Shown: piece by piece, positions 1 to 64,000 of the stretch | Numbering within the stretch: position 1 is the stretch's first letter | How the letters are laid out: each line of letters begins with the position of its first letter | DNA from: Candidatus Contendibacter sp. | Lineage (GTDB): Bacteria > Pseudomonadota > Gammaproteobacteria > Competibacterales > Competibacteraceae | Assembly (NCBI GenBank): GCA_029624765.1 | Contig: JARSSO010000016.1 | Span: 1 to 64,000, forward strand | DNA length: 64,000 nt | Reading direction: 5' to 3' | Position numbers and translations under genes: made by a program | Notes under the pieces: model-generated | What the model saw: the letters and a program-made list of their open reading frames with translations, nothing else | Told to the model about the DNA's origin: nothing | Database searches by the model: none

Positions 1-1
1 G

Positions 2-2644
2 ATTCCCAAGACCACCCGCCTTGCGGACTACACGCCGCCCGCTTACCGGATTCCGGCGGTCGACCTGCGCTTCGATCTGGGCGAGGATTTCACCTTGGTC
101 CATTCCCGGTTGCGCATCGTCCGCGCCGACGCCACCCCCGCCGGGACGGCGCTGGCGCTGGATGGCCAGCATCTGGAACTGGTCGCGCTGGAACTGGACG
201 GCGCCCCGATTGCCGCCGACCGTTACCAAGTCGACGCCGACCACCTGACCCTGCTCGATCCACCCGCCGAGTTTGAATTGGCGACAGTCACCCGTATTCG
301 GCCCCAGGACAATGCCGCGCTTCAGGGACTCTACCAGTCCAGCGGCAACTTCTGCACCCAGTGCGAGGCAGAAGGCTTTCGCCGCATCACTTACTTCCTC
401 GACCGCCCGGACGTGATGGCGGTGTTCACCACCACCCTGGTCGCGGACAAGGCCCGCTATCCGGTGCTGCTGTCCAACGGTAATCCGGTCGCCAGTGGCG
501 AACTGGACGACGGCCGCCACTGGGCAACCTGGCACGATCCATTCCCCAAGCCCGCTTACCTGTTCGCCGTGGTGGCCGGTCATCTGAAACACGTTGAGGA
601 CCACTTCATCACCCGTTCCGGCCGAAAGGTCGCGCTGCGCATTTACGTCGAACCGGACAACATCGACCAGTGCGACCATGCGATGTACTCGCTCAAACAG
701 GCGATGGCCTGGGACGAGGAACGGTTCGGGCTGGAATACGATCTCGATCTTTATCAAATCGTGGCGGTCGGCGATTTCAACATGGGCGCGATGGAGAACA
801 AGGGCCTCAACGTCTTCAACACCAAGTACGTGCTGGCCAAGCCGGAAACCGCCACCGACGCCGACTATCAGGGCATCCTCGGCGTCATCGGCCACGAATA
901 CTTCCACAACTGGACCGGCAACCGGGTCACCTGCCGCGACTGGTTCCAACTCAGCCTCAAGGAAGGACTGACCGTGTTCCGCGACCAGGAATTTTCCTCG
1001 GATTTGGGCTCGCGCGGGGTCAAGCGCATCGAGGACGCGCGCGTGCTCCGCGCCAGCCAGTTCCCGCAGGACGCCGGGCCGCTGGCGCATCCGGTGCGGC
1101 CAGATTCCTACATCGAAATCAATAACTTCTACACAGTCACCGTCTACAACAAGGGCGCGGAGGTGATCCGCATGATGCAAACCCTGCTGGGCCGGGACGG
1201 TTTTCGACGGGGCATGGATTTGTATTTCCAGCGCCACGACGGCCAGGCGGTGACCTGTGACGATTTCGTGGCGGCGATGGCCGACGCCAACGGCGTGGAT
1301 TTCACCCAGTTCAAACGCTGGTACCACCAGGCCGGCACCCCGGAACTGACCGTCAGCGATGACTACGATCCCGCCGCCCGCCGCTATGCCCTCACGATCC
1401 GGCAAGCCTGCCCGCCGACGCCGGGCCAACCCCAGAAGGAGCCGTTCCACATCCCGCTGGCGCTGGGTCTGCTGGATGCCGAGGGTCACGACCTGCCGTT
1501 GCAACTGGAAGGGGAAAGCGCGTCGAGAGGAACCAAGCGGGTGCTGGAACTGCGCGAGCCGGAACACACGTTCCATTTCATCAACGTGCCGGTCCGACCG
1601 GTTCCTTCTCTGCTGCGCGGTTTTTCGGCGCCGGTCAAGCTGAACGGCGCCGAAAGCGACGCCGACCTGCGCTTCCGGCTGGCCCACGATAGCGACGACT
1701 TCAACCGCTGGGACGCCGGCCAGACCCTGGCGATCCGCACCATCCTTGCCTTGGTCGAAGAGCGTCGGCGGGGTATGGCGTGGACGCCGCCGGAATCGCT
1801 TAATGCCGCGCTGGGGCGGGCGCTGACCTCGGGCGCCGATCCGGCCCTGCTGGCGCAGGTACTGACCCTGCCCGGCGAAGGCTATCTCGCCGAACAGATG
1901 GAGGTGGTGGATATGGATGGGATTCACGCCGCGCGGCGCTTCGTCCAGCGGACTCTGGCGGAACGGTTGCGGGAGCCGCTGTGGACGACTTACCAGACTC
2001 TGCGTGACCGGGGGCGCGACGGTTATCGCATCGACGCCGCCGCCATGGGCCGGCGCGCGCTCAAGAACGTCTGCCTGGAATACCTGATGCAACTCGACGC
2101 CGCCGAATCGCGGGCGTCCTGCCTGGAGCAGTTCCACGCCGCCGACAACATGACCGACCAGCTTGGGGCGCTGGCGGCGCTGGTCAACGACGACAGCCCG
2201 GAGCGGGCCGAGGCGCTGGCGATCTTTTACCAGCGCTGGCGGCGCGAGGCGCTGGTGGTGGACAAGTGGCTGAGCCTGCAAGCAACATCGAGCCTGCCCG
2301 GAACGCTGGCCGTTGTCCGGAACCTGATGGCGCACGAAGCTTTCAGCCTTCGCAATCCCAACAAGGTTCGGGCGTTGATCGGCGCGTTTTCCCAGGCCAA
2401 CCCCTGGCATTTCCACGCCGCCGACGGCAGTGGCTATACTTTTCTGGCCGACCGAATCCTGGAGTTGGATGCCTTCAATCCCCAGATCGCCGCGCGGTTG
2501 ATGGCCGCCTTCACCCGCTGGCGCAAATACGATCCGATGCGCCAGGAGAGAATGCGTGAACAACTGGAGCGCATCCTCGCCGCGCCGGCGCTGTCGCCGG
2601 ATGTCTACGAGATTGCCATCAAAAGTCTGGGGTGGGAGAAGTGA
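2..2644 (+). CDS. pepN: Aminopeptidase N (M1 family), 5' end outside the window
   Basis: Zinc metallo-aminopeptidase that removes N-terminal residues from cytoplasmic peptides. The open frame runs to the window edge; the first visible residues (IPKTTRLADYTPP...) match the usual PepN N-terminus, so only about ten residues are missing. Numbering from the first full codon, the substrate-binding GAMEN motif is at residues 262-266. The zinc site is HEYFH at 298-302 with the third ligand Glu321, exactly 18 residues on. The visible 880 residues are the normal family length, and the long helical C-terminal domain is intact. A Met at base 95 is internal and not the start. The next gene, phaP, has its own promoter-like sequence, so co-transcription is not needed. 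Confidence 0.95.
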   Translation: MPKTTRLADYTPPAYRIPAVDLRFDLGEDFTLVHSRLRIVRADATPAGTALALDGQHLELVALELDGAPIAADRYQVDADHLTLLDPPAEFELATVTRIRPQDNAALQGLYQSSGNFCTQCEAEGFRRITYFLDRPDVMAVFTTTLVADKARYPVLLSNGNPVASGELDDGRHWATWHDPFPKPAYLFAVVAGHLKHVEDHFITRSGRKVALRIYVEPDNIDQCDHAMYSLKQAMAWDEERFGLEYDLDLYQIVAVGDFNMGAMENKGLNVFNTKYVLAKPETATDADYQGILGVIGHEYFHNWTGNRVTCRDWFQLSLKEGLTVFRDQEFSSDLGSRGVKRIEDARVLRASQFPQDAGPLAHPVRPDSYIEINNFYTVTVYNKGAEVIRMMQTLLGRDGFRRGMDLYFQRHDGQAVTCDDFVAAMADANGVDFTQFKRWYHQAGTPELTVSDDYDPAARRYALTIRQACPPTPGQPQKEPFHIPLALGLLDAEGHDLPLQLEGESASRGTKRVLELREPEHTFHFINVPVRPVPSLLRGFSAPVKLNGAESDADLRFRLAHDSDDFNRWDAGQTLAIRTILALVEERRRGMAWTPPESLNAALGRALTSGADPALLAQVLTLPGEGYLAEQMEVVDMDGIHAARRFVQRTLAERLREPLWTTYQTLRDRGRDGYRIDAAAMGRRALKNVCLEYLMQLDAAESRASCLEQFHAADNMTDQLGALAALVNDDSPERAEALAIFYQRWRREALVVDKWLSLQATSSLPGTLAVVRNLMAHEAFSLRNPNKVRALIGAFSQANPWHFHAADGSGYTFLADRILELDAFNPQIAARLMAAFTRWRKYDPMRQERMREQLERILAAPALSPDVYEIAIKSLGWEK

Positions 2645-2680
2645 GAGCCCCAGCGGCACTGCTGCATTGCAAAATTTCGG

Positions 2681-2709
2681 TTGACTCCCGTCGTTGCGGG
2701 ATGCAAAAT
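2681..2709 (+). promoter_or_regulatory. Candidate sigma70 promoter of phaP
   Basis: TTGACT at 2681-2686 and CAAAAT at 2704-2709 are separated by 17 bases, about 60 bases before the phaP start. The -10 box is one of three GCAAAAT copies in the region (2669, 2703 and 2712), so a regulator binding them would cover the promoter. Read from sequence only; no start site is known. Confidence 0.45.
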
Positions 2710-2770
2710 GCGCAAAATGATGTTGCGTTGCACCATAAGTCCTTAACCCCATGTGTCAGGAGAGTAAGTA

Positions 2771-3229
2771 ATGGCTAACAATCCCTTCAACCCGTTCGCC
2801 AACCTGGATTTCAGCAAGTTCGACCTGAGCAAGTTCGACATGACGAAGCTGCTGGGCGATGTCAAGATTCCCGGTTTCGACATGGACGCCATCATGACCG
2901 CCCAGCGCAAGAACATCGAAGCGCTGACCGCCGCCAATCGGGCCGCCGTGGAGGGCATGCAGGCGGTCGCGCAACGGCAGGCCGAGATTTTGAGCCAAGC
3001 CATGAGCGAAGTGTCGGCCATCGCCCAGCAATTGTCCGCTGTGGGCAATCCGCAGGAAATGACCACCAAGCAGACCGAGCTGGCTCGCAAGGCGTTCGAG
3101 CAAGCGCTGGCCAACATGCGCGAACTGGCCGAAATGGTCAGCAAGTCCAACACCGAGGCGTTCGCCATCATCAACAAGCGGGTCACCGAGAGCTTGCAGG
3201 AACTGAAGTCCCTGGTTACCCCCAAATAA
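2771..3229 (+). CDS. phaP: Phasin (PHA granule surface protein)
   Basis: Small amphipathic protein that coats polyhydroxyalkanoate granules and controls their number and size. The 152 residues are almost wholly helical, with heptad-like Ala/Glu/Gln/Lys composition. The N-terminus is an FxxFDxSKFDxxK-type run followed by a phasin core (about 35-140: QRKNIEAL, AVAQRQAEIL, KAFEQALANMREL). AGGAGAG lies 6 bases before the ATG. It sits directly upstream of phaC, with a strong terminator between them, so it can be expressed at a much higher level than the synthase, as is usual for phasins. A second phasin-like gene lies at 59135-59611. Confidence 0.9.
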   Translation: MANNPFNPFANLDFSKFDLSKFDMTKLLGDVKIPGFDMDAIMTAQRKNIEALTAANRAAVEGMQAVAQRQAEILSQAMSEVSAIAQQLSAVGNPQEMTTKQTELARKAFEQALANMRELAEMVSKSNTEAFAIINKRVTESLQELKSLVTPK

Positions 3230-3253
3230 GGCACGATTCGCACTGCCATTCAA

Positions 3254-3302
3254 CGGACAGGCCGCCACGGAAATGCCGTGGCGGCCTGTCCGAGTTGTTT
3301 TT
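3254..3302 (+). terminator. Rho-independent terminator after phaP
   Basis: A perfect 17-bp inverted repeat (3254-3270 with 3276-3292) encloses the loop AAATG and is followed by a T-rich run (GTTGTTTTT). It separates phaP from phaC. Confidence 0.9.
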
Positions 3303-3391
3303 GGAGGATGGCCCGCTGACGCGCAACGGGGGACAAGCTAGAATAAGAAGCGATCCGGCGAACCACCATGAGCGAACGAGAGGAATAACGC

Positions 3392-5206
3392 ATGGCCGAG
3401 CAAAAAAGCCCCGAAATCAAGTTACCAGAACTCAAGATGCCCGATCCAGCGCAGATGGCGCAGCTTTTCTCCCATGTCGCCGAAAAGAGCCAGCTTATCG
3501 TCAAGGAATTTCTGACGCGCCAGACGAGCGATGGCATGCACGATCTGCAGGATCAAATGACGCTGGGCAAGTCCTTCCTGGATCTGACTCAAAGGATCAT
3601 GAGCGACCCGGCCAAGCTGGCGCAAGCCCAGATGGATCTGTGGAAAAACTATATGGAACTGTGGCAAAAGGCCGTGCCGGCGCTGTTCGGTCAGCCGATG
3701 GAAACGGTGGTGCGCGAGCCGAAGAGCGACAAACGCTTCAAGCACGACGACTGGCAGGACAACGCGCTGTTTTCCTATATCAAGCAGTCCTACCTGCTGA
3801 CTGCCGGCTGGATTCAGGATGTCGTCGCCAACGTCGAGGGTTACGACGACAGGACCAAGAAAAAACTGCAATTTTACACCCGTCAATTCGTGGATGCGAT
3901 GTCGCCGAGCAATTTCGTGCTGACCAACCCCGAAGTGGTGCGGGCCACCATCGAGTCGGGCGGCCAGAACCTGATCAACGGCTTGAAGAACATGCTCGAC
4001 GATCTCGAGCGCGGCAAGGGCAAGCTGAACATCAAGATGACCGACCTCAACGCCTTCGAACTGGGCAAGAACGTCGCCATCACGCCGGGCAAGGTCGTCT
4101 TCCAGAACGAGATGATCCAGTTGCTCCAATACGACCCGACCACCCCGGAGGTCTACAAGAAGCCGTTCCTGATTTTCCCGCCCTGGATCAACAAGTATTA
4201 CATCATGGACCTGCGGCCCAAGAATTCGCTGGTCAAATGGCTGGTGGATCAGGGCTTCACCGTGTTCTTGATGTCCTGGGTCAATCCCGACGAGCGGATG
4301 GCCGAGTGGGAGTTCGAAAACTATCTCCGGGATGGACCGCTGGCCGCGCTGGACGCCATCGAACAGGCCACCGGCGAGACGGAGGTCAATGCGCTGGGGT
4401 ATTGCCTGGGTGGTACGCTGCTGGCCATCACCAACGCCTATTTGGCGGCCAAGGGCACCCCGCGCATCAGCTCGGGAACCCATCTGACCACGATGATCGA
4501 TTTCTCCCAGCCCGGCGAGTTGGAAGTGTTCATCGAGGAGGAGCAGATCGCCTCGCTGGAGAAGCGCATGGCGGCCAAGGGTTATCTCGACGGCAGCGAG
4601 ATGGCGAATACCTTCAGCATGTTGCGCGCCAATGACCTCATGTGGTCGTTCTTCATCAACAACTACCTGCTCGGCAAGGATCCGTTCCCCTTCGACCTGT
4701 TGTACTGGAACTCGGATTCCACCCGGATGCCGGCGCGGATGCACAGTTTCTATCTGCGCAACTTCTACCAGCAGAACCGTCTGAAGGATCCAGGTGGCAT
4801 CTCGCTCCTCGGAACGCCGATCGACATGCGGCAGGTCAAGGTACCGGCCTATTTCCTGTCCGGGATCGAGGATCACATCTCGCCGTGGATGTCCAACTAC
4901 ATGGGCAGCCTGCTGTTCAGCGGGCCGGTCAAGTTCGTGCTCGCCGGTTCCGGCCACATCGCCGGTCCGATGAATCCGCCGTCGGCGAATAAATACTTCT
5001 ACTGGACCAATCCCAAGCATCCGACCGATCCGAACGAGTGGTTGAAGGAAGCCAAGCAGACCGCTGGATCGTGGTGGCCGGATTGGGGTAAATGGCTGGT
5101 CAAGAATTCCGGCGAGAAAGTCCCGGCCCGTGTGCCGGGGACCGGCAAGCTGCCCATCATCGAGGACGCGCCGGGTTCTTACGTCAAGATGCGGCTGGTC
5201 AAATAA
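3392..5206 (+). CDS. phaC: Class I poly(3-hydroxyalkanoate) synthase
   Basis: Polymerises (R)-3-hydroxyacyl-CoA into PHA on granules. The N-terminal region (about 1-110) is the variable helical domain; an alpha/beta-hydrolase domain follows. The lipase-like box G-Y-C-L-G-G puts the nucleophile at Cys338. The other catalytic residues are Asp494 (GIEDHISPW) and His522 (GSGHIAG). At 604 residues it matches single-subunit class I enzymes, and no phaE or phaR subunit gene is adjacent. GAGAGGAAT precedes the ATG. A TAGAAT sequence around 3340 might be a -10 box, but no convincing -35 was seen. The neighbouring phasin supports the assignment. Confidence 0.96.
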   Translation: MAEQKSPEIKLPELKMPDPAQMAQLFSHVAEKSQLIVKEFLTRQTSDGMHDLQDQMTLGKSFLDLTQRIMSDPAKLAQAQMDLWKNYMELWQKAVPALFGQPMETVVREPKSDKRFKHDDWQDNALFSYIKQSYLLTAGWIQDVVANVEGYDDRTKKKLQFYTRQFVDAMSPSNFVLTNPEVVRATIESGGQNLINGLKNMLDDLERGKGKLNIKMTDLNAFELGKNVAITPGKVVFQNEMIQLLQYDPTTPEVYKKPFLIFPPWINKYYIMDLRPKNSLVKWLVDQGFTVFLMSWVNPDERMAEWEFENYLRDGPLAALDAIEQATGETEVNALGYCLGGTLLAITNAYLAAKGTPRISSGTHLTTMIDFSQPGELEVFIEEEQIASLEKRMAAKGYLDGSEMANTFSMLRANDLMWSFFINNYLLGKDPFPFDLLYWNSDSTRMPARMHSFYLRNFYQQNRLKDPGGISLLGTPIDMRQVKVPAYFLSGIEDHISPWMSNYMGSLLFSGPVKFVLAGSGHIAGPMNPPSANKYFYWTNPKHPTDPNEWLKEAKQTAGSWWPDWGKWLVKNSGEKVPARVPGTGKLPIIEDAPGSYVKMRLVK

Positions 5207-5240
5207 CCGCGCCAGCCCGACGGGTTGGTTGGAGATCGCG

Positions 5241-5272
5241 AACGGCTACCGTGTGAACGGTAGCCGTTTTTT
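5241..5272 (+). terminator. Rho-independent terminator after phaC
   Basis: An 11-bp perfect stem (AACGGCTACCG at 5241-5251 with 5258-5268), a 6-base loop and a run of six T (5267-5272). Confidence 0.9.
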
Positions 5273-5316
5273 CATGTCCGTGGCCGCCATCTCGCGGCGA
5301 GGGCGAAGCGAAGCAT

Positions 5317-5784
5317 ATGGGTAAGTTCGTCGAATGGTCCACGGAACTGAGCGTGGGCATCGAGGAAATCGACGCCCAGCATCAGGTGCTCGTCGACTTG
5401 TTGAACCAGGTTCACGAAGCGATCCAGCAGCGCCAGGGGATGGAAGTCGCCCGGGGCATCGTGACCCGGCTGGGAGAGTACACGCGAGTTCATTTCGCGG
5501 TCGAAGAGAGCTTGATGCGTATCCTGCATTACCCTGGTTACGAAGGACACAAGCGGAAACACGACGAGTTGATCGAACAACTGGCCGAGCTTCACGCCAA
5601 GCTGGACGCCGGCAAGGCCATCACCTTTGAACTGACCCTGTTCCTCAAGACCTGGTTGACCAAGCACATCATGGAAGTGGACAAACGCTATGTCCCACAC
5701 TTTCTGGCGCGTGGCATCGATCCGGTGCTGGCCAGGAAATCCTGGGTAAAGAAACTGTGGGGGACGATGAGCCGGGAGTGGTGA
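5317..5784 (+). CDS. Bacteriohemerythrin
   Basis: Single-domain O2-binding di-iron protein of 155 residues. All seven ligands of the hemerythrin site are present: His22, His59, Glu63 (HFAVEE), His78, His82 (GHKRKH), His117 and Asp122 (HIMEVD). No membrane segment or signalling domain is fused, so it is a soluble cytoplasmic form. In other bacteria such proteins store or deliver O2, or sense it; which applies here cannot be told. It is a single gene between two terminator regions. The extra C-terminal 25 residues (after about 130) are basic and of unknown role. Confidence 0.93.
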   Translation: MGKFVEWSTELSVGIEEIDAQHQVLVDLLNQVHEAIQQRQGMEVARGIVTRLGEYTRVHFAVEESLMRILHYPGYEGHKRKHDELIEQLAELHAKLDAGKAITFELTLFLKTWLTKHIMEVDKRYVPHFLARGIDPVLARKSWVKKLWGTMSREW

Positions 5785-5815
5785 GCGACCGGCCAAATGG
5801 CTGGTGGAGCGAAAT

Positions 5816-5873
5816 GAAACCGGCCGCGCGACGCGGCCGGTTTCGGTAAAACCGGGGGCGGGCAACCGCCCCC
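5816..5873. terminator. Two hairpins between convergent genes
   Basis: One is a 13-bp perfect stem (5816-5828 with 5832-5844, loop CGA). The second is GGGGGCGG/CCGCCCCC (5854-5861 with 5866-5873) with a GCAA loop. They lie between the hemerythrin gene and the convergent pccA. T-tracts are short, so termination strength is uncertain. Confidence 0.6.
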
Positions 5874-5885
5874 ATTGGTTTCGGC

Positions 5886-7871
<1,986 letters not shown>

Positions 7872-7883
7872 GCGTCCCACCCC

Positions 7884-9416
<1,533 letters not shown>

Positions 9417-9848
9417 AGACGCTCTCTCCTCACTGATGCGGGCGCCGGTGGCGGGCCAGCGGCGCCGGAAACTTGGGGACAGACCCTCGAAAGCGGGCGA
9501 GCCAGATCGAGGGGGAGTCAGGTTGAACGCGGCGGGCGTCAATCCGCTCCGCCCGATGGGTCAACGAAACCTTGAATGGCGAAAGACGCGAGCCGCAGGG
9601 CGAACGAGCGGCAAACTGGGGGTGCGGTTCCAATTTCATTAGTCTTTTCAATTTTTTGGATTGGACTTTTGATTATGGCGACGGGGCGCGAACCGCTGGC
9701 GTCAGGTTCGCCAATTATAATAAGGTTTTTAGCCGATTCGCGCTATGCGCCCCGAGTATTTTCGCAAGTCGCCGGTTGCTTCTTCCTGACGGTCCCGCAA
9801 CGCCAGCCCGGCGTAGCCACTTCCGCTATACATATGCCGCTCGTCCGT
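9417..9848. other. Intergenic region between pccB and polA
   Basis: 432 bases without a convincing gene; the reading frames here are extensions of pccB or low-quality overlaps. It should hold the pccB promoter. TATAAT occurs on the minus strand at 9719-9714 and overlaps one on the plus strand (9716-9721), but neither has a good -35 box. An AT-rich patch lies at 9635-9680. No strong terminator follows polA. Confidence 0.5.
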
Positions 9849-12602
9849 TCAATGCGCCTCGTCCCAATTTGCGCCCACGCCGACATCCACCTCCAACAGC
9901 ACGCGCAACTCCGCCGCCGCGACCATCGCCGCCCGGATGCGCTCTCCGGCTTCGGTAACGGCATCCTCGGCCACTTCAAACACCAGTTCGTCGTGAACCT
10001 GCATCAGCATCCGCGCCGGGAAGGCGGAGTCTCGCAACCAGCGGTCCACCGCCAGCATCGCCCGCTTGATGATGTCGGCGGCGGTGCCCTGCATCGGTGC
10101 GTTGATGGCCGCCCGTTCCGCCGCTTGCCGAAGCTGCGAATTGCGGGCGCGAAGGTCTGGCAGATGCAGCCGGCGGCCGAACACCGTCTCCACATAGCCC
10201 TGCTCGGCGGCCCGGCGGCGGGTGTCGTCCATGTACGCCTTGACGCCCGGATAGCGGGCGAAATAGCGCTCCACGTAATCCTTCGCCGCACCGCGCTCGA
10301 TGCCCAGTTGTTGCGCCAGCCCGAACGCCGACATGCCGTAGATCAGCCCGAAATTGATGGCCTTGGCGCCGCGCCGCTGGTCGGCGGTGACTTCATCCAG
10401 GGCCACGCCGAACACCTCGGCGGCGGTGGCGCGATGCACGTCGGCGCCGGTGGCGAAGGCGCGTAGCAAGCCCTCGTCGCCGGACAGATGGGCCATGATC
10501 CGCAGCTCGATCTGCGAATAGTCCGCCGCCAGCATCACCCAGCCCGGTTCCGGCACAAACGCCTGGCGGATGCGCCGCCCTTCCAGGGTGCGGATCGGGA
10601 TGTTCTGCAAGTTGGGATCGGAGGACGATAGCCGGCCGGTGCTGGCCACCGCCTGATGATAGGAGGTGTGGACCCGGCCGGTGCGTGGATGGATTTGCTC
10701 GGGCAACCGGTCGGTGTAGGTGGATTTCAGCTTGCTCAGGGTCCGGTACTCCAAGATGACCTTGGGCAACGGATAATTCAGCGCCAGCTCCTGCAACACA
10801 TCCTCGGCGGTAGAGGACTGGCCGGTGGCGGTTTTCTTCCCCGCCGGCAAACCCATTCGCTCAAATAGAATCGCCTGCAACTGCTTGGGCGATCCCAGGT
10901 TGAACCGCTCCCCGGCCAGGTCGTAAGCCTGCTGCTCCAGTTCCCATAGCCGTTTGGCCAGTTCACCGCTGTGCTGGCGCAACACCGCCGCGTTCACCCG
11001 CACCCCGGTTCGTTCCATCCGCGCCAGGATCGGGATCAGCGGAATTTCCAGCTCTTCATACAACCGCTTCAGCCCCGGTTCCCGCTCCAGGCGCGGCCAC
11101 AGGTAGCGATGCAGGCGCAAGGTCACGTCGGCGTCCTCGGCGGCGTAGGGTCCGGCCTGCTCCAGCGCTACCTGGTTGAAGGTCAACTGCTTCGCGCCCT
11201 TGCCCGCCACGTCCTCGAAGCGAATGGTGCGCAGCTTCAGGTGCCGCTCCGCCAGCGAATCCATGTCGTGCCGGGCGGTCGAATCCAGCACGTAGGATTC
11301 CAGGAGGGTATCGTGCCGGATGCCGCGCAGGGCAATGCCATGATTGGCGAGTACGTGCAGATCGTATTTGAGATGCTGGCCCAGTTTGGGCCGCGTCGGG
11401 TCTTCCAGCAGCGGGCGCAGTTGTTCCAGCACGTGCTCCCGGTTCAACTGGTCCGGGGCGCCGGGGTAGTCGTGCGCCAAGGGTACGTAAGCCGCCTCGC
11501 GTGGGTTCGCTGCGAAGGACACGCCGACGACGCGGGCATCCAGATAATTGAGGCTGGTGGTTTCGGTGTCGAAAGCGAGCAGTTCCGCTGTCCGCAGCCG
11601 CTCCAGCCAGGCGTCGAAAGCGGCTTCATCGAGGATCAGTTCGTAGGCGGGCGGCGGGCTTGTAAGCTCCTCGCTTTCGGTCAAGTTGAGGGGGGCGCCT
11701 GCCGCAAGAACTGCCCTCACCCCCGGCCCCTCTCCCGCTTGCGGGAGAGGGGAGGACAACTCCCGCAGCCAGGAGCGGAATTCATAGCGTTCGTACAACG
11801 CTCGCAATGCGTCGGTATCAGGGGGTGCGGGCCGCAACTCCTGGAACGCGATGGACAGCGGAACGTTGCAATCCAGGGTGGCGAGCTGTCGGGATAGCGG
11901 CAGTTGATCCAACCCGGCCCGGAGCTTGTCGCCGATCTTGCCGGAGATCGAGGCGGCGTTGGCCACCAGATTGTCGAGCGAACCGTACTGGCGCAACCAT
12001 TTGGCTGCAGTTACCGCACCCACACCGGGCACGCCGGGAATGTTGTCGGAACTGTCGCCGACCAGCGCCAAGTAATCCACGATCAACGCCGGTGGCACCC
12101 CGAACTTCTGTTCGACCCCAGCGACGTCAGTCACCATGTTCTTCATGGTGTCCAGCATCCGCACCCGCTCGTCCACCAGTTGCGCCAAGTCCTTGTCGCC
12201 ACTGGCGATCAGCACCGGCAGACCCTTGGCCGTCGCCTGCCGGGTCAGCGTGCCGATGACATCGTCGGCTTCGACGCCCGTCACTTGCAGCAACGGCAGG
12301 CCCATGGCCCGGACGCAGGCGCGCAGCGGTTCGATCTGTTGAATCAGTTGCGGGTCCAGCGGCGGCCGATGCGCCTTGTAGTCAGCGAACATCGCGTGGC
12401 GAAAGGTCTTGCCGGGCGCATCGAACACCACCGCCAGATAATCCGGCCGGTAGTCGGCCAGCAGCTTGCGCAACATGTTCAACACGCCATACAGCGCGCC
12501 GGTTGGTTCGCCAGACTTCGTGCTCAGCGCCGGCAGCGCGTTGAAGGCCCGGTGCAGCCAGGAGGAACCATCCACCAGCAACAGCGGTTTGGGTGCGGTC
12601 AT
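9849..12602 (-). CDS. polA: DNA polymerase I
   Basis: Repair and Okazaki-fragment-processing polymerase, 917 residues. Domains in order: 5'-3' nuclease (about 1-280), 3'-5' exonuclease (about 325-510, FDTET acidic motif retained) and family A polymerase. Polymerase motif A is DYSQIELR, motif B is RRGAKAINFGLIYG and motif C is QVHDELVFEV. The linker between nuclease and exonuclease (about 281-298) reads SPLPQAGEGPGVRA and is encoded by a palindromic repeat inserted in frame (see the repeat entry). It starts 12 bases after the larB stop, so it may be read through from the lar genes, an unusual arrangement for polA. Confidence 0.97.
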   Translation of the reverse strand: MTAPKPLLLVDGSSWLHRAFNALPALSTKSGEPTGALYGVLNMLRKLLADYRPDYLAVVFDAPGKTFRHAMFADYKAHRPPLDPQLIQQIEPLRACVRAMGLPLLQVTGVEADDVIGTLTRQATAKGLPVLIASGDKDLAQLVDERVRMLDTMKNMVTDVAGVEQKFGVPPALIVDYLALVGDSSDNIPGVPGVGAVTAAKWLRQYGSLDNLVANAASISGKIGDKLRAGLDQLPLSRQLATLDCNVPLSIAFQELRPAPPDTDALRALYERYEFRSWLRELSSPLPQAGEGPGVRAVLAAGAPLNLTESEELTSPPPAYELILDEAAFDAWLERLRTAELLAFDTETTSLNYLDARVVGVSFAANPREAAYVPLAHDYPGAPDQLNREHVLEQLRPLLEDPTRPKLGQHLKYDLHVLANHGIALRGIRHDTLLESYVLDSTARHDMDSLAERHLKLRTIRFEDVAGKGAKQLTFNQVALEQAGPYAAEDADVTLRLHRYLWPRLEREPGLKRLYEELEIPLIPILARMERTGVRVNAAVLRQHSGELAKRLWELEQQAYDLAGERFNLGSPKQLQAILFERMGLPAGKKTATGQSSTAEDVLQELALNYPLPKVILEYRTLSKLKSTYTDRLPEQIHPRTGRVHTSYHQAVASTGRLSSSDPNLQNIPIRTLEGRRIRQAFVPEPGWVMLAADYSQIELRIMAHLSGDEGLLRAFATGADVHRATAAEVFGVALDEVTADQRRGAKAINFGLIYGMSAFGLAQQLGIERGAAKDYVERYFARYPGVKAYMDDTRRRAAEQGYVETVFGRRLHLPDLRARNSQLRQAAERAAINAPMQGTAADIIKRAMLAVDRWLRDSAFPARMLMQVHDELVFEVAEDAVTEAGERIRAAMVAAAELRVLLEVDVGVGANWDEAH
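11711..11760. repeat. Palindromic dispersed repeat inserted in frame within polA
   Basis: A 12-bp perfect stem (11727-11738 with 11741-11752, loop TT) flanked by CCCTCACCCCCGG. This is the form of a REP-like element usually seen between genes. Here it stays in frame with polA and falls in an interdomain linker. A diverged relative lies at 16105-16143. Confidence 0.85.
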
Positions 12603-12614
12603 CGCTCGCTCTCG

Positions 12615-13370
12615 TTAAGGCTGGTTGATCATGCTGGCCAGACAGGCCGCGCCAAAACCGTTGTCGATGTTCACCACGCCCACCCCGCCGACGCAGGACG
12701 TCAGCATCCCCAGCAGCGCCGACAGCCCGTTGAAATTGGCCCCGTAACCGACGCTAGTCGGCACGGCGATCACGGGGCGGGCCACCAGGCCGGCCACCAC
12801 GCTGGCCAGCGCTCCTTCCATGCCGGCGATCACGATGCAAACCCGCGCCGCGCGGATCACGTCCAGCCGAGCCAGCAGGCGATGCAGCCCGGCCACGCCC
12901 ACGTCGTTGATCCGCTCGATCCGGTTGCCGAACAGCAGCGCGGTTTCCGCCGCCTCCTCGGCCACCGGCTGATCGGACGTGCCGGCGGTCACGATGGCGA
13001 TGTAGGCTTCAGTCAGGGGGCGGATGCAACGCTGAATAACGATGACGCGCCCCAGCGGGTTGTAGCGGGCCGCCGGCCAGAGTTCCGCCACGGCCTCGTA
13101 CATCTCCACCGTGGCGCGGGTGGCGAGAATGTCGCCATCGCCTTCCAGCAGGGCGGCGACGATGGTCTTGACTTGGGCGACGGTCTTTCCAGCGCAATAA
13201 ATCACCTCGGGATGACCACGCCGCAATTCGCGGTGGCTGTCGAGCACCGCCTCGCCCAGATCGCGAAACGGCAGTTCCCGCAATCGGTCCACCGCTTGGT
13301 CCACCATCAGTTCGCCGGCGCGGACCTGCTCCAGCAACGCCCGCAAGGTTTCCTCGCGCACGCCACTCAC
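12615..13370 (-). CDS. larB: LarB, pyridinium-3,5-biscarboxylate mononucleotide synthase
   Basis: First enzyme of nickel-pincer nucleotide cofactor synthesis: it carboxylates nicotinic acid adenine dinucleotide and releases AMP. The 251 residues show the family layout. A short helical N-terminal part is followed by an AIR-carboxylase (PurE)-like domain with ATRATVEMYEAV, TAGTSDQPVAEEA and the C-terminal SVGYGANFNGLSALLGML and NIDNGFGAA blocks. Its ATG overlaps the larE stop (ATGA), so translation is coupled. PurE itself is excluded by the length and the LarB-specific C-terminus. Confidence 0.93.
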   Translation of the reverse strand: MSGVREETLRALLEQVRAGELMVDQAVDRLRELPFRDLGEAVLDSHRELRRGHPEVIYCAGKTVAQVKTIVAALLEGDGDILATRATVEMYEAVAELWPAARYNPLGRVIVIQRCIRPLTEAYIAIVTAGTSDQPVAEEAAETALLFGNRIERINDVGVAGLHRLLARLDVIRAARVCIVIAGMEGALASVVAGLVARPVIAVPTSVGYGANFNGLSALLGMLTSCVGGVGVVNIDNGFGAACLASMINQP

Positions 13371-14188
13371 TCCGCCAGCGGGCGCACGTTGAAGCTGCCC
13401 ATCCGATAACCCCGCAAATCCAGGGTCACGTACTGAAAGCCGCAGCCGGTCAGCGCCGCCGTCACCTGGTCGGCGACGGCTTGGTCCAGCAAGCGGGGAT
13501 GCTCGGCTGGATCCACCTCGATGCGCGCCAGATCGCCGTGACAGCGCACGCGAACCGCACGGAAACCCAGCGCCCGCAACGCTTCCTCGGACGCCTCCAC
13601 CCGCCGCAATAAATGGAGATCGACCTGGGTGTCGTGCGGCAATCGCGTCAGCAGGCAGGCCGAGGCGGGTTTGTCCCAGACCGGCAGGTTCAGGGCGCGG
13701 GCGTAACGGCGAATCTCGGTCTTGCCCAATTCGGCTTCCAGTAGCGGGCTGCGAACCTCCAGCTCGCGCAAGGCCCGCATTCCCGGCCGGTAGTCCGAAA
13801 GGTCGTCCCGGTTGGTGCCGTCCGCGAGCCAGGGAAATCCTTCCTCGGCGGCGGCGGCCTTCAGTTCGGCGAACAGGGCTTGTTTACAGCGGTAGCAGCG
13901 ATCAGGCGGGTTACGGACGATCTCTGGCGGTATCGGCAGGTTCAGCACCCGGTGGCGTACATCCAACATCCGGGTCAATTCCTCGACCTGGACGATTTCG
14001 TAGGTCGCCATGTAGGGCGTCGCCACGGTCAGTGCCAGCACCCGGTCTCCCAGCGCCAGCCGGGCCGCCGCCAGCAACAGGCTGCTGTCGAGTCCGCCGG
14101 AGCAGGCCACGGCAACCGAACCCAGCTCGCGCAGCAACTCCAGCAGACGTTGAAAGCCAGTCTCGGCCAATGCAATGTCGGCGCTCAT
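13367..14188 (-). CDS. larE: LarE, ATP-dependent sulfur-transfer enzyme
   Basis: Adds sulfur to the pyridinium biscarboxylate nucleotide, giving the dithiocarboxylate precursor of the nickel-pincer cofactor. An N-type ATP pyrophosphatase P-loop SGGLDSS lies at about 30-36. Cys178 in PASACLLTR matches in context the sacrificial cysteine of Lactiplantibacillus LarE (Cys176). Cys98 and Cys101 (CYRC) form a further pair, so a [4Fe-4S]-dependent, non-sacrificial mechanism known for some LarE proteins is also possible. Length 273 residues. The gene overlaps larC upstream and larB downstream by four bases each. Confidence 0.93.
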   Translation of the reverse strand: MSADIALAETGFQRLLELLRELGSVAVACSGGLDSSLLLAAARLALGDRVLALTVATPYMATYEIVQVEELTRMLDVRHRVLNLPIPPEIVRNPPDRCYRCKQALFAELKAAAAEEGFPWLADGTNRDDLSDYRPGMRALRELEVRSPLLEAELGKTEIRRYARALNLPVWDKPASACLLTRLPHDTQVDLHLLRRVEASEEALRALGFRAVRVRCHGDLARIEVDPAEHPRLLDQAVADQVTAALTGCGFQYVTLDLRGYRMGSFNVRPLAE

Positions 14189-15387
14189 GGAGACGACCGC
14201 GCCGGTTCCGGCCCCAGTTCGTAACTCGACAAAGCTTCCCGCACCGCCGCGTAGACCGCGTGAATCGGCACGCGCCGTTCCAGCGCCAGTCGCTTGCAGT
14301 CTTCGTATTCCGGTTTACCGCGCAGTGGCCGGCCTTGGTGGTGGGCAAGCTTGACGGTCACTTCACCGTAGCGGGTCGTCACTTGCAGAAGTTCCCGCGC
14401 CAGCGCGGTGCGGGTCACCGGGTACTGACGCACGCCCAGAGTGGTGGTTTCAATCAGCAACAATTCGGTCAGGGTCGGCCCCAGATCCGGCGCGCATAAC
14501 ACGCATAACACGGTCGCCGGTCGGTTCTTCTTCATCAGCGCCGGCGCGAGCCACGCATCGTTCGCCCCCGCCGCGAACAGCCGCTCCAACACATGGTCGT
14601 AGCACTCCGGGTTCATGTCGTCGATGTTGCATTCCAACACGCACAATTCCCGCCGATCCTCGCGATCCGCCAGCCACTCGCCCAGGCAAACCCGCAGCAC
14701 GTTGGGGATGGGGCCGTCGTGATGGCCGATGCCATGGCCGACCCGGTGGATGATCAGTTCGGGGCGCGTCACGAATTCATCGACCAAGGTGGCCAGCAGC
14801 GCCGCGCCGGTCGGGGTGGTCGCCTCGAACGGCGCACCGCCCAGCTTGACCGGAACGCCCTTGAGCAATTCCAGGGTCGCCGGGGCGGGGGCTGGCAGCA
14901 CGCCGTGCTCGCAGTGCGCCATGCCACCGCCCAATTCCACCGGCGAACACAGCACGCGATCCACGTTCAGCCGGTCCAGGGCGATGACGCCGCCGACGAT
15001 GTCCACGATGGCGTCCAGCGCGCCCACTTCGTGAAAGTGGATGCGATCCGGCGAGGTATCGTGAATATGCGCCTCGGCCTCGGCCAGCCGGCGGAATACC
15101 GCAATGGCCCGGCTTTGCACCGACTCCCGAAGCAGGCTGGCGCCGATGATCGCCTCGATCTGGCGCAGATCGCGGTGCGCGGGCTGGTTCGGGTCCGTCA
15201 CCACCCGCACCTGGGTACCGAACACGCCCTTGCGGCTGGCCCGCGTGGCCTGCACGCCGTAACCCTCCATGCCGAGTCCGGTCAGTTCGAGGACCAGTTC
15301 GTCGTAGTCCACGCCCAAGTCGAGCAGCGCCGCCAGGTGCATGTCGCCACTGATGCCGGCGAAGCAGTCGTAGTACAGGACGCTCAT
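14185..15387 (-). CDS. larC: LarC, nickel insertion protein of pincer cofactor synthesis
   Basis: CTP-dependent cyclometallase that inserts Ni into the dithio-pyridinium nucleotide. The protein has 400 residues, undivided, unlike the frameshifted LarC1/LarC2 of some Firmicutes. The N-terminus is the family signature YYDCFAGISGDMHLAALLDLG; HFHEVGALDAIVDIVG and NIDDMNPECYDHV follow. It lacks the very His-rich insert of some LarC proteins. It lies 33 bases after the polyferredoxin gene and overlaps larE. The target enzyme, LarA or a LarA-like racemase/epimerase, is not in the window. Confidence 0.93.
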   Translation of the reverse strand: MSVLYYDCFAGISGDMHLAALLDLGVDYDELVLELTGLGMEGYGVQATRASRKGVFGTQVRVVTDPNQPAHRDLRQIEAIIGASLLRESVQSRAIAVFRRLAEAEAHIHDTSPDRIHFHEVGALDAIVDIVGGVIALDRLNVDRVLCSPVELGGGMAHCEHGVLPAPAPATLELLKGVPVKLGGAPFEATTPTGAALLATLVDEFVTRPELIIHRVGHGIGHHDGPIPNVLRVCLGEWLADREDRRELCVLECNIDDMNPECYDHVLERLFAAGANDAWLAPALMKKNRPATVLCVLCAPDLGPTLTELLLIETTTLGVRQYPVTRTALARELLQVTTRYGEVTVKLAHHQGRPLRGKPEYEDCKRLALERRVPIHAVYAAVREALSSYELGPEPARSSP

Positions 15388-15420
15388 CGCCGCCGTGCGT
15401 CCGTGGTGAATCGGTGCCGG

Positions 15421-17013
15421 TCAAAATGGAAATTCACCTTGCGTCTTCTCTCGCTCAAGGGGTTTGGAAGTGGGGCGCGTGGCCTGTTGCTGGACTGGGT
15501 GGCCGTCCACGTAAATGGCTCGGTGTGGCCGGGCCGGACAGGCATTCTCGCAGGCGCCGCAACCGACGCACAGCGTTTCCCGTACTTCCGGGATCGTCAG
15601 GCCATCCCGGTAGGGGATCATATGCACCGCCTTGGTGGGACAATATTCGTCGCAGGCGCCGCAGGCGGTGTGATCGGTGTACACGATGCAATTGTCGCGA
15701 ACGAAGTGGGCCACGCCGATCTGGACGGTTTGCTTGGCGGCCAAGGCCAGCGGCCGGATCGCGCCGGTCGGACAAACCTGGCCGCAAAGATTGCATTCGT
15801 AGCTGCAATAACCGCTGGCGTAGTCCATGCGCGGTTGCAGCAGGCCGGACAGGCCGTAATCCAGCAACGCCGGTTGCAACACGCCGTAGGGGCAGGCGCC
15901 GACGCATAGATGACAGGCGGTGCAGAGATCGTTGAAGCGGGCAATATCGCCGACACCGGGGGGCGCTGTCGGCCAGGTTTTGCGGTTGACCAGCGCCGTC
16001 GGAACGCGATTGTGAGGCTTGGCTTCTACCGGTTTTAACTCGGGCAGCGCCGCCCAGCCAACCAGCGCCGTTGTCGCGCTCCGCAGCAATGCCCGCCGCG
16101 AAACTCCCTTCTCTCCGGTGGAGAGGGAGGCCAAGGGTGAGGGGTGAAGCTTCACCGGCGCCGACCGCGCGTAGCCGATGCCGTGCGCCTCGCAAACCGT
16201 GATGCAATTGAAGCAGGCCACGCAGCGGCTGAAATCGATCTCCTTGGTTTTCAGCCGGATGCAGCCCGCCTTGCAATGAATCGAACATTGGGCGCAGACG
16301 AGGCAAGCGTCTTTGGGAATCCGAATCTTGAAGAGCGCGAAGCGCGAGACCAGCCCCAGCAACGCGCCCACTGGACAGAGTGTGTTGCAGAACAACCGGC
16401 CATGCCGGGCGCTCAGCCAGATCAGCCCGGCCAGGAACAGGATTGGAAACGCCAGCGTGGCCAGCGGCGGCGCTTTCCACGTCAAGGGGAATGGCCCGTA
16501 CAGCCCCAGGGTTTCGAGCAACGATCCGACGCCGTTATGAGCGATGATGTAGAGCGGCCGCAGCAGATCGCTGGCGATTCGGCCGAAGTTGCTGAACGGA
16601 TCCAGCAGGCTCAGCGCCAGGGTGCTGCCGCTCAGGAACAAGCCGACCGTCAGCGCCAGCACGCCGTAGCGCAACGCATCATGCGGTTTTTGAGGTCTGA
16701 ACTTGATCTTGCGCGGTTTGCGCAGCTTGTCCGCGACGCGAATGATGATGTCCTGCAACGTGCCCAGCGGACAGATCATCGAGCAGTACACCCGGCCAAA
16801 CAGCAGGGTCAGCCCCAGCACCAGCACGAATCCGGTGGCGACCAGAGCGAAGGTCTGGGTGAAGTTCAGCAGCGACGGCACGAACTGTGGATACCGCGCG
16901 GCTTGCGCGAGCGGCGGGCTGAACCGGTCGAAATCCACGAACAGCAGCGTGGTCAGCACCAGGAAGATCAGCGAAACCACGACCCGGATTTTTTTGAGCC
17001 ACATCTGATTCAT
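15421..17013 (-). CDS. Membrane polyferredoxin, NapH/NapG-like fusion
   Basis: Iron-sulfur electron-transfer protein of 530 residues. The N-terminal half is NapH/NosR-like: about four to five membrane segments in the first 210 residues, the CxxxCP motifs YCSMICPLG and FCNTLCPVG, then two ferredoxin clusters (CLVCAQCSIHC, CVACFNCITVC). The C-terminal half has four more [4Fe-4S] motifs in a NapG-like order (CTACHLCVGACP, CNLCGQVCP, CGACDEYCP, CVGCGACENACP). The halves are joined by a linker that includes a palindromic repeat and then SRRALLRSATTALVGW, which resembles a NapG twin-arginine signal or an extra membrane helix. No nitrate reductase genes are nearby; it heads the larCEB unit. Its electron donor and acceptor are unknown. 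Confidence 0.85.
   Translation of the reverse strand: MNQMWLKKIRVVVSLIFLVLTTLLFVDFDRFSPPLAQAARYPQFVPSLLNFTQTFALVATGFVLVLGLTLLFGRVYCSMICPLGTLQDIIIRVADKLRKPRKIKFRPQKPHDALRYGVLALTVGLFLSGSTLALSLLDPFSNFGRIASDLLRPLYIIAHNGVGSLLETLGLYGPFPLTWKAPPLATLAFPILFLAGLIWLSARHGRLFCNTLCPVGALLGLVSRFALFKIRIPKDACLVCAQCSIHCKAGCIRLKTKEIDFSRCVACFNCITVCEAHGIGYARSAPVKLHPSPLASLSTGEKGVSRRALLRSATTALVGWAALPELKPVEAKPHNRVPTALVNRKTWPTAPPGVGDIARFNDLCTACHLCVGACPYGVLQPALLDYGLSGLLQPRMDYASGYCSYECNLCGQVCPTGAIRPLALAAKQTVQIGVAHFVRDNCIVYTDHTACGACDEYCPTKAVHMIPYRDGLTIPEVRETLCVGCGACENACPARPHRAIYVDGHPVQQQATRPTSKPLEREKTQGEFPF
16105..16143. repeat. Palindromic repeat in frame within the polyferredoxin gene
   Basis: CTCTCC/GGAGAG (16111-16116 with 16120-16125) flanked by GGCC and GGGTGAGGGG. 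It is a diverged relative of the element in polA, also preceded on the minus strand by CCCTCACCC. It is translated as PSPLASLSTGEKGV between the two halves of the protein. Confidence 0.7.
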
Positions 17014-17057
17014 GGTCGCCTGCTTTCAAATCTTTGCCAGCTTTGAGCGAGGCACGG

Positions 17058-17657
17058 TCAGGATGAACTTTCGGTGTTTGGTGACGCTTCCGGCAAGCCT
17101 GTTCCTTCGTACAGTTCCGCCAATCGAATCGTCAGACCGGCGCAGGGCAGAGTTAATTCCGCTTGTGGATCGCTGAATTCCGCCCGCCGCCAGTCGCTGT
17201 CTTCCCGCCAATGCAGGGCGGCGCCGATCCGGTCCTGCTCCAGCAGCAGATAGGCGTGCAGGCTGTCCAGCCGGGCGTAGGCGAAGAGTTTTTCCCGCTG
17301 ATCGGTTCGGGCGGTTCCGCTGGACAGCACTTCGACAAGCAGGCAGGGCCGGGTCCGGTAGTACGGGTCACGGTCGTCGGGGTCGCAACAAACCATCAGG
17401 TCGGGGTAGTAGAAAATCTGCACTCCCAGTTCCTTGAGGTGCAGCTTGACGTCGGCGACGAATACCTCACACGGCGAGCCGCGCAAGTGACCCATCAATC
17501 GACTGGCTAGATTGAGGGTAATTCGATTATGCCGGGTGCTGGCCCCGGCCATGGCGTAAATTTCGCCGTTGATATACTCGTGCTTGATCTCGCTGCGTTC
17601 CTCGAAAGCAAGGTAGTCCTCCACGGACAGCCAGCGGGGTTGAAGTTGCGCGGACAT
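17058..17657 (-). CDS. Uma2 family (DUF820) putative endonuclease
   Basis: A 199-residue protein of the Uma2/DUF820 family, part of the PD-(D/E)xK nuclease superfamily. The nuclease-like residues are Asp in YYPDLMV, Glu in LVEVLSS and Lys in REKLFAY. The N-terminus WLSVEDYLAFEERSEIKHEYINGEIYAM is the usual family opening (quoted in part: EDYLAFEE, KHEYINGEIYAM). The family is often present in many copies, especially in Cyanobacteria and Chloroflexi; its role is not settled. It stands alone between the polyferredoxin operon and coaBC. An isolated copy like this may have been acquired by transfer, but base composition does not show it. Confidence 0.85.
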   Translation of the reverse strand: MSAQLQPRWLSVEDYLAFEERSEIKHEYINGEIYAMAGASTRHNRITLNLASRLMGHLRGSPCEVFVADVKLHLKELGVQIFYYPDLMVCCDPDDRDPYYRTRPCLLVEVLSSGTARTDQREKLFAYARLDSLHAYLLLEQDRIGAALHWREDSDWRRAEFSDPQAELTLPCAGLTIRLAELYEGTGLPEASPNTESSS

Positions 17658-17765
17658 CAGGGTTTCTCTCCTTCCGGTTGCCTGCTCTGGCCGCGCGTCG
17701 TTCCGGCGTTGACCGAACAGGCTGTGGATTGCCCCATTGCTTACAAGTTTAAGGATTTTGAGAAG

Positions 17766-19028
17766 CTATCCCCTCCACAACCGATACCGCTCCGCGATCA
17801 GCGCGATGAGCTGTTGCCCCAGCAGCGTTTTATCCGCCAGCGGCAACACCCGATCCCCGCCTTCCCAGAGGACGTGCAGTTCGTTCTGCTCGCTCTCGAA
17901 ACCGCTACCGGCCACGCCGACCCGGTTGGCGGCGATCATGTCGAGATTCTTGCGGCGGCGCTTGTCTTCGGCGTACTGCAAAACATCGTGGGTTTCGGCG
18001 GCGAAGCCCACTGTAAAAGGCCGGTGCGAACGCAACGTGGCCACGTCCGCCAAAATGTCGGGATTGCGCACCAGTTCCAAAGTCAGCGCGTCGCGGGTTT
18101 TCTTGATTTTCTGTTCGGTGGGATTGGTAGGGCGATAATCGGCGACGGCGGCGGTGGCGATGAAAATATTCGCCTGCCGAACCCGCCGCATCACCGCTTC
18201 ATGCATCTCCAACGCGCTTTCCACGTCGATCCGTTCGACGCCGGGCGGGGTTTTCAGGCTGACCGGACCGCTGACCAGCACCACTCGCGCGCCCGTCGCC
18301 GCCGCCGCGTCCGCGACGGCGAAACCCATTTTCCCGGTGCTGCGGTTGCTGATGAAACGCACCGGGTCGAGCGCCTCGCGAGTGGGACCGGCGGTGAGCA
18401 ACACGGTTAAACCTTGCAGGTCGTTGGGCGCGGGCTGCGGCGGGAGCGGGGCTGGCGTTTCTGGCGGCTCCTTCCGCGCGCCGAGCATTTCGACGACCAG
18501 ATTGCACAGTTCCAGCGGCTCCAGCATCCGCCCCGCGCCGATTTCGCCGCAGGCCTGCTCGCCAACGCCCGGCCCCCAAATCCTGACGCCGCGCCGCGCC
18601 AGCAGCCGGCAGTTGTCTTGAGTGGCGGGGTTTTGCCACATCAACCGGTTCATCGCCGGGGCGATGGCGATGGGTCGGTCGGTCGCCAGGCAGAGCGTGC
18701 TGAGCAGGTCGTTGGCCAAGCCGTGGGCCAGCCGGGCGATGCAATCGGCACTGGTGGGGGCGATCAGGATCAGATCGGCCCAGCGCGCCAGTTCGATATG
18801 CCCCATACCGGCTTCGGCGTCGACGTCCAGCAGTTCGGTGCGCACCGGCCGGCCGGATACCGCCTGAAAGGTCAGCGGACCGATGAACGCGGTCGCCGCC
18901 GGGGTCATTACCACCTGCGTCTCGGCACCGGCTTCGCGCAGGCGGCGAATCAAGTCGGCGCTTTTGTAGGCGGCGATGCCACCGGTGACGCCAAGCAGAA
19001 TGCGTTTTTGGGCGAGAGGTTGCGACAT
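17766..19028 (-). CDS. coaBC: Bifunctional phosphopantothenoylcysteine decarboxylase / phosphopantothenate-cysteine ligase
   Basis: Makes 4'-phosphopantetheine for coenzyme A: CoaB ligates cysteine to phosphopantothenate using CTP, then flavoprotein CoaC decarboxylates the product. The 420 residues split into an N-terminal flavoprotein domain (about 1-185) and a C-terminal CoaB domain (about 205-420). The first shows [14 protein letters not shown], the PAMNRLMW substrate clamp and GRMLEP. The second shows [25 protein letters not shown] and the AVADYRP loop. It is divergent from radC, an arrangement common in Gammaproteobacteria. Confidence 0.96.
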
Positions 19029-19471
19029 GGCGGAGCTCCGCGCGGGATCATGGGATTCGCGGCTAGCTTACGGCGAAACCCAGCGGATGTCTTGAAGGCG
19101 CGGATATAAAAAGGGCGTCCAACCGCGCATCGATAATGACACGATTGGACGCCATGGTCCGCGACGGCGGCCCCCGTTAGCCGCCCGAATCCGCATCGCT
19201 TCCGAACCCGATGGGCTGGTGGACGCGAATTCTTGAGGATAGGGAAAGCAATCCGATTGCCAACTTATTCATATAATTGTTTTTAAGTTAATTTTTTCAG
19301 ATTACAGTCGTGCATGGGCCGAGAGGCGCGGGGTGGTCCGCCTCAATCGGGTGCTTGATCGGGGCCGGTTGCCTCATCATGAAGCATGGAAGCGAGGATC
19401 GCGCGCCGTGGGGAACGTCCGTCGAATCCGGTATGATTCCAGCCGCCATATCAACCAAGGAGGAAGGCCCG
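19029..19471. other. Intergenic region between coaBC and radC
   Basis: 443 bases without a convincing gene. It holds an inverted repeat GGCGTCCAA (19114-19122) / TTGGACGCC (19145-19153) with a 22-base loop next to the coaBC start. An AT-rich stretch at 19260-19305 includes TATAAT (19272-19277), which lacks a clear -35 box. A frame continuing upstream of radC has no family similarity before the chosen start. Confidence 0.5.
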
Positions 19472-20146
19472 ATGTCCATTCGCGACTGGCCCGACGACGA
19501 GCGTCCCCGCGAGAAGCTGTTGCAACGCGGGGTTTCCGCCCTGTCCGACGCCGAACTGCTGGCGATTTTCCTGCGGGTCGGGACCCGGGGCCGCAGCGCG
19601 GTGGACCTCGCTCGCGACATGCTCAAGCAACACGGCGGCTTGCGCCGCCTGCTGGAACTCGATCAAAAGGAATTCTGCGCGACGCCGGGACTGGGGTTGG
19701 CCAAGTACGCGCAGTTGCAGGCGGTGTTGGAGCTGGCCCGGCGTCATTTGGAGGATACCTTGCAACGCGGCGACGCCATTCAAAGCGTGGCCGACACCCG
19801 CCGCTACTTCATGGCCCGGATGCGCCATCACTCCCACGAGGTGTTCGCCTGCCTGTTCCTGGACAACAAGCATCGGGTGATTCACTACGAGGAACTGTTT
19901 TACGGCACCATCGACAGTTCCTCGGTGCATCCGCGCCAAGTTGTGAAGCGGGCGCTGTATCACAACGCCGCCGCCGCCATCGTGGCGCACAATCATCCCT
20001 CCGGCATCGCCGAACCCAGCCGCGCCGACGAGACGATCACCCTGCGGCTGAAGGAAGCCCTGGCGCTGGTGGATGTCCGCTTGCTCGATCACATCGTGGT
20101 CGGCGACAACCAGATCGTGTCGCTGGCGGAGCGTGGCGTGTTGTAG
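19472..20146 (+). CDS. radC: RadC family JAB-domain protein
   Basis: A 224-residue RadC-type protein, historically called a DNA repair protein, though this role is disputed; the exact activity is unknown. The N-terminal helix-hairpin-helix region (about 1-100, [19 protein letters not shown]...) is followed by a JAB/MPN metalloprotease-like domain. The metal site is H173-N-H175 with Asp186 ten residues later, the intact JAMM pattern. AAGGAGGAAGG lies just before this ATG and decides the start; the frame is open 54 codons further upstream. Divergent from coaBC. The usual rpmB-rpmG pair does not follow here. Confidence 0.94.
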
Positions 20147-20226
20147 TTTCGTCCCACGGCGCGTATTGGCGATCACGGCGGCGGATTGGCCGGTGCGAGA
20201 AGGACGGTCGCGCGTTATTTCTGGGA

Positions 20227-20256
20227 TAAAAAAACCGGCGGGGTCACCGCCGGTTT
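20227..20256 (-). terminator. Rho-independent terminator of the pilM-Q unit
   Basis: On the minus strand, a 10-bp perfect stem (AAACCGGCGG at 20232-20241 paired with 20247-20256) is followed by seven T (20234-20228). It closes transcription of the Big-like gene and pil genes and may also stop radC transcripts from the other side. Confidence 0.85.
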
Positions 20257-20274
20257 AGGAGGTCTACCGCTCGA

Positions 20275-22761
20275 TTACGGTGTTTCCACCGGAACGCAAG
20301 GAAGAGTGCTCGACTGTGGACCGCAAATCGAGATCTGGAGCGCCTGGCTGCTCACGTCAGGCCCGACCGTGGAGAAGAAGAAGTCCACGCTGCCATCCGT
20401 GGGCAAGTCATTGACATTCAAAATCGCTCTTGCATAACCACCCCCGACACTGGCCAGCGTTTCTGGCGCGATCGACGCCGTGGGCGCATGCAGGTTGGCG
20501 AGCGCGCGCGTCTCGGCGGCGGCAATTTTAGCCTCGTCCAAAGCGGTCGCCAGTTCTTTCTGCTTGGTGCACTTTTCCGGATCCCGCTCTTCCGGTTCTC
20601 CCTCCGGATCCTTCAGCACCAGATCGCAAACACCCGGATTGGCGCCAACGAATGCATCATAGGCCGCTTGCGCCTGCGCTAGCGCCTCTTCCGCCGCGAC
20701 CGCCGCCGCTTCGGCCGGGTCATTGATCACGATATCCACCGCAATCGGCACTCCAGGAACTGGGGTACGGGACAGTTGCACACATTCTCCTTCCAACTGT
20801 GCCTTGCACACGCCACCGTCCAGTACTTGCAAGGTCACCGGCAGGCTGACCGCCGTGCCCGGATTTACAGTCTGGGTTACCTGCACCCGTGCCGGCCAAT
20901 TTGGAATATTAATAGGAAGCAAATCGGGATTGATCGCAAAGAAGAATTCCCCAAGCGCCGCAACCAAACTGGCCGGCTGCGTGATGGTCAGAATGCCGTT
21001 CGGCATCCCCAAATACCAGTGGGTCATGACCGCCCCCGCCTTGCCACCATCCGACTCCGCCGCCACCATGAACCGTCGGCCAACCTGGTTGGCCGGGTAG
21101 CTCATTATCGTACTGGCTGCACCGAATTGGTCGGTCAGCACGACAGTTTCGGTCGTGTCGAAATTCATGATCGTGCCCTTGTGGGGCGGACATCCGACCG
21201 TGTACCAGACGTTGGCGCCGACGTTCTGGCTGACCTGGTTGAACGGCGTATTGACGGTCAGCGTGTTGTTACCCGGCCGGCCGATGATGATCCGGCTACC
21301 GACATGGTATTCCAGTCGGCCTTCCGACGGCAGCGCGTTGATGGTGCTGGGATTGGGGTTGATGACCTCCGGGTCCTGCAACATCAGCAAGCACAGCGGA
21401 TTGGCAACCGCCAACGATACGCCATTCGGCACCACAAACGGACTCAGGGTATCCGAAGCGGTTCGCTTGGTCTTGCGGTTGGGCGCGAAGAATTCAGAGC
21501 CGCCTTCCTGAGGATCGCCGGTGGTGCCGGTGATGGCGAACTGACCATGGCCCTGATCGGGATAGCGGTTTTGCAGCATGTCCAGCGGTGAATCGATCAG
21601 TCGGAACGTAATAGGTGTTCCTGCGGGCGGCGGATTGCCATACGGATCGCTGGCAATGACCGAAATGGTACGGTTATAGAGACCATTCCAAACAGTATCG
21701 CAAAGTGCGGTACCGCCACAGGTGGCGCCAGGAATGGCGATCAGATTATTTGCACCCACAAACACCGCATCCGCGAAGGGTCCAGTGAAGGTCAACGACT
21801 TGATCTCGCCGGTCCCGATCGACACCATGGCGTAATTGGTGATGCCCCTCTGGATACCGTTGTCGACGTTGTTATCGGCGCGGTCGGCCGTGGCCGAGAT
21901 GAGGACCGTGCCGGGCAACGTACCGCTGTGCAAGGTCAGGGAAGCCACACCGCCGACCGTGCCCGTCAAGACGCGGATCCCCTCCTGCGGATTGCCCTGG
22001 ACATCGACGGTGCTCAACCACTCACCTCCATTCGGCCGGTTCTGCAACATTTCGACCCGCAGGTTGTTGTTCCCGGCGCCCGCGCCAACCGCAAAACCGC
22101 CATCGTCCAGCACAAGGACATCGAATGACTTAACCGTGTTCTGGGTTACCGGGGTCGTGCCCAAGGGATTGTCGCGGATATAAACCGGCGACGGATCCAT
22201 CACGAACTTGACCGACGAAGGCGCGCTGCCCACGGCGCTCACATTGATGGTCAGATCGTCGCTGATGGTTCTTCCAGTACTCGGGTCTTGGGCCGTGGCT
22301 CTCAACACCACGGTCCCCGGCGTACCGCTGGAGAGAAAGTGGGCCGACACATCCCCCGGCGTATCCTCGAACACCACCGTGCGATACGCATTGGGAACGC
22401 ATGTCTCTACCCCCGCGGAATCCGTCGTACAAGTTTCGTGCTCCGGGTCGCCATCCAAATAGTACAGCGCGCCACTGGACAGTCCCTGGACCACGGCAAT
22501 GGAGACGCTAGGCGATGCAGAGATTCCGCCATTTCGCCTGACCGTGACGTAAACCGTAGCGGTATAGGCATTGCTCGTACTTGGCCCCACACCAAAAATA
22601 TTGACCGGCAGTGTCGTCTTGTCCGCCGTGATCTCGACCGAGACCGTCGACTGCGGTCCGTTGAATCCACCCCCTTGGCTCACGCCGCTCCAGCCGACCA
22701 GTACGGTGGCCAGCAACAGCAACTCAAGCCACCCTCGCAAACCGTCTACCCGTGATCGCAT
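20275..22761 (-). CDS. Secreted protein with Ig-like (Big/invasin-type) domains, pil-linked
   Basis: I do not recognise a named family for the whole protein (828 residues). A signal peptide is clear: MRSRVDGLRGW followed by a Leu-rich core ending near residue 30. The body is beta-rich with repeated Ig-like patterns (VSVEITADKTTLPV, GTVVLRATAQD, GTVLISATADRADN, AGTPITFRLID), typical of Big_1 domains of invasin-like proteins. An Ala/Glu-rich helical segment (about 685-760) interrupts the beta-rich part near the C-terminus. No membrane anchor or sorting signal is seen. GGGGGG before the ATG at 22761 favours this start over one five codons upstream. It begins 40 bases after pilQ and ends at a strong terminator, so it is the last gene of the pilus unit. 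A pilus-associated surface or adhesion role is inference. Confidence 0.6.
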   Translation of the reverse strand: MRSRVDGLRGWLELLLLATVLVGWSGVSQGGGFNGPQSTVSVEITADKTTLPVNIFGVGPSTSNAYTATVYVTVRRNGGISASPSVSIAVVQGLSSGALYYLDGDPEHETCTTDSAGVETCVPNAYRTVVFEDTPGDVSAHFLSSGTPGTVVLRATAQDPSTGRTISDDLTINVSAVGSAPSSVKFVMDPSPVYIRDNPLGTTPVTQNTVKSFDVLVLDDGGFAVGAGAGNNNLRVEMLQNRPNGGEWLSTVDVQGNPQEGIRVLTGTVGGVASLTLHSGTLPGTVLISATADRADNNVDNGIQRGITNYAMVSIGTGEIKSLTFTGPFADAVFVGANNLIAIPGATCGGTALCDTVWNGLYNRTISVIASDPYGNPPPAGTPITFRLIDSPLDMLQNRYPDQGHGQFAITGTTGDPQEGGSEFFAPNRKTKRTASDTLSPFVVPNGVSLAVANPLCLLMLQDPEVINPNPSTINALPSEGRLEYHVGSRIIIGRPGNNTLTVNTPFNQVSQNVGANVWYTVGCPPHKGTIMNFDTTETVVLTDQFGAASTIMSYPANQVGRRFMVAAESDGGKAGAVMTHWYLGMPNGILTITQPASLVAALGEFFFAINPDLLPINIPNWPARVQVTQTVNPGTAVSLPVTLQVLDGGVCKAQLEGECVQLSRTPVPGVPIAVDIVINDPAEAAAVAAEEALAQAQAAYDAFVGANPGVCDLVLKDPEGEPEERDPEKCTKQKELATALDEAKIAAAETRALANLHAPTASIAPETLASVGGGYARAILNVNDLPTDGSVDFFFSTVGPDVSSQALQISICGPQSSTLPCVPVETP

Positions 22762-22801
22762 GATTCTACCCCCCATGACAGGAATATGTTTTCTCGAACG
22801 C

Positions 22802-25123
22802 TCAGCGCTCGGTCACCGCGCCGTTCTTCAGGATTTGCGGCGTCACGAAGATCAACAGTTCGCGCTTGGCGGTCGCTTTGCCGTTTCTTTGGAACAGGTA
22901 ACCCAGCAACGGAATATCGCCCAGCAACGGCACCTTGTCTTGAGAGTTGGTCTTGGTGTGTTCGAATACGCCACCCAATACCACCGTTTCGCCGTTGTTG
23001 ACCAGCACCTGGGTCGTCACTTCACGCTTCTCGATGGACAGCGCGAATCCTCCCGTCGCCTGCGGGACAGGGGGACCTGGTTCGTCCTTCGACACCATCA
23101 GGTCCATCCGCACCCGGTCGTCCGGCGTGATCTGCGGCGTGACCTCCAGCTTCAGGAGGGCATCCCTGAAGAGTGTGGTGACGCCTTCATCACTCACCAC
23201 CGAATACGGAATTTGCCGGCCCTGGATGATGGTCGCCTTCTTCAAATCGGCGGTAACCACCCGCGGATTGGAGAGAACCTCGCCTTTGCCTTCGGTTTGC
23301 AGAGCCGACAGTTCCAAATCGACCAGATAGTTGGAACCCAGGATGGCCAGGGCGATACTGGGGCCGGCCACGGGCAAATTCACCCCCAGCCGGTCGTTGA
23401 GCGCCGGGATGATTGCCGGATAGGGCTGGCCAGTGTTGATCAAATTACCCACCACGCCGACGTCGTCGCCTGGTACGCCGGTGATGTTGCTGCCCGATTC
23501 GTCGGGTTTTTTACCGGTCAGCATGGTGTTTGTGCCATTCAGGCCGCCGCTCACGGTGCTCACTGTATTGCCATTGGTCCCGACGCCCGACACCCCAAAC
23601 CGCACGCCGATGTCGCGGGCGAAGTCGTCGCTGGCGATCACGATACGGGAATCGACCATGACCTGCTTGGCCGGGACGTCCAGCTTTGTCACCATATCGC
23701 GCACTTCCACCACCTTGTCGGGCACGTCCTTGATAATCAGGCTATTGGTCCGCTCGTCCGCCACCACATCGCCGCGCGGCGACAATACGCTCTGCTCGGA
23801 GGAACCCTTATCCGCAGTGTTCCTCCGCTTCAGCAACTCCGCCAGATCCTTCGCCTTGGCGTAATTGACCTGGATGATCTCGGTACGCAGCGGAATCAGT
23901 TCCTGCACCGTCTTGCGCGATTCCAGATCCAGCTTCTCGCGCGCCGCCACTTCCTCGGTCGGCGCGATGAAGATCACGTTACCGTTCTGCCGCATGGCCA
24001 AACCCTTGGTGCGCAGGATGATATCCAGCGCCTGATCCCAGGGTACGTTCTGCAGGCGCAGGGTCAGGTTACCCTTCACGCTGTCGCTGACCACGATGTT
24101 CAAGCCGGTGAAATCCGCCAGGATTTGCAGAATCGCCCGGACCTCGATGTCCTGAAAATTCAGCGACAACAAATCGCCCGTGTATTTTTTCTTGGACGGA
24201 TCGAACTGCGCTTCCTTGTCCTCTTCCTCCTTGGATTTTTGCGGCGGACGCACCTCGATCACGTACAAGTCGTTGGCCTGATAGGCCATGTACTCAAACG
24301 GTGGATTGGGTCGGATGCTCAGGCGGGCGCTGCCGCCCCGGTTCAACGCTTCCAATGTCGTCACGGGCGTGGCAAAGTCGGTCACGTCCAGACGCCGCTC
24401 TTGCCCGCGCGCCAGGGTCGCTTTCTGAAAATCGGCGACGATTTGATTGCCTTCCTGCCGCACATCCACCGGGATGTTAGGATTGGACAGCTTGATCGTG
24501 ACTACCCCCTGCCCAGCCGGCCCTCGCTTAAAGCCCACGTCGCTGACCATGCGGGGCGTCGTCACCGGTCCCTCGGCGTCGGTCTGCCGCACACTCGCGG
24601 CCGCCGCCTTTACCGCCGCCGCCGGCGTCGGCGCCGGGGTTCGCGTCGGCGTCGCACCGGCGTTCTCCAAGGTCAGAACCACCAGGTTGCCCTGGACTTG
24701 CACATTGTAGGGCACCAGCCGGGCCAGATTCAGCGAGGCGCGGGTCCGGTCGGCCCCCTCCAGCACGCTGATCTTGTCGGCCACCCCGACATTGATCGAT
24801 TGTTGCCGCGCGCTCAGACCATTCGTGGTATCCAGGAAATCCAGCACGATTCGCGCCGGCTCGTTGATGGTGAAACTGCTCGGCGGCGCCTTGGGTGGCG
24901 CCGACAATCGAAACCGTAGCTGCAGGCGATTGCCGGCCAGCGGACTGATATCCACCCCTTGCAGCACTACCGGCCCGGCATCGGTGGCCGCCATCGCCAC
25001 CGCCCCCCACATCCCAACCAGTACGATTCCCCACATCAGACCCAGCACCACCAACCACGGCGGTAACCACTCTCTAGCCGACCGACGGTCATGTTGGCCT
25101 TCGCTCGCGGACCTGTTCGTCAT
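22802..25123 (-). CDS. pilQ: Type IV pilus secretin PilQ
   Basis: Outer-membrane secretin through which the type IV pilus passes. The 773 residues begin with a long N-terminal hydrophobic signal (to about residue 46, AMAA). Two AMIN-type beta regions follow (about 50-150 and 185-280), joined by an Ala/Pro-rich linker. Next come a secretin N0/STN domain (LSLNFQDIEVRAILQILADFTGLNIVV, shown in part: FQDIEVRAILQ), an N1 domain and the C-terminal secretin pore (VVLGGVFEH, VPLLGDIPLLGYLF). It lies 16 bases after pilP. Confidence 0.97.
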   Translation of the reverse strand: MTNRSASEGQHDRRSAREWLPPWLVVLGLMWGIVLVGMWGAVAMAATDAGPVVLQGVDISPLAGNRLQLRFRLSAPPKAPPSSFTINEPARIVLDFLDTTNGLSARQQSINVGVADKISVLEGADRTRASLNLARLVPYNVQVQGNLVVLTLENAGATPTRTPAPTPAAAVKAAAASVRQTDAEGPVTTPRMVSDVGFKRGPAGQGVVTIKLSNPNIPVDVRQEGNQIVADFQKATLARGQERRLDVTDFATPVTTLEALNRGGSARLSIRPNPPFEYMAYQANDLYVIEVRPPQKSKEEEDKEAQFDPSKKKYTGDLLSLNFQDIEVRAILQILADFTGLNIVVSDSVKGNLTLRLQNVPWDQALDIILRTKGLAMRQNGNVIFIAPTEEVAAREKLDLESRKTVQELIPLRTEIIQVNYAKAKDLAELLKRRNTADKGSSEQSVLSPRGDVVADERTNSLIIKDVPDKVVEVRDMVTKLDVPAKQVMVDSRIVIASDDFARDIGVRFGVSGVGTNGNTVSTVSGGLNGTNTMLTGKKPDESGSNITGVPGDDVGVVGNLINTGQPYPAIIPALNDRLGVNLPVAGPSIALAILGSNYLVDLELSALQTEGKGEVLSNPRVVTADLKKATIIQGRQIPYSVVSDEGVTTLFRDALLKLEVTPQITPDDRVRMDLMVSKDEPGPPVPQATGGFALSIEKREVTTQVLVNNGETVVLGGVFEHTKTNSQDKVPLLGDIPLLGYLFQRNGKATAKRELLIFVTPQILKNGAVTER

Positions 25124-25139
25124 GACACTTCCCCCTCAC

Positions 25140-25715
25140 TCATTGGGTAAGCGACAGGAACGCCTCACGCTCCTGCCAGCGCCCGGGCCCATCCGGAACG
25201 ATTTCCTTCAGCTCGACTCGCTGCTCCGTGATGCCGACAATCTTGCCGTGGTTGGTGCCCAGATAATTGTTTTTCTGCACCCGATGCACGACCTTATCGG
25301 GAGCCAGAACCAGCGCCCACAACTCGCCCCCGCCGCCCATGCGGAAGGTGCCCATCATCTTGAGCGAACCGAGAGAGTACTTCTCCAGCTCTTCCCGCAC
25401 CCGGTTCGGATCGGGTTGGGGACCCTTGTAATTGGGACTTTGCGCCACAACCTCCCCCGTCACCCCCAGTTCTTCCTCCTGAGCGAACGGTGCCAGCACG
25501 AACGGATCCTTGATGCCCTGGGCCGTATAGGTAAACGGCTCATACGGCTTGATCGTCGGCGGCGGATCAAGCTTTTTGAGCGGCGTGGTCTTCTGGGTAG
25601 TCTTCACAAACTCCTGGACTCCGCTCTTATCTGGCTGGGCGCACCCCACCAGCGTCGCCAGCGCCATGCTCAGCCACGCCGCACCCGCCGATCTCACAGC
25701 GATACGCGCGTTCAT
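25140..25715 (-). CDS. pilP: Type IV pilus lipoprotein PilP
   Basis: Inner-membrane lipoprotein that links the PilMNO platform to the PilQ secretin. A lipobox LVGC places the lipidated cysteine at residue 25. The C-terminal beta domain (about 85-190) carries the family patterns GTFRMGGGGELWALVLAPDK (in part) and HRVQKNNYLGTNHGKI (in part). Length 191 residues. Its start overlaps the pilO stop by four bases (ATGA). Confidence 0.95.
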   Translation of the reverse strand: MNARIAVRSAGAAWLSMALATLVGCAQPDKSGVQEFVKTTQKTTPLKKLDPPPTIKPYEPFTYTAQGIKDPFVLAPFAQEEELGVTGEVVAQSPNYKGPQPDPNRVREELEKYSLGSLKMMGTFRMGGGGELWALVLAPDKVVHRVQKNNYLGTNHGKIVGITEQRVELKEIVPDGPGRWQEREAFLSLTQ

Positions 25716-26416
25716 TCGGCCCCCGTTTTCTTCTGCGGCGGCTGCCGCTGCTGCTGCTTTGGACCACCCGCTGGCGCCGCTGGCGCGCTCGGCGCCTCGT
25801 CCATGTAACGGTAGGTCTGCAGTGTCGCCTGAATGGTCAGCGGCTCGCTGGTTAGCTTGACATCCGCCTTTTTCTTCGCCAAATCCTTGGTGGCGGCACT
25901 GGCCAGCGTCGCGCTTTCCAGAGTCACGATCCGTGACAGCGCCGCCACGCCGCTCACAAAAGCGCCAAACTGGTGGTAGTTACCCTTGGCCTTGATGGTG
26001 ATCGGCTTGGCGGCGTAAAAATCCTTCGGTTTATCGGCCTCGGGTTTGAACAACTCAAATTCCAAGCCGTTCTTCTTACCAGTATTGGACACGTCCTCCA
26101 GCAAGTCCGGCATCTCGGTACTGGTTGGCAACTGGCGCAACAACACATCCAAATCCGCTTCCATCTGCTTGATCTGTTGTCGGAACGCCTCCAGGTTGGC
26201 GGTCACTCGCCATTTTTCGACGAATTCGTTGCGCAGCGTTTGCTCTTCCCGAGTTGCTTTTTCCAACTCCTGAAGCTGATCGTTGGTCAAGAAGTAATAC
26301 CCGGCGCCCAGCACCGCGGCAAGCACCAGCACCGCCAGCACCGCCTTGCCCGCCAGTGGCCAGTCGCCCGCCTCGCGCAAATCGAAGTTGCTGAGATTGA
26401 TTTCGGATAGATTCAT
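25712..26416 (-). CDS. pilO: Type IV pilus inner-membrane protein PilO
   Basis: Forms the PilN-PilO inner-membrane dimer of the alignment complex. One membrane segment (about 22-44, GKAVLAVLVLAAVLGAGYYF) is followed by a coiled coil (about 45-100) and a ferredoxin-like periplasmic domain. The C-terminus is a Gln/Pro/Ala-rich tail (QQQRQPPQKK), longer and more charged than usual. 234 residues. It overlaps pilN and pilP by four bases each. Confidence 0.94.
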   Translation of the reverse strand: MNLSEINLSNFDLREAGDWPLAGKAVLAVLVLAAVLGAGYYFLTNDQLQELEKATREEQTLRNEFVEKWRVTANLEAFRQQIKQMEADLDVLLRQLPTSTEMPDLLEDVSNTGKKNGLEFELFKPEADKPKDFYAAKPITIKAKGNYHQFGAFVSGVAALSRIVTLESATLASAATKDLAKKKADVKLTSEPLTIQATLQTYRYMDEAPSAPAAPAGGPKQQQRQPPQKKTGAE

Positions 26417-27006
26417 GTTTTCTTACCCCCCGCGCTGGCCTGATCGCCTTCCACCCCTCCCCCCAGCTTGAGCGGCACGATCAGTTCGAACACCCGGGCC
26501 TGGACGTTGTTCACGCTGCGGGTTTCGATCACCTGCAACACCGGTTCGCCGAACAGATGGGTGGGGCTGCTCTTAAGTTCGCGCATGAACTCGGAAATGA
26601 CGTTGTCGGAACGGGCGATGCCGTTGAGCGTCACCTGGTTGGGGGCAGTCTTGAAACCAGTCACATAGATATCCTGGGGTACCAACCGCGCCAGCTCGTC
26701 CAGCATCTTCACCATGCCGGGCCGAACCGTCTGTAATTTCTGGACGACGTTCAGGCGGTCCACCAGCCGGGTTTTGACTTTTTGCAGCTCCTTCATCTCC
26801 TCGGCCGCTTTTTTGAGCTGGGCGATCTCGTCGCGCAGATAATTGTTGCGCTCCTGCTGGTATTGGATGCGAAGGGCGATCTCGGTGTACACCAGAAACA
26901 CGATGCCGGCCCCTAGCAGCGCTGTCGCCACCAGTATTCCGATCAGTTGACGTTGCCGCTGGACGCGGCGCGCTTCGCGCCAGGGCAGCAAATTGATGCG
27001 CGTCAT
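26413..27006 (-). CDS. pilN: Type IV pilus assembly protein PilN
   Basis: Inner-membrane partner of PilO that also binds PilM through its cytoplasmic N-terminus. The first residues MTRINLLPWREARR are the conserved PilM-binding motif. One membrane segment (about 22-43), a coiled coil (about 44-90) and a small periplasmic domain follow. 197 residues, normal for the family. It begins one base after the pilM stop. Confidence 0.95.
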   Translation of the reverse strand: MTRINLLPWREARRVQRQRQLIGILVATALLGAGIVFLVYTEIALRIQYQQERNNYLRDEIAQLKKAAEEMKELQKVKTRLVDRLNVVQKLQTVRPGMVKMLDELARLVPQDIYVTGFKTAPNQVTLNGIARSDNVISEFMRELKSSPTHLFGEPVLQVIETRSVNNVQARVFELIVPLKLGGGVEGDQASAGGKKT

Positions 27007-27007
27007 G

Positions 27008-28108
27008 TCAGTCGAAGCTCCTTAGGGCCAGTCCACAGGCAATCAGCAACGATGGCGCGTCGCGCAGCAGGGCGTTGCTGTTGACCCGCGCGGCGCTCCC
27101 CATGTTTTTGAAGGGATTGGCCACCACCGTGGTCATGCCCAGCACATCCGCCACGACCCGGTCCAAACCCACGACCGTGGCGCCCCCACCCCCTAAGACG
27201 ACGGTATCTACATTATAGCGGCCAGAAACATACTGGTCAGAGGAAAAAAAGAACTGCAAACCATGGCCGATCTGTTCAGCCAGCAGTTGCTTGAACGGCT
27301 CTAGAATTGTGGTTGGGTAATCCTCGCTCACCATGCCGGAACGCTTGGCCTGTTCAGCCTGGTCACGGGGCAGGCCGTAGGCCTCGGCGATCCGAACAGT
27401 CAGTTGATCACATCCGAAGCGCTGCTCGCGGGTGAAGATCACGCGATCCTGCTGAAGGATATAAAGGGTGGTAAGGGTGGCGCCAATGTCCACGAGCGCC
27501 GTCAGGCTGTCCCGCGCCTTGGTCAGGCTCAGTCCGCCCTCGCCGCCCGTTTTGGGCAGACTTTCCATCAACACTCGAAAGGCATTTTCGAGGGCGTAGG
27601 CTTCCACGTCCACGATCACCGGCGTCAGGCCCGCATCCTTGAGGGTTACCTCCCGGGTGTCGACGTTCTCCTTGCGCGTGGCCACCAGCATGACATCCTG
27701 GATGTCGGTGCTGGCCGGAGACAAGCCTTTCGCCTCGAAATCCAGATAGACCTCCTCGATGGGATAGGGAATGTACTGGGTTGCTTCAATCGCGATATTG
27801 GTTTCGATATCGCTTTCCTTGAAGTCCGCCGGCATTGGCACGGTGCGGGTAATCACGCTGGAGGTTGGCACGGCGACGGCCGCGCGGCGTGTTCGGGCGC
27901 CAGCCTTGCGACAGGCTCGCTTGATCGCTTCCGCCACCCCATCGGTGTCGGCGGGGTTGCGATCCTCCACCATGCCTTCGCCCAAGGGCTCGATGGCGAA
28001 ACTTTCGACCCGAAACCGTGGTCCGGAACGGCTCAGTTCGACCAGCTTGACCGCCGAGGGACCGATGTCGATGCCCAAAAAGGGTTCTTTACGCGTGAAC
28101 AGAGCCAA
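27008..28108 (-). CDS. pilM: Type IV pilus assembly ATPase-fold protein PilM
   Basis: Cytoplasmic actin/FtsA-like protein that binds the PilN tail and helps dock the pilus motor. The ATP-binding fold shows FLGIDIGPSAVKLVELSR near the N-terminus, LVDIGATLTTLYIL in the middle and VVLGGGGATVVGLD. I chose a TTG start at 28108 because GAGGAAG lies six bases before it and the protein then begins in the family manner (LALFTRKEPFLGIDIG); this gives 366 residues. The frame extends 25 codons further to an ATG without a ribosome site. It is the first gene of the pil unit. Confidence 0.93.
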   Translation of the reverse strand: MALFTRKEPFLGIDIGPSAVKLVELSRSGPRFRVESFAIEPLGEGMVEDRNPADTDGVAEAIKRACRKAGARTRRAAVAVPTSSVITRTVPMPADFKESDIETNIAIEATQYIPYPIEEVYLDFEAKGLSPASTDIQDVMLVATRKENVDTREVTLKDAGLTPVIVDVEAYALENAFRVLMESLPKTGGEGGLSLTKARDSLTALVDIGATLTTLYILQQDRVIFTREQRFGCDQLTVRIAEAYGLPRDQAEQAKRSGMVSEDYPTTILEPFKQLLAEQIGHGLQFFFSSDQYVSGRYNVDTVVLGGGGATVVGLDRVVADVLGMTTVVANPFKNMGSAARVNSNALLRDAPSLLIACGLALRSFD

Positions 28109-28173
28109 GTTACGCTTCCTCGCTTGAGTGGAACGAGTGATCGCTCGAACGCTCGCTCCATGAAATATCAGAG

Positions 28174-28182
28174 AATATAGCA
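28174..28182 (-). promoter_or_regulatory. Candidate extended -10 promoter of the pil unit
   Basis: On the minus strand TGCTATATT, an extended -10 form, lies about 65 bases before the TTG start of pilM. No good -35 box is seen, which fits an extended -10 promoter. An imperfect 14-bp palindrome with a central GATC (28134-28147) lies between it and the start. Confidence 0.35.
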
Positions 28183-28281
28183 AATGATCGTATCCACGGT
28201 GTCGTCGGGCAGCGGCCTGGCTTATCCGCGGATGGTGGTTGTCCTCGTCCTGAACCGCTCGCCCGCGCCCGGAGTTCGCCC

Positions 28282-28890
28282 ATGTCCCGCCGCCTTCGCG
28301 ACGACCGTCGTCTCAAGACCCTGATTGCCCAGGAATGCGCCCGGCTCATCGTCGAGGAAGGCGTTCAGAACTTCGGCGCCGCCCGGCGCAAGGCCGCCTC
28401 GCGGCTGGCCATCAACGATCGGACCATCCTGCCGGACAACGTCGCCATCGAGCAAGCCCTGCTCGACCGCCAGCGGCTGTTCCATGCCGACCGTCAAGCG
28501 GTCCATCTGCGGGGCTTGCGAGAAACCGCGCTGAAGGCCATGCGGTTTCTGGCGCGCTTTCGCCCACGCCTGATCGGTTCGGTGCTGAGTGGCGCCGCTG
28601 GCCCCCACGCCAGCATACAACTGCACCTGTTCGCCGATTCGCCCGAGGAAATCACGCTGTTCCTGCTGGAATGCCATATTCCCTTCGAAACGGATGAGCA
28701 TCGGCTGAACATGGCTAGCGGTGCCCGGGTCTGCCTGCCGGTCTTTCGCTTCACCGCCGGCGAGGCTTGCATCGATCTTACGGTCTTTGGGCCGCTGGCC
28801 GAGCGGGAAGCTCCGCTCAGCCCGGTCAATGGCCGCCCCATGCGGCGAGCGGGCTTGGCCGAGGTCGAGGCCCTGCTGGCCGAATCTTGA
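28282..28890 (+). CDS. Conserved protein of unknown function, possible nucleotidyltransferase fold
   Basis: A 202-residue soluble protein. The N-terminal half is helical and basic (MSRRLRDDRRLKTLIAQECA..., FGAARRKAASRLA). The middle has LIGSVLSGAAGPHASIQLHLFAD, here split as LIGSVLSGAAG and IQLHLFAD, which resembles a degenerate nucleotidyltransferase signature (hGS followed by an acidic strand). I recall similar short proteins in Proteobacteria labelled as a Mur ligase; nothing in this sequence supports Mur ligase activity. It is divergent from pilM, where mrcA is often found in Gammaproteobacteria. Function unknown. Confidence 0.7.
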   Translation: MSRRLRDDRRLKTLIAQECARLIVEEGVQNFGAARRKAASRLAINDRTILPDNVAIEQALLDRQRLFHADRQAVHLRGLRETALKAMRFLARFRPRLIGSVLSGAAGPHASIQLHLFADSPEEITLFLLECHIPFETDEHRLNMASGARVCLPVFRFTAGEACIDLTVFGPLAEREAPLSPVNGRPMRRAGLAEVEALLAES

Positions 28891-28941
28891 TCTTGAACGT
28901 CCCTGATCCCGCCTGGTCATGCTTCGAAACGTCGGTTTCGT

Positions 28942-29214
28942 TCACGCCTTGGCTGGATTGTCGGGATGGGTGTCCACAAAATGCTTGAGCGCCAGCTTCA
29001 GTTTCAGCACCTTATCGGTGTGACCACGCCGACGCTCCTCCTCGATATCTTCCAGAATGATACGCTTGATCATGGGGACGCCTTCCGGGTTGTGCACCAG
29101 ATAGCTGCCCAGTTCTAGCGCCGCCATCTCCGGCAGATGTTCGTGTTCGGCGATAGCCTCGATCTCTTCTTCGGTCAGGTCGCTCAACTCCACGCAATCT
29201 AGGTAGGTCAACAT
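28942..29214 (-). CDS. Small acidic helical protein of unknown function
   Basis: A 90-residue protein, rich in Glu, Leu and Lys and probably all-helical. Recognisable blocks are LSDLTEEEIEAIAEHEHLPE and HNPEGVPMIKRIILEDIEEE. I do not recognise a named family, although the sequence has the look of a conserved cytoplasmic protein and not chance coding. The start at 29214 is preceded by AGAGGGA at good spacing; the frame is open 14 codons upstream. No cysteine pair or nucleotide motif is visible. It is convergent with the preceding unknown gene and separated from it by 51 bases. Confidence 0.65.
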   Translation of the reverse strand: MLTYLDCVELSDLTEEEIEAIAEHEHLPEMAALELGSYLVHNPEGVPMIKRIILEDIEEERRRGHTDKVLKLKLALKHFVDTHPDNPAKA

Positions 29215-29796
29215 GATGGAATTCCCTCTGGGATCGTTTGATGGTTTAAGGCCCACTACGACACACCGCTAGAACGGGCCAGCCCGCTCCGCTACATTTT
29301 AAGTAAAGGTTAAACCCGACCCTGCGTCCATACAAGCGCAAACCCCATCGCTTTTGTCCGTATCGCGCACCTTTCCCATCCATCTCATTGGGTAATATGG
29401 AATGGACAAAAGATTTAGAGACTGTGCAATAACTAACTATTTGATTTATATAACAACGAGTTGGCCTCCCAGCCGGTTTTTTGGCCTATCTAGTCGGTTG
29501 TGGTCTAGCCCACGAAAAATTTTTCTTAAGAATCAATGTCAAGATTTTCGACTGCCTCTTATTCTGACCGGTGAAGATTTGAGCGGATCGGGTCGCCACT
29601 ACCCAACCAAAGCACCGGGGCACGCGCCTTGAATCAAGGGGCCGTGGCCCGTAACCCTGTTGCTTCCAAACCTCGGCAGCCAATTTCATCTCCGTCGGCG
29701 CACTCTTCAGCATAAGCCGTTTCGTTCTATGGATTCACCCCGCCGTGGTGCGATACTATTTTTCAATCGATACCGCGACCTTCCCACCCCTCCGCC
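29215..29796. other. Gene-free, AT-richer stretch
   Basis: 582 bases without a convincing gene. The part around 29390-29560 is clearly more AT-rich than the rest of the window (ATTTGATTTATATAAC, AAAAATTTTTCTTAAG). Short open frames here have no family features or ribosome sites. It may be a decayed gene or an old insertion, but no repeat ends or transposase remnants were seen. Confidence 0.45.
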
Positions 29797-30012
29797 ATGT
29801 CCGCCGACCCCGTTTTTCCACCCAGCGATCCGCCCTCTCCTTGCATCGGCGTGTGCGTCATCAACCCGCAAACCCAAGTCTGCGACGGCTGTTTCCGCGC
29901 CTTGGACGAAATCGCCGCCTGGTGGGACTACTCCCCCGACCAAAAGCACAGGGTATTGGCCAAAGTCGATGAGCGGCTGAAGCGCATTATGAGTGGTACA
30001 TTTTTCGACTGA
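29797..30012 (+). CDS. DUF1289 family small cysteine protein
   Basis: A 71-residue protein with the DUF1289 signature: Cys16 and Cys20 (PCIGVC), Cys29 and Cys32 (VCDGCFR), then a conserved EIAAWW. The four cysteines suggest metal (Zn or Fe-S) binding, which is inference. Function unknown in general. No strong ribosome site is seen before the ATG. The next gene, DUF2889, follows after 45 bases in the same direction. Confidence 0.85.
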   Translation: MSADPVFPPSDPPSPCIGVCVINPQTQVCDGCFRALDEIAAWWDYSPDQKHRVLAKVDERLKRIMSGTFFD

Positions 30013-30057
30013 TTCCTTGACTACCGGTTAGCCTCAACAGGCTATTTGGAGGATTTC

Positions 30058-30663
30058 ATGCCGCTCTCCGCTCCCGTTTCGCGCCAGTTGTTGCACCGGC
30101 GCATCGTGCATTGCGCGGGTTATCGCCGCGAGGATGGATTATGGGATATTGAGGGCCAACTTGTGGACACCAAGGCCTATTCGTTTCCCAACGAGGACCG
30201 GGGCGGCGCCATCCAGGCTGGCGAGCCGTTGCACGAGATGTGGATTCGCCTGACGGTGGACGACCAGTTCCAGATCCGCGACGTGGAGGCCCGCACCGAC
30301 GCCGCGCCGTTCGGGCTTTGCCCCGCCATCACCTCCCGCTACCGACAACTGATCGGCGCGCGGGTCGGGCCAGGCTGGTCGCTCAAACTCAAGGAATTGT
30401 TCACCGGCGTGCAGGGTTGCACCCACATGACGGAATTGCTTGGCCCAGTCGCCACCACCCTGTTCCAGACGGTCTACGGCCAGCGCTACGACGAGGAAGA
30501 CGCCAAACCCGCCGCCGACCGGGCGCCGCCACCGGTCTTGAACACCTGTCACGCTCTGGCCAGCGACAGTCCGGTGGTGAAAAAACGCTGGCCGCGGGGG
30601 TACAGCGGACCGGATCGGGAAGGGGAGGGGCGTCTCCAGCCGCTGTTGGACGCTATTACCTGA
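30058..30663 (+). CDS. DUF2889 family protein
   Basis: A 201-residue protein of the DUF2889 family, function unknown. Family hallmarks are the N-terminal IVHCAGYRREDGLWDIEG (in part), LVDTKAYSF, HEMWIRLTVD, the central FGLCPAITSRYRQLIG and the conserved GCTHMTELL. The ATG at 30058 is chosen because GGAGG lies seven bases before it; a TTG four codons upstream is too close to that site. The C-terminal 30 residues are basic and less conserved. It runs toward gpsA, with 38 bases between the stops. Confidence 0.88.
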   Translation: MPLSAPVSRQLLHRRIVHCAGYRREDGLWDIEGQLVDTKAYSFPNEDRGGAIQAGEPLHEMWIRLTVDDQFQIRDVEARTDAAPFGLCPAITSRYRQLIGARVGPGWSLKLKELFTGVQGCTHMTELLGPVATTLFQTVYGQRYDEEDAKPAADRAPPPVLNTCHALASDSPVVKKRWPRGYSGPDREGEGRLQPLLDAIT

Positions 30664-30701
30664 ATGAGCCGCGAGCCAGGGTGACGTGGGCGATGCCGGC
30701 T

Positions 30702-31700
30702 TCAGACCCCCTCGGGTTTGGGGTCGCGCGCTAACAGCACCTCGACCGCCCGGCGTGGCTCCTGGCCATGATACAGCACCTCGTTGACCTGTTCGGTGAT
30801 CGGCATTTCCACCTCGCGCCGCCGGGCCAGCCGCAGTACTTCCCGCGCCGTGGCCACTCCTTCCACCACCTGACCGATGGCCGCGACGGCTGACTGGGTG
30901 GTTTCGCCCCGGCCAATGGCCAAACCGAACCGGCGATTGCGCGACTGGTCGTCGGTACAGGTCAACACCAGATCGCCGATACCGGCCAACCCCATGAACG
31001 TTTCGCGCTGGCCGCCCACCACCAGCCCCAGTCGCGCCATCTCCGCCAGCCCGCGGGTAATCAGCGCCGCCCGGGCGTTGGCGCCGAATCCCAGACCGTC
31101 GGCGATACCGGCGGCGATGGCCAGCACGTTCTTGACCGCTCCGCCCAGTTCGACACCGATCACATCCAGGCTGGTATAGGCGCGCAGATTGGACCCATGC
31201 AACAAGGCCGCCACCCGCCGCGCGTGAATCGCGTCAGTGGAGGCGACGGTGACGGCGGTGGGCAAACCGCGCGCCACTTCCCCGGCGAAACTGGGTCCCG
31301 AAATCACCGCCGCCGGCCAGGCCGCCCCCAGTATCTCCGCCGTGACCTCGTGCAGAAACCGTCCTCCACCGTGTTCCAGACCCTTGGTGGCCCAGGCGAA
31401 ACCGGCGTCCGCTGGCAAATGCGGCCGCAATCGCGTCAGGGTCACTCCATAGGCGTGACTGGGCACCGCCGCCAGCGCCAGATCGACGCCAGCCACCGCT
31501 TCCGCCAGGTCGAAACCGACAGTCAGGGTCGAAGGAAAGGGAATGCCGGGGAGATAGCGACGGTTTTCCCGGTCCCGGCGCAGCGGCGCGATTTCTTCAA
31601 GGTCGTGGCCCCACAGCCGGACCGCGTGGCCGTTGCGCGCCAGCAGCAGCGCCAGCGCGGTGCCCCAGGAGCCGGGACCGAGCACCGCGACCGTGGCCAC
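30702..31700 (-). CDS. gpsA: Glycerol-3-phosphate dehydrogenase [NAD(P)+]
   Basis: Reduces dihydroxyacetone phosphate to sn-glycerol 3-phosphate for phospholipid synthesis. A Rossmann motif LGPGSWGTALALLLARNG opens the 332-residue protein. The catalytic lysine lies in GAVKNVLAIAAGI, and substrate-site NARAALITRGLAEM and GLAGIGDLVLTC follow. It starts 12 bases after secB, the usual gammaproteobacterial order. Confidence 0.97.
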   Translation of the reverse strand: MATVAVLGPGSWGTALALLLARNGHAVRLWGHDLEEIAPLRRDRENRRYLPGIPFPSTLTVGFDLAEAVAGVDLALAAVPSHAYGVTLTRLRPHLPADAGFAWATKGLEHGGGRFLHEVTAEILGAAWPAAVISGPSFAGEVARGLPTAVTVASTDAIHARRVAALLHGSNLRAYTSLDVIGVELGGAVKNVLAIAAGIADGLGFGANARAALITRGLAEMARLGLVVGGQRETFMGLAGIGDLVLTCTDDQSRNRRFGLAIGRGETTQSAVAAIGQVVEGVATAREVLRLARRREVEMPITEQVNEVLYHGQEPRRAVEVLLARDPKPEGV

Positions 31701-31712
31701 GACGATCGCGCG

Positions 31713-32186
31713 TCAGTGCGTTGCCGGCGGCGTGGCCCCCGCCGCCTGTGCCTGTTGTTGTTGCAGGCGCTGAAGGTACATGCCGTCGAAGTTGATCGGA
31801 TTGAGCAGCAACGCCGGGAAGCCTCCCTTGCCAATCAGGGAAGCCAGCTCCTCGCGGGCGAAGGGGAACAGAATGTTCGGACAGAAGGCGTGCAGCATAT
31901 GCCCCATTTGCGGCTCGCCGAAGCCGCGCAGGGTAAACAGCCCACCCTGCTGAACCTCGGCCAAATAGGCGGTGCGCTCGCCGACCTTGGTGGTGATGGT
32001 CAGGGTCAGCACCACCTCGAACAAATCCTCGGTCAGCGGCGTGGCGCCGGTTTCCAGCCGCACTTCGGTTTGCGGTTGCCATTGCTCGGTAAAAATCAGC
32101 GGGGAATTGGGCGTCTCCAGCGATACGTCCTTCAGATAGACCTTCTGGATTTCGAAGTGCTGGGGAACCTGGGGTTGCTCGCTCAT
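31713..32186 (-). CDS. secB: Protein-export chaperone SecB
   Basis: Tetrameric chaperone that keeps preproteins unfolded and hands them to SecA. The 157 residues include the N-terminal FEIQKVYLKDVSLETPNSP (in part), YLAEVQQGGLF, CPNILFPFAREELASLI and PINFDGMYLQRL, all characteristic. The C-terminal tail (QQQQAQAAGATPPATH) lacks the basic SecA-binding end seen in E. coli only in detail. It lies 95 bases after the rhodanese gene and just before gpsA. Confidence 0.96.
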   Translation of the reverse strand: MSEQPQVPQHFEIQKVYLKDVSLETPNSPLIFTEQWQPQTEVRLETGATPLTEDLFEVVLTLTITTKVGERTAYLAEVQQGGLFTLRGFGEPQMGHMLHAFCPNILFPFAREELASLIGKGGFPALLLNPINFDGMYLQRLQQQQAQAAGATPPATH

Positions 32187-32281
32187 GCGAATGCTCTGAA
32201 GTTTGGGTTTGAGGGCTGATAAAGATCCGCCGGAAACAGCGGGTTCACGGGAAATTTAGAGGCGGTCGAAAAGCTCGACAT

Positions 32282-32713
32282 TCAGGATTTCTTGCGGCTG
32301 ATCGGCAAGCGGGCGTCCAGCCAGCTCGGCAGGCCGCCATTCAGACTGTGCACCTCGGCGAAACCGTTTTTCTTGAGCAGGGCGCAAGCCGACTGGGATG
32401 TGGCGCCGGTACGGCAATAGACGATCACCGGCTTGTCCTTGACCTTGGCCAGCTCGCCCAGACGTTCTTGCAGGGCGCTGAGCGGGATATGGCGGGCCTG
32501 CGGGATATGACCTTCCTTGTAATCGCCCGCGTCGCGCAGGTCCACGATCACGGCGTCCCGATCATTGATCAACCGCAAGGCGCTGGCGGCGTCGAGCGTG
32601 CTCACCCCGCGCATCTTGCGCAGGATCTCGCCGCCAACCAACATGCCCAGGATCGCGAACAGCGCCACGAACAACAACCAGTTGCGCAGGGCGAATTCGG
32701 TAAAGTCGCTCAT
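32282..32713 (-). CDS. yibN: Membrane-anchored rhodanese, YibN-like
   Basis: Sulfurtransferase-fold protein of 143 residues. One N-terminal membrane segment (about 10-28, WLLFVALFAILGMLVGG) anchors a single rhodanese domain (about 40-138: AVIVDLRDAGDYKEGHIPQA in part). The active-site loop is C100-RTGATS, so the catalytic cysteine is present; E. coli YibN lacks this canonical loop. The position before secB-gpsA is that of yibN, although the usual grxC between them is missing. Here it follows an ArsR regulator and a DUF2892 gene, which suggests persulfide or sulfide handling. Confidence 0.88.
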   Translation of the reverse strand: MSDFTEFALRNWLLFVALFAILGMLVGGEILRKMRGVSTLDAASALRLINDRDAVIVDLRDAGDYKEGHIPQARHIPLSALQERLGELAKVKDKPVIVYCRTGATSQSACALLKKNGFAEVHSLNGGLPSWLDARLPISRKKS

Positions 32714-32740
32714 CGTGGATTCCTAGATCAGGCGGCCGGT

Positions 32741-32953
32741 CTATTCGCCGGCCTTTTTGACACCCAGCTTCCCCAGAAGCATCTCCGCCGGGCAAAAACG
32801 AGTGAAGCCGCTTTGAAACAGATTGAAACCGACGAAGGCAGTGAACCACAGCCAGTAGTCGCTGTGATGGAGCGGACTGGCCCGCGCGCCCAACAGCAGC
32901 GACAATAAGATGAAGGAACCGGCCATGATCCGGATGATCCGTTCACTATTCAT
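32741..32953 (-). CDS. DUF2892 family small membrane protein
   Basis: A 70-residue protein with two probable membrane segments (about 8-25 and 35-52). The family signature MNSERIIRIMAGSFILLSL and FNLFQSGFTRFCPAEMLLGKLG is clear; the FCP cysteine is conserved. In E. coli YgaP the same domain is fused to a rhodanese, whereas here they are adjacent genes 27 bases apart. The ATG at 32953 follows GAGG at seven bases; a TTG two codons upstream is less likely. The domain's role is unproved, but it often sits in sulfide-linked operons. Confidence 0.87.
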   Translation of the reverse strand: MNSERIIRIMAGSFILLSLLLGARASPLHHSDYWLWFTAFVGFNLFQSGFTRFCPAEMLLGKLGVKKAGE

Positions 32954-33030
32954 GTACAAACCTCATCATCCCAAAGCTGGTCGAGGCTAATCTCGGCGGA
33001 CAAGGCCGGAAAACTCCGCCAAGTCGAGGA

Positions 33031-33390
33031 TCAATTCTGGGCGCAGAACACGTCCCGCATCATGCCGATCAGGCGCAAGGTGCGAGCGTCACCCACTCGA
33101 TAATAAACCCGGTTGGCATCCTTGCGGCAGGTCAGGATGTCCTTGTCGCGGAGGATGGCCAGATGCTGGGAAATATTGCTTTGCGAGGTGCCAACCCGCT
33201 CGACGATATCCTGCACGCTGGCTTCCTGGTCGCCCAGGGTGCAGAGAATCTTGAGCCGCAACGGGTGCGACATCGCCTTGAGCGCGCGCGAGGCTCGTTC
33301 GATATCTTCATCGCGGGTTATCAGAAAATCCGGCGGGACACTGGAATCGACGCCTTGTCTCGCCACGCCGGCGCGTTCGCCGCGCATCAT
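33031..33390 (-). CDS. ArsR-family regulator, possible persulfide sensor
   Basis: Winged-helix repressor of 119 residues. The core is MSHPLRLKILCTLGDQEASV, then the recognition helix TSQSNISQHLAIL and the wing NRVYYRVGD. It has three cysteines, Cys50, Cys88 and Cys116. The spacing of Cys50 to Cys116 (66) equals that of the redox pair in the persulfide sensors SqrR (41/107) and BigR (42/108), and Cys50 lies in the same ILC context. No ArsR CxC metal site is present. It is the first gene of a unit with DUF2892, rhodanese, secB and gpsA, and is divergent from gpmA. The persulfide-sensing role is inference. Confidence 0.85.
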   Translation of the reverse strand: MMRGERAGVARQGVDSSVPPDFLITRDEDIERASRALKAMSHPLRLKILCTLGDQEASVQDIVERVGTSQSNISQHLAILRDKDILTCRKDANRVYYRVGDARTLRLIGMMRDVFCAQN

Positions 33391-33616
33391 GTTTCGACCA
33401 GGCCTCGTCCGGGAATCTTGTCCATCAGCATAGCGGAATATGGCGCCATTGAGAAGTTGCGAACGTCGCCAGGTCCTCGACCCCGGAGCGTGGCTGGCAC
33501 AATCGGCTGGCCGGGCGTATGATTCCGGCGTCAGAATTTCATGCGATCCGGACTGACCCGCGCCGGATTCGATAACGACAACGAACCCCGCTGAACGACG
33601 AGGAGGTTTTTATCTC

Positions 33617-34369
33617 ATGTATAAAATCGTGCTCATCCGCCACGGCGAAAGCCAATGGAATATGGAAAATCGTTTTACCGGCTGGGTAGATGTGGATCTG
33701 TCCGACAAGGGCCGCGAAGAAGCCCGGAAAGGTGGCCAGGCGCTTAAAAAGGAAGGCTATGTCTTCGATGTGGCCCATACCTCGGTGCTCAAGCGCGCCA
33801 TTCATACCTTGTGGACCGTGCTGGATGAAATGGACTTGGCGTGGATTCCGGTGCACCGGAGCTGGCGGCTCAACGAGCGCCACTACGGCGCCTTGGCGGG
33901 CCTGAACAAGTCCGAAACCGCCGCCAAGCACGGCGAGGAGCAGGTCAAGGTCTGGCGGCGCAGTTTCGATATCCCGCCGCCGGCGCTGGAGCCAAGCGAT
34001 TCACGCCACCCGGCCTTCGATCCGCGCTACGCCGGTCTCGATCCGCGGGTGCTGCCGGCCACCGAAAGCCTCAAGACCACCATCGACCGGGTGCTGCCCT
34101 ACTGGCACGACGTCCTGGTGCCGACCATCCGCTCCGGCAAGCGGGTGCTGATCGCCGCTCATGGCAACAGCTTGCGGGCGCTGGTCAAGTACCTCGACGA
34201 CATTTCCGACGACGAAATCGTCGCCCTCAACATCCCCACCGCCGTACCCCTGGTCTACGAACTCGACGCCAACCTGCGTCCGATCAAGAAAGGGGGTCAG
34301 TATCTAGCCGATCCCGAGGAGCTTAGGAAATTGATGGACGCCGTCGCCAATCAAGGCAAGGCCAAGTAA
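33617..34369 (+). CDS. gpmA: 2,3-bisphosphoglycerate-dependent phosphoglycerate mutase
   Basis: Interconverts 3- and 2-phosphoglycerate in glycolysis and gluconeogenesis. The catalytic phosphohistidine is His9 in [37 protein letters not shown] and the second histidine in [10 protein letters not shown] complete the site. 250 residues, the dPGM length. GAGGAGG lies before the ATG. A GC-rich imperfect hairpin at about 34400-34433 may end transcription. Confidence 0.97.
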
Positions 34370-34578
34370 GCGGAGCCACTCGCTCCCACGCTCACGCCGC
34401 CCCGGCGCCCGTTGGCAAAACCGGCGCGCGGGGCTGTTTCGAAGCCGCCCGCCCCCGTAGTGATTTCGCCCGCCTCCGCCGCGACTTTCAGGCGCGTTCC
34501 GTTGTCTTATGCGGGAAGCGGGCTAAATACTCCCGGTTATTCCTTGGTCGCAAGCAAACATGGTTTTTGGAGTGAATG

Positions 34579-35904
34579 ATGAGTGTTGCAACCCGACACG
34601 GTCTGGCGCTGGCGTTGAGTTTTCTGGCGGGCGTTTCGCTGACGGCGGTGCATACGGTCTGGGCCGAAAAGGAAACGTCGCCGGAAAATAAGCTACCACT
34701 GGACGAGTTGCGCACGTTCACCGGCGTGCTCGACGCCATCAAGCAGGATTACGTCGAGCCGGTCAAGGACCGCGATCTGCTGGAAAACGCCATTCGCGGC
34801 ATGTTGAGCAATCTCGACCCGCATTCCGCCTTCCTCGACGCCGAGGCATTTCAGGATTTGCAAATCGGCACCTCGGGCGAATTCGGCGGCCTGGGCATCG
34901 AGGTCGGCCAGGAAAACGGTTTTCTCAAGGTCGTCGCTCCGATCGACGACACACCCGCTCAGAAAGCGGGCATCCGCCCCGGCGATCTGATCATCCGACT
35001 GGACGACGCCTCGGTCAAGGGCATGTCGCTTTCGGACGCGATCCAGCGGATGCGCGGCAAGCCGAACACGGCCATCACCCTGACCATCGTGCGCGAGGGC
35101 GCGCGCAAGCCCCTCAAGATCAAGCTGATCCGGGAGGTCATCCAGGTCAGGAGCGTCAAGAGTCGTCTGTTGGAGCCAGGATTCGGCTATCTGCGCATTA
35201 CCCAGTTTCAGGCCAAGACCGCCCAGAATCTGCGACAGGCTCTGCGGGACATCGAACAGCAGAACAAGGGACCGTTGCGCGGCGTGGTGCTGGATCTGCG
35301 CAACAATCCGGGCGGGGTGCTCAACGGCGCGGTGGATGTCGCTGACGATTTCCTTGAGGAAGGCGCCATCGTCCAAACCAAGGGGCGTGGCAATGGCTCC
35401 GACCAGAGTTTCAAGGCGACGCCGGGCGACTTGCTCAAGGGCGCTCCGCTGGTGGTGCTGGTCAACGCCGGCTCCGCCTCGGCCTCGGAAATCGTCGCCG
35501 GCGCGCTGCAAGATCACCATCGCGCGCTCATCCTGGGCGAGCGCACCTTTGGCAAAGGTTCGGTGCAGACCATCCTGCCGCTGGGCAACGGCACCGCGGT
35601 GAAGCTGACCACCGCCCGCTACTACACGCCGAATGGCCGCTCCATCCAGGCCGAGGGCATCGAGCCGGACATCAAGCTCAAACCGTTCAAGGCCGCCACC
35701 GACGCCGACGCCGATTCGGATACCGTCAAGGAAGCCGATCTGACCGGCCATCTGCGCAACGACGGCAAGGTTCCGGCCGATAGCGCCCCCGACGCCAGGA
35801 TCGCCGGCGCCGAAGGCGACCCGGCGCAAAGCGACTATCCCCTGTACGAAGCCCTGAATCTGCTCAAGGGCATGACGCTGTTGCAAACCCGCAAGAACGG
35901 CTGA
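34579..35904 (+). CDS. ctpA: Carboxy-terminal processing protease (S41 family)
   Basis: Periplasmic serine protease of 441 residues that trims C-termini of envelope proteins. A signal peptide (about 1-27, LALALSFLAGVSLTAVHTVWA in part) is followed by a PDZ domain (about 85-165, FGGLGIEV, GIRPGDLIIRLDD). The S41 catalytic domain follows: the nucleophile Ser lies in GSASASEIVAGAL near residue 301 and the catalytic Lys in FGKGSVQTILPL. The ATG at 34579 has GGAG at six bases; another ATG one codon earlier is also possible. The Asp-rich segment after 365 (DADADSDTVK) is a low-complexity tail region. Confidence 0.94.
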   Translation: MSVATRHGLALALSFLAGVSLTAVHTVWAEKETSPENKLPLDELRTFTGVLDAIKQDYVEPVKDRDLLENAIRGMLSNLDPHSAFLDAEAFQDLQIGTSGEFGGLGIEVGQENGFLKVVAPIDDTPAQKAGIRPGDLIIRLDDASVKGMSLSDAIQRMRGKPNTAITLTIVREGARKPLKIKLIREVIQVRSVKSRLLEPGFGYLRITQFQAKTAQNLRQALRDIEQQNKGPLRGVVLDLRNNPGGVLNGAVDVADDFLEEGAIVQTKGRGNGSDQSFKATPGDLLKGAPLVVLVNAGSASASEIVAGALQDHHRALILGERTFGKGSVQTILPLGNGTAVKLTTARYYTPNGRSIQAEGIEPDIKLKPFKAATDADADSDTVKEADLTGHLRNDGKVPADSAPDARIAGAEGDPAQSDYPLYEALNLLKGMTLLQTRKNG

Positions 35905-35943
35905 ACGCCGCTCTTGCCGCACCCACCGGAGGAGGCGCCGCCC

Positions 35944-36489
35944 ATGGCCACCGCGCTCGTTCCCCTTGCCCAAGGCTGCGAGGAATTGGAAGCCGTTACT
36001 CTCATCGATCTGTTCCGCCGAGCGGGCATCGCCGTGACGGTGGCGGGACTGGAGACTGGCCCGGTGACGGCGTCGCGGGGCGTGGTGCTGCTGCCCGAAA
36101 CCACCCTGGACGCGGTGTTGGACCAGGATTTCAACCTGGTGGTATTGCCGGGTGGTCTGGGCGGCGCCCAGCGGCTGGAAGCCGACCGGCGGGTCGCGGC
36201 GTTGCTGCGGCGGTTGACGGAACAGGGCCGTTACGTGGCGGCCATCTGCGCCGCGCCGAAGGTGCTGGTGAGCGCCGGTCTGATCGACGGCCGTGAAGTG
36301 ACCGCCTATCCCGGTATTCTCGATGGGCAAGCCGGCATTCGACTGAGCAGCGCCGCCGTGGTGCGGGACGGAACCTTCATCACCTCGCGTGGACCGGGCA
36401 CGGCGATGGACTTCGCCCTGAGCCTGATCGAACTCCTGTGTGGCCGGGCCAGGCGCGACGAGGTCGAAACCGCGTTGCAGCGGTCGTAA
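35944..36489 (+). CDS. DJ-1/PfpI family protein (YajL/DJ-1-like)
   Basis: A 181-residue DJ-1 superfamily protein. The start region ALVPLAQGCEELEAV contains the conserved Glu16, and the nucleophile-elbow cysteine is Cys102 in YVAAICAAPKVL. The family includes putative protein or nucleotide deglycases and chaperones; the exact role is disputed. The ATG at 35944 is supported by GGAGGAGG; the frame is open ten codons upstream. It runs toward ubiB with only five bases between the stops. Confidence 0.92.
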   Translation: MATALVPLAQGCEELEAVTLIDLFRRAGIAVTVAGLETGPVTASRGVVLLPETTLDAVLDQDFNLVVLPGGLGGAQRLEADRRVAALLRRLTEQGRYVAAICAAPKVLVSAGLIDGREVTAYPGILDGQAGIRLSSAAVVRDGTFITSRGPGTAMDFALSLIELLCGRARRDEVETALQRS

Positions 36490-36494
36490 AACGC

Positions 36495-38168
36495 TCAGCC
36501 ATCCATCGGCCAGGCGCCGAGCAGCAGGCCGATCCCGATCCCGCCCAGCAACCAGCTCGCCAGTGGCGCTTGCCACAGGTTGACGCTGTTCTGGGCGTCG
36601 AAACCCAAGAGGACCGCCGCGCTGACCACCAGCGCCGCGCCGGCGCGCGCATGAAAATTGCGCCGGTTCGCGCGGCGCAGCTCCCGGCGCAACTGTTCCG
36701 TCTCCTGCCGGTGCAGGCGCACCGTGATCTCGCCGTCGCTGGCCCGCCGCAACAGGCCATGAATCAGGTTGGGCAAATCCGGCGTCTGGTCGGCCCAGCG
36801 CGGGAACTGGTATTTGACGCGATGGATGAACGAGAGCGGCCCAACCCGGTTGCGCATCCAGTTTTCCAGGAACGGCTTGGCGGTCTGCCACAAATCCAGC
36901 TCGGGGTCGAGCTGGCGGCCCAGCCCCTCGATGTTAAGCAGGGTCTTTTGCAGCAAGACCAGTTGCGGCTGCACTTCCATGTTGAAACGGCGGGCGGTCT
37001 GGAACAGGGTCAACAGAAATCCACCGAAGGAAATATCCTTGAGCGGCCGGTCGAAGATCGGCTCCGAAACGGTGCGAATGGCGGATTCGAATTCGTCGAC
37101 CCGGGTTTCCGCCGGCACCCAGCCCGATTCGATGTGCAATTCGGCCACCCGCCGGTAGTCGCGGTGGAAGAAAGCCAGGAAGTTTTCGGCCAGATAGTGC
37201 TGATCGGTGGGGCTGAGGGTGCCGATGATGCCGAAATCCACCGCGATGTAACGGGGATCGGCCGGATCGTCGGCGTTGACGAAAATGTTGCCGGGATGCA
37301 TGTCGGCATGGAAAAAGCTGTCGCGGAAGACTTGGGTAAAAAAAACCTCCACGCCGCGCGCCGACAGCTTCTTCAAATCCACGCCACGTCGGCGCAGCTC
37401 GGCGAGCTCCCCCACCGGAATACCGTAAATCCGCTCCATCACCAGCACCTCGCGGCGCGTTTCCGGCCAGAACACCTCGGGAACGTACAAAATCGGCGAG
37501 TTGTGGAAATTGCGCCGCAGGTGGCTGGCGTTGGCCGCCTCGCGCACCAGGTCCAGTTCGTCCAGGATGGTCTTCTCGTATTCCGCCACCACTTCCAGCG
37601 GTCGGAGTCGGCGGCCTTCCTTCCAGTAGCGCTGGGCCAGACTGGCGACGATGTACAGCAACTCCACGTCGCGGCGGATGACCTTCTCGATGGCCGGCCG
37701 CAACACCTTGACCACCACCGCGCGGCCGTTCCGCAGCCGGGCGGCGTGAACCTGGGCGATGGAAGCCGAGGCCAGCGGTTGCGAATCGAATTCGGCGAAC
37801 ACCATCGCCAGCGGCTGGCCATAGGCTTTCTCGACGATGGCCCGGGCCTGTTCGCCGGGGAACGGCGGCACCTGATCCTGAAGCCTGGCCAGCTCCAGGG
37901 CGATGTCGTCGGGCAGCAGATCGCGGCGGGTGGACAACATTTGGCCGAACTTGACGAAGATCGGTCCCAGATCCTCCAGCGCCAGCCGGATGCGCTCGCC
38001 GCGCGACAGCCGCAGCTCCCGGCGCGGCGCCCAGTTCCACGGCAACAAATGGCGCACGAAGCCAATGGGTCGGAACAGGTGCGTGGCCAGTACGATGTCG
38101 TCCAGACCGTGACGTACCAGTACTCGGTTGATATGCAGCAATCGCAACAGTTGGGCGGGACCGAACAT
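36495..38168 (-). CDS. ubiB: Ubiquinone biosynthesis protein UbiB (ABC1/ADCK-like kinase fold)
   Basis: Atypical kinase/ATPase needed for ubiquinone synthesis, probably by supporting the Ubi complex at the membrane. The KxGQ motif is [18 protein letters not shown] (in part); an Ala-rich nucleotide loop is [11 protein letters not shown]. The kinase-like catalytic parts are [13 protein letters not shown] and VDFGIIG. Two C-terminal membrane segments (about 505-550) anchor it. 557 residues. It lies 33 bases after ubiJ. Confidence 0.97.
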
Positions 38169-38201
38169 GCCGTTTTCGCGTCTCGGCGGTCAGCGGTGGA
38201 G

Positions 38202-38834
38202 TCAGATTGGATCGTCGGTCGTCGATTGGCGACGCAGACGCTCGATCCGCGCGGCCAGCCGGTCGGTATCCTCGCGCAAGGTATCCACCGCGCTCAAAAA
38301 TTGCTCGACCGCCGGGCGCGGCGGCAAGACTCGAAGTTCGTGTTGCAGATATTCGCCGCCATTGTGTCCCAGTCTATCGCCGGTTCGCTGGCCCCAGGTC
38401 TGGAACTCACGCCAGAACCGACCGATCCGATGAGCGGTGGAGTCGCCGAACAGACGGGAAAGTGGCTCTTCCCAATCGATGTCCAGCCGCGCCAGCGCGG
38501 TTTGAAATTCTCGCCCCACGGCGGTGTCGCCCTCGATGGTGATACCGTCGCCGGCGGTTTTTTGACCACGCCATTGCCGGGCCAGGGCCAGCAGTGATCC
38601 CCGGATGTGGACGGTCGGTTCGCCAGCGTGCTGGTCCAGCACCCGAATACCATGGGCGCCGGGCAACAGATAGAGCGTCAGCCCGAAACCTTCCAGCTTG
38701 ATGGCGATGACGCTGCCTTCCAGCGCGGCTAGCCGGGCTTGGGTATCGGGATCCAGCCGCAACACCAGGTTGAGCAGGGTTTCCAGGCGGGTGGCGATGA
38801 CAGCGGAGGTCACGCGGCGATTCTCACGGTTCAA
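38202..38834 (-). CDS. ubiJ: Ubiquinone biosynthesis accessory factor UbiJ (SCP2 domain)
   Basis: Lipid-binding SCP2-domain protein that holds aerobic ubiquinone intermediates in the Ubi metabolon. The SCP2 domain covers about 15-115 ([20 protein letters not shown] in part, [28 protein letters not shown]). A C-terminal helical coiled coil (about 170-205, [18 protein letters not shown]) completes it. 210 residues. Its start overlaps the end of ubiE by four bases, the usual ubiE-ubiJ-ubiB order. Confidence 0.93.
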
Positions 38835-39580
38835 AACTTGTAGCCGCGATGCACCGCGACCACGCCACCGGTCAGATTGAAATACTGGCAGCGTTCGAAA
38901 CCCGCCGCTTCCATCATGCGCAGCAGGGTGTCCTGGTCCGGGTGCATACGGATGGACTCAGCCAGATAGCGATAGCTGGCGGCGTCGCTGACCACCAGTT
39001 TGCCCAGGGCCGGCAGCACGGTGAACGAATAAAGGTCATAGGCCGGTTTCAGGCCTGGTGCGACCGGATGCGAAAATTCTAGGATGATCACCCGCCCGCC
39101 GGGTTTAAGCGCGCGAACCATCGCCGCCAGCGCTCGTTCCTTGCGGGTCACGTTGCGCAGTCCGAAAGCGATGGTGATGCAATCGAAGGTGTTGTCGGGA
39201 AAGGGTAACTGCTCGGCGTCGATTTGCGCGTAAGCCACATTGCCGACGGCGCCCTCGTCCACCAGTCGTCGCCGTCCCTGACCCAACATGCTGGCGTTGA
39301 TATCGGACAAGACCACCAGGCCCTTCGGCCCCACGCGCGGCAGCATCCGGCTGGTCAAATCGCCGGTGCCGCCGGCCAGATCCAGCACTCGCTCCCCGAA
39401 GCGCACCCCACCAATGTCGATGGCGAAGCGCTTCCACAGGCGATGAATGCCCAGTGACATCAAGTCGTTCATCATGTCGTATTTGCCGGCGACCGAATCA
39501 AACACGCCGGCCACCTTGCGAGCCTTTTCGCCGGCGGCCACCGTTTGGTAACCAAAATGCGTCGTCTCGGGTTGTTCCAT
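38831..39580 (-). CDS. ubiE: Ubiquinone/menaquinone biosynthesis C-methyltransferase
   Basis: SAM-dependent C-methyltransferase of quinone synthesis. The SAM site is [35 protein letters not shown] (in part) and [13 protein letters not shown] are the other class I motifs. Family ends are conserved (FGYQTV at the N-terminus, HRGYKF at the C-terminus). The ATG at 39580 gives 249 residues; the frame is open a further 135 codons over the DUF971 gene but has no similarity there. Confidence 0.96.
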
Positions 39581-39615
39581 GAATCGCGGGCGCCTCAAAA
39601 TCCAAGGATGCGAAT

Positions 39616-39972
39616 TCAAACCTGGCGTTGATAACCCGCCTCGGCCAGCCGACGCAGGTAGTCTTGCCAGTGGCTTTCCCGATCCCGGCCCAGGTCGTAC
39701 AGGACGTTCCAGGAATACAGGCCGGTCGAATGGCCGTCGTCGAACACCAGCCGCACCGCGTAATGGCCCACCGGCTCGATGGCGGCGATGTTCACCCGTT
39801 CCCTGCCGGTCACCAGCGTTTCGGTGCCGGGACCGTGGCCCCGCACCTCGGCGGAGGGCGAAAACACCCGCAGATACTCGCAGGGCAACTCGAAGCGGGC
39901 GCCGTCCTCGAACGCGACTTCCAGGACACGGGACGCCTGATGCAGCTTGATCTCGGTCGGGCGGATGCTCAT
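39616..39972 (-). CDS. DUF971 family protein
   Basis: A 118-residue DUF971 protein, the fold of the N-terminal domain of gamma-butyrobetaine hydroxylase. Family signs are [20 protein letters not shown] (in part), [17 protein letters not shown] and [20 protein letters not shown] (in part). Function is unknown; in Gammaproteobacteria it follows hslVU, as here, where its start lies 9 bases after the hslU stop. A TTG two codons upstream is an alternative start. Confidence 0.92.
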
Positions 39973-39981
39973 GGCCAAGTC

Positions 39982-41316
39982 TCACAAAATGTAACGGGTC
40001 AAATCCTCGTCCCTGATCAATTCGCCCAGATGGGCGTCCACGTAGGCGTGATCCACGGTCACCGTCTGGCCGGAGCGGTCGGGCGCCTCAAAGGAAACGG
40101 TTTCCAGCAAGCGTTCCATCACTGTATGCAGCCGACGGGCGCCGATATTCTCGGTACGCTCGTTGACCTGGTAGGCGACCTCGGCGATGCGCCGCACTCC
40201 GTCCGCCGCGAACGTCAGCTTGACCTCCTCGGTATCCAGCAGCGCGGCGTATTGCTCGGTCAGCGACGCATCCGGCTCGGTCAGAATCCGGACGAAATCC
40301 TCGACACTCAGCGCGTCCAGTTCCACCCGGATCGGCAATCGACCCTGCAACTCGGGGATCAGGTCGGAGGGCTTGGCCAGATGGAACGCCCCGGAGGCGA
40401 TGAACAGAATGTGATCGCTCCGCACCATGCCGTATTTGGTCGAAACGGTGCAGCCTTCGACCAGCGGCAGCAAATCGCGCTGCACGCCCTCGCGCGACAC
40501 GTCCGGACCGCCGTACTCGCCGCGCTTGGCGACCTTGTCGATCTCGTCGATGAACACGATGCCGTTCTGCTCCACCGCCGCCAGCGCCCGCAGCTTGAGT
40601 TCCTCTTCGTTGATCATCTTGGCCGCCTCTTCCTCCTGTAGCAACTTGAGGGCGTCCTTGACCTTGAGCTTGCGGGTCCGGGTGCGGCCACTGCTTAAAT
40701 TCTGGAACAGGTTCTGCAGTTGGCTGGTCATCTCTTCCATGCCGGGCGGTGCCATGATCTCCACCCCCACCGGCCGAACCGACACTTCGATTTCGATCTC
40801 CCGGTCGTCCAGATCGCCCTTGAGCAGGCGCTCGCGCATCTTCTGGCGCGTGCTGGAGTGATCCGCCGCCGGCGGTTCGTTGGCGAAACCGACGCCGCGC
40901 GGGCGCGGCAACAGGGTATCCATCACCCGGTCCTGCGCCGCTTCCTCGGCGCGATGGCGAACCTTTTGGGTTTCTTCCTCACGCACCATTTTCACCGCCA
41001 TGTCCATCAGGTCGCGGATGATGGATTCCACGTCACGGCCGACATAGCCGACCTCGGTGAACTTGGTGGCCTCGACCTTGATGAACGGCGCGTTGGCCAG
41101 CTTGGCCAGCCGGCGGGCGATTTCGGTCTTACCCACCCCGGTCGGGCCGATCATCAGAATATTCTTGGGCGTGATCTCGTTGCGCAATTCCGGCGCTACC
41201 CGCATCCGCCGCCAGCGGTTGCGCAGGGCGATGGCCACCGCGCGCTTGGCGGCATCCTGGCCAATGATGTGCTTGTCCAACTCCTGGGCGATTTCTCGGG
41301 GGGTCATCTCCGACAT
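39982..41316 (-). CDS. hslU: ATP-dependent protease ATPase subunit HslU
   Basis: AAA+ unfoldase that feeds proteins into HslV. Walker A GPTGVGKT is at 57-64 and Walker B is [10 protein letters not shown]. The I-domain lies between about 110 and 245, and sensor/arginine regions follow in the C-terminal part. The end is DLTRYIL, the conserved tail that inserts into HslV. 444 residues. It follows hslV by 67 bases. Confidence 0.98.
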
Positions 41317-41383
41317 GGCTCGGCTACCGTCTGGGGGTGGAACGAAAACAGCGCGGCGGGTGGGGTCCGGCGTGGGTTTTGGA

Positions 41384-41926
41384 TCATGCGCCCGCCAGTT
41401 CTTCCAGGGTCAGGTTCCCGTTGGTATAGATGCAGATGCCGGCGGCGATTTTCAAGGCGTGCTCGACGATGGTCCGGGCCTCCAGCTCAGTGTGCTCCAA
41501 CAAAGCCTGAGCGGCGGCCTGGGCGTAGGCGCCGCCCGAGCCGATCGCCGCCAGATCGCGTTCCGGTTCGATCACGTCGCCGTTGCCGGAAATGATCAGG
41601 GTTGCGTTCGGGTCGGCGACGATCAGCAACGCTTCCAGCCGTCGCAACATTCGGTCGGTGCGCCAGTCTTTCGCCAGTTCCACGGCGGCGCGGGTCAGAT
41701 TGCCGCCATGCTTTTCCAGCTTGCCCTCGAATCGCTCGAACAAGGTAAAGGCATCGGCGGTGCCGCCCGCGAATCCGGCGATCACCTTGTTCTGATAAAG
41801 TCGCCGTACCTTGCGGGCGTTGCCCTTCATCACGGTGTTGCCGAGGGTCACCTGCCCGTCGCCGCCGATCACGACCCGACCGTTGCGGCGTACGGCGATC
41901 ACCGTGGTGCCATGCAATGATTCCAT
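41384..41926 (-). CDS. hslV: ATP-dependent protease peptidase subunit HslV
   Basis: Proteasome-like threonine peptidase. The catalytic Thr is Thr7 of [14 protein letters not shown], so a six-residue propeptide must be removed; other HslV proteins have a very short or no propeptide. An internal TTG could give a shorter form. Conserved blocks [20 protein letters not shown] (in part) and [16 protein letters not shown] follow. 180 residues. Confidence 0.97.
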
Positions 41927-42008
41927 GCGGTTGCCTCCCGGTTTTACCCGGATTGTACATAATTGACTTTGGCGAAGATGGGGCCGATCGCGAAATTCTC
42001 AAGGTCGC

Positions 42009-42112
42009 TGGACAAAAAGAAACTGACCGAGTCCGTGTCTTCCGTGCCCTCCGTGGACAAAAAGAAACTGACCGAGTCCGTGTCTTCCGTGTCCTCCGTG
42101 GACAAAAAGAAG
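42009..42112. repeat. 45-bp tandem repeat, 2.3 copies
   Basis: Units begin at 42009, 42054 and 42099 (partial), each starting TGGACAAAAAG; the first two differ at about one base. Each unit contains TCCGTGTCTTCCGTG, which on the minus strand reads as three CACGGA cores at 9-base spacing. The same triple core is found at 50815-50846, so this belongs to a dispersed family. Confidence 0.9.
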
Positions 42113-42143
42113 CCCCGGTTACAAGGGGGAATGGAACCGGGGC
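42103..42143 (-). terminator. Candidate terminator downstream of the PEBP gene
   Basis: GCCCCGGTT (42112-42120) pairs with AACCGGGGC (42135-42143) around a 14-base loop. On the minus strand it is followed by TTCTTTTT, part of the tandem repeat. It lies about 120 bases after the PEBP gene stop. Confidence 0.5.
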
Positions 42144-42261
42144 GAATATGGTATCCAGTTCAGCGAACCGGATATAGCCCGCTCAGGGAGGGAAGCGGAC
42201 AGGCGTAAGGGCTTACGCTTGATAACTAAGATGGGGATGATCCGAAAAAGTTCAATGGGGC

Positions 42262-42738
42262 TCAGCGTGAACGCTGATACGTCCCCACTAGTTCGGCGCT
42301 GGCCAGGATATGTCCCCGCATCGCCTGCTCCAAAACGGCCTTGGTGGGTTTGCCCAGGTCCGGCAACACCGTATCCAGCGCGTAGAGCTTGTGAAAGTAG
42401 CGGTGTCGACCAATCGGTGGGCACGGACCGCCATAACCGGTTCGCCCCCAATCGTTCAATCCCTGCCGCGTCCCAGCCGGCAAGTCCGTGGGAGCGATGC
42501 CCTCGGCAAGACCCGTTGCGGAGAGCGGAATGTTGTACAGCACCCAGTGGACCCAGGTCATGCGTGGCGCCGCCGGATCGGGCGCATCGGGATCGTCCAC
42601 GATCAAGGCCAAACTCTTGGTTTCGGTCGGCAGGCCCGACCAGCGCAGTTCCGGCGACGAATCCCGACCGTCGCAGGTCAGGCGGGCTGGCATCGCACCG
42701 TTGTGGGTGAAGGCAGGTGAAGTCAGCGTCAACGTCAT
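42262..42738 (-). CDS. YbhB/YbcL-family PEBP-like protein
   Basis: A 158-residue phosphatidylethanolamine-binding (Raf kinase inhibitor-like) fold protein. The anion-binding motifs DDPDAPDPAAPRMTWVHWVL (in part) and GRTGYGGPCPPIGRHRYFHK (in part) are intact. No signal peptide is seen, so it is cytoplasmic. The physiological ligand in bacteria is not known. It is divergent from the secreted Gly-rich gene. Confidence 0.93.
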   Translation of the reverse strand: MTLTLTSPAFTHNGAMPARLTCDGRDSSPELRWSGLPTETKSLALIVDDPDAPDPAAPRMTWVHWVLYNIPLSATGLAEGIAPTDLPAGTRQGLNDWGRTGYGGPCPPIGRHRYFHKLYALDTVLPDLGKPTKAVLEQAMRGHILASAELVGTYQRSR

Positions 42739-42843
42739 ATTGGTCTCCTTTCAGTGGAAATACATGCCCTTGGATCCTAAAATTTCGGTGTTGGAACAAA
42801 TCGAATTCAAAATCGGCCTTCCCCGCGCACTGAGGAAATCATC

Positions 42844-43389
42844 ATGAAAACAACAGTCATCGCCGCCATCGTTGCCCTGGGACTAAACACCATGGTCCTG
42901 AACGCCGCTCACGCCGCCGGAAGATTCCACGCGGGCGGAACCGCCGTCAGCGAAGAGGGGGCGGTCAGCGGCCGTGGCGCGGCTGTACGCGGTCCCCACG
43001 GCGGCGGCGCGGTACGCGGCGGTGGTGCGGCCGTGGACGGCCAAGGTAATTTTGTCAGCGGGCATGGGGGGGCCGCCACCGTTAAGGACAGCAGCGGCAA
43101 CGTCAAGGCCCAGGGTGTTCGTGCCGGCAAAACCACTGGCAAGGTCGGCAGTGGCGTCCAGCACCAAGGCGGCATGGCTGCTCAGGGAACCCGCGGCGCC
43201 GTCAAATCCACCGGTTCGTTCAGTACCGACGGCGCGGGCGGCGCCAGTGGTTCGCGCAGCACCTCGGCTCAAAGCAGCACGACCGACGCCAGCTACCAAG
43301 GATCGACTAGTTACCAAAAAGGTTCCGGCGCTACCCACACCAGCACCTGCACCAACGCCGCTGGCCAAACCGTACCTTGCGCCAAATAG
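42844..43389 (+). CDS. Secreted Gly/Ala/Ser-rich low-complexity protein
   Basis: I do not recognise a named family. A clear signal peptide (MKTTVIAAIVALGLN..., cleavage after AAHA near residue 24) precedes about 155 residues. These are dominated by Gly, Ala, Ser, Thr and Val, with irregular GAVSGRGAAVRG-like repeats. The C-terminus STCTNAAGQTVPCAK has the only two mature cysteines, probably a disulfide loop. The periodic GxAV pattern suggests an extended or beta-solenoid surface or periplasmic protein. It is divergent from the PEBP gene and runs toward rimO with seven bases between the stops. Confidence 0.7.
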   Translation: MKTTVIAAIVALGLNTMVLNAAHAAGRFHAGGTAVSEEGAVSGRGAAVRGPHGGGAVRGGGAAVDGQGNFVSGHGGAATVKDSSGNVKAQGVRAGKTTGKVGSGVQHQGGMAAQGTRGAVKSTGSFSTDGAGGASGSRSTSAQSSTTDASYQGSTSYQKGSGATHTSTCTNAAGQTVPCAK

Positions 43390-43396
43390 TTTGGCT

Positions 43397-44770
43397 TCAA
43401 GATTTTGCCCGCATCCCGCCGGAACGGCTGGATTTGCGTTTTGGCGCCTTGCCGCTATCGATCCTGGCGTACAGATCGTGTTCGTCGGCGTCCACGATCC
43501 GAGCCTTGGCAAACTCTCCGACCGGCAAGGCCGCGCCATCCTCGATATACACCACCCCATCGATCTCCGGAGCGTCGGCGCTGGACCGGGCGATGGTTCC
43601 CGTTTCCTCGTCGCGCGCGTCCACCAGTACTTGCACGATCCGTCCAATCCGGCGCCGCAACCGCCCGGCGCTGATCTTGGCCTGCAACGCCATCAATCGG
43701 GCTTGTCGTTCCTGCTTGACCTCCTCCGGAACCGGATCGGGCAAGGCATTGGCGGCGGCTCCCTCCACCGGCGAGTAGGTGAAACAGCCGACCCGGTCCA
43801 GTTCCGCCGCCGCCAGAAATTCCAGCAAGCGCTCGAAATCGGCCTCGGTCTCGCCGGGAAAGCCGACGATGAACGTGCTGCGCAAGGTCAGATCGGGGCA
43901 GATCTCCCGCCAGCGCCGGATCCGCGCCAGGGCATCGTCGGCGTTGACCGGCCGCTTCATGGCCTTCAGAACGGGTGGACTGGCGTGCTGCAACGGCACG
44001 TCCAGATAGGGCAGCACCCGACCTTCCGCCATCAGCGGGATCAGTTCGTCGACATGGGGATAGGGATAGACGTAATGCAGCCGCACCCACGCGCCAAGCT
44101 CGCCGAGGGCAGCGGCCAGCGGAGTCAAGTGGGTCTTGAGGGGGCGGCCGTTCCAAAACCCGGTGCGGTAACGCAGGTCCACCCCGTAGGCGCTGGTGTC
44201 CTGCGATACGATCAACAGTTCCCGCACGCCGGCCTGAACCAGGTTTTCCGCTTCCCGCAGCACCTCGCCGATTGGACGGCTAACCAGATCGCCGCGCAAC
44301 TGGGGAATGATGCAGAACGTGCAGCGGTGGTTGCAACCCTCGGCGATTTTCAGATAGGCGTAATGGCGGGGCGTGAGCTTGACGCCCTGAGGCGGTAATA
44401 AATCCAGCAATGGATCGTGCGGCCGGGGCAGATGGGCGTGGATCGCCGCCATCACTTCCTGGCAGGCGTGCGGGCCGGTCACCGCCAGCACGCTTGGGTG
44501 CAAATCGCGTACCGTGTTGCCTTTCGCGCCCAGGCAGCCGGTCACGATCACCTTGCCGTTTTCCGCCAGCGCCTCGCCGATGGCGTCCAGCGACTCGGCC
44601 ACCGCCGTGTCGATGAAGCCGCAGGTATTGACCACCACCAGATCGGCTTCCGGATAGGTCGGCGCGATGCGGTAGCCCTCGGCCCGCAACTGGGTCAGAA
44701 TCCGCTCGGAATCCACCAAGGCCTTGGGGCAGCCAAGGCTGACGAAACCGACCCTGGGTTCGCGATTCAT
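43397..44770 (-). CDS. rimO: Ribosomal protein S12 methylthiotransferase RimO
   Basis: Radical-SAM methylthiotransferase that modifies the conserved Asp of S12. An N-terminal UPF0004 domain binds an auxiliary cluster (Cys14, Cys50, Cys79). The radical-SAM cluster is Cys146, Cys150, Cys153 (CNHRCTFC). A C-terminal TRAM domain (about 375-445, [16 protein letters not shown]) follows. RimO and not MiaB is shown by the [11 protein letters not shown] start. The ATG at 44770 gives 457 residues; a GTG four codons upstream overlaps the ribosome site. Confidence 0.95.
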
Positions 44771-44857
44771 CGAAATCTTCACCTCAAAAAGCTTGCAAGG
44801 ACAACGGCGGCCACGCCATGGCGAGTGGGCGAATCGAAATTTGGCGTGATCGCGGCC

Positions 44858-44887
44858 TTGCGACTCAACCTTGAAACTCGCTATAGT
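44858..44887 (+). promoter_or_regulatory. Candidate sigma70 promoter of the L31 gene
   Basis: TTGCGA (44858-44863) and TATAGT (44882-44887) are separated by 18 bases, about 90 bases before the L31 start. No clear Zur-type palindrome was seen in or beside it. Confidence 0.45.
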
Positions 44888-44975
44888 TTAACGTCCTGGT
44901 AGCCCGCCAGGGGCTCATGCCCACGCGCCACGCCGGCGCTGATCGGCCCACCGTACCATGAAGGTTTTGGCATTG

Positions 44976-45221
44976 ATGAAGAAAGACACCCATCCCGCCT
45001 ACCGCGAAGTCGTATTTCAGGACATCTCCACCGACTTCTCGTTCCTCACCCGGTCCACGATTTCCACCAAGGAAACCATCCAATGGACCGACGGCAAGAC
45101 CTATCCCCTGGTCAAGGTGGAAGTATCCAGCCACTCGCATCCGTTCTACACCGGCAAGCAAAAGATCGTGGACACCGCCGGCCGCGTCGACCGCTTCCGC
45201 CGCAAGTACGGCCTGTCCTGA
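44976..45221 (+). CDS. rpmE2: 50S ribosomal protein L31 type B (zinc-free form)
   Basis: L31 paralogue of the large subunit, 81 residues from the chosen start. The family patterns [11 protein letters not shown] and [20 protein letters not shown] are present, and there is no cysteine, so the CxxC zinc site of type A L31 is absent. Type B forms replace the zinc-containing L31 when zinc is scarce in several bacteria; here it may be the only form. I chose [10 protein letters not shown] as the start by family comparison; another ATG lies six codons upstream without a ribosome site. Confidence 0.92.
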
Positions 45222-45396
45222 ATCCTCTTGGTCCCGTCGCCCAACAGCAGTCGACGGACCCTTTTTCGTGTCCATTCCAGCCGCGCGAACCTTGCGGCAA
45301 GTGACCTCCTGAACGGTTTTTCGCAAGCCTCTCTCCGTGGGCGCGCCGTAACATTCCACCATTGCACGGGCAAGCAGCCGCTGTCGACGATCAACA

Positions 45397-45424
45397 AAAA
45401 AGGCGATTTTCACATCGCCTTTTT
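45397..45424. terminator. Bidirectional terminator between L31 and the carboxypeptidase gene
   Basis: AAAAAGGCGAT (45397-45407) and ATCGCCTTTTT (45414-45424) form an 11-bp perfect stem with a 6-base loop and T-tracts on both strands. It suits the convergent genes on either side, although it lies 175 bases after L31. Confidence 0.85.
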
Positions 45425-45465
45425 CACTTGGGCGGTTGGGTCCAAGCCGTATTTCAGCCGGGGCC

Positions 45466-46947
45466 TCAACTCCGTCGCTTGGCGACTGCCTTTTGCGGCT
45501 TGGGCAGGGGTTCGACGCGGACTGCGGCGACCTTGGTGGTTTCCCGTTTCTCCGGCTTGACGGCTGGGGTGGCTAGCTTAACCGGTTGAACAGCCGGCTT
45601 GCCGGACGCCACGGCGGCTGGCTTGGCGACCTTGCCGGACGCCGGTACCGGCTTGGCCATGGCCAGAACCAGAGGAGCCGGCTTGACCATCGGCTTGCCG
45701 GGCGCCGCGACGACTGGCTTGGCGACCTTGGCGGGCGCTGGCTTGGCCGCGGTCAGCGGCTGCTTGATAAGTTTGATTGGCTTGGTCTCCACCAACGGGC
45801 GAGTCGCCACTGCCCGGACCGCTGCGGAAGGCCTGACGATCTCTTGGGTGCGAACGGCGACCATCGGTCTGGCGGGTAGTGCCGCTCCGGCGGCGCTGGG
45901 TTGCCGATCCGGGGCCGGCGCCTTCGGTTCCTCCCGCGCCGCTGGGCGAATCACGGCCGCGCGCGCCACGGCCAGAGCGGGTCGAACCTCGGGCTGCTCG
46001 CTCTCTTCCCCGTCCGGTTCACGCTGGACCAGGATGGGTGACGGTTCCACCGCCGGGAGCGGCGCCAGGCCATAGTGGGCAAAACCGTAATCGAGTAGCG
46101 TGCGGGCGTCACGCCACAACGCGCCAGGAGTAGGGCTGTTGAGAATGGCCACGATCAGGCGGACTCCACCGCGATCTACCTCACCGACGAAGCAGCGTCG
46201 GGCCTTGAGGGTAAACCCGGTCTTGCCGCCAAGGGTTCCCTCGTAGGAACCCAGGAGACGGTTGTGATTAACCACTGGAACCATGCGCCAGTCCCCGTAA
46301 GGACCCTGATTTGACTCGATCCGCAACGCCGCGTTGCGGGTGCGCACGATATCCGCGAACATCGGATGATTCATCGCCTGGCGAAAAATCAGCGCCAGAT
46401 CGTAGGCGGTCGCATAATGATCGTCGTTCGGCAAGCCGTGCGGGTTCATGAAATGGCTGTTGCGCGCGCCGATCTGCCAAGCCCTGGCGTTCATCAGTTC
46501 GGCAAACCCGACAACCGAACCGCCCGCGGCCTCGGCCAGGGTCTCGGCGGCGTCGTTGCCCGATTTCAGCATTAACCCGTACAACAGGTCCTGGGTCAGG
46601 GCGGCTTCGCCGGCCCGCAGCCCGATGCGGCTCGGCGGCGCGGTGGCCGCTTGCGGGCTGACCAGTATTCGGGCATTAAGGTCCAGGCGTTCCAGCGCCA
46701 CCAGCGCGGTAAGCACCTTGGTGGTGCTGGCGGGTGGCAGGCGCAAATGGGGTTCCTTGGCGAACAAGACCTCGCCGGTGGCCGGGTTCATCAACACCGC
46801 CGAAAGGGCCGCGACCTCGGGTTGCGAGGCAATCCCCCACCTCTCCTGTCCCAGCGCGGGTCCCACCACGATTCCCAAAACCAGGGCCAACGCCCTTGGG
46901 CAGGCGTTCCTTTTGGGAAGCATATTGAAAAAGAATTTTAAAAACAT
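45466..46947 (-). CDS. D-alanyl-D-alanine carboxypeptidase (S11) with repetitive Lys/Pro/Ala tail
   Basis: Periplasmic penicillin-binding protein that trims the terminal D-Ala of peptidoglycan peptides. After a signal segment (about 12-33) the catalytic domain carries Ser74-x-x-Lys77 (STTK), Ser129-Gly-Asn131 and Lys242-Thr-Gly. The domain ends near residue 312. The remaining 180 residues are low-complexity, rich in Ala, Pro, Lys and Val (KPAPAKVAKPVVAAPGKP), and end KAVAKRRS. They replace the usual PBP5 beta domain and membrane-anchoring amphipathic helix. The tail DNA repeats with a 96-base period. The basic tail might bind wall polymers; that is inference. GAGG lies eight bases before the ATG. 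Confidence 0.9.
   Translation of the reverse strand: MFLKFFFNMLPKRNACPRALALVLGIVVGPALGQERWGIASQPEVAALSAVLMNPATGEVLFAKEPHLRLPPASTTKVLTALVALERLDLNARILVSPQAATAPPSRIGLRAGEAALTQDLLYGLMLKSGNDAAETLAEAAGGSVVGFAELMNARAWQIGARNSHFMNPHGLPNDDHYATAYDLALIFRQAMNHPMFADIVRTRNAALRIESNQGPYGDWRMVPVVNHNRLLGSYEGTLGGKTGFTLKARRCFVGEVDRGGVRLIVAILNSPTPGALWRDARTLLDYGFAHYGLAPLPAVEPSPILVQREPDGEESEQPEVRPALAVARAAVIRPAAREEPKAPAPDRQPSAAGAALPARPMVAVRTQEIVRPSAAVRAVATRPLVETKPIKLIKQPLTAAKPAPAKVAKPVVAAPGKPMVKPAPLVLAMAKPVPASGKVAKPAAVASGKPAVQPVKLATPAVKPEKRETTKVAAVRVEPLPKPQKAVAKRRS
45595..45730. repeat. Near-identical 40-bp units in the carboxypeptidase tail
   Basis: Copies beginning CGGCTTGCCGG at 45595 and 45691 differ at about five of 40 bases and are 96 bases (32 codons) apart. 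They encode the KVAKP...GKP modules of the C-terminal tail. Confidence 0.7.
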
Positions 46948-47158
46948 CTAGTTGACCTCGTCGCCATCTTCAGTTCGGATTAGGTTGCCCAAGGTGCGCG
47001 GCGATAGCAACCTTGTTGCCGGATTCGCGCCGAAAGCGTGTCCTTTTATTTTGGGTGAAAATACGCCAGCCGGCTAGGGCGCGGCGCGCAAGAAATTCAT
47101 CGCTTCCCCTCGGCCAAGTCAGCGTTTCGCGGCCGATGACCGGCAACCCGCCCGGCGG

Positions 47159-47914
47159 TTATTCGGTCCGGCCACGCCGGGCGAACAGAATATCTCGGAT
47201 CGCATGCCCCAACCGCCAGCCGCGCTGCTCGAACCGAGTCAACAGCCGATACACGGGGCGCGGTGCGAAGCCATTTCCTTCGGCCTGGTTGACCAGTTCG
47301 GGAGTCGCGTTTAGAAGGTTGAGAATTGAATGAGCATAGTCCTCGCAATCCGTGGCGATATGCAATTGTCCACCCGGCTTGAGTTTATGAACCAGTAGAG
47401 TGACGAAATAACTTTGGATCAAACGCCGTTTTTGGTGCCGGGCCTTTGGCCAGGGATCGGGAAAAAAAATCTGCGCGCGGTCCAGACATTCGTCCGGTAT
47501 TTGTCGTTCCAACACTTCCAGGGCATCCACGCACATGACGCGAAGGTTGGTCAACGCCAATGCCTCGGCCCGTAACAATAAATGCCCAATACCGGGACGA
47601 TGAACCTCCAGGCCCAGATAATTCACCATTGGATCGGCGCTGGCCATGGCCGCCAGCGATTCACCGTCGCCAAAACCGATCTCCAGCACGAGTGGCGCGC
47701 GGCGCTCGAACAGGGTCGCTGGATCCAGTGGCGCGGTGCTGGCGTCGACGCCAAACCGTCCCCACAATGTCGTCAGCGCCCGGCGCTGAGCGTGGGTCAT
47801 GCGACCTTCGCGGCGAACGAAGCTGCGAACTTGAGATCTCGACCGGAAGGCAGGTTCTGAAGCATCCGATTTGAATCGAATGCTTGAAGGGTTCTGCATG
47901 TTGGTTGCATTCAT
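47159..47914 (-). CDS. trmB: tRNA (guanine-N7)-methyltransferase
   Basis: Makes m7G46 in tRNA. The SAM site is LVLEIGFGDGESLAAMA; NYLGLEVHRPGIGHLL, QIFFPDPWPKARHQKRRLIQ (in part) and the C-terminal TRFEQRGWRLGH are family hallmarks. RSFVRREGRMTHAQRRAL is the usual N-terminal part. 251 residues. The first 25 residues are variable and no ribosome site is clear, so the start is uncertain by a few codons. Confidence 0.95.
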   Translation of the reverse strand: MNATNMQNPSSIRFKSDASEPAFRSRSQVRSFVRREGRMTHAQRRALTTLWGRFGVDASTAPLDPATLFERRAPLVLEIGFGDGESLAAMASADPMVNYLGLEVHRPGIGHLLLRAEALALTNLRVMCVDALEVLERQIPDECLDRAQIFFPDPWPKARHQKRRLIQSYFVTLLVHKLKPGGQLHIATDCEDYAHSILNLLNATPELVNQAEGNGFAPRPVYRLLTRFEQRGWRLGHAIRDILFARRGRTE

Positions 47915-48014
47915 GGCATTGCACGATTACCGTACTGACTCGATATCCAGACCGACTCGAAAAGTCGGACCTTTGAGATAATCCCATTCAATCGGATGGG
48001 CTGCGTGAAAACAA

Positions 48015-48044
48015 TTGCGGAAATAAAAAAAAATATTCTACAAT
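48015..48044 (+). promoter_or_regulatory. Candidate promoter of the H-NS-family gene
   Basis: TTGCGG (48015-48020) and TACAAT (48039-48044) are separated by 18 bases made almost wholly of A and T. Such A-tracts are usually curved and are typical H-NS targets, so self-repression is plausible but not shown. Confidence 0.45.
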
Positions 48045-48103
48045 AATCTCGTGACTCAAGGCATGAGACTCTCCATAACTCACAAAATGACGGTGCATAG
48101 ACC

Positions 48104-48418
48104 ATGACAGACGTTGATGACCTGATCGAATCCTTGTCCATCGAGCAACTCAAGGCGCTCATTGAAAAAGCCCAGGATTCCATCGAGCAAAAGAAATCCG
48201 GGGAAATCGAGGCTATCCGGGAGCGGATGGTTGAAATGGCCAAACGGGTCGATATGGCGCCGGAAGAGGTTCTCAACTATTCCAGCCGCAAACGGAGACC
48301 CGGTAAACCGAAATATCGCAATCCCAACGATCCCGAAAAAACCTGGACGGGTCGCGGTAAACCGCCACGCTGGTTGAAAGAAATGGCGGATCCCGAGAGT
48401 TGCCGGATCCCGGAGTGA
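48104..48418 (+). CDS. H-NS family nucleoid-associated protein
   Basis: A 104-residue H-NS-like DNA-binding protein. The N-terminal coiled-coil dimerisation part (about 1-60, IEQLKALIEKAQDSIEQKKS in part) is followed by the C-terminal AT-hook-like domain KPKYRNPNDPEKTWTGRGKPP (in part: NPNDPEKTWTGRGKPPRWL). The TWTGRG-P core and the trailing W are the family DNA-binding signature. It acts on AT-rich DNA, often silencing foreign genes. A small hairpin (48439-48460) follows the gene but has no T-tract. Confidence 0.92.
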   Translation: MTDVDDLIESLSIEQLKALIEKAQDSIEQKKSGEIEAIRERMVEMAKRVDMAPEEVLNYSSRKRRPGKPKYRNPNDPEKTWTGRGKPPRWLKEMADPESCRIPE

Positions 48419-48548
48419 CCTTGGTCCTCACTTGGGCGAGGTTACCAAGGCGCGTAACCTTCAGCCTTGCAGCGGCTTCGCTTTATCGCTAACATCCCGG
48501 CTCCGCCAGTTCGCTGCGGTTCAAGCAATGGTGCGCGGGATTTTGCGC

Positions 48549-48622
48549 GCGGGTGTAGTTCAATGGTAGAACCTCAGCTTCCCAAGCTGATGGCGTGGGT
48601 TCGATTCCCATCACCCGCTCCA
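48549..48622 (+). tRNA. tRNA-Gly (anticodon CCC)
   Basis: 74 bases including the encoded CCA. The acceptor stem GCGGGTG/CACCCGC, the anticodon loop TTCCCAA (anticodon CCC), the T-loop GGTTCGATTCC and the discriminator T are all in place. It reads GGG codons. It lies directly upstream of a terminator and dapB. Confidence 0.96.
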
Positions 48623-48630
48623 AAACACTA

Positions 48631-49516
<886 letters not shown>

Positions 49517-49532
49517 ACCAGCCGGTCGGCGG

Positions 49533-49544
49533 CTAGGTACCTAG
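49533..49544. promoter_or_regulatory. 12-bp perfect palindrome before carA
   Basis: CTAGGTACCTAG is fully self-complementary and contains two CTAG tetramers, which are rare in most proteobacterial DNA. It lies about 120 bases upstream of carA. An operator role is possible, but the sequence matches no ArgR or PurR site that I know. Confidence 0.3.
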
Positions 49545-49664
49545 AGCGGGGCAGCGCGATTTGCTAGACTCCGCGCCAGTCTAAGGCCCATTGGTTTTGC
49601 ACTGCGTCATGGAGGCGGCCGCCGCGCCGCTTTTTCCTTGCGCGCGTTCATCTTGGAGGCTTGC

Positions 49665-50801
49665 TTGAGGAAACCCGCGCTTCTGGCCCTGGAAGACGGC
49701 AGTCTGTTCCAGGGCGAATCCATCGGCGCCGAGGGCCATGCCCAGGGCGAGGTCGTGTTCAACACTTCGATCACCGGCTATCAAGAGATCCTGACCGACC
49801 CGTCCTATTGCCAGCAGATCATCACCCTGACCTACCCGCACATCGGCAATGTCGGCGTCAACCGGGGCGACGAGGAAGCGGCCCATATCCACGCCAGCGG
49901 CCTGGTGGTGCGGGACTGCCCCCCCATCGCCAGCAACTGGCGCGGCCAGCAACCGTTGGACCATTATCTGCGCGAGCGCGGCGTGGTCGCCCTCGCCGGC
50001 ATCGACACCCGCCGGCTGACCCGGTTGCTGCGGGAAAAGGGCGCGCGGAATGGATGCCTGATGGCCGGCGATCATCCCGACCCAGAGCGGGCCTTGGCGC
50101 TGGCCCGCGCATTTCCCGGCCTCAAGGGCATGGATCTCGCCCAGGTAGTCAGCGTGCCCGTGCCCTACGCCTGGGGCGAAGGAACCTGGCAACTCGCCTG
50201 CAATGGCTTTCCGACGGCGAGCGACCCGCGTTACCATGTGGTCGCCTACGACTATGGGATCAAGCGCAACATCCTGCGGATGCTGGCCGAGCGCCGCTGC
50301 CGGCTGACCGTGGTTCCGGCGCAAACGCCCGCCCGCGAGGTTATGGCCTTGCGGCCGGACGGCGTGTTCCTATCCAACGGTCCCGGCGATCCCGAGCCGT
50401 GCGACTACGCCATCGCCGCAATCCGCGAACTGTTGGACGCTGGCGTTCCACTGTTCGGGATTTGCCTGGGTCACCAGTTGCTGGGACTGGCCAGCGGGGC
50501 GCGCACCGTCAAGATGAAGTTCGGCCATCACGGCGGCAACCATCCGGTGCTGGACCTGGACAGCGGTCGGGTGATGATCAGCAGTCAAAACCACGGCTTC
50601 GCGGTGGATGAAGCCACCCTGCCGGCCAATCTGCGCCCAACTCACCGTTCGCTGTTCGACGGTTCGTTGCAAGGCGTCGCCCGCACCGACCGGCCCGCTT
50701 TCAGCTTTCAAGGTCATCCCGAGGCCAGTCCCGGTCCGCATGACGTAGCGCCGCTGTTCGACCGATTCATCGCCCTGATGGAGAGGCGCCAATCGGGTTG
50801 A
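49665..50801 (+). CDS. carA: Carbamoyl-phosphate synthase small subunit
   Basis: Glutaminase subunit that supplies ammonia to CarB. The C-terminal class I glutamine amidotransferase domain has the nucleophile Cys267 ([12 protein letters not shown]) and the catalytic His-Glu pair in [12 protein letters not shown]. The N-terminal domain starts [20 protein letters not shown] (in part). The start is a TTG at 49665, chosen because GGAGG lies five bases before it and the family N-terminus begins here; an ATG nine codons earlier has no ribosome site. 378 residues. Confidence 0.96.
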
Positions 50802-50814
50802 TTGATGATGTTCG

Positions 50815-50846
50815 TCCACGGAAGACACGGAAACCACGGAAAAAGG
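50815..50846. repeat. Dispersed CACGGA-nnn repeat between carA and carB
   Basis: Three CACGGA cores at 9-base spacing, opened by TCCACGGAAGACACGGAA. It has the same core and spacing as the tandem repeat at 42009-42112. Similar short repeats are scattered in many environmental proteobacteria. Confidence 0.75.
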
Positions 50847-50885
50847 CCGCCTTAAACTGTCCATTCATCTCTTCGCGACCGAGCC

Positions 50886-53800
50886 ATGCCCAAGCGTACC
50901 GATTTGCACAGCATTCTGATCATCGGCGCCGGTCCCATCGTGATCGGCCAGGCCTGCGAGTTCGACTATTCGGGCGCGCAAGCCTGCAAGGCGTTGCGGG
51001 AGGAGGATTACCGGGTCATCCTGGTGAACTCGAACCCGGCCACGATCATGACTGATCCCAACATGGCCGATGCCGTCTACATCGAGCCGATCCACTGGCG
51101 AACGGTTGCCCACATCATCGCCCGCGAACGTCCCGAGGCCCTGTTGCCCACCATGGGAGGGCAAACCGCGTTGAACTGCGCGCTGGACCTGGTCCGGCAC
51201 GGTGTGCTGGCGCGATACGGGGTGGAAATGATCGGTGCCTCGCCCGACGCCATCGACATGGCCGAGGATCGCGAGCGTTTCCGCCGGGCGATGCACGAGA
51301 TCGGTCTCAAAACCCCGCGCTCGGTGATCGCCCACACTTTGGAGGAGGCGCTGACCCAGCACCACGAGATCGGCTTCCCAACCATCATTCGGCCCTCCTT
51401 CACCCTCGGCGGCAGCGGTGGCGGCATTGCCTACAATCGCGAGGAACTGGTGGAGATTCTCGAGCGCGGCCTCGATCTGTCGCCGGTCGGCGAAGTGCTG
51501 ATCGAGGAATCGGTGTTGGGGTGGAAGGAATTCGAGATGGAAGTGGTGCGGGACCGCGCCGACAACTGCATCATCGTTTGCTCCATCGAAAACCTGGACC
51601 CGATGGGCGTGCATACCGGCGACTCCATCACCGTCGCCCCGGCCCAGACCCTGACCGACAAGGAATATCAGATCATGCGCGACGCCTCGCTGGCGGTGCT
51701 GCGCAAGATCGGCGTCGATACCGGCGGCTCCAACGTTCAGTTCGCTATCAACCCCGACGACGGGCAGATGGTGATCATTGAGATGAATCCTCGCGTGTCC
51801 CGTTCCTCGGCGCTGGCATCCAAGGCCACCGGCTTCCCGATCGCCAAGGTCGCGGCCAAGCTGGCGGTGGGTTACACCCTCGACGAGTTGAGGAACGAGA
51901 TCACCGGCGGCCGCACCCCGGCCTCGTTCGAGCCGAGCATCGACTACGTGGTCACCAAGGTGCCGCGCTTCAACTTCGAGAAATTCCCGCAGGCCGATCC
52001 CCGCCTGACCACTCAGATGAAATCGGTTGGCGAGGTGATGGCCATCGGCCGCACCTTTCAGGAATCGATTCAGAAGGCGTTGCGTGGGCTGGAAATCGGC
52101 GTGGATGGCTTTAACGAAGTACTCCTTGACCACGCTCATTCCGATCCTCATCTGGTCCTGAAACAGGAACTGGGCGTGCCAGGCCCCCGGCGGCTCTGGT
52201 TCGTCGCCGAGGCGTTCCGACTGGGCTACTCGGTCGCGACCTTGCACGAATTGACCCGGATCGATCCCTGGTTTCTGGCGCAAATCGAGGAACTGGCCCG
52301 GATCGCCAACGAGTTGCGTGCTCGAGGTCCGCTGGCGCTGCGGGATCGGGACCGGCTGTACTTTCTCAAGCGCAAGGGTTTTTCCGACAGCCGGCTGGCG
52401 ACCCTGACCGGTTCGGACGAAACCACCGTCCGCCAGTGGCGCTACGAGCTGGGCATCCATCCCGTCTACAAGCGAGTGGACTCCTGCGCCGCCGAGTTCG
52501 CCACCGGCACTGCTTACCTGTATTCGACCTATGAGGAAGAGTGCGAGGCCGAACCGACCGGACGCGCCAAGATCATGGTGTTGGGCGGCGGCCCCAACCG
52601 CATCGGCCAAGGCATCGAATTCGACTATTGTTGTGTCCACGCCGCCCTGGCCTTGCGCGAGGACGGCTATGAAACCATCATGGTCAATTGCAACCCGGAA
52701 ACGGTCTCCACCGACTTCGATACCTCCGATCGGCTGTATTTTGAGCCGCTGACCTTGGAGGACGTGCTGGAAATCGTCCGCAAGGAACAGCCCCAGGGCG
52801 TGATCGTCCAGTACGGCGGTCAGACCCCGCTCAAGCTGGCCCGCCCGCTGGAAGCCAACGGCGTGCCGATCGTCGGCACCAGCCCGGATGCGATTGACCA
52901 GGCCGAGGATCGCGAACGCTTTCAGCGGATGATCCACCGGCTCGGATTGTTGCAGCCACCCAACCGAACCGCCCGCGAACCCGAGGAAGCGGTGCGGCTG
53001 GCGCGCGAGATCGGCTATCCGCTGGTGGTGCGTCCGTCCTACGTGCTGGGCGGCCGGGCCATGGAGATCGTCCATCACGAGGAAGACCTGCGCCGCTACA
53101 TGCGGGATGCCGTGCGGGTATCCAACGATTCGCCGGTGCTGCTGGATCGTTTCCTCAATAATGCCGTCGAGGTGGACGTGGACGCCCTCTGCGACGGTCG
53201 TGAGGTCATCATCGGCGGCGTCATGGAACATATCGAGGAGGCCGGCGTTCATTCCGGCGATTCCGCCTGCTCGCTGCCGCCTTACTCGCTAAGTCCGGCG
53301 ATTCAGGCCCGGTTGCGTGAACAGGTGCGGGCGATGGCGTTGGAACTGGGTGTGGTCGGATTGATGAATACCCAGTTCGCCATTCAGGGCGAGGATATTT
53401 ACGTCCTGGAGGTCAATCCCCGCGCGTCCCGAACCGTGCCCTACGTCTCCAAGGCCACGGGCCGGCCGCTGGCCAAGATCGCCGCCCGTTGCATGGTCGA
53501 CCGGTCACTGGCTGCCCAGGGCGTATCCGGCGAGGTGATTCCCGCCTATTATTCGGTCAAGGAAGCGGTGTTTCCCTTCGTCAAGTTTCCCGGCGTGGAC
53601 CCTCTGCTGGGGCCGGAGATGAAATCCACCGGCGAGGTGATGGGGGTCGGGCGCAGCTTCGGCGAAGCCTTCGCCAAGGCCCAGCTCGGCGCCGGCGATC
53701 AGTTGCCGCGCGGCGGCCGGGCTTTCCTGAGCGTGCGCGACGCCGACAAGGCGAAGGTGGTGGAAATCGCCCGCGACCTGGAGCGACTGGGCTTCAGCCT

Positions 53801-54113
53801 GCTGGCCACCAAGGGTACGGCGGCGACCTTGCGCGCCCACGGTCTTGTCTGTGAAACCGTCCATAAGGTCGGCGAGGGTCGCCCCCATATTGTGGACTTG
53901 ATCAAGAACGACCAGATCGCGCTCATCGTCAACACCACCGAAGGCAAGCAGGCCATCGCGGATTCCTTCTCGATCCGCCGCGAAGCGTTGATGCACAAGG
54001 TCAGCTACACCACCACGCTCGCTGCCACCTGGGCGACTTGTCAGGCTTTGCGCGAACTGGACAACGCCACCGTCAACTGCCTTCAGGATTTGCACCGGGA
54101 ACTGCACCCATGA
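50886..54113 (+). CDS. carB: Carbamoyl-phosphate synthase large subunit
   Basis: Makes carbamoyl phosphate from bicarbonate, ATP and ammonia for arginine and pyrimidine synthesis. The 1075 residues contain two homologous ATP-grasp halves (about 1-400 and 550-935; [19 protein letters not shown] and [19 protein letters not shown] are the paired sites). An oligomerisation region lies between them, and a C-terminal MGS-like allosteric domain (about 936-1075) follows. It overlaps greA by four bases. Confidence 0.98.
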
Positions 54114-54589
54114 CCCAGAAAGTACCGATGACCGTCACCGGCGCGGCCCGGCTGCGCGCCGAACTTCAGGAACTTAAGACGGTGGCGCGACCGCGGATCA
54201 TCGCCGCCATCGCCGAGGCCCGCGCCCACGGCGACTTGAAGGAAAACGCCGAATATCACGCCGCGCGCGAGCAGCAAAGCTTCACCGAGGGCCGCATCGC
54301 CGAAATCGAATCCAAGCTGGCCCGCGCCCAGATCATCGATGTGACCACCTTGCCGGCTTCGGACAAGGTGGTGTTCGGCGCCACCGTCCTGCTGCGCGAA
54401 GTGGAGAGCGAGGAGGAACGGCGCTATCAGATCGTCGGCGAGGACGAGGCCGATCTTAGGGAGGGTAAGATTTCTCTCAAGTCTCCCATCGCCCGGGCGC
54501 TGATCGGCAAATCCGTCGACGATGTCGTCGATGTCCAAACTCCAGGCGGCGCCAAAACCTACGAGATCGTCGAGGTGCAATACCTTTGA
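54110..54589 (+). CDS. greA: Transcription elongation factor GreA
   Basis: Stimulates RNA cleavage in backtracked RNA polymerase. The 159 residues comprise an N-terminal coiled coil (about 1-75, with the acidic tip region [20 protein letters not shown] in part) and a C-terminal FKBP-like domain ([18 protein letters not shown] in part). The ATG overlaps the carB stop (ATGA), which fixes the start; the frame is open 24 codons upstream inside carB. Confidence 0.97.
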
Positions 54590-54691
54590 ACGGTGAGGCA
54601 GTCGCACCATGTTGGCGTATAACAAATTGATTTAAGACATAACCCATTTAACTGAATCGGCGCGATTGTTCTGTTTGACCAGCGGCCAGGC

Positions 54692-54721
54692 TTGTAAAAC
54701 CCGGCGCGAGGTCTTTATAAT
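54692..54721 (+). promoter_or_regulatory. Promoter of tRNA-Val
   Basis: TTGTAA (54692-54697) and a perfect TATAAT (54716-54721) are separated by 18 bases, 13 bases before the tRNA. Confidence 0.65.
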
Positions 54722-54734
54722 CCCTTTGGTTGAC

Positions 54735-54809
54735 GGGCGATTAGCTCAGCGGGAGAGCACTACCTTCACACGGTAGGGGTCGCTGGTTCGAGCCCAGCAT
54801 CGCCCACCA
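54735..54809 (+). tRNA. tRNA-Val (anticodon CAC)
   Basis: 75 bases with the encoded CCA. Acceptor stem GGGCGAT/ATCGCCC, anticodon loop TTCACAC (anticodon CAC), T-loop GGTTCGAGCC. It reads GTG, a frequent codon in this GC-rich genome. A stand-alone unit with its own promoter and terminator. Confidence 0.96.
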
Positions 54810-54825
54810 TCGATTTCCACCGACG

Positions 54826-54853
54826 AAAAAGCCGTTCTCAGGAACGGCTTTTT
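54826..54853. terminator. Bidirectional terminator between tRNA-Val and folE2
   Basis: AAAAAGCCGTTC (54826-54837) and GAACGGCTTTTT (54842-54853) form a 12-bp stem with loop TCAG and T-tracts on both strands, serving both convergent units. Confidence 0.92.
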
Positions 54854-54884
54854 CGTGTCCGGCGTCTACCCATGGCGTCACGGT

Positions 54885-55712
54885 TTACCCAGCATCCTTG
54901 TCGTGCTCGATCATGGCGTAGGCCGAGTGGTTGTGAATGGACTCGAAATTTTCCGACTCCACCGCATAGGCCGCCACCCGCTCGTCCCGGTTCAACCGGG
55001 CGGCGATGTCGCGCACCATGTCCTCGACGAATTTGGGATTCTCGTAGGCGCGCTCGGTCACGTATTTTTCGTCGGGCCGCTTGAGCAACCCGTACAACTC
55101 GCAGGACGCCTCCTTCTCGACCAAGTCGATGAGGTCCTCGATCCAGATGAATCCTCGGGTGCGGACGTTGACCGTCACGTGGGAACGCTGGTTGTGGGCG
55201 CCGTATCGGGAAATCTTCTTCGAGCAGGGACACAGGCTGGTCACCGGCACCACCACCCGGAGATTCATCGCGGGCCGACCGTCGCGGATCTCGCCGACGA
55301 ACGTAACCTCGTAGTCCATTAGGCTTTCGACCCCGGACACCGGGGCCGCCTTGGTGACGAAATAGGTGAAGGACATCTCGATATGGCCCGACTCGGCTTC
55401 CAGCCGCTCGGTCATCTCCGTCAACATGTCCTTGAACGAATCCACCGAAATCTCGCGCCCGGGCACATTCAAAATCTCCACGAAACGCGACATGTGGGTG
55501 CCCTTGAAGTTATGCGGCAGGTTCACGTACATGTTGAACGTGGCGATGGTGTGCTGCTCGCCCCCGCTCCGGTCGCGCACCTTGACCGGATGGCGGATAT
55601 CCTTGATCCCGACCTTGTTGATGGCCAGCCGACGGGTGTCGGCGCTGTTTTGCACGTCGGGGATATGGACCACCGTGGACAGGGCCGCGGAACTTATCGT
55701 CAATGGCTGCAT
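54885..55712 (-). CDS. folE2: GTP cyclohydrolase FolE2 (type IB)
   Basis: Opens GTP to dihydroneopterin triphosphate for folate synthesis. The family signature [19 protein letters not shown] (Cys161, Cys163) and [13 protein letters not shown] are present, as is the C-terminal [10 protein letters not shown]. FolE2 works with metals other than zinc and replaces FolE1 in many bacteria, some of them under zinc limitation. 275 residues. It lies downstream of dxs on the same strand, 140 bases away. Confidence 0.95.
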
Positions 55713-55852
55713 GCAATCCTCTCAGCGGCGCGCGCGCGCCTTCGTTCAAAACTCGACATCCGGCGCCGCCCCACCCGATCAACTGGGGTTTCAATCGCCA
55801 CCCATCGAACGATTGGATGGTCAACCCGGCGGTAAATTCCCGATGATTTTAC

Positions 55853-57742
55853 TCAGACTTCGACCCGGGTCGGCGCGGCGACCATGCCCCATTTCACCAG
55901 CCGTCGCAGCACACCGACGCTGTCCAGATCCGCTTCGGCCAGCAGTTCGCCGCGCTCGCCCTGCTCCATGAAACGATCCGGCAACCCGAGGTTGCGCGCC
56001 GACACCCCAAGGCCCCGCGCCGCCAAACACTCGTTCACCGCGCTGCCCGCGCCGCCGGCCACCGCATTTTCCTCCAGCGTCACCAGCCAACGATGGTCAG
56101 CGGCCATTTGCACCACCATGGCCTCGTCCAGCGGTTTGATGAACCGCATGTTCACCACCGTGGCGTCCAACCGCGCCGCCACCGCCTCGGCGACGGCGAC
56201 CATGCCGCCGAACGCCAGCAGCGCCAAATCCCGACCACGCCGGCGTATTTCGGCCCGACCCAGCGGCAGCGCCCGCATTTCCCGCTCCAGCGCCACGCCT
56301 GGTCCCTGGCCGCGCGGATAGCGCACCGCTGCCGGCTGGTTCAACCGGAAGCCGGTATAGAGCATTTGCCGGCATTCGTTCTCGTCGGCCGGCGCCATCA
56401 CCACCAGGTTGGGAATGCAGCGCAGATAACTGTAATCGAACCCGCCGGCATGGGTTGGGCCGTCCGGCCCCACCAACCCGGCGCGATCGATGGCGAACAG
56501 CACCGGCAGATTTTGCAACGCCACATCGTGAATCAGTTGGTCGTAGGCGCGTTGCAGGAAGGTGGAATAAATCGCCACCACCGGCTTGAGTCCGTCGCAG
56601 GCCATGCCGGCGGCCAGCGTGACAGCGTGCTGTTCGGCGATGGCGACATCGAAGTAGCGATCCGGGAACCGCTCGGAGAATTCGACCAACCCGGAACCTT
56701 CCCGCATCGCCGGAGTGATGCCGATCAGCCGTCCATCCCGCTCGGCCATCTCGCACAGCCATTGACCGAAGACCTGGGTGTAGGTCAGCCCGCCGCCCGC
56801 CTTGGCGGGTTTCAGCCCGTGCGCCGGGTCGAACGTCCCAACTCCGTGGTAACCCACCGGCTCGTCCTCGGCGAGCTTGTAGCCCTTGCCCTTGCGGGTC
56901 ACCACATGCAACAAGCGGGGCCCCTTAAGTTCCCGCAGGTTGCGCAGGGTCGGCACGAGGGTCGCCAGGTCGTGACCATCCACCGGCCCAAAGTAGGTGA
57001 ACCCCAGTTCCTCGAACAGCGTGCCACCCGGCGCGATCAAACCCTTGACCTGCTCCTCGGCGCGGCGGGCCACTTCCAGCATCGGCGGTACGTGACTGAG
57101 CACTTTCTTGCCACCTTCGCGGACCGTGGAGAAAAACCGGCTCGACAGCAGTTGGGTCAGATGCGCCGACAACGCGCCCACGTTCGGCGAAATGGACATC
57201 TCGTTATCGTTGAGGACCACCAGCAAATCGCTCTTAAGATGGCCCGCGTGGTTCAAAGCCTCGAAAGCCATGCCGGCGGTCATCGCCCCATCGCCGATCA
57301 CCGCGACCACCCTGCGGTCGCTGCCGGCCCGCTCGGCGGCGATGACCATGCCCAGGGCGGCGCTCAGCGAGGTGCTGGAGTGGCCGACCCCAAACGTGTC
57401 GTAAGGACTTTCGCATCGCCTGGGGAAACCCGCGATGCCGTCCTTGCGGCGCAGGGTGTCCATGCGCGCCCGGCGGCCGGTCAGAATCTTGTGGGGATAG
57501 GTTTGATGGCCCACGTCCCAGACCAGCCGATCCTCGGGTGTCTCGAACACATAGTGCAGGGCGATGGTCAGCTCCACCGCGCCCAGGTTGGCGGAGAAAT
57601 GGCCACCGGTTTTGGCCACGGTCTGGATCAGGAATTCGCGCAGTTCGTGTGCCAGAACCGGCAGTCGCGCTTCCGGCAGCGCGCGCAAGTCCAGAGGGGT
57701 ATCAATTTGTTCCAGCAGCGAAAAGGTGGATCCGGTGGTCAT
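55853..57742 (-). CDS. dxs: 1-deoxy-D-xylulose-5-phosphate synthase
   Basis: First enzyme of the MEP isoprenoid pathway, thiamine-diphosphate dependent. The ThDP site is [18 protein letters not shown] with [25 protein letters not shown] and the transketolase middle domain ([21 protein letters not shown] in part) follow. 629 residues, normal length. It lies 72 bases after ispA in the xseB-ispA-dxs order. Confidence 0.97.
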
Positions 57743-57814
57743 CGTCGGTAGGGAAGTTCGTGCCGGTTGGCGATACCAGGGGCGAGGCAGGGGCAGGGGC
57801 GGGGGGCGCGCCGC

Positions 57815-58711
57815 TCAATACACCCGCTCCACGATGTAGGAAGCAATCCAGCGCAGCGGTTCGGCTTCCGGTCCCAGGGGCTGCAGGCTAGCCAGCGCTT
57901 CCTCGCGCAACAGACGGGCGTGCTCGCGGGCGCCCTCCAATCCCAGCAGCGCCGGATAGGTCGGTTTGGCGAGCGCCCGGTCCGCGCCCGTATTCTTGCC
58001 CAGCGTAGCCGCGTCACCGATCACATCGAGGATATCGTCGCGGATCTGGAAAGCAAGCCCGATACATTTGGCATAGCGATCCAGCCGCTCCAGCACCGCC
58101 GGTTCGACCGTCGGCTGACTGAGCGCCCCCAGCAGCACGCTGGCGCGGATCAGGGCTCCGGTCTTGTGGATATGCATGTCTTCCAGCTCGGCCAAGGTCA
58201 GCATCTGCCCGACCGCCGCCAGATCAATCGCCTGGCCGCCCGCCATGCCGCGCGAGCCGGCGGCTTGCGTCAACACGGCCAGCATTCGCAACCGGATGGC
58301 CGGGTCCGCCACCATCGCGGCATCCTGGCCGAGTATCTGAAACGCCAACGCCTGCAGAGCGTCACCGGCCAGGATCGCCAATGCCTCGCCGAAAGCCTTA
58401 TGACAGGTCGGCTGGCCGTGGCGCAGGTCGTCGTTGTCCATGGCCGGCAGATCGTCGTGAATCAGCGAATAGGCATGGATGAATTCCACCGCGCAGGCGG
58501 GGCCATCCAATGCCTCGATCATCGCGCCGACCGCCGCGCCGCTCAGGTAAACCAGCACCGGACGGATGCGTTTGCCGCCGCCCAGCACCGCATAGCGCAT
58601 GGCGCGGTGCAAGGCGCCAGGATGGAGGCCGGCCGCTGGCAATCGCTGGTCAAGCGCCCATTCGGCGCGGGCTTGATAACCTCCGATCCATTCCACCGTC
58701 ATCGACGTCAA
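57815..58711 (-). CDS. ispA: (2E,6E)-farnesyl diphosphate synthase
   Basis: Prenyl transferase that makes farnesyl diphosphate. The first aspartate-rich motif is DDLPAMDNDDLRHGQPT, and the second is FQIRDDILDVIGD. GGKRIRPVLVYLS lies near residue 45. 298 residues. Its start overlaps xseB by four bases. Confidence 0.96.
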   Translation of the reverse strand: MTSMTVEWIGGYQARAEWALDQRLPAAGLHPGALHRAMRYAVLGGGKRIRPVLVYLSGAAVGAMIEALDGPACAVEFIHAYSLIHDDLPAMDNDDLRHGQPTCHKAFGEALAILAGDALQALAFQILGQDAAMVADPAIRLRMLAVLTQAAGSRGMAGGQAIDLAAVGQMLTLAELEDMHIHKTGALIRASVLLGALSQPTVEPAVLERLDRYAKCIGLAFQIRDDILDVIGDAATLGKNTGADRALAKPTYPALLGLEGAREHARLLREEALASLQPLGPEAEPLRWIASYIVERVY

Positions 58712-58947
58712 TCCGCCGACAGGGCAAGCGGCGCGGTTTCCAATTGACCATTGCGTTCGATCAACTGTTCCACTTTTTGCTCGGCTTCCCGCAAGGTGCC
58801 CCGACAGCTGCGCACCAGAGTGATGCCGCGCTCGAACCGTTGCAAGGAATCCTCAAGGGTCAGATCGCCCTGTTCGATCTGTCCGATCAGGCTTTCCAGT
58901 TCCGCCAGCGCCGTTTCGAAGGGAATGGGGAGATTTTTCTTGGCCAT
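58708..58947 (-). CDS. xseB: Exodeoxyribonuclease VII small subunit
   Basis: Small helical subunit that assembles on XseA. The 79 residues contain the family core FETALAELESLIGQIEQGDL (in part) and LEDSLQRFERGITLVRSCRG. xseA is not in the window, which is common. A second ATG one codon earlier is too close to the AGG ribosome site. Confidence 0.94.
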   Translation of the reverse strand: MAKKNLPIPFETALAELESLIGQIEQGDLTLEDSLQRFERGITLVRSCRGTLREAEQKVEQLIERNGQLETAPLALSAD

Positions 58948-59134
58948 CATGCCTGCCCGTCCGCTTTAGCAAGTGCTTACGTTACCTTGCGACCGGCGAA
59001 CGGTCAATTTGATGCGTGGGACCAGGGGTGGAAAAACGCAAAACGGACCCTCCCTGGCCCTTGTTCTACTCCAACGAACCGACCAGCCACCACGGACCGG
59101 GCCCCGGCTCGCCACGGCTGGACTGGAAAGGTGA

Positions 59135-59611
59135 TCACACCAGGGGTTCGGCGATCTTGGCGGCGGCTGGATCGGGCGACCGGATGGCGCGAACTTTCCT
59201 TGCCTTGGTTTCCGCCTCCGCCGCCTGGCTCAACTCCAGAACGTTCTGGCTCAACAAATCGATCTGCTGGAACAACTGCTGGATATCGTCCCGACCTGGC
59301 ACGCCCAGGCGGCGCAGGGCGCGCGCCACTCGCGCCTGAAAGACCTTCTCCAATTTGTTCCAGGCTCCGGTCGCTCGTTCCCGGATTTCCTCGACCTTAC
59401 CCTTGGCGATCGTTTCGCCCGATTCGGTGTTCTCATCGGCGATCTCTCTCATTCGCGCGTCCACGACCTGTCCTTCCTGGACCAATGTTTCAAAGAACTT
59501 GCCACCCTCGTCCTGAGCCCTGGCGAACGCGCCCAGCCCCGCCAGCCAGATTTGGCGCGCGAAATCCCGCACATTGTGAGTTAGTTGGTTTTCAAGCAAA
59601 TAGGCTTTCAT
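59135..59611 (-). CDS. Phasin-like PHA granule-associated protein (PhaI/PhaF type)
   Basis: A 158-residue amphipathic helical protein of the PhaF/PhaI granule-associated group. The N-terminal block RDFARQIWLAGLGAFARAQD with EGGKFFETLVQEG is the recognisable signature. A C-terminal coiled coil follows (VARALRRLGVPGRDDIQQLF in part, LSQNVLELSQ). The PhaF-type Lys/Ala-rich DNA-binding tail is absent, so it is closer to PhaI. The ATG at 59611 follows AGAGGG at eight bases; an ATG six codons upstream is an alternative. It lies 54 kb away from phaP-phaC. Confidence 0.85.
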   Translation of the reverse strand: MKAYLLENQLTHNVRDFARQIWLAGLGAFARAQDEGGKFFETLVQEGQVVDARMREIADENTESGETIAKGKVEEIRERATGAWNKLEKVFQARVARALRRLGVPGRDDIQQLFQQIDLLSQNVLELSQAAEAETKARKVRAIRSPDPAAAKIAEPLV

Positions 59612-59912
59612 GTCTGGAGCCCTCTTCATGGACCATGGCGCAAGTCCGGTTGTATGGTTGCCATCGCTGGATTCGATCATTCCCGGAACTTTGGCGGCGG
59701 TCGTCCCGGAAACCCTCTTGGTTTAAGAAGTTAACAAAGAAAATTAGAGTACGCATACTAACCGATTCCACCAATCCTCCAGCGGATCGCGGTCGTCGGG
59801 GGCGCTCGGGAAAGTAAAAAGGTTGGGTTCGGGTCGGATTCGGCGACCCGCCCGTCTTGTCGGGGGGCAGGACGACGCGACTGGCCGGGCGCCTTGCTTT
59901 CGAGCGGGCGGT
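59612..59912. other. Intergenic region upstream of the second phasin
   Basis: 301 bases without a gene. A hairpin CGGGTCG/CGACCCG (59830-59836 with 59844-59850), followed on the minus strand by CTTTTTAC, may end the min/Hsp15 transcript. An AT-rich patch at 59722-59755 may hold the phasin promoter, but no clear boxes were found. Confidence 0.45.
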
Positions 59913-60344
59913 TCAGTCGTCGCCGTGGGTGAACCGCACGATGCGGCGGCGATCCTGCTTGGTGGGTCGGCCAGTCGATTGGGGAACAGGGGAACGTTCC
60001 AGACGCCGCCGCTCGCGCAAGGCTTCGCGCCGCTGGCGGCTTTCGGCGGTTTCCTCATACAGCAGCGCCGCTACGCTGGCTGGACCGCGCCGGTCGTTCA
60101 ATGCCGTAACCGTGATCACGTATTCATCGGGACCGCGCTGGATTTGCAGCGTTTCCCCTGGACGGACGGCATGGGAAGGTTTGCAACGCTGGCCACCCGC
60201 ATGAACCTTGCCGCCCGTGATCGCCTCGGTCGCCAGGGCGCGCGTCTTGAAAAAACGCGCGGCCCACAGCCATTTGTCAAGCCGAACCCGATTCACCGGC
60301 TCGTTGGCCACGGCAGGCCGCTCGCCGTCCCGCGCGATGTTCAT
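59913..60344 (-). CDS. hslR: Hsp15-like S4-domain RNA-binding protein
   Basis: Heat-shock-type protein that binds stalled 50S subunits. The S4 domain VRLDKWLWAARFFKTRALAT (in part) spans about 19-80, and the basic C-terminal tail (RREALRERRRLERS) follows. The ATG at 60344 starts 5 bases after the minE stop, so it belongs to the min transcript. 143 residues. Confidence 0.92.
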   Translation of the reverse strand: MNIARDGERPAVANEPVNRVRLDKWLWAARFFKTRALATEAITGGKVHAGGQRCKPSHAVRPGETLQIQRGPDEYVITVTALNDRRGPASVAALLYEETAESRQRREALRERRRLERSPVPQSTGRPTKQDRRRIVRFTHGDD

Positions 60345-60349
60345 TCCTT

Positions 60350-60661
60350 TCAACCTTGGCCGGTGTTCCGCGGGATCTCCAAGCCGCGCCTCGACTGCGG
60401 TTCCTCGTCCGGCAAGGTGATATTCAGCTCCAAAACTTCGTAACCGCCCTCGCGATCCAGGTGCACCTTGATCTGGCTCTGATCCACCGGCACGTATTTA
60501 CGCACCACTTCCAGCAGCTCTTTTTTGAGCGCCGGCAGATAGTCGGGACTGCCGCGGCGACTGCCCCGCTCGTGCGCGACGATGATCTGCAACCGTTCCT
60601 TGGCCAGCGCGGCCGACGATTTATTCGGCGATGGGCGAAAGATGTTATCGAATAGACCCAT
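60350..60661 (-). CDS. minE: Cell division topological specificity factor MinE
   Basis: Drives MinCD oscillation so that the division site stays at midcell. The N-terminal membrane-targeting and anti-MinCD region is [20 protein letters not shown] (in part), with [14 protein letters not shown]. The C-terminal dimerisation domain (about 45-90) has [16 protein letters not shown]. The ATG follows GGAGGG. 103 residues, slightly longer than in E. coli. Confidence 0.96.
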
Positions 60662-60665
60662 TGGC

Positions 60666-61478
<813 letters not shown>

Positions 61479-61551
61479 GTTGTCATCCCACACGAAAAGT
61501 TATTTCAAGAGTTTTACACTTAAACGCGTTACACTCAAGCCCGACCGGCAA

Positions 61552-62289
61552 CTAACGCATCAGGTGATCGATGATCAGCCGATCGTCCGCCAAATGAACC
61601 TGCATGGCCTTGCCCCGGTCGGCTGGATCGAGATTGATCTGTTCGCTGATGCGATAACGGCCCGCGATCGAGATCAGCTCCGCTTCCAGGCTCTGACAGA
61701 AAATCCGGCTTTCGACATCGCCTTTGACTCCCGCCAGGGCACGCCCACGCAAAGCGCCATAGATGTGGATGTTGCCATCGGCGATAACCTCGGCGCCAGC
61801 GCTGACCGTGCCCAGCACGATCAAATCGCCGTCCGGCGCGTAGACTTGCTGGCCGGATCGAACCGGATGGTTGACGATCCGGCTGCGAATCGGAGCTGGC
61901 TCGGACCGCTCGGGCTTGCGAGTCGCTCCGGTGGAGCGACTGTCCGGCAGCAATGGCAACCCGGCCCGGCGGGCGACCGCCTGAAGCTCCGGGCTGCCAT
62001 TGCGGACGCCCACCGGTGCCATGCCGTGCCCACGGAGCAATTCGTACAGGCCGTCGAAGTTCATCCCGTCCGGGTTGTTGGCCGGAGGCTCCGCCAGATC
62101 TTCCAGGTCGATCACCACCGGGGTATTGTTGAAAAAGCTGGGCGCCTGTTTGACCTTCCTCGCCAAATGCCGCTCGATGGCGTCTCGATCCAGTTGGAAC
62201 AAATGTAGAACGGTCAGGGTAAACAGGCTGCCCTTGAGTTCGAAGGGTGGAGCGGGTTCGGTAGCGAAACGAGGGGAGCGCAGCAACAT
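61552..62289 (-). CDS. minC: Septum site-determining protein MinC
   Basis: FtsZ-assembly inhibitor. The N-terminal domain (about 1-110, FELKGSLFTLTVLHLFQLD in part) acts on FtsZ. A Pro/Arg-rich linker leads to the C-terminal beta-helix domain (about 140-245: RSGQQVYAPDGDLIVLGTVS in part, GAEVIADGNIHIYGALRGRA in part), which binds MinD. 245 residues. First gene of minC-minD-minE, 73 bases before minD. Confidence 0.95.
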   Translation of the reverse strand: MLLRSPRFATEPAPPFELKGSLFTLTVLHLFQLDRDAIERHLARKVKQAPSFFNNTPVVIDLEDLAEPPANNPDGMNFDGLYELLRGHGMAPVGVRNGSPELQAVARRAGLPLLPDSRSTGATRKPERSEPAPIRSRIVNHPVRSGQQVYAPDGDLIVLGTVSAGAEVIADGNIHIYGALRGRALAGVKGDVESRIFCQSLEAELISIAGRYRISEQINLDPADRGKAMQVHLADDRLIIDHLMR

Positions 62290-62400
62290 GGCGGCACCGG
62301 GGTTCTCAAGCTGAACGGTGATGGATCGTCCGCGTTATTCCACGCGCCCACCGCGCGACGACCTCCGTTCGCGGCTGGCGCGGTCGGTCATCCATGTCCC

Positions 62401-62880
62401 TCAGTGATCATGGCCATGCGCGTGAACATGGCCGTGGGCCAGTTCCTGCGCGGTCGCGTCCCGTACCGCCAGTACCTCGACCGCGAAATGCAGGTTCTTC
62501 CCAGCCATCGGATGGTTGGCGTCCAGTACCACGGCTTGGTCGTTCACATCGACCACGGTGCAATTCAGAATGCCCCGCGCACCCTCGCCCTGGACCCGCA
62601 TTCCGACCCGAATGTCCTCACCGGGCGGGAATTGCGCGCGCGGCGCTTCGAACACCGCCTCGGGATCGTACTCGCCATAGCCCTCGGCCGGTGTGAGGTG
62701 GATCGCCGAGCTGAATCCCGCCTCGTGACCTTCCAACGCGGCTTCCAGCCCCGCGATGATGTTGCCGTAACCATGCAAGTAGGCAAACGGCTCACGCGCG
62801 CGACTGGAATCGAGTTGAACGCCTAAATCGTCGGTAAGGGTGTAATGCAGGGAGACGACCCTGCCGCGAGCTGCTTTCAT
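62401..62880 (-). CDS. slyD: FKBP-type peptidyl-prolyl isomerase SlyD
   Basis: Peptidyl-prolyl isomerase, chaperone and nickel-binding protein. The FKBP part has VVSLHYTLTDDLGVQLDSSR (in part) and FAYLHGYGNIIAGLEAALEG (in part); the inserted flap (IF domain) is GEDIRVGMRVQGEGARG. The C-terminal tail HGHVHAHGHDH is histidine-rich but short compared with E. coli SlyD. 159 residues from the ATG at 62880. A nickel-linked role would fit the larCEB genes elsewhere in the window, though they are not adjacent. Confidence 0.94.
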   Translation of the reverse strand: MKAARGRVVSLHYTLTDDLGVQLDSSRAREPFAYLHGYGNIIAGLEAALEGHEAGFSSAIHLTPAEGYGEYDPEAVFEAPRAQFPPGEDIRVGMRVQGEGARGILNCTVVDVNDQAVVLDANHPMAGKNLHFAVEVLAVRDATAQELAHGHVHAHGHDH

Positions 62881-63027
62881 GACAAGCCCCCGTGGGTTGA
62901 AAACAGGCTTTACTATAGAACATCCCATCTGCATTCGCCGCAAAAAAACGTGCGCGCCTTGCGGTTGATCCCAACGCGCCGCCTATACTGGAACCATCGT
63001 CCATCGAGTTTAGGGGGAGTTTCCACC

Positions 63028-63567
63028 ATGCCCATCGTCCCGTCTTCCGCCGGTCGGCCGTTCATCGCAGCATGGCTACTCGTCGGTCTGCTTGGGCTGG
63101 GCGGTTGCGCGACGCCGTCCTCCGCCCCGCGCGACCCGGGCGCCGCCGTCCGCCAGGATATTCTTGGCGCCGCGGAGCGGATGGTCGGGACCCCCTACGT
63201 TCCGGGCGGCGAATCGCCAGGCGGGGTGGATTGCAGCGGCCTGGTGTGGTACGTCTACCGCCAGGCGGGCATCCAGGTGCCGCGCACCACGATGGAGCTG
63301 TTCCAGGCGGGACAATCCCGACGGCAAGTGCTGCCGGGAGATTTGCTGTTCTTTCGCACCGACGGCGGCGGCCGGATTTCCCATGTGGGGATTTACGCGG
63401 GTGGCGGGCGGATGATCCATGCGTCCTCGGGCAGTGGGCAGGTACGCAAGGTCAGCTTGGGCCAGCCGTATTGGCGACAACGCATGGTCGGCGGCGCGAC
63501 CTTCCTGAGCGCGGCAACCTCGCCGATCAGCCGGCGCTGGCCGGTGGACAACGGCCCGAACGGCTAG
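63028..63567 (+). CDS. NlpC/P60 family lipoprotein (peptidoglycan hydrolase)
   Basis: Cell-wall cysteine peptidase of 179 residues. A lipobox LGGC sets the lipidated Cys27. The NlpC/P60 domain (about 45-165) has the nucleophile Cys69 (GVDCSGLVWYV), His119 (SHVGIYAG) and His131 (MIHAS). It probably cuts peptidoglycan stem peptides (D,L- or L,D-endopeptidase). AGGGGGA lies before the ATG at 63028; the frame is open upstream but has no similarity there. Confidence 0.93.
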   Translation: MPIVPSSAGRPFIAAWLLVGLLGLGGCATPSSAPRDPGAAVRQDILGAAERMVGTPYVPGGESPGGVDCSGLVWYVYRQAGIQVPRTTMELFQAGQSRRQVLPGDLLFFRTDGGGRISHVGIYAGGGRMIHASSGSGQVRKVSLGQPYWRQRMVGGATFLSAATSPISRRWPVDNGPNG

Positions 63568-63609
63568 CAGCTTCCACCAGACAGCCTGGGCAGCGGTTTG
63601 GTTCGACGG

Positions 63610-64000
63610 TCACGCCCTGAACGTCGCGACCCGCTCGCCGGCGCCGAAGATCGTCAGCGCGCCAGGGTCCATCATCGTCCATGCCTCGTTGTCGGTCAAC
63701 GGCCGGGTCGCCACCACGGTCACCACGTCGGCGGGCGTGGTCTCCCGCTGAAAATCCACCGTCATGTCGGCGTCCATCAAGCGCGCTTGTCCAAACGGCG
63801 CCCGCCGGGTCAGCCACGACAATTGCGTGCCGCAATGGGCATAGAGATGCCGGGCGTCGCTGAGCAGGAAATTGAAGACGCCGCGCGGGTTCAGTTCCCG
63901 GGCCAGGGCGTGAACATGCCGCCACAAGGCTTCCGGCCGGCGTGGCGGTTCGGGAAAGTGGGCGCGCATGCGATCCAGCAACCAGCAAAAGGCGTGTTCG
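63610..64000 (-). CDS. Class II glutamine amidotransferase (YafJ-like), 5' part outside the window
   Basis: C-terminal 129 residues of a putative Ntn-type glutamine amidotransferase. The visible part begins EHAFCWLLDRMR and contains NFLLSDARHLYAHCGTQL (in part) and PLTDNEAWTMMDPGALTIF (in part), characteristic of YafJ. The catalytic N-terminal cysteine lies beyond the window edge. The acceptor substrate of the family is unknown. Confidence 0.88.
   Translation of the reverse strand, partial: EHAFCWLLDRMRAHFPEPPRRPEALWRHVHALARELNPRGVFNFLLSDARHLYAHCGTQLSWLTRRAPFGQARLMDADMTVDFQRETTPADVVTVVATRPLTDNEAWTMMDPGALTIFGAGERVATFRA

Follow-up and report, generated by a model that had tools for sequence, protein, structure and literature searches.

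The nickel-pincer cofactor NPN is made in the cytoplasm by LarB, LarE and LarC, and in LarA it transiently accepts a hydride from 2-hydroxyacids. A separate, membrane-linked system, NapGH, transfers electrons from quinol to the periplasm. NPN synthesis genes are not always accompanied by LarA: larBCE without larA is already known from ~15% of genomes, for example those of cyanobacteria, and the user of the cofactor in them is yet to be identified (PMC11796402). LarA itself shares a Pfam clan, CL0471, with the DUF362 family (PF04015) (PMC11770544).

The locus described here resembles these orphan larBCE sets in carrying NPN synthesis genes without LarA, and differs from them in that a specific candidate user (DUF362) and an electron carrier (a membrane polyferredoxin, PFD) are linked to it. 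The window, a 64,000-nucleotide stretch of a Competibacteraceae genome that is 99.95% complete, contains the following features:

17058..17657, minus strand: Uma2-family gene, just upstream of PFD
15421..17013, minus strand: PFD, membrane polyferredoxin; open reading frame with ATG start, 530 aa
PFD, ~residues 1-290: NapH-like membrane part with 5-6 hydrophobic segments and two [4Fe-4S] motifs, at 237 and 264
PFD, residue 305: internal twin-arginine-like segment, SRRALLR
PFD, residues 364-492: NapG-like part with four [4Fe-4S] sites
15388..15420, minus strand: PFD-larC gap of 33 bases, without a promoter- or terminator-like site
14185..15387, minus strand: larC, nickel insertion in NPN synthesis; above the NCBIfam TIGR00299 and NF052512 cut-offs
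13367..14188, minus strand: larE, sulfur transferase with CxxC-C (98, 101, 178); above the TIGR00268 cut-off
12615..13370, minus strand: larB, carboxylase/hydrolase of NPN synthesis; above the NF033503 cut-off
9849..12602, minus strand: polA, downstream of larB in most lar-bearing relatives

The unit therefore reads PFD-larC-larE-larB-polA, with PFD at its head. The polyferredoxin that the first-pass annotation placed 33 bases upstream of larC is a real reading frame, and no promoter or terminator is predicted in the intervening gap. The ATGA overlaps it described hold for larC/larE (4 bases); larE and larB also overlap by 4 bases, but as GTGA, because the start codon of larB is GTG. Twelve bases separate larB from polA which, like HppA in related genomes, is probably an incidental conserved neighbour. 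All three Lar proteins of the window exceed their NCBIfam equivalog cut-offs, as do the copies of three genomes outside the family (G365, G470, G250).

In Pfam, PFD has two Fer4_5 matches along with matches to several Fer4 families. In common with the NapH/NapG and MauN/MauM pairs, it combines a CxxxCP membrane part with two [4Fe-4S] sites, an RR segment and a four-cluster part, an arrangement that bears out its description as a NapH/NapG-like fusion and for which a quinone-to-periplasm route is presumed. Unlike those pairs, it is a single fused chain and falls far under their NCBIfam cut-offs, scoring 80.8 bits against NapH/MauN (cut-off 213) and 50.5 bits against MauM/NapG (cut-off 179). PFD is thus not assignable as NapH or NapG by cut-off, and its working may be NapGH-like. 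A further difference is that its conserved partner is DUF362, with no nap genes noted adjoining. The approximately eight [4Fe-4S] motifs originally proposed are too many: the 29 cysteines fit six canonical sites (two NapH-type and four NapG-type) plus two CxxxCP pairs (77/81 and 209/213).

No match to LarA (PF09861) was found anywhere in the window's genome, nor in any of 39 Competibacteraceae genomes, though 20 of these carry LarC and a 21st (G028) retains a larC remnant only. The early remark that no larA lies nearby is accordingly strengthened. PFD occurs in 22 of the 39 and adjoins larC in 12, in addition to the window's own genome. In several genera of the family the conserved order is HppA-CBS-DUF362-PFD-larC-larE-larB-polA, the related contigs bearing the names Candidatus Contendobacter and Competibacter. 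Joint absence is seen as well: in G006, the locus is without DUF362, PFD, larE and larB, and a PFD remnant precedes the surviving larC. In one genus of the family (L052 8729-9741, also L112 and L114), two small membrane-protein genes stand beside larC, and in two of these three loci they lie between larC and larE; we take them to be AzlC- and AzlD-like (branched-chain amino acid export).

The third partner, a Tat-signal DUF362 protein, is encoded outside the window, on contig C41 of the same genome (~30340-31239). Near it lies a second Uma2 copy, 93% identical to the first, followed by a 34-aa PFD fragment (C41 ~27751-28502; L057 7752-8503), and the unit was therefore broken by a rearrangement, which separated PFD-larCEB-polA from DUF362. 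Decayed PFD fragments directly after DUF362 in two further genomes (G018 and G015) are distinct from this one. One option raised by the first-pass annotation, that the enzyme using the pincer acts together with membrane redox, proves the better-fitting of the two it offered, but the candidate enzyme itself had been missed because DUF362 is not in the window. The idea that PFD has no partner oxidoreductase was discarded once DUF362 emerged as its conserved partner.

The DUF362 protein of the window's genome scores 175 bits against PF04015, far above the Pfam cut-off; its nearest NCBIfam model is NF052623 (Npun_F2552 family), below whose cut-off the module proteins fall. Those of related contigs start with a twin-arginine sequence, MQRR. 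Several traits are shared with the LarA superfamily (Lar_N, PF09861; lactate racemase and other 2-hydroxyacid racemases and epimerases): LarB, LarC and LarE accompany both, both belong to the same clan, and a His/Lys segment can be aligned. LarA proteins also score against PF04015 (E = 1.2e-4), one LarA frame above its cut-off. Unlike LarA, DUF362 has a Tat signal and is paired with a membrane ferredoxin, and a profile search of it found only PF04015, with no Lar_N match. The lar-associated DUF362 proteins examined all keep RR, KPN, K183, H185, K195, N196 and G199, whereas a divergent DUF362 from a LarC-negative genome (G081) is without H185 and K195. The H185/K195 segment aligns with H174...K184 of LarA, an alignment of the local sets by hhalign that is weak and non-significant (probability <1%), and the local DUF362 and LarA profiles fail to find each other. 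A PDB sequence search returned no match for either protein, and an AlphaFold2 model of DUF362 from seven close sequences (pLDDT 45) was too poor for fold comparison. Among mobile elements, the viral contigs searched held one partial DUF362 relative only, and the plasmids yielded DUF362/PFD relatives from Bacteroidales and clostridia only, together with LarC of other lineages.

Adjacency of PFD and larC, conserved over Competibacteraceae, recurs in other layouts in other lineages. In a distant gammaproteobacterium (G250), larC-larE-larB-DUF6599-DUF362-PFD lie on one strand with mostly small overlaps, followed by an aldo/keto-reductase (AKR)-like gene; PFD there is 29% identical yet full length. 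When the search was widened to the phylum, PFD turned up in 43 genomes outside Gammaproteobacteria, DUF362 being present in 40 of these and adjoining PFD in 35. The usual cluster order outside the class is AKR-DUF6599-DUF362-PFD. The AKR-like protein carries an RR signal, as DUF362 does, and the DUF6599 protein is membrane-anchored; both genes recur beside DUF362-PFD (L178, L165, L061). Seven genomes outside the class have larC no more than 3 kb from PFD, and two layouts occur among them: the order is DUF6599-DUF362-PFD-larC-larB-larE in G365, PFD-larC adjacency is also seen in G384, G388 and G403, in G470 PFD adjoins larE, next to which are larB-larC, and G407 and G418 have larC <3 kb away. 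In the remaining PFD genomes outside the class, lar genes are elsewhere in the genome or were not found.

The association extends beyond linkage. Among 398 Pseudomonadota genomes, 52 have LarC; 41 of these have PFD without LarA, six have LarA without PFD, none has both and five have neither. In the 346 LarC-negative genomes LarA never occurs and PFD occurs in three, all of which are 69-76% complete. Put the other way, LarC is present in 41 of 44 PFD genomes versus 11 of 354 without PFD, a co-occurrence that holds at the genome level for unlinked genes too. DUF362 is absent from all six LarA genomes and from 26 other genomes of the phylum. Fisher values on the 398 genomes overstate significance, the genomes being related, and most of the co-occurrence outside the class may go back to one ancestral event. 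A within-genus permutation in Competibacteraceae nevertheless gave p = 0.003 for DUF362 with LarC and p = 0.011 for PFD with LarC, and in the gammaproteobacterial sample LarC or a remnant accompanies DUF362 in five of six genomes versus 4 of 268 others. Conserved adjacency and genome-wide co-occurrence thus support the functional link that had been suspected, and a functional tie between the PFD/DUF362 module and lar is very probable.

LarE speaks to the nature of that tie. Cys98, Cys101 and Cys178, singled out earlier as possible cluster ligands, are all present in the window's protein as a CxxC plus a third active-site cysteine, and match the CxxC-C pattern of the common [4Fe-4S] type of LarE, whose described activity works with a cysteine desulfurase (PMC9283937). 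By its cysteines the window's LarE belongs to this type, with a cluster predicted. The other suggestion of the first-pass annotation, that cofactor synthesis needs PFD electrons, for example for an Fe-S LarE, is unlikely, since CxxC-C LarE is common and has a cysteine desulfurase as partner, and LarA-type genomes lack PFD. Electron supply to LarE was rejected on these grounds as the main role of PFD.

We lean towards DUF362-PFD being a LarA-independent user of NPN in Pseudomonadota, with PFD as a quinone-facing electron carrier, and consider the chances even that DUF362 itself holds the cofactor. In the proposed sequence of events, NPN made in the cytoplasm by LarB, LarE and LarC would be loaded on DUF362, the clan relative of LarA, and the folded holoprotein would be exported by the Tat system, as its RR signal suggests. 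There NPN would take a hydride from, or give one to, a 2-hydroxy acid, a 2-oxo acid or a similar substrate, and electrons would leave or arrive via the NapG-like clusters and the NapH-like membrane part of PFD, in exchange with the quinone pool. The outcome would be net oxidation or reduction, not racemisation. In other classes, the cluster also includes the Tat-signal AKR-like protein and the membrane-anchored DUF6599 protein. More tentatively, the DUF362 proteins of the module could form a group of periplasmic NPN oxidoreductases carrying out net redox chemistry, with electrons passing to or from quinones via the NapGH-like polyferredoxin, and DUF362 could play a comparable part in those cyanobacteria and haloarchaea whose larBCE genes come without larA; among the control genomes, those of Synechococcus elongatus and Haloferax volcanii both encode LarC and DUF362 but no LarA. 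The literature searched, from which most subscription journals were outside the scope, holds no work tying DUF362, polyferredoxin or DUF6599 to lar genes, and DUF6599 itself gave no match; the sole contact is the use of DUF362 as an outgroup in a LarA tree. The module thus names a testable candidate for the missing NPN user and gives it an electron partner and a location in the cell. If the reading is true, the nickel pincer drives net redox chemistry linked to respiration, and part of the large DUF362 family gains its first function.

Other explanations account for parts of these data. DUF362-PFD might be tied to NPN metabolism without DUF362 holding NPN, by supplying electrons for synthesis or by the redox upkeep of the cofactor or of another NPN enzyme. 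Strong co-occurrence and linkage are compatible with such a role, as is a LarE of the oxygen-labile [4Fe-4S] type, but NPN is made without PFD in LarA-type genomes, and two features, the Tat signal of DUF362 and the RR segment that precedes the NapG-like part of PFD, indicate a periplasmic location, apart from the cytoplasm where synthesis takes place. The clan kinship of DUF362 and LarA would moreover be a coincidence, and we regard this explanation as unlikely. That PFD and lar are unrelated, their pattern owing to shared ancestry and chance neighbourhood, is already disfavoured and improbable: although the PFD-positive genomes of the 398 are, apart from that of the window, all from outside the class and could owe PFD to a single acquisition in a common ancestor, and although polA and HppA are conserved neighbours that are probably incidental, several different lar arrangements adjoin the module, and both the within-genus association of DUF362 with LarC and the gammaproteobacterial counts given above run against it.

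The main objections to the reading of DUF362 as an NPN protein are a Bacteroidales DUF362-PFD pair without lar nearby and a few genomes with lar only or PFD only. In Parabacteroides distasonis, DUF362 and a PFD-like 4Fe-4S gene form a pair upstream of tgt, with no lar genes nearby (L230 6861-9398), and this DUF362 keeps the same residues as its lar-associated counterparts; in a control, Bacteroides ihuae, DUF362 is present and LarC absent. PFD is kept without LarC or DUF362 in G013 and G038, and larC without PFD or DUF362 in G006 and G025. In G028, a clean ~3.2-kb deletion removed larC from codon 24, the AzlC/AzlD-like genes and larE (L037 10064-10153 versus L052 7527-10756), and left PFD and DUF362 intact. 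The Bacteroidales pair, the LarC-less genomes with PFD and the retention of PFD and DUF362 in G028 after lar loss would all suit an older, NPN-independent respiratory module that shares substrates or a niche with another NPN enzyme, the linkage then marking a common pathway. LarC genomes, however, split near-exclusively between LarA and PFD, lar adjacency is repeated in different orders, and the loci examined show no other recurrent candidate, which makes such independence quite unlikely.

The preferred reading, DUF362-PFD as an NPN user, leaves a small set of LarC genomes aside. Four (G341, G590, G658 and G464) are without LarA, DUF362 and PFD, and perhaps have an NPN user of yet another kind or a LarC with a different role; the fifth genome with neither LarA nor PFD, G442, combines DUF362 with a LarC fragment. 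In G130, LarA is also present and adjoins the module. A protein segment of this genome (contig C270; L130 295-738) has weak matches to PF04015 as well as to Lar_N, as an intermediate between the DUF362 and LarA families might.
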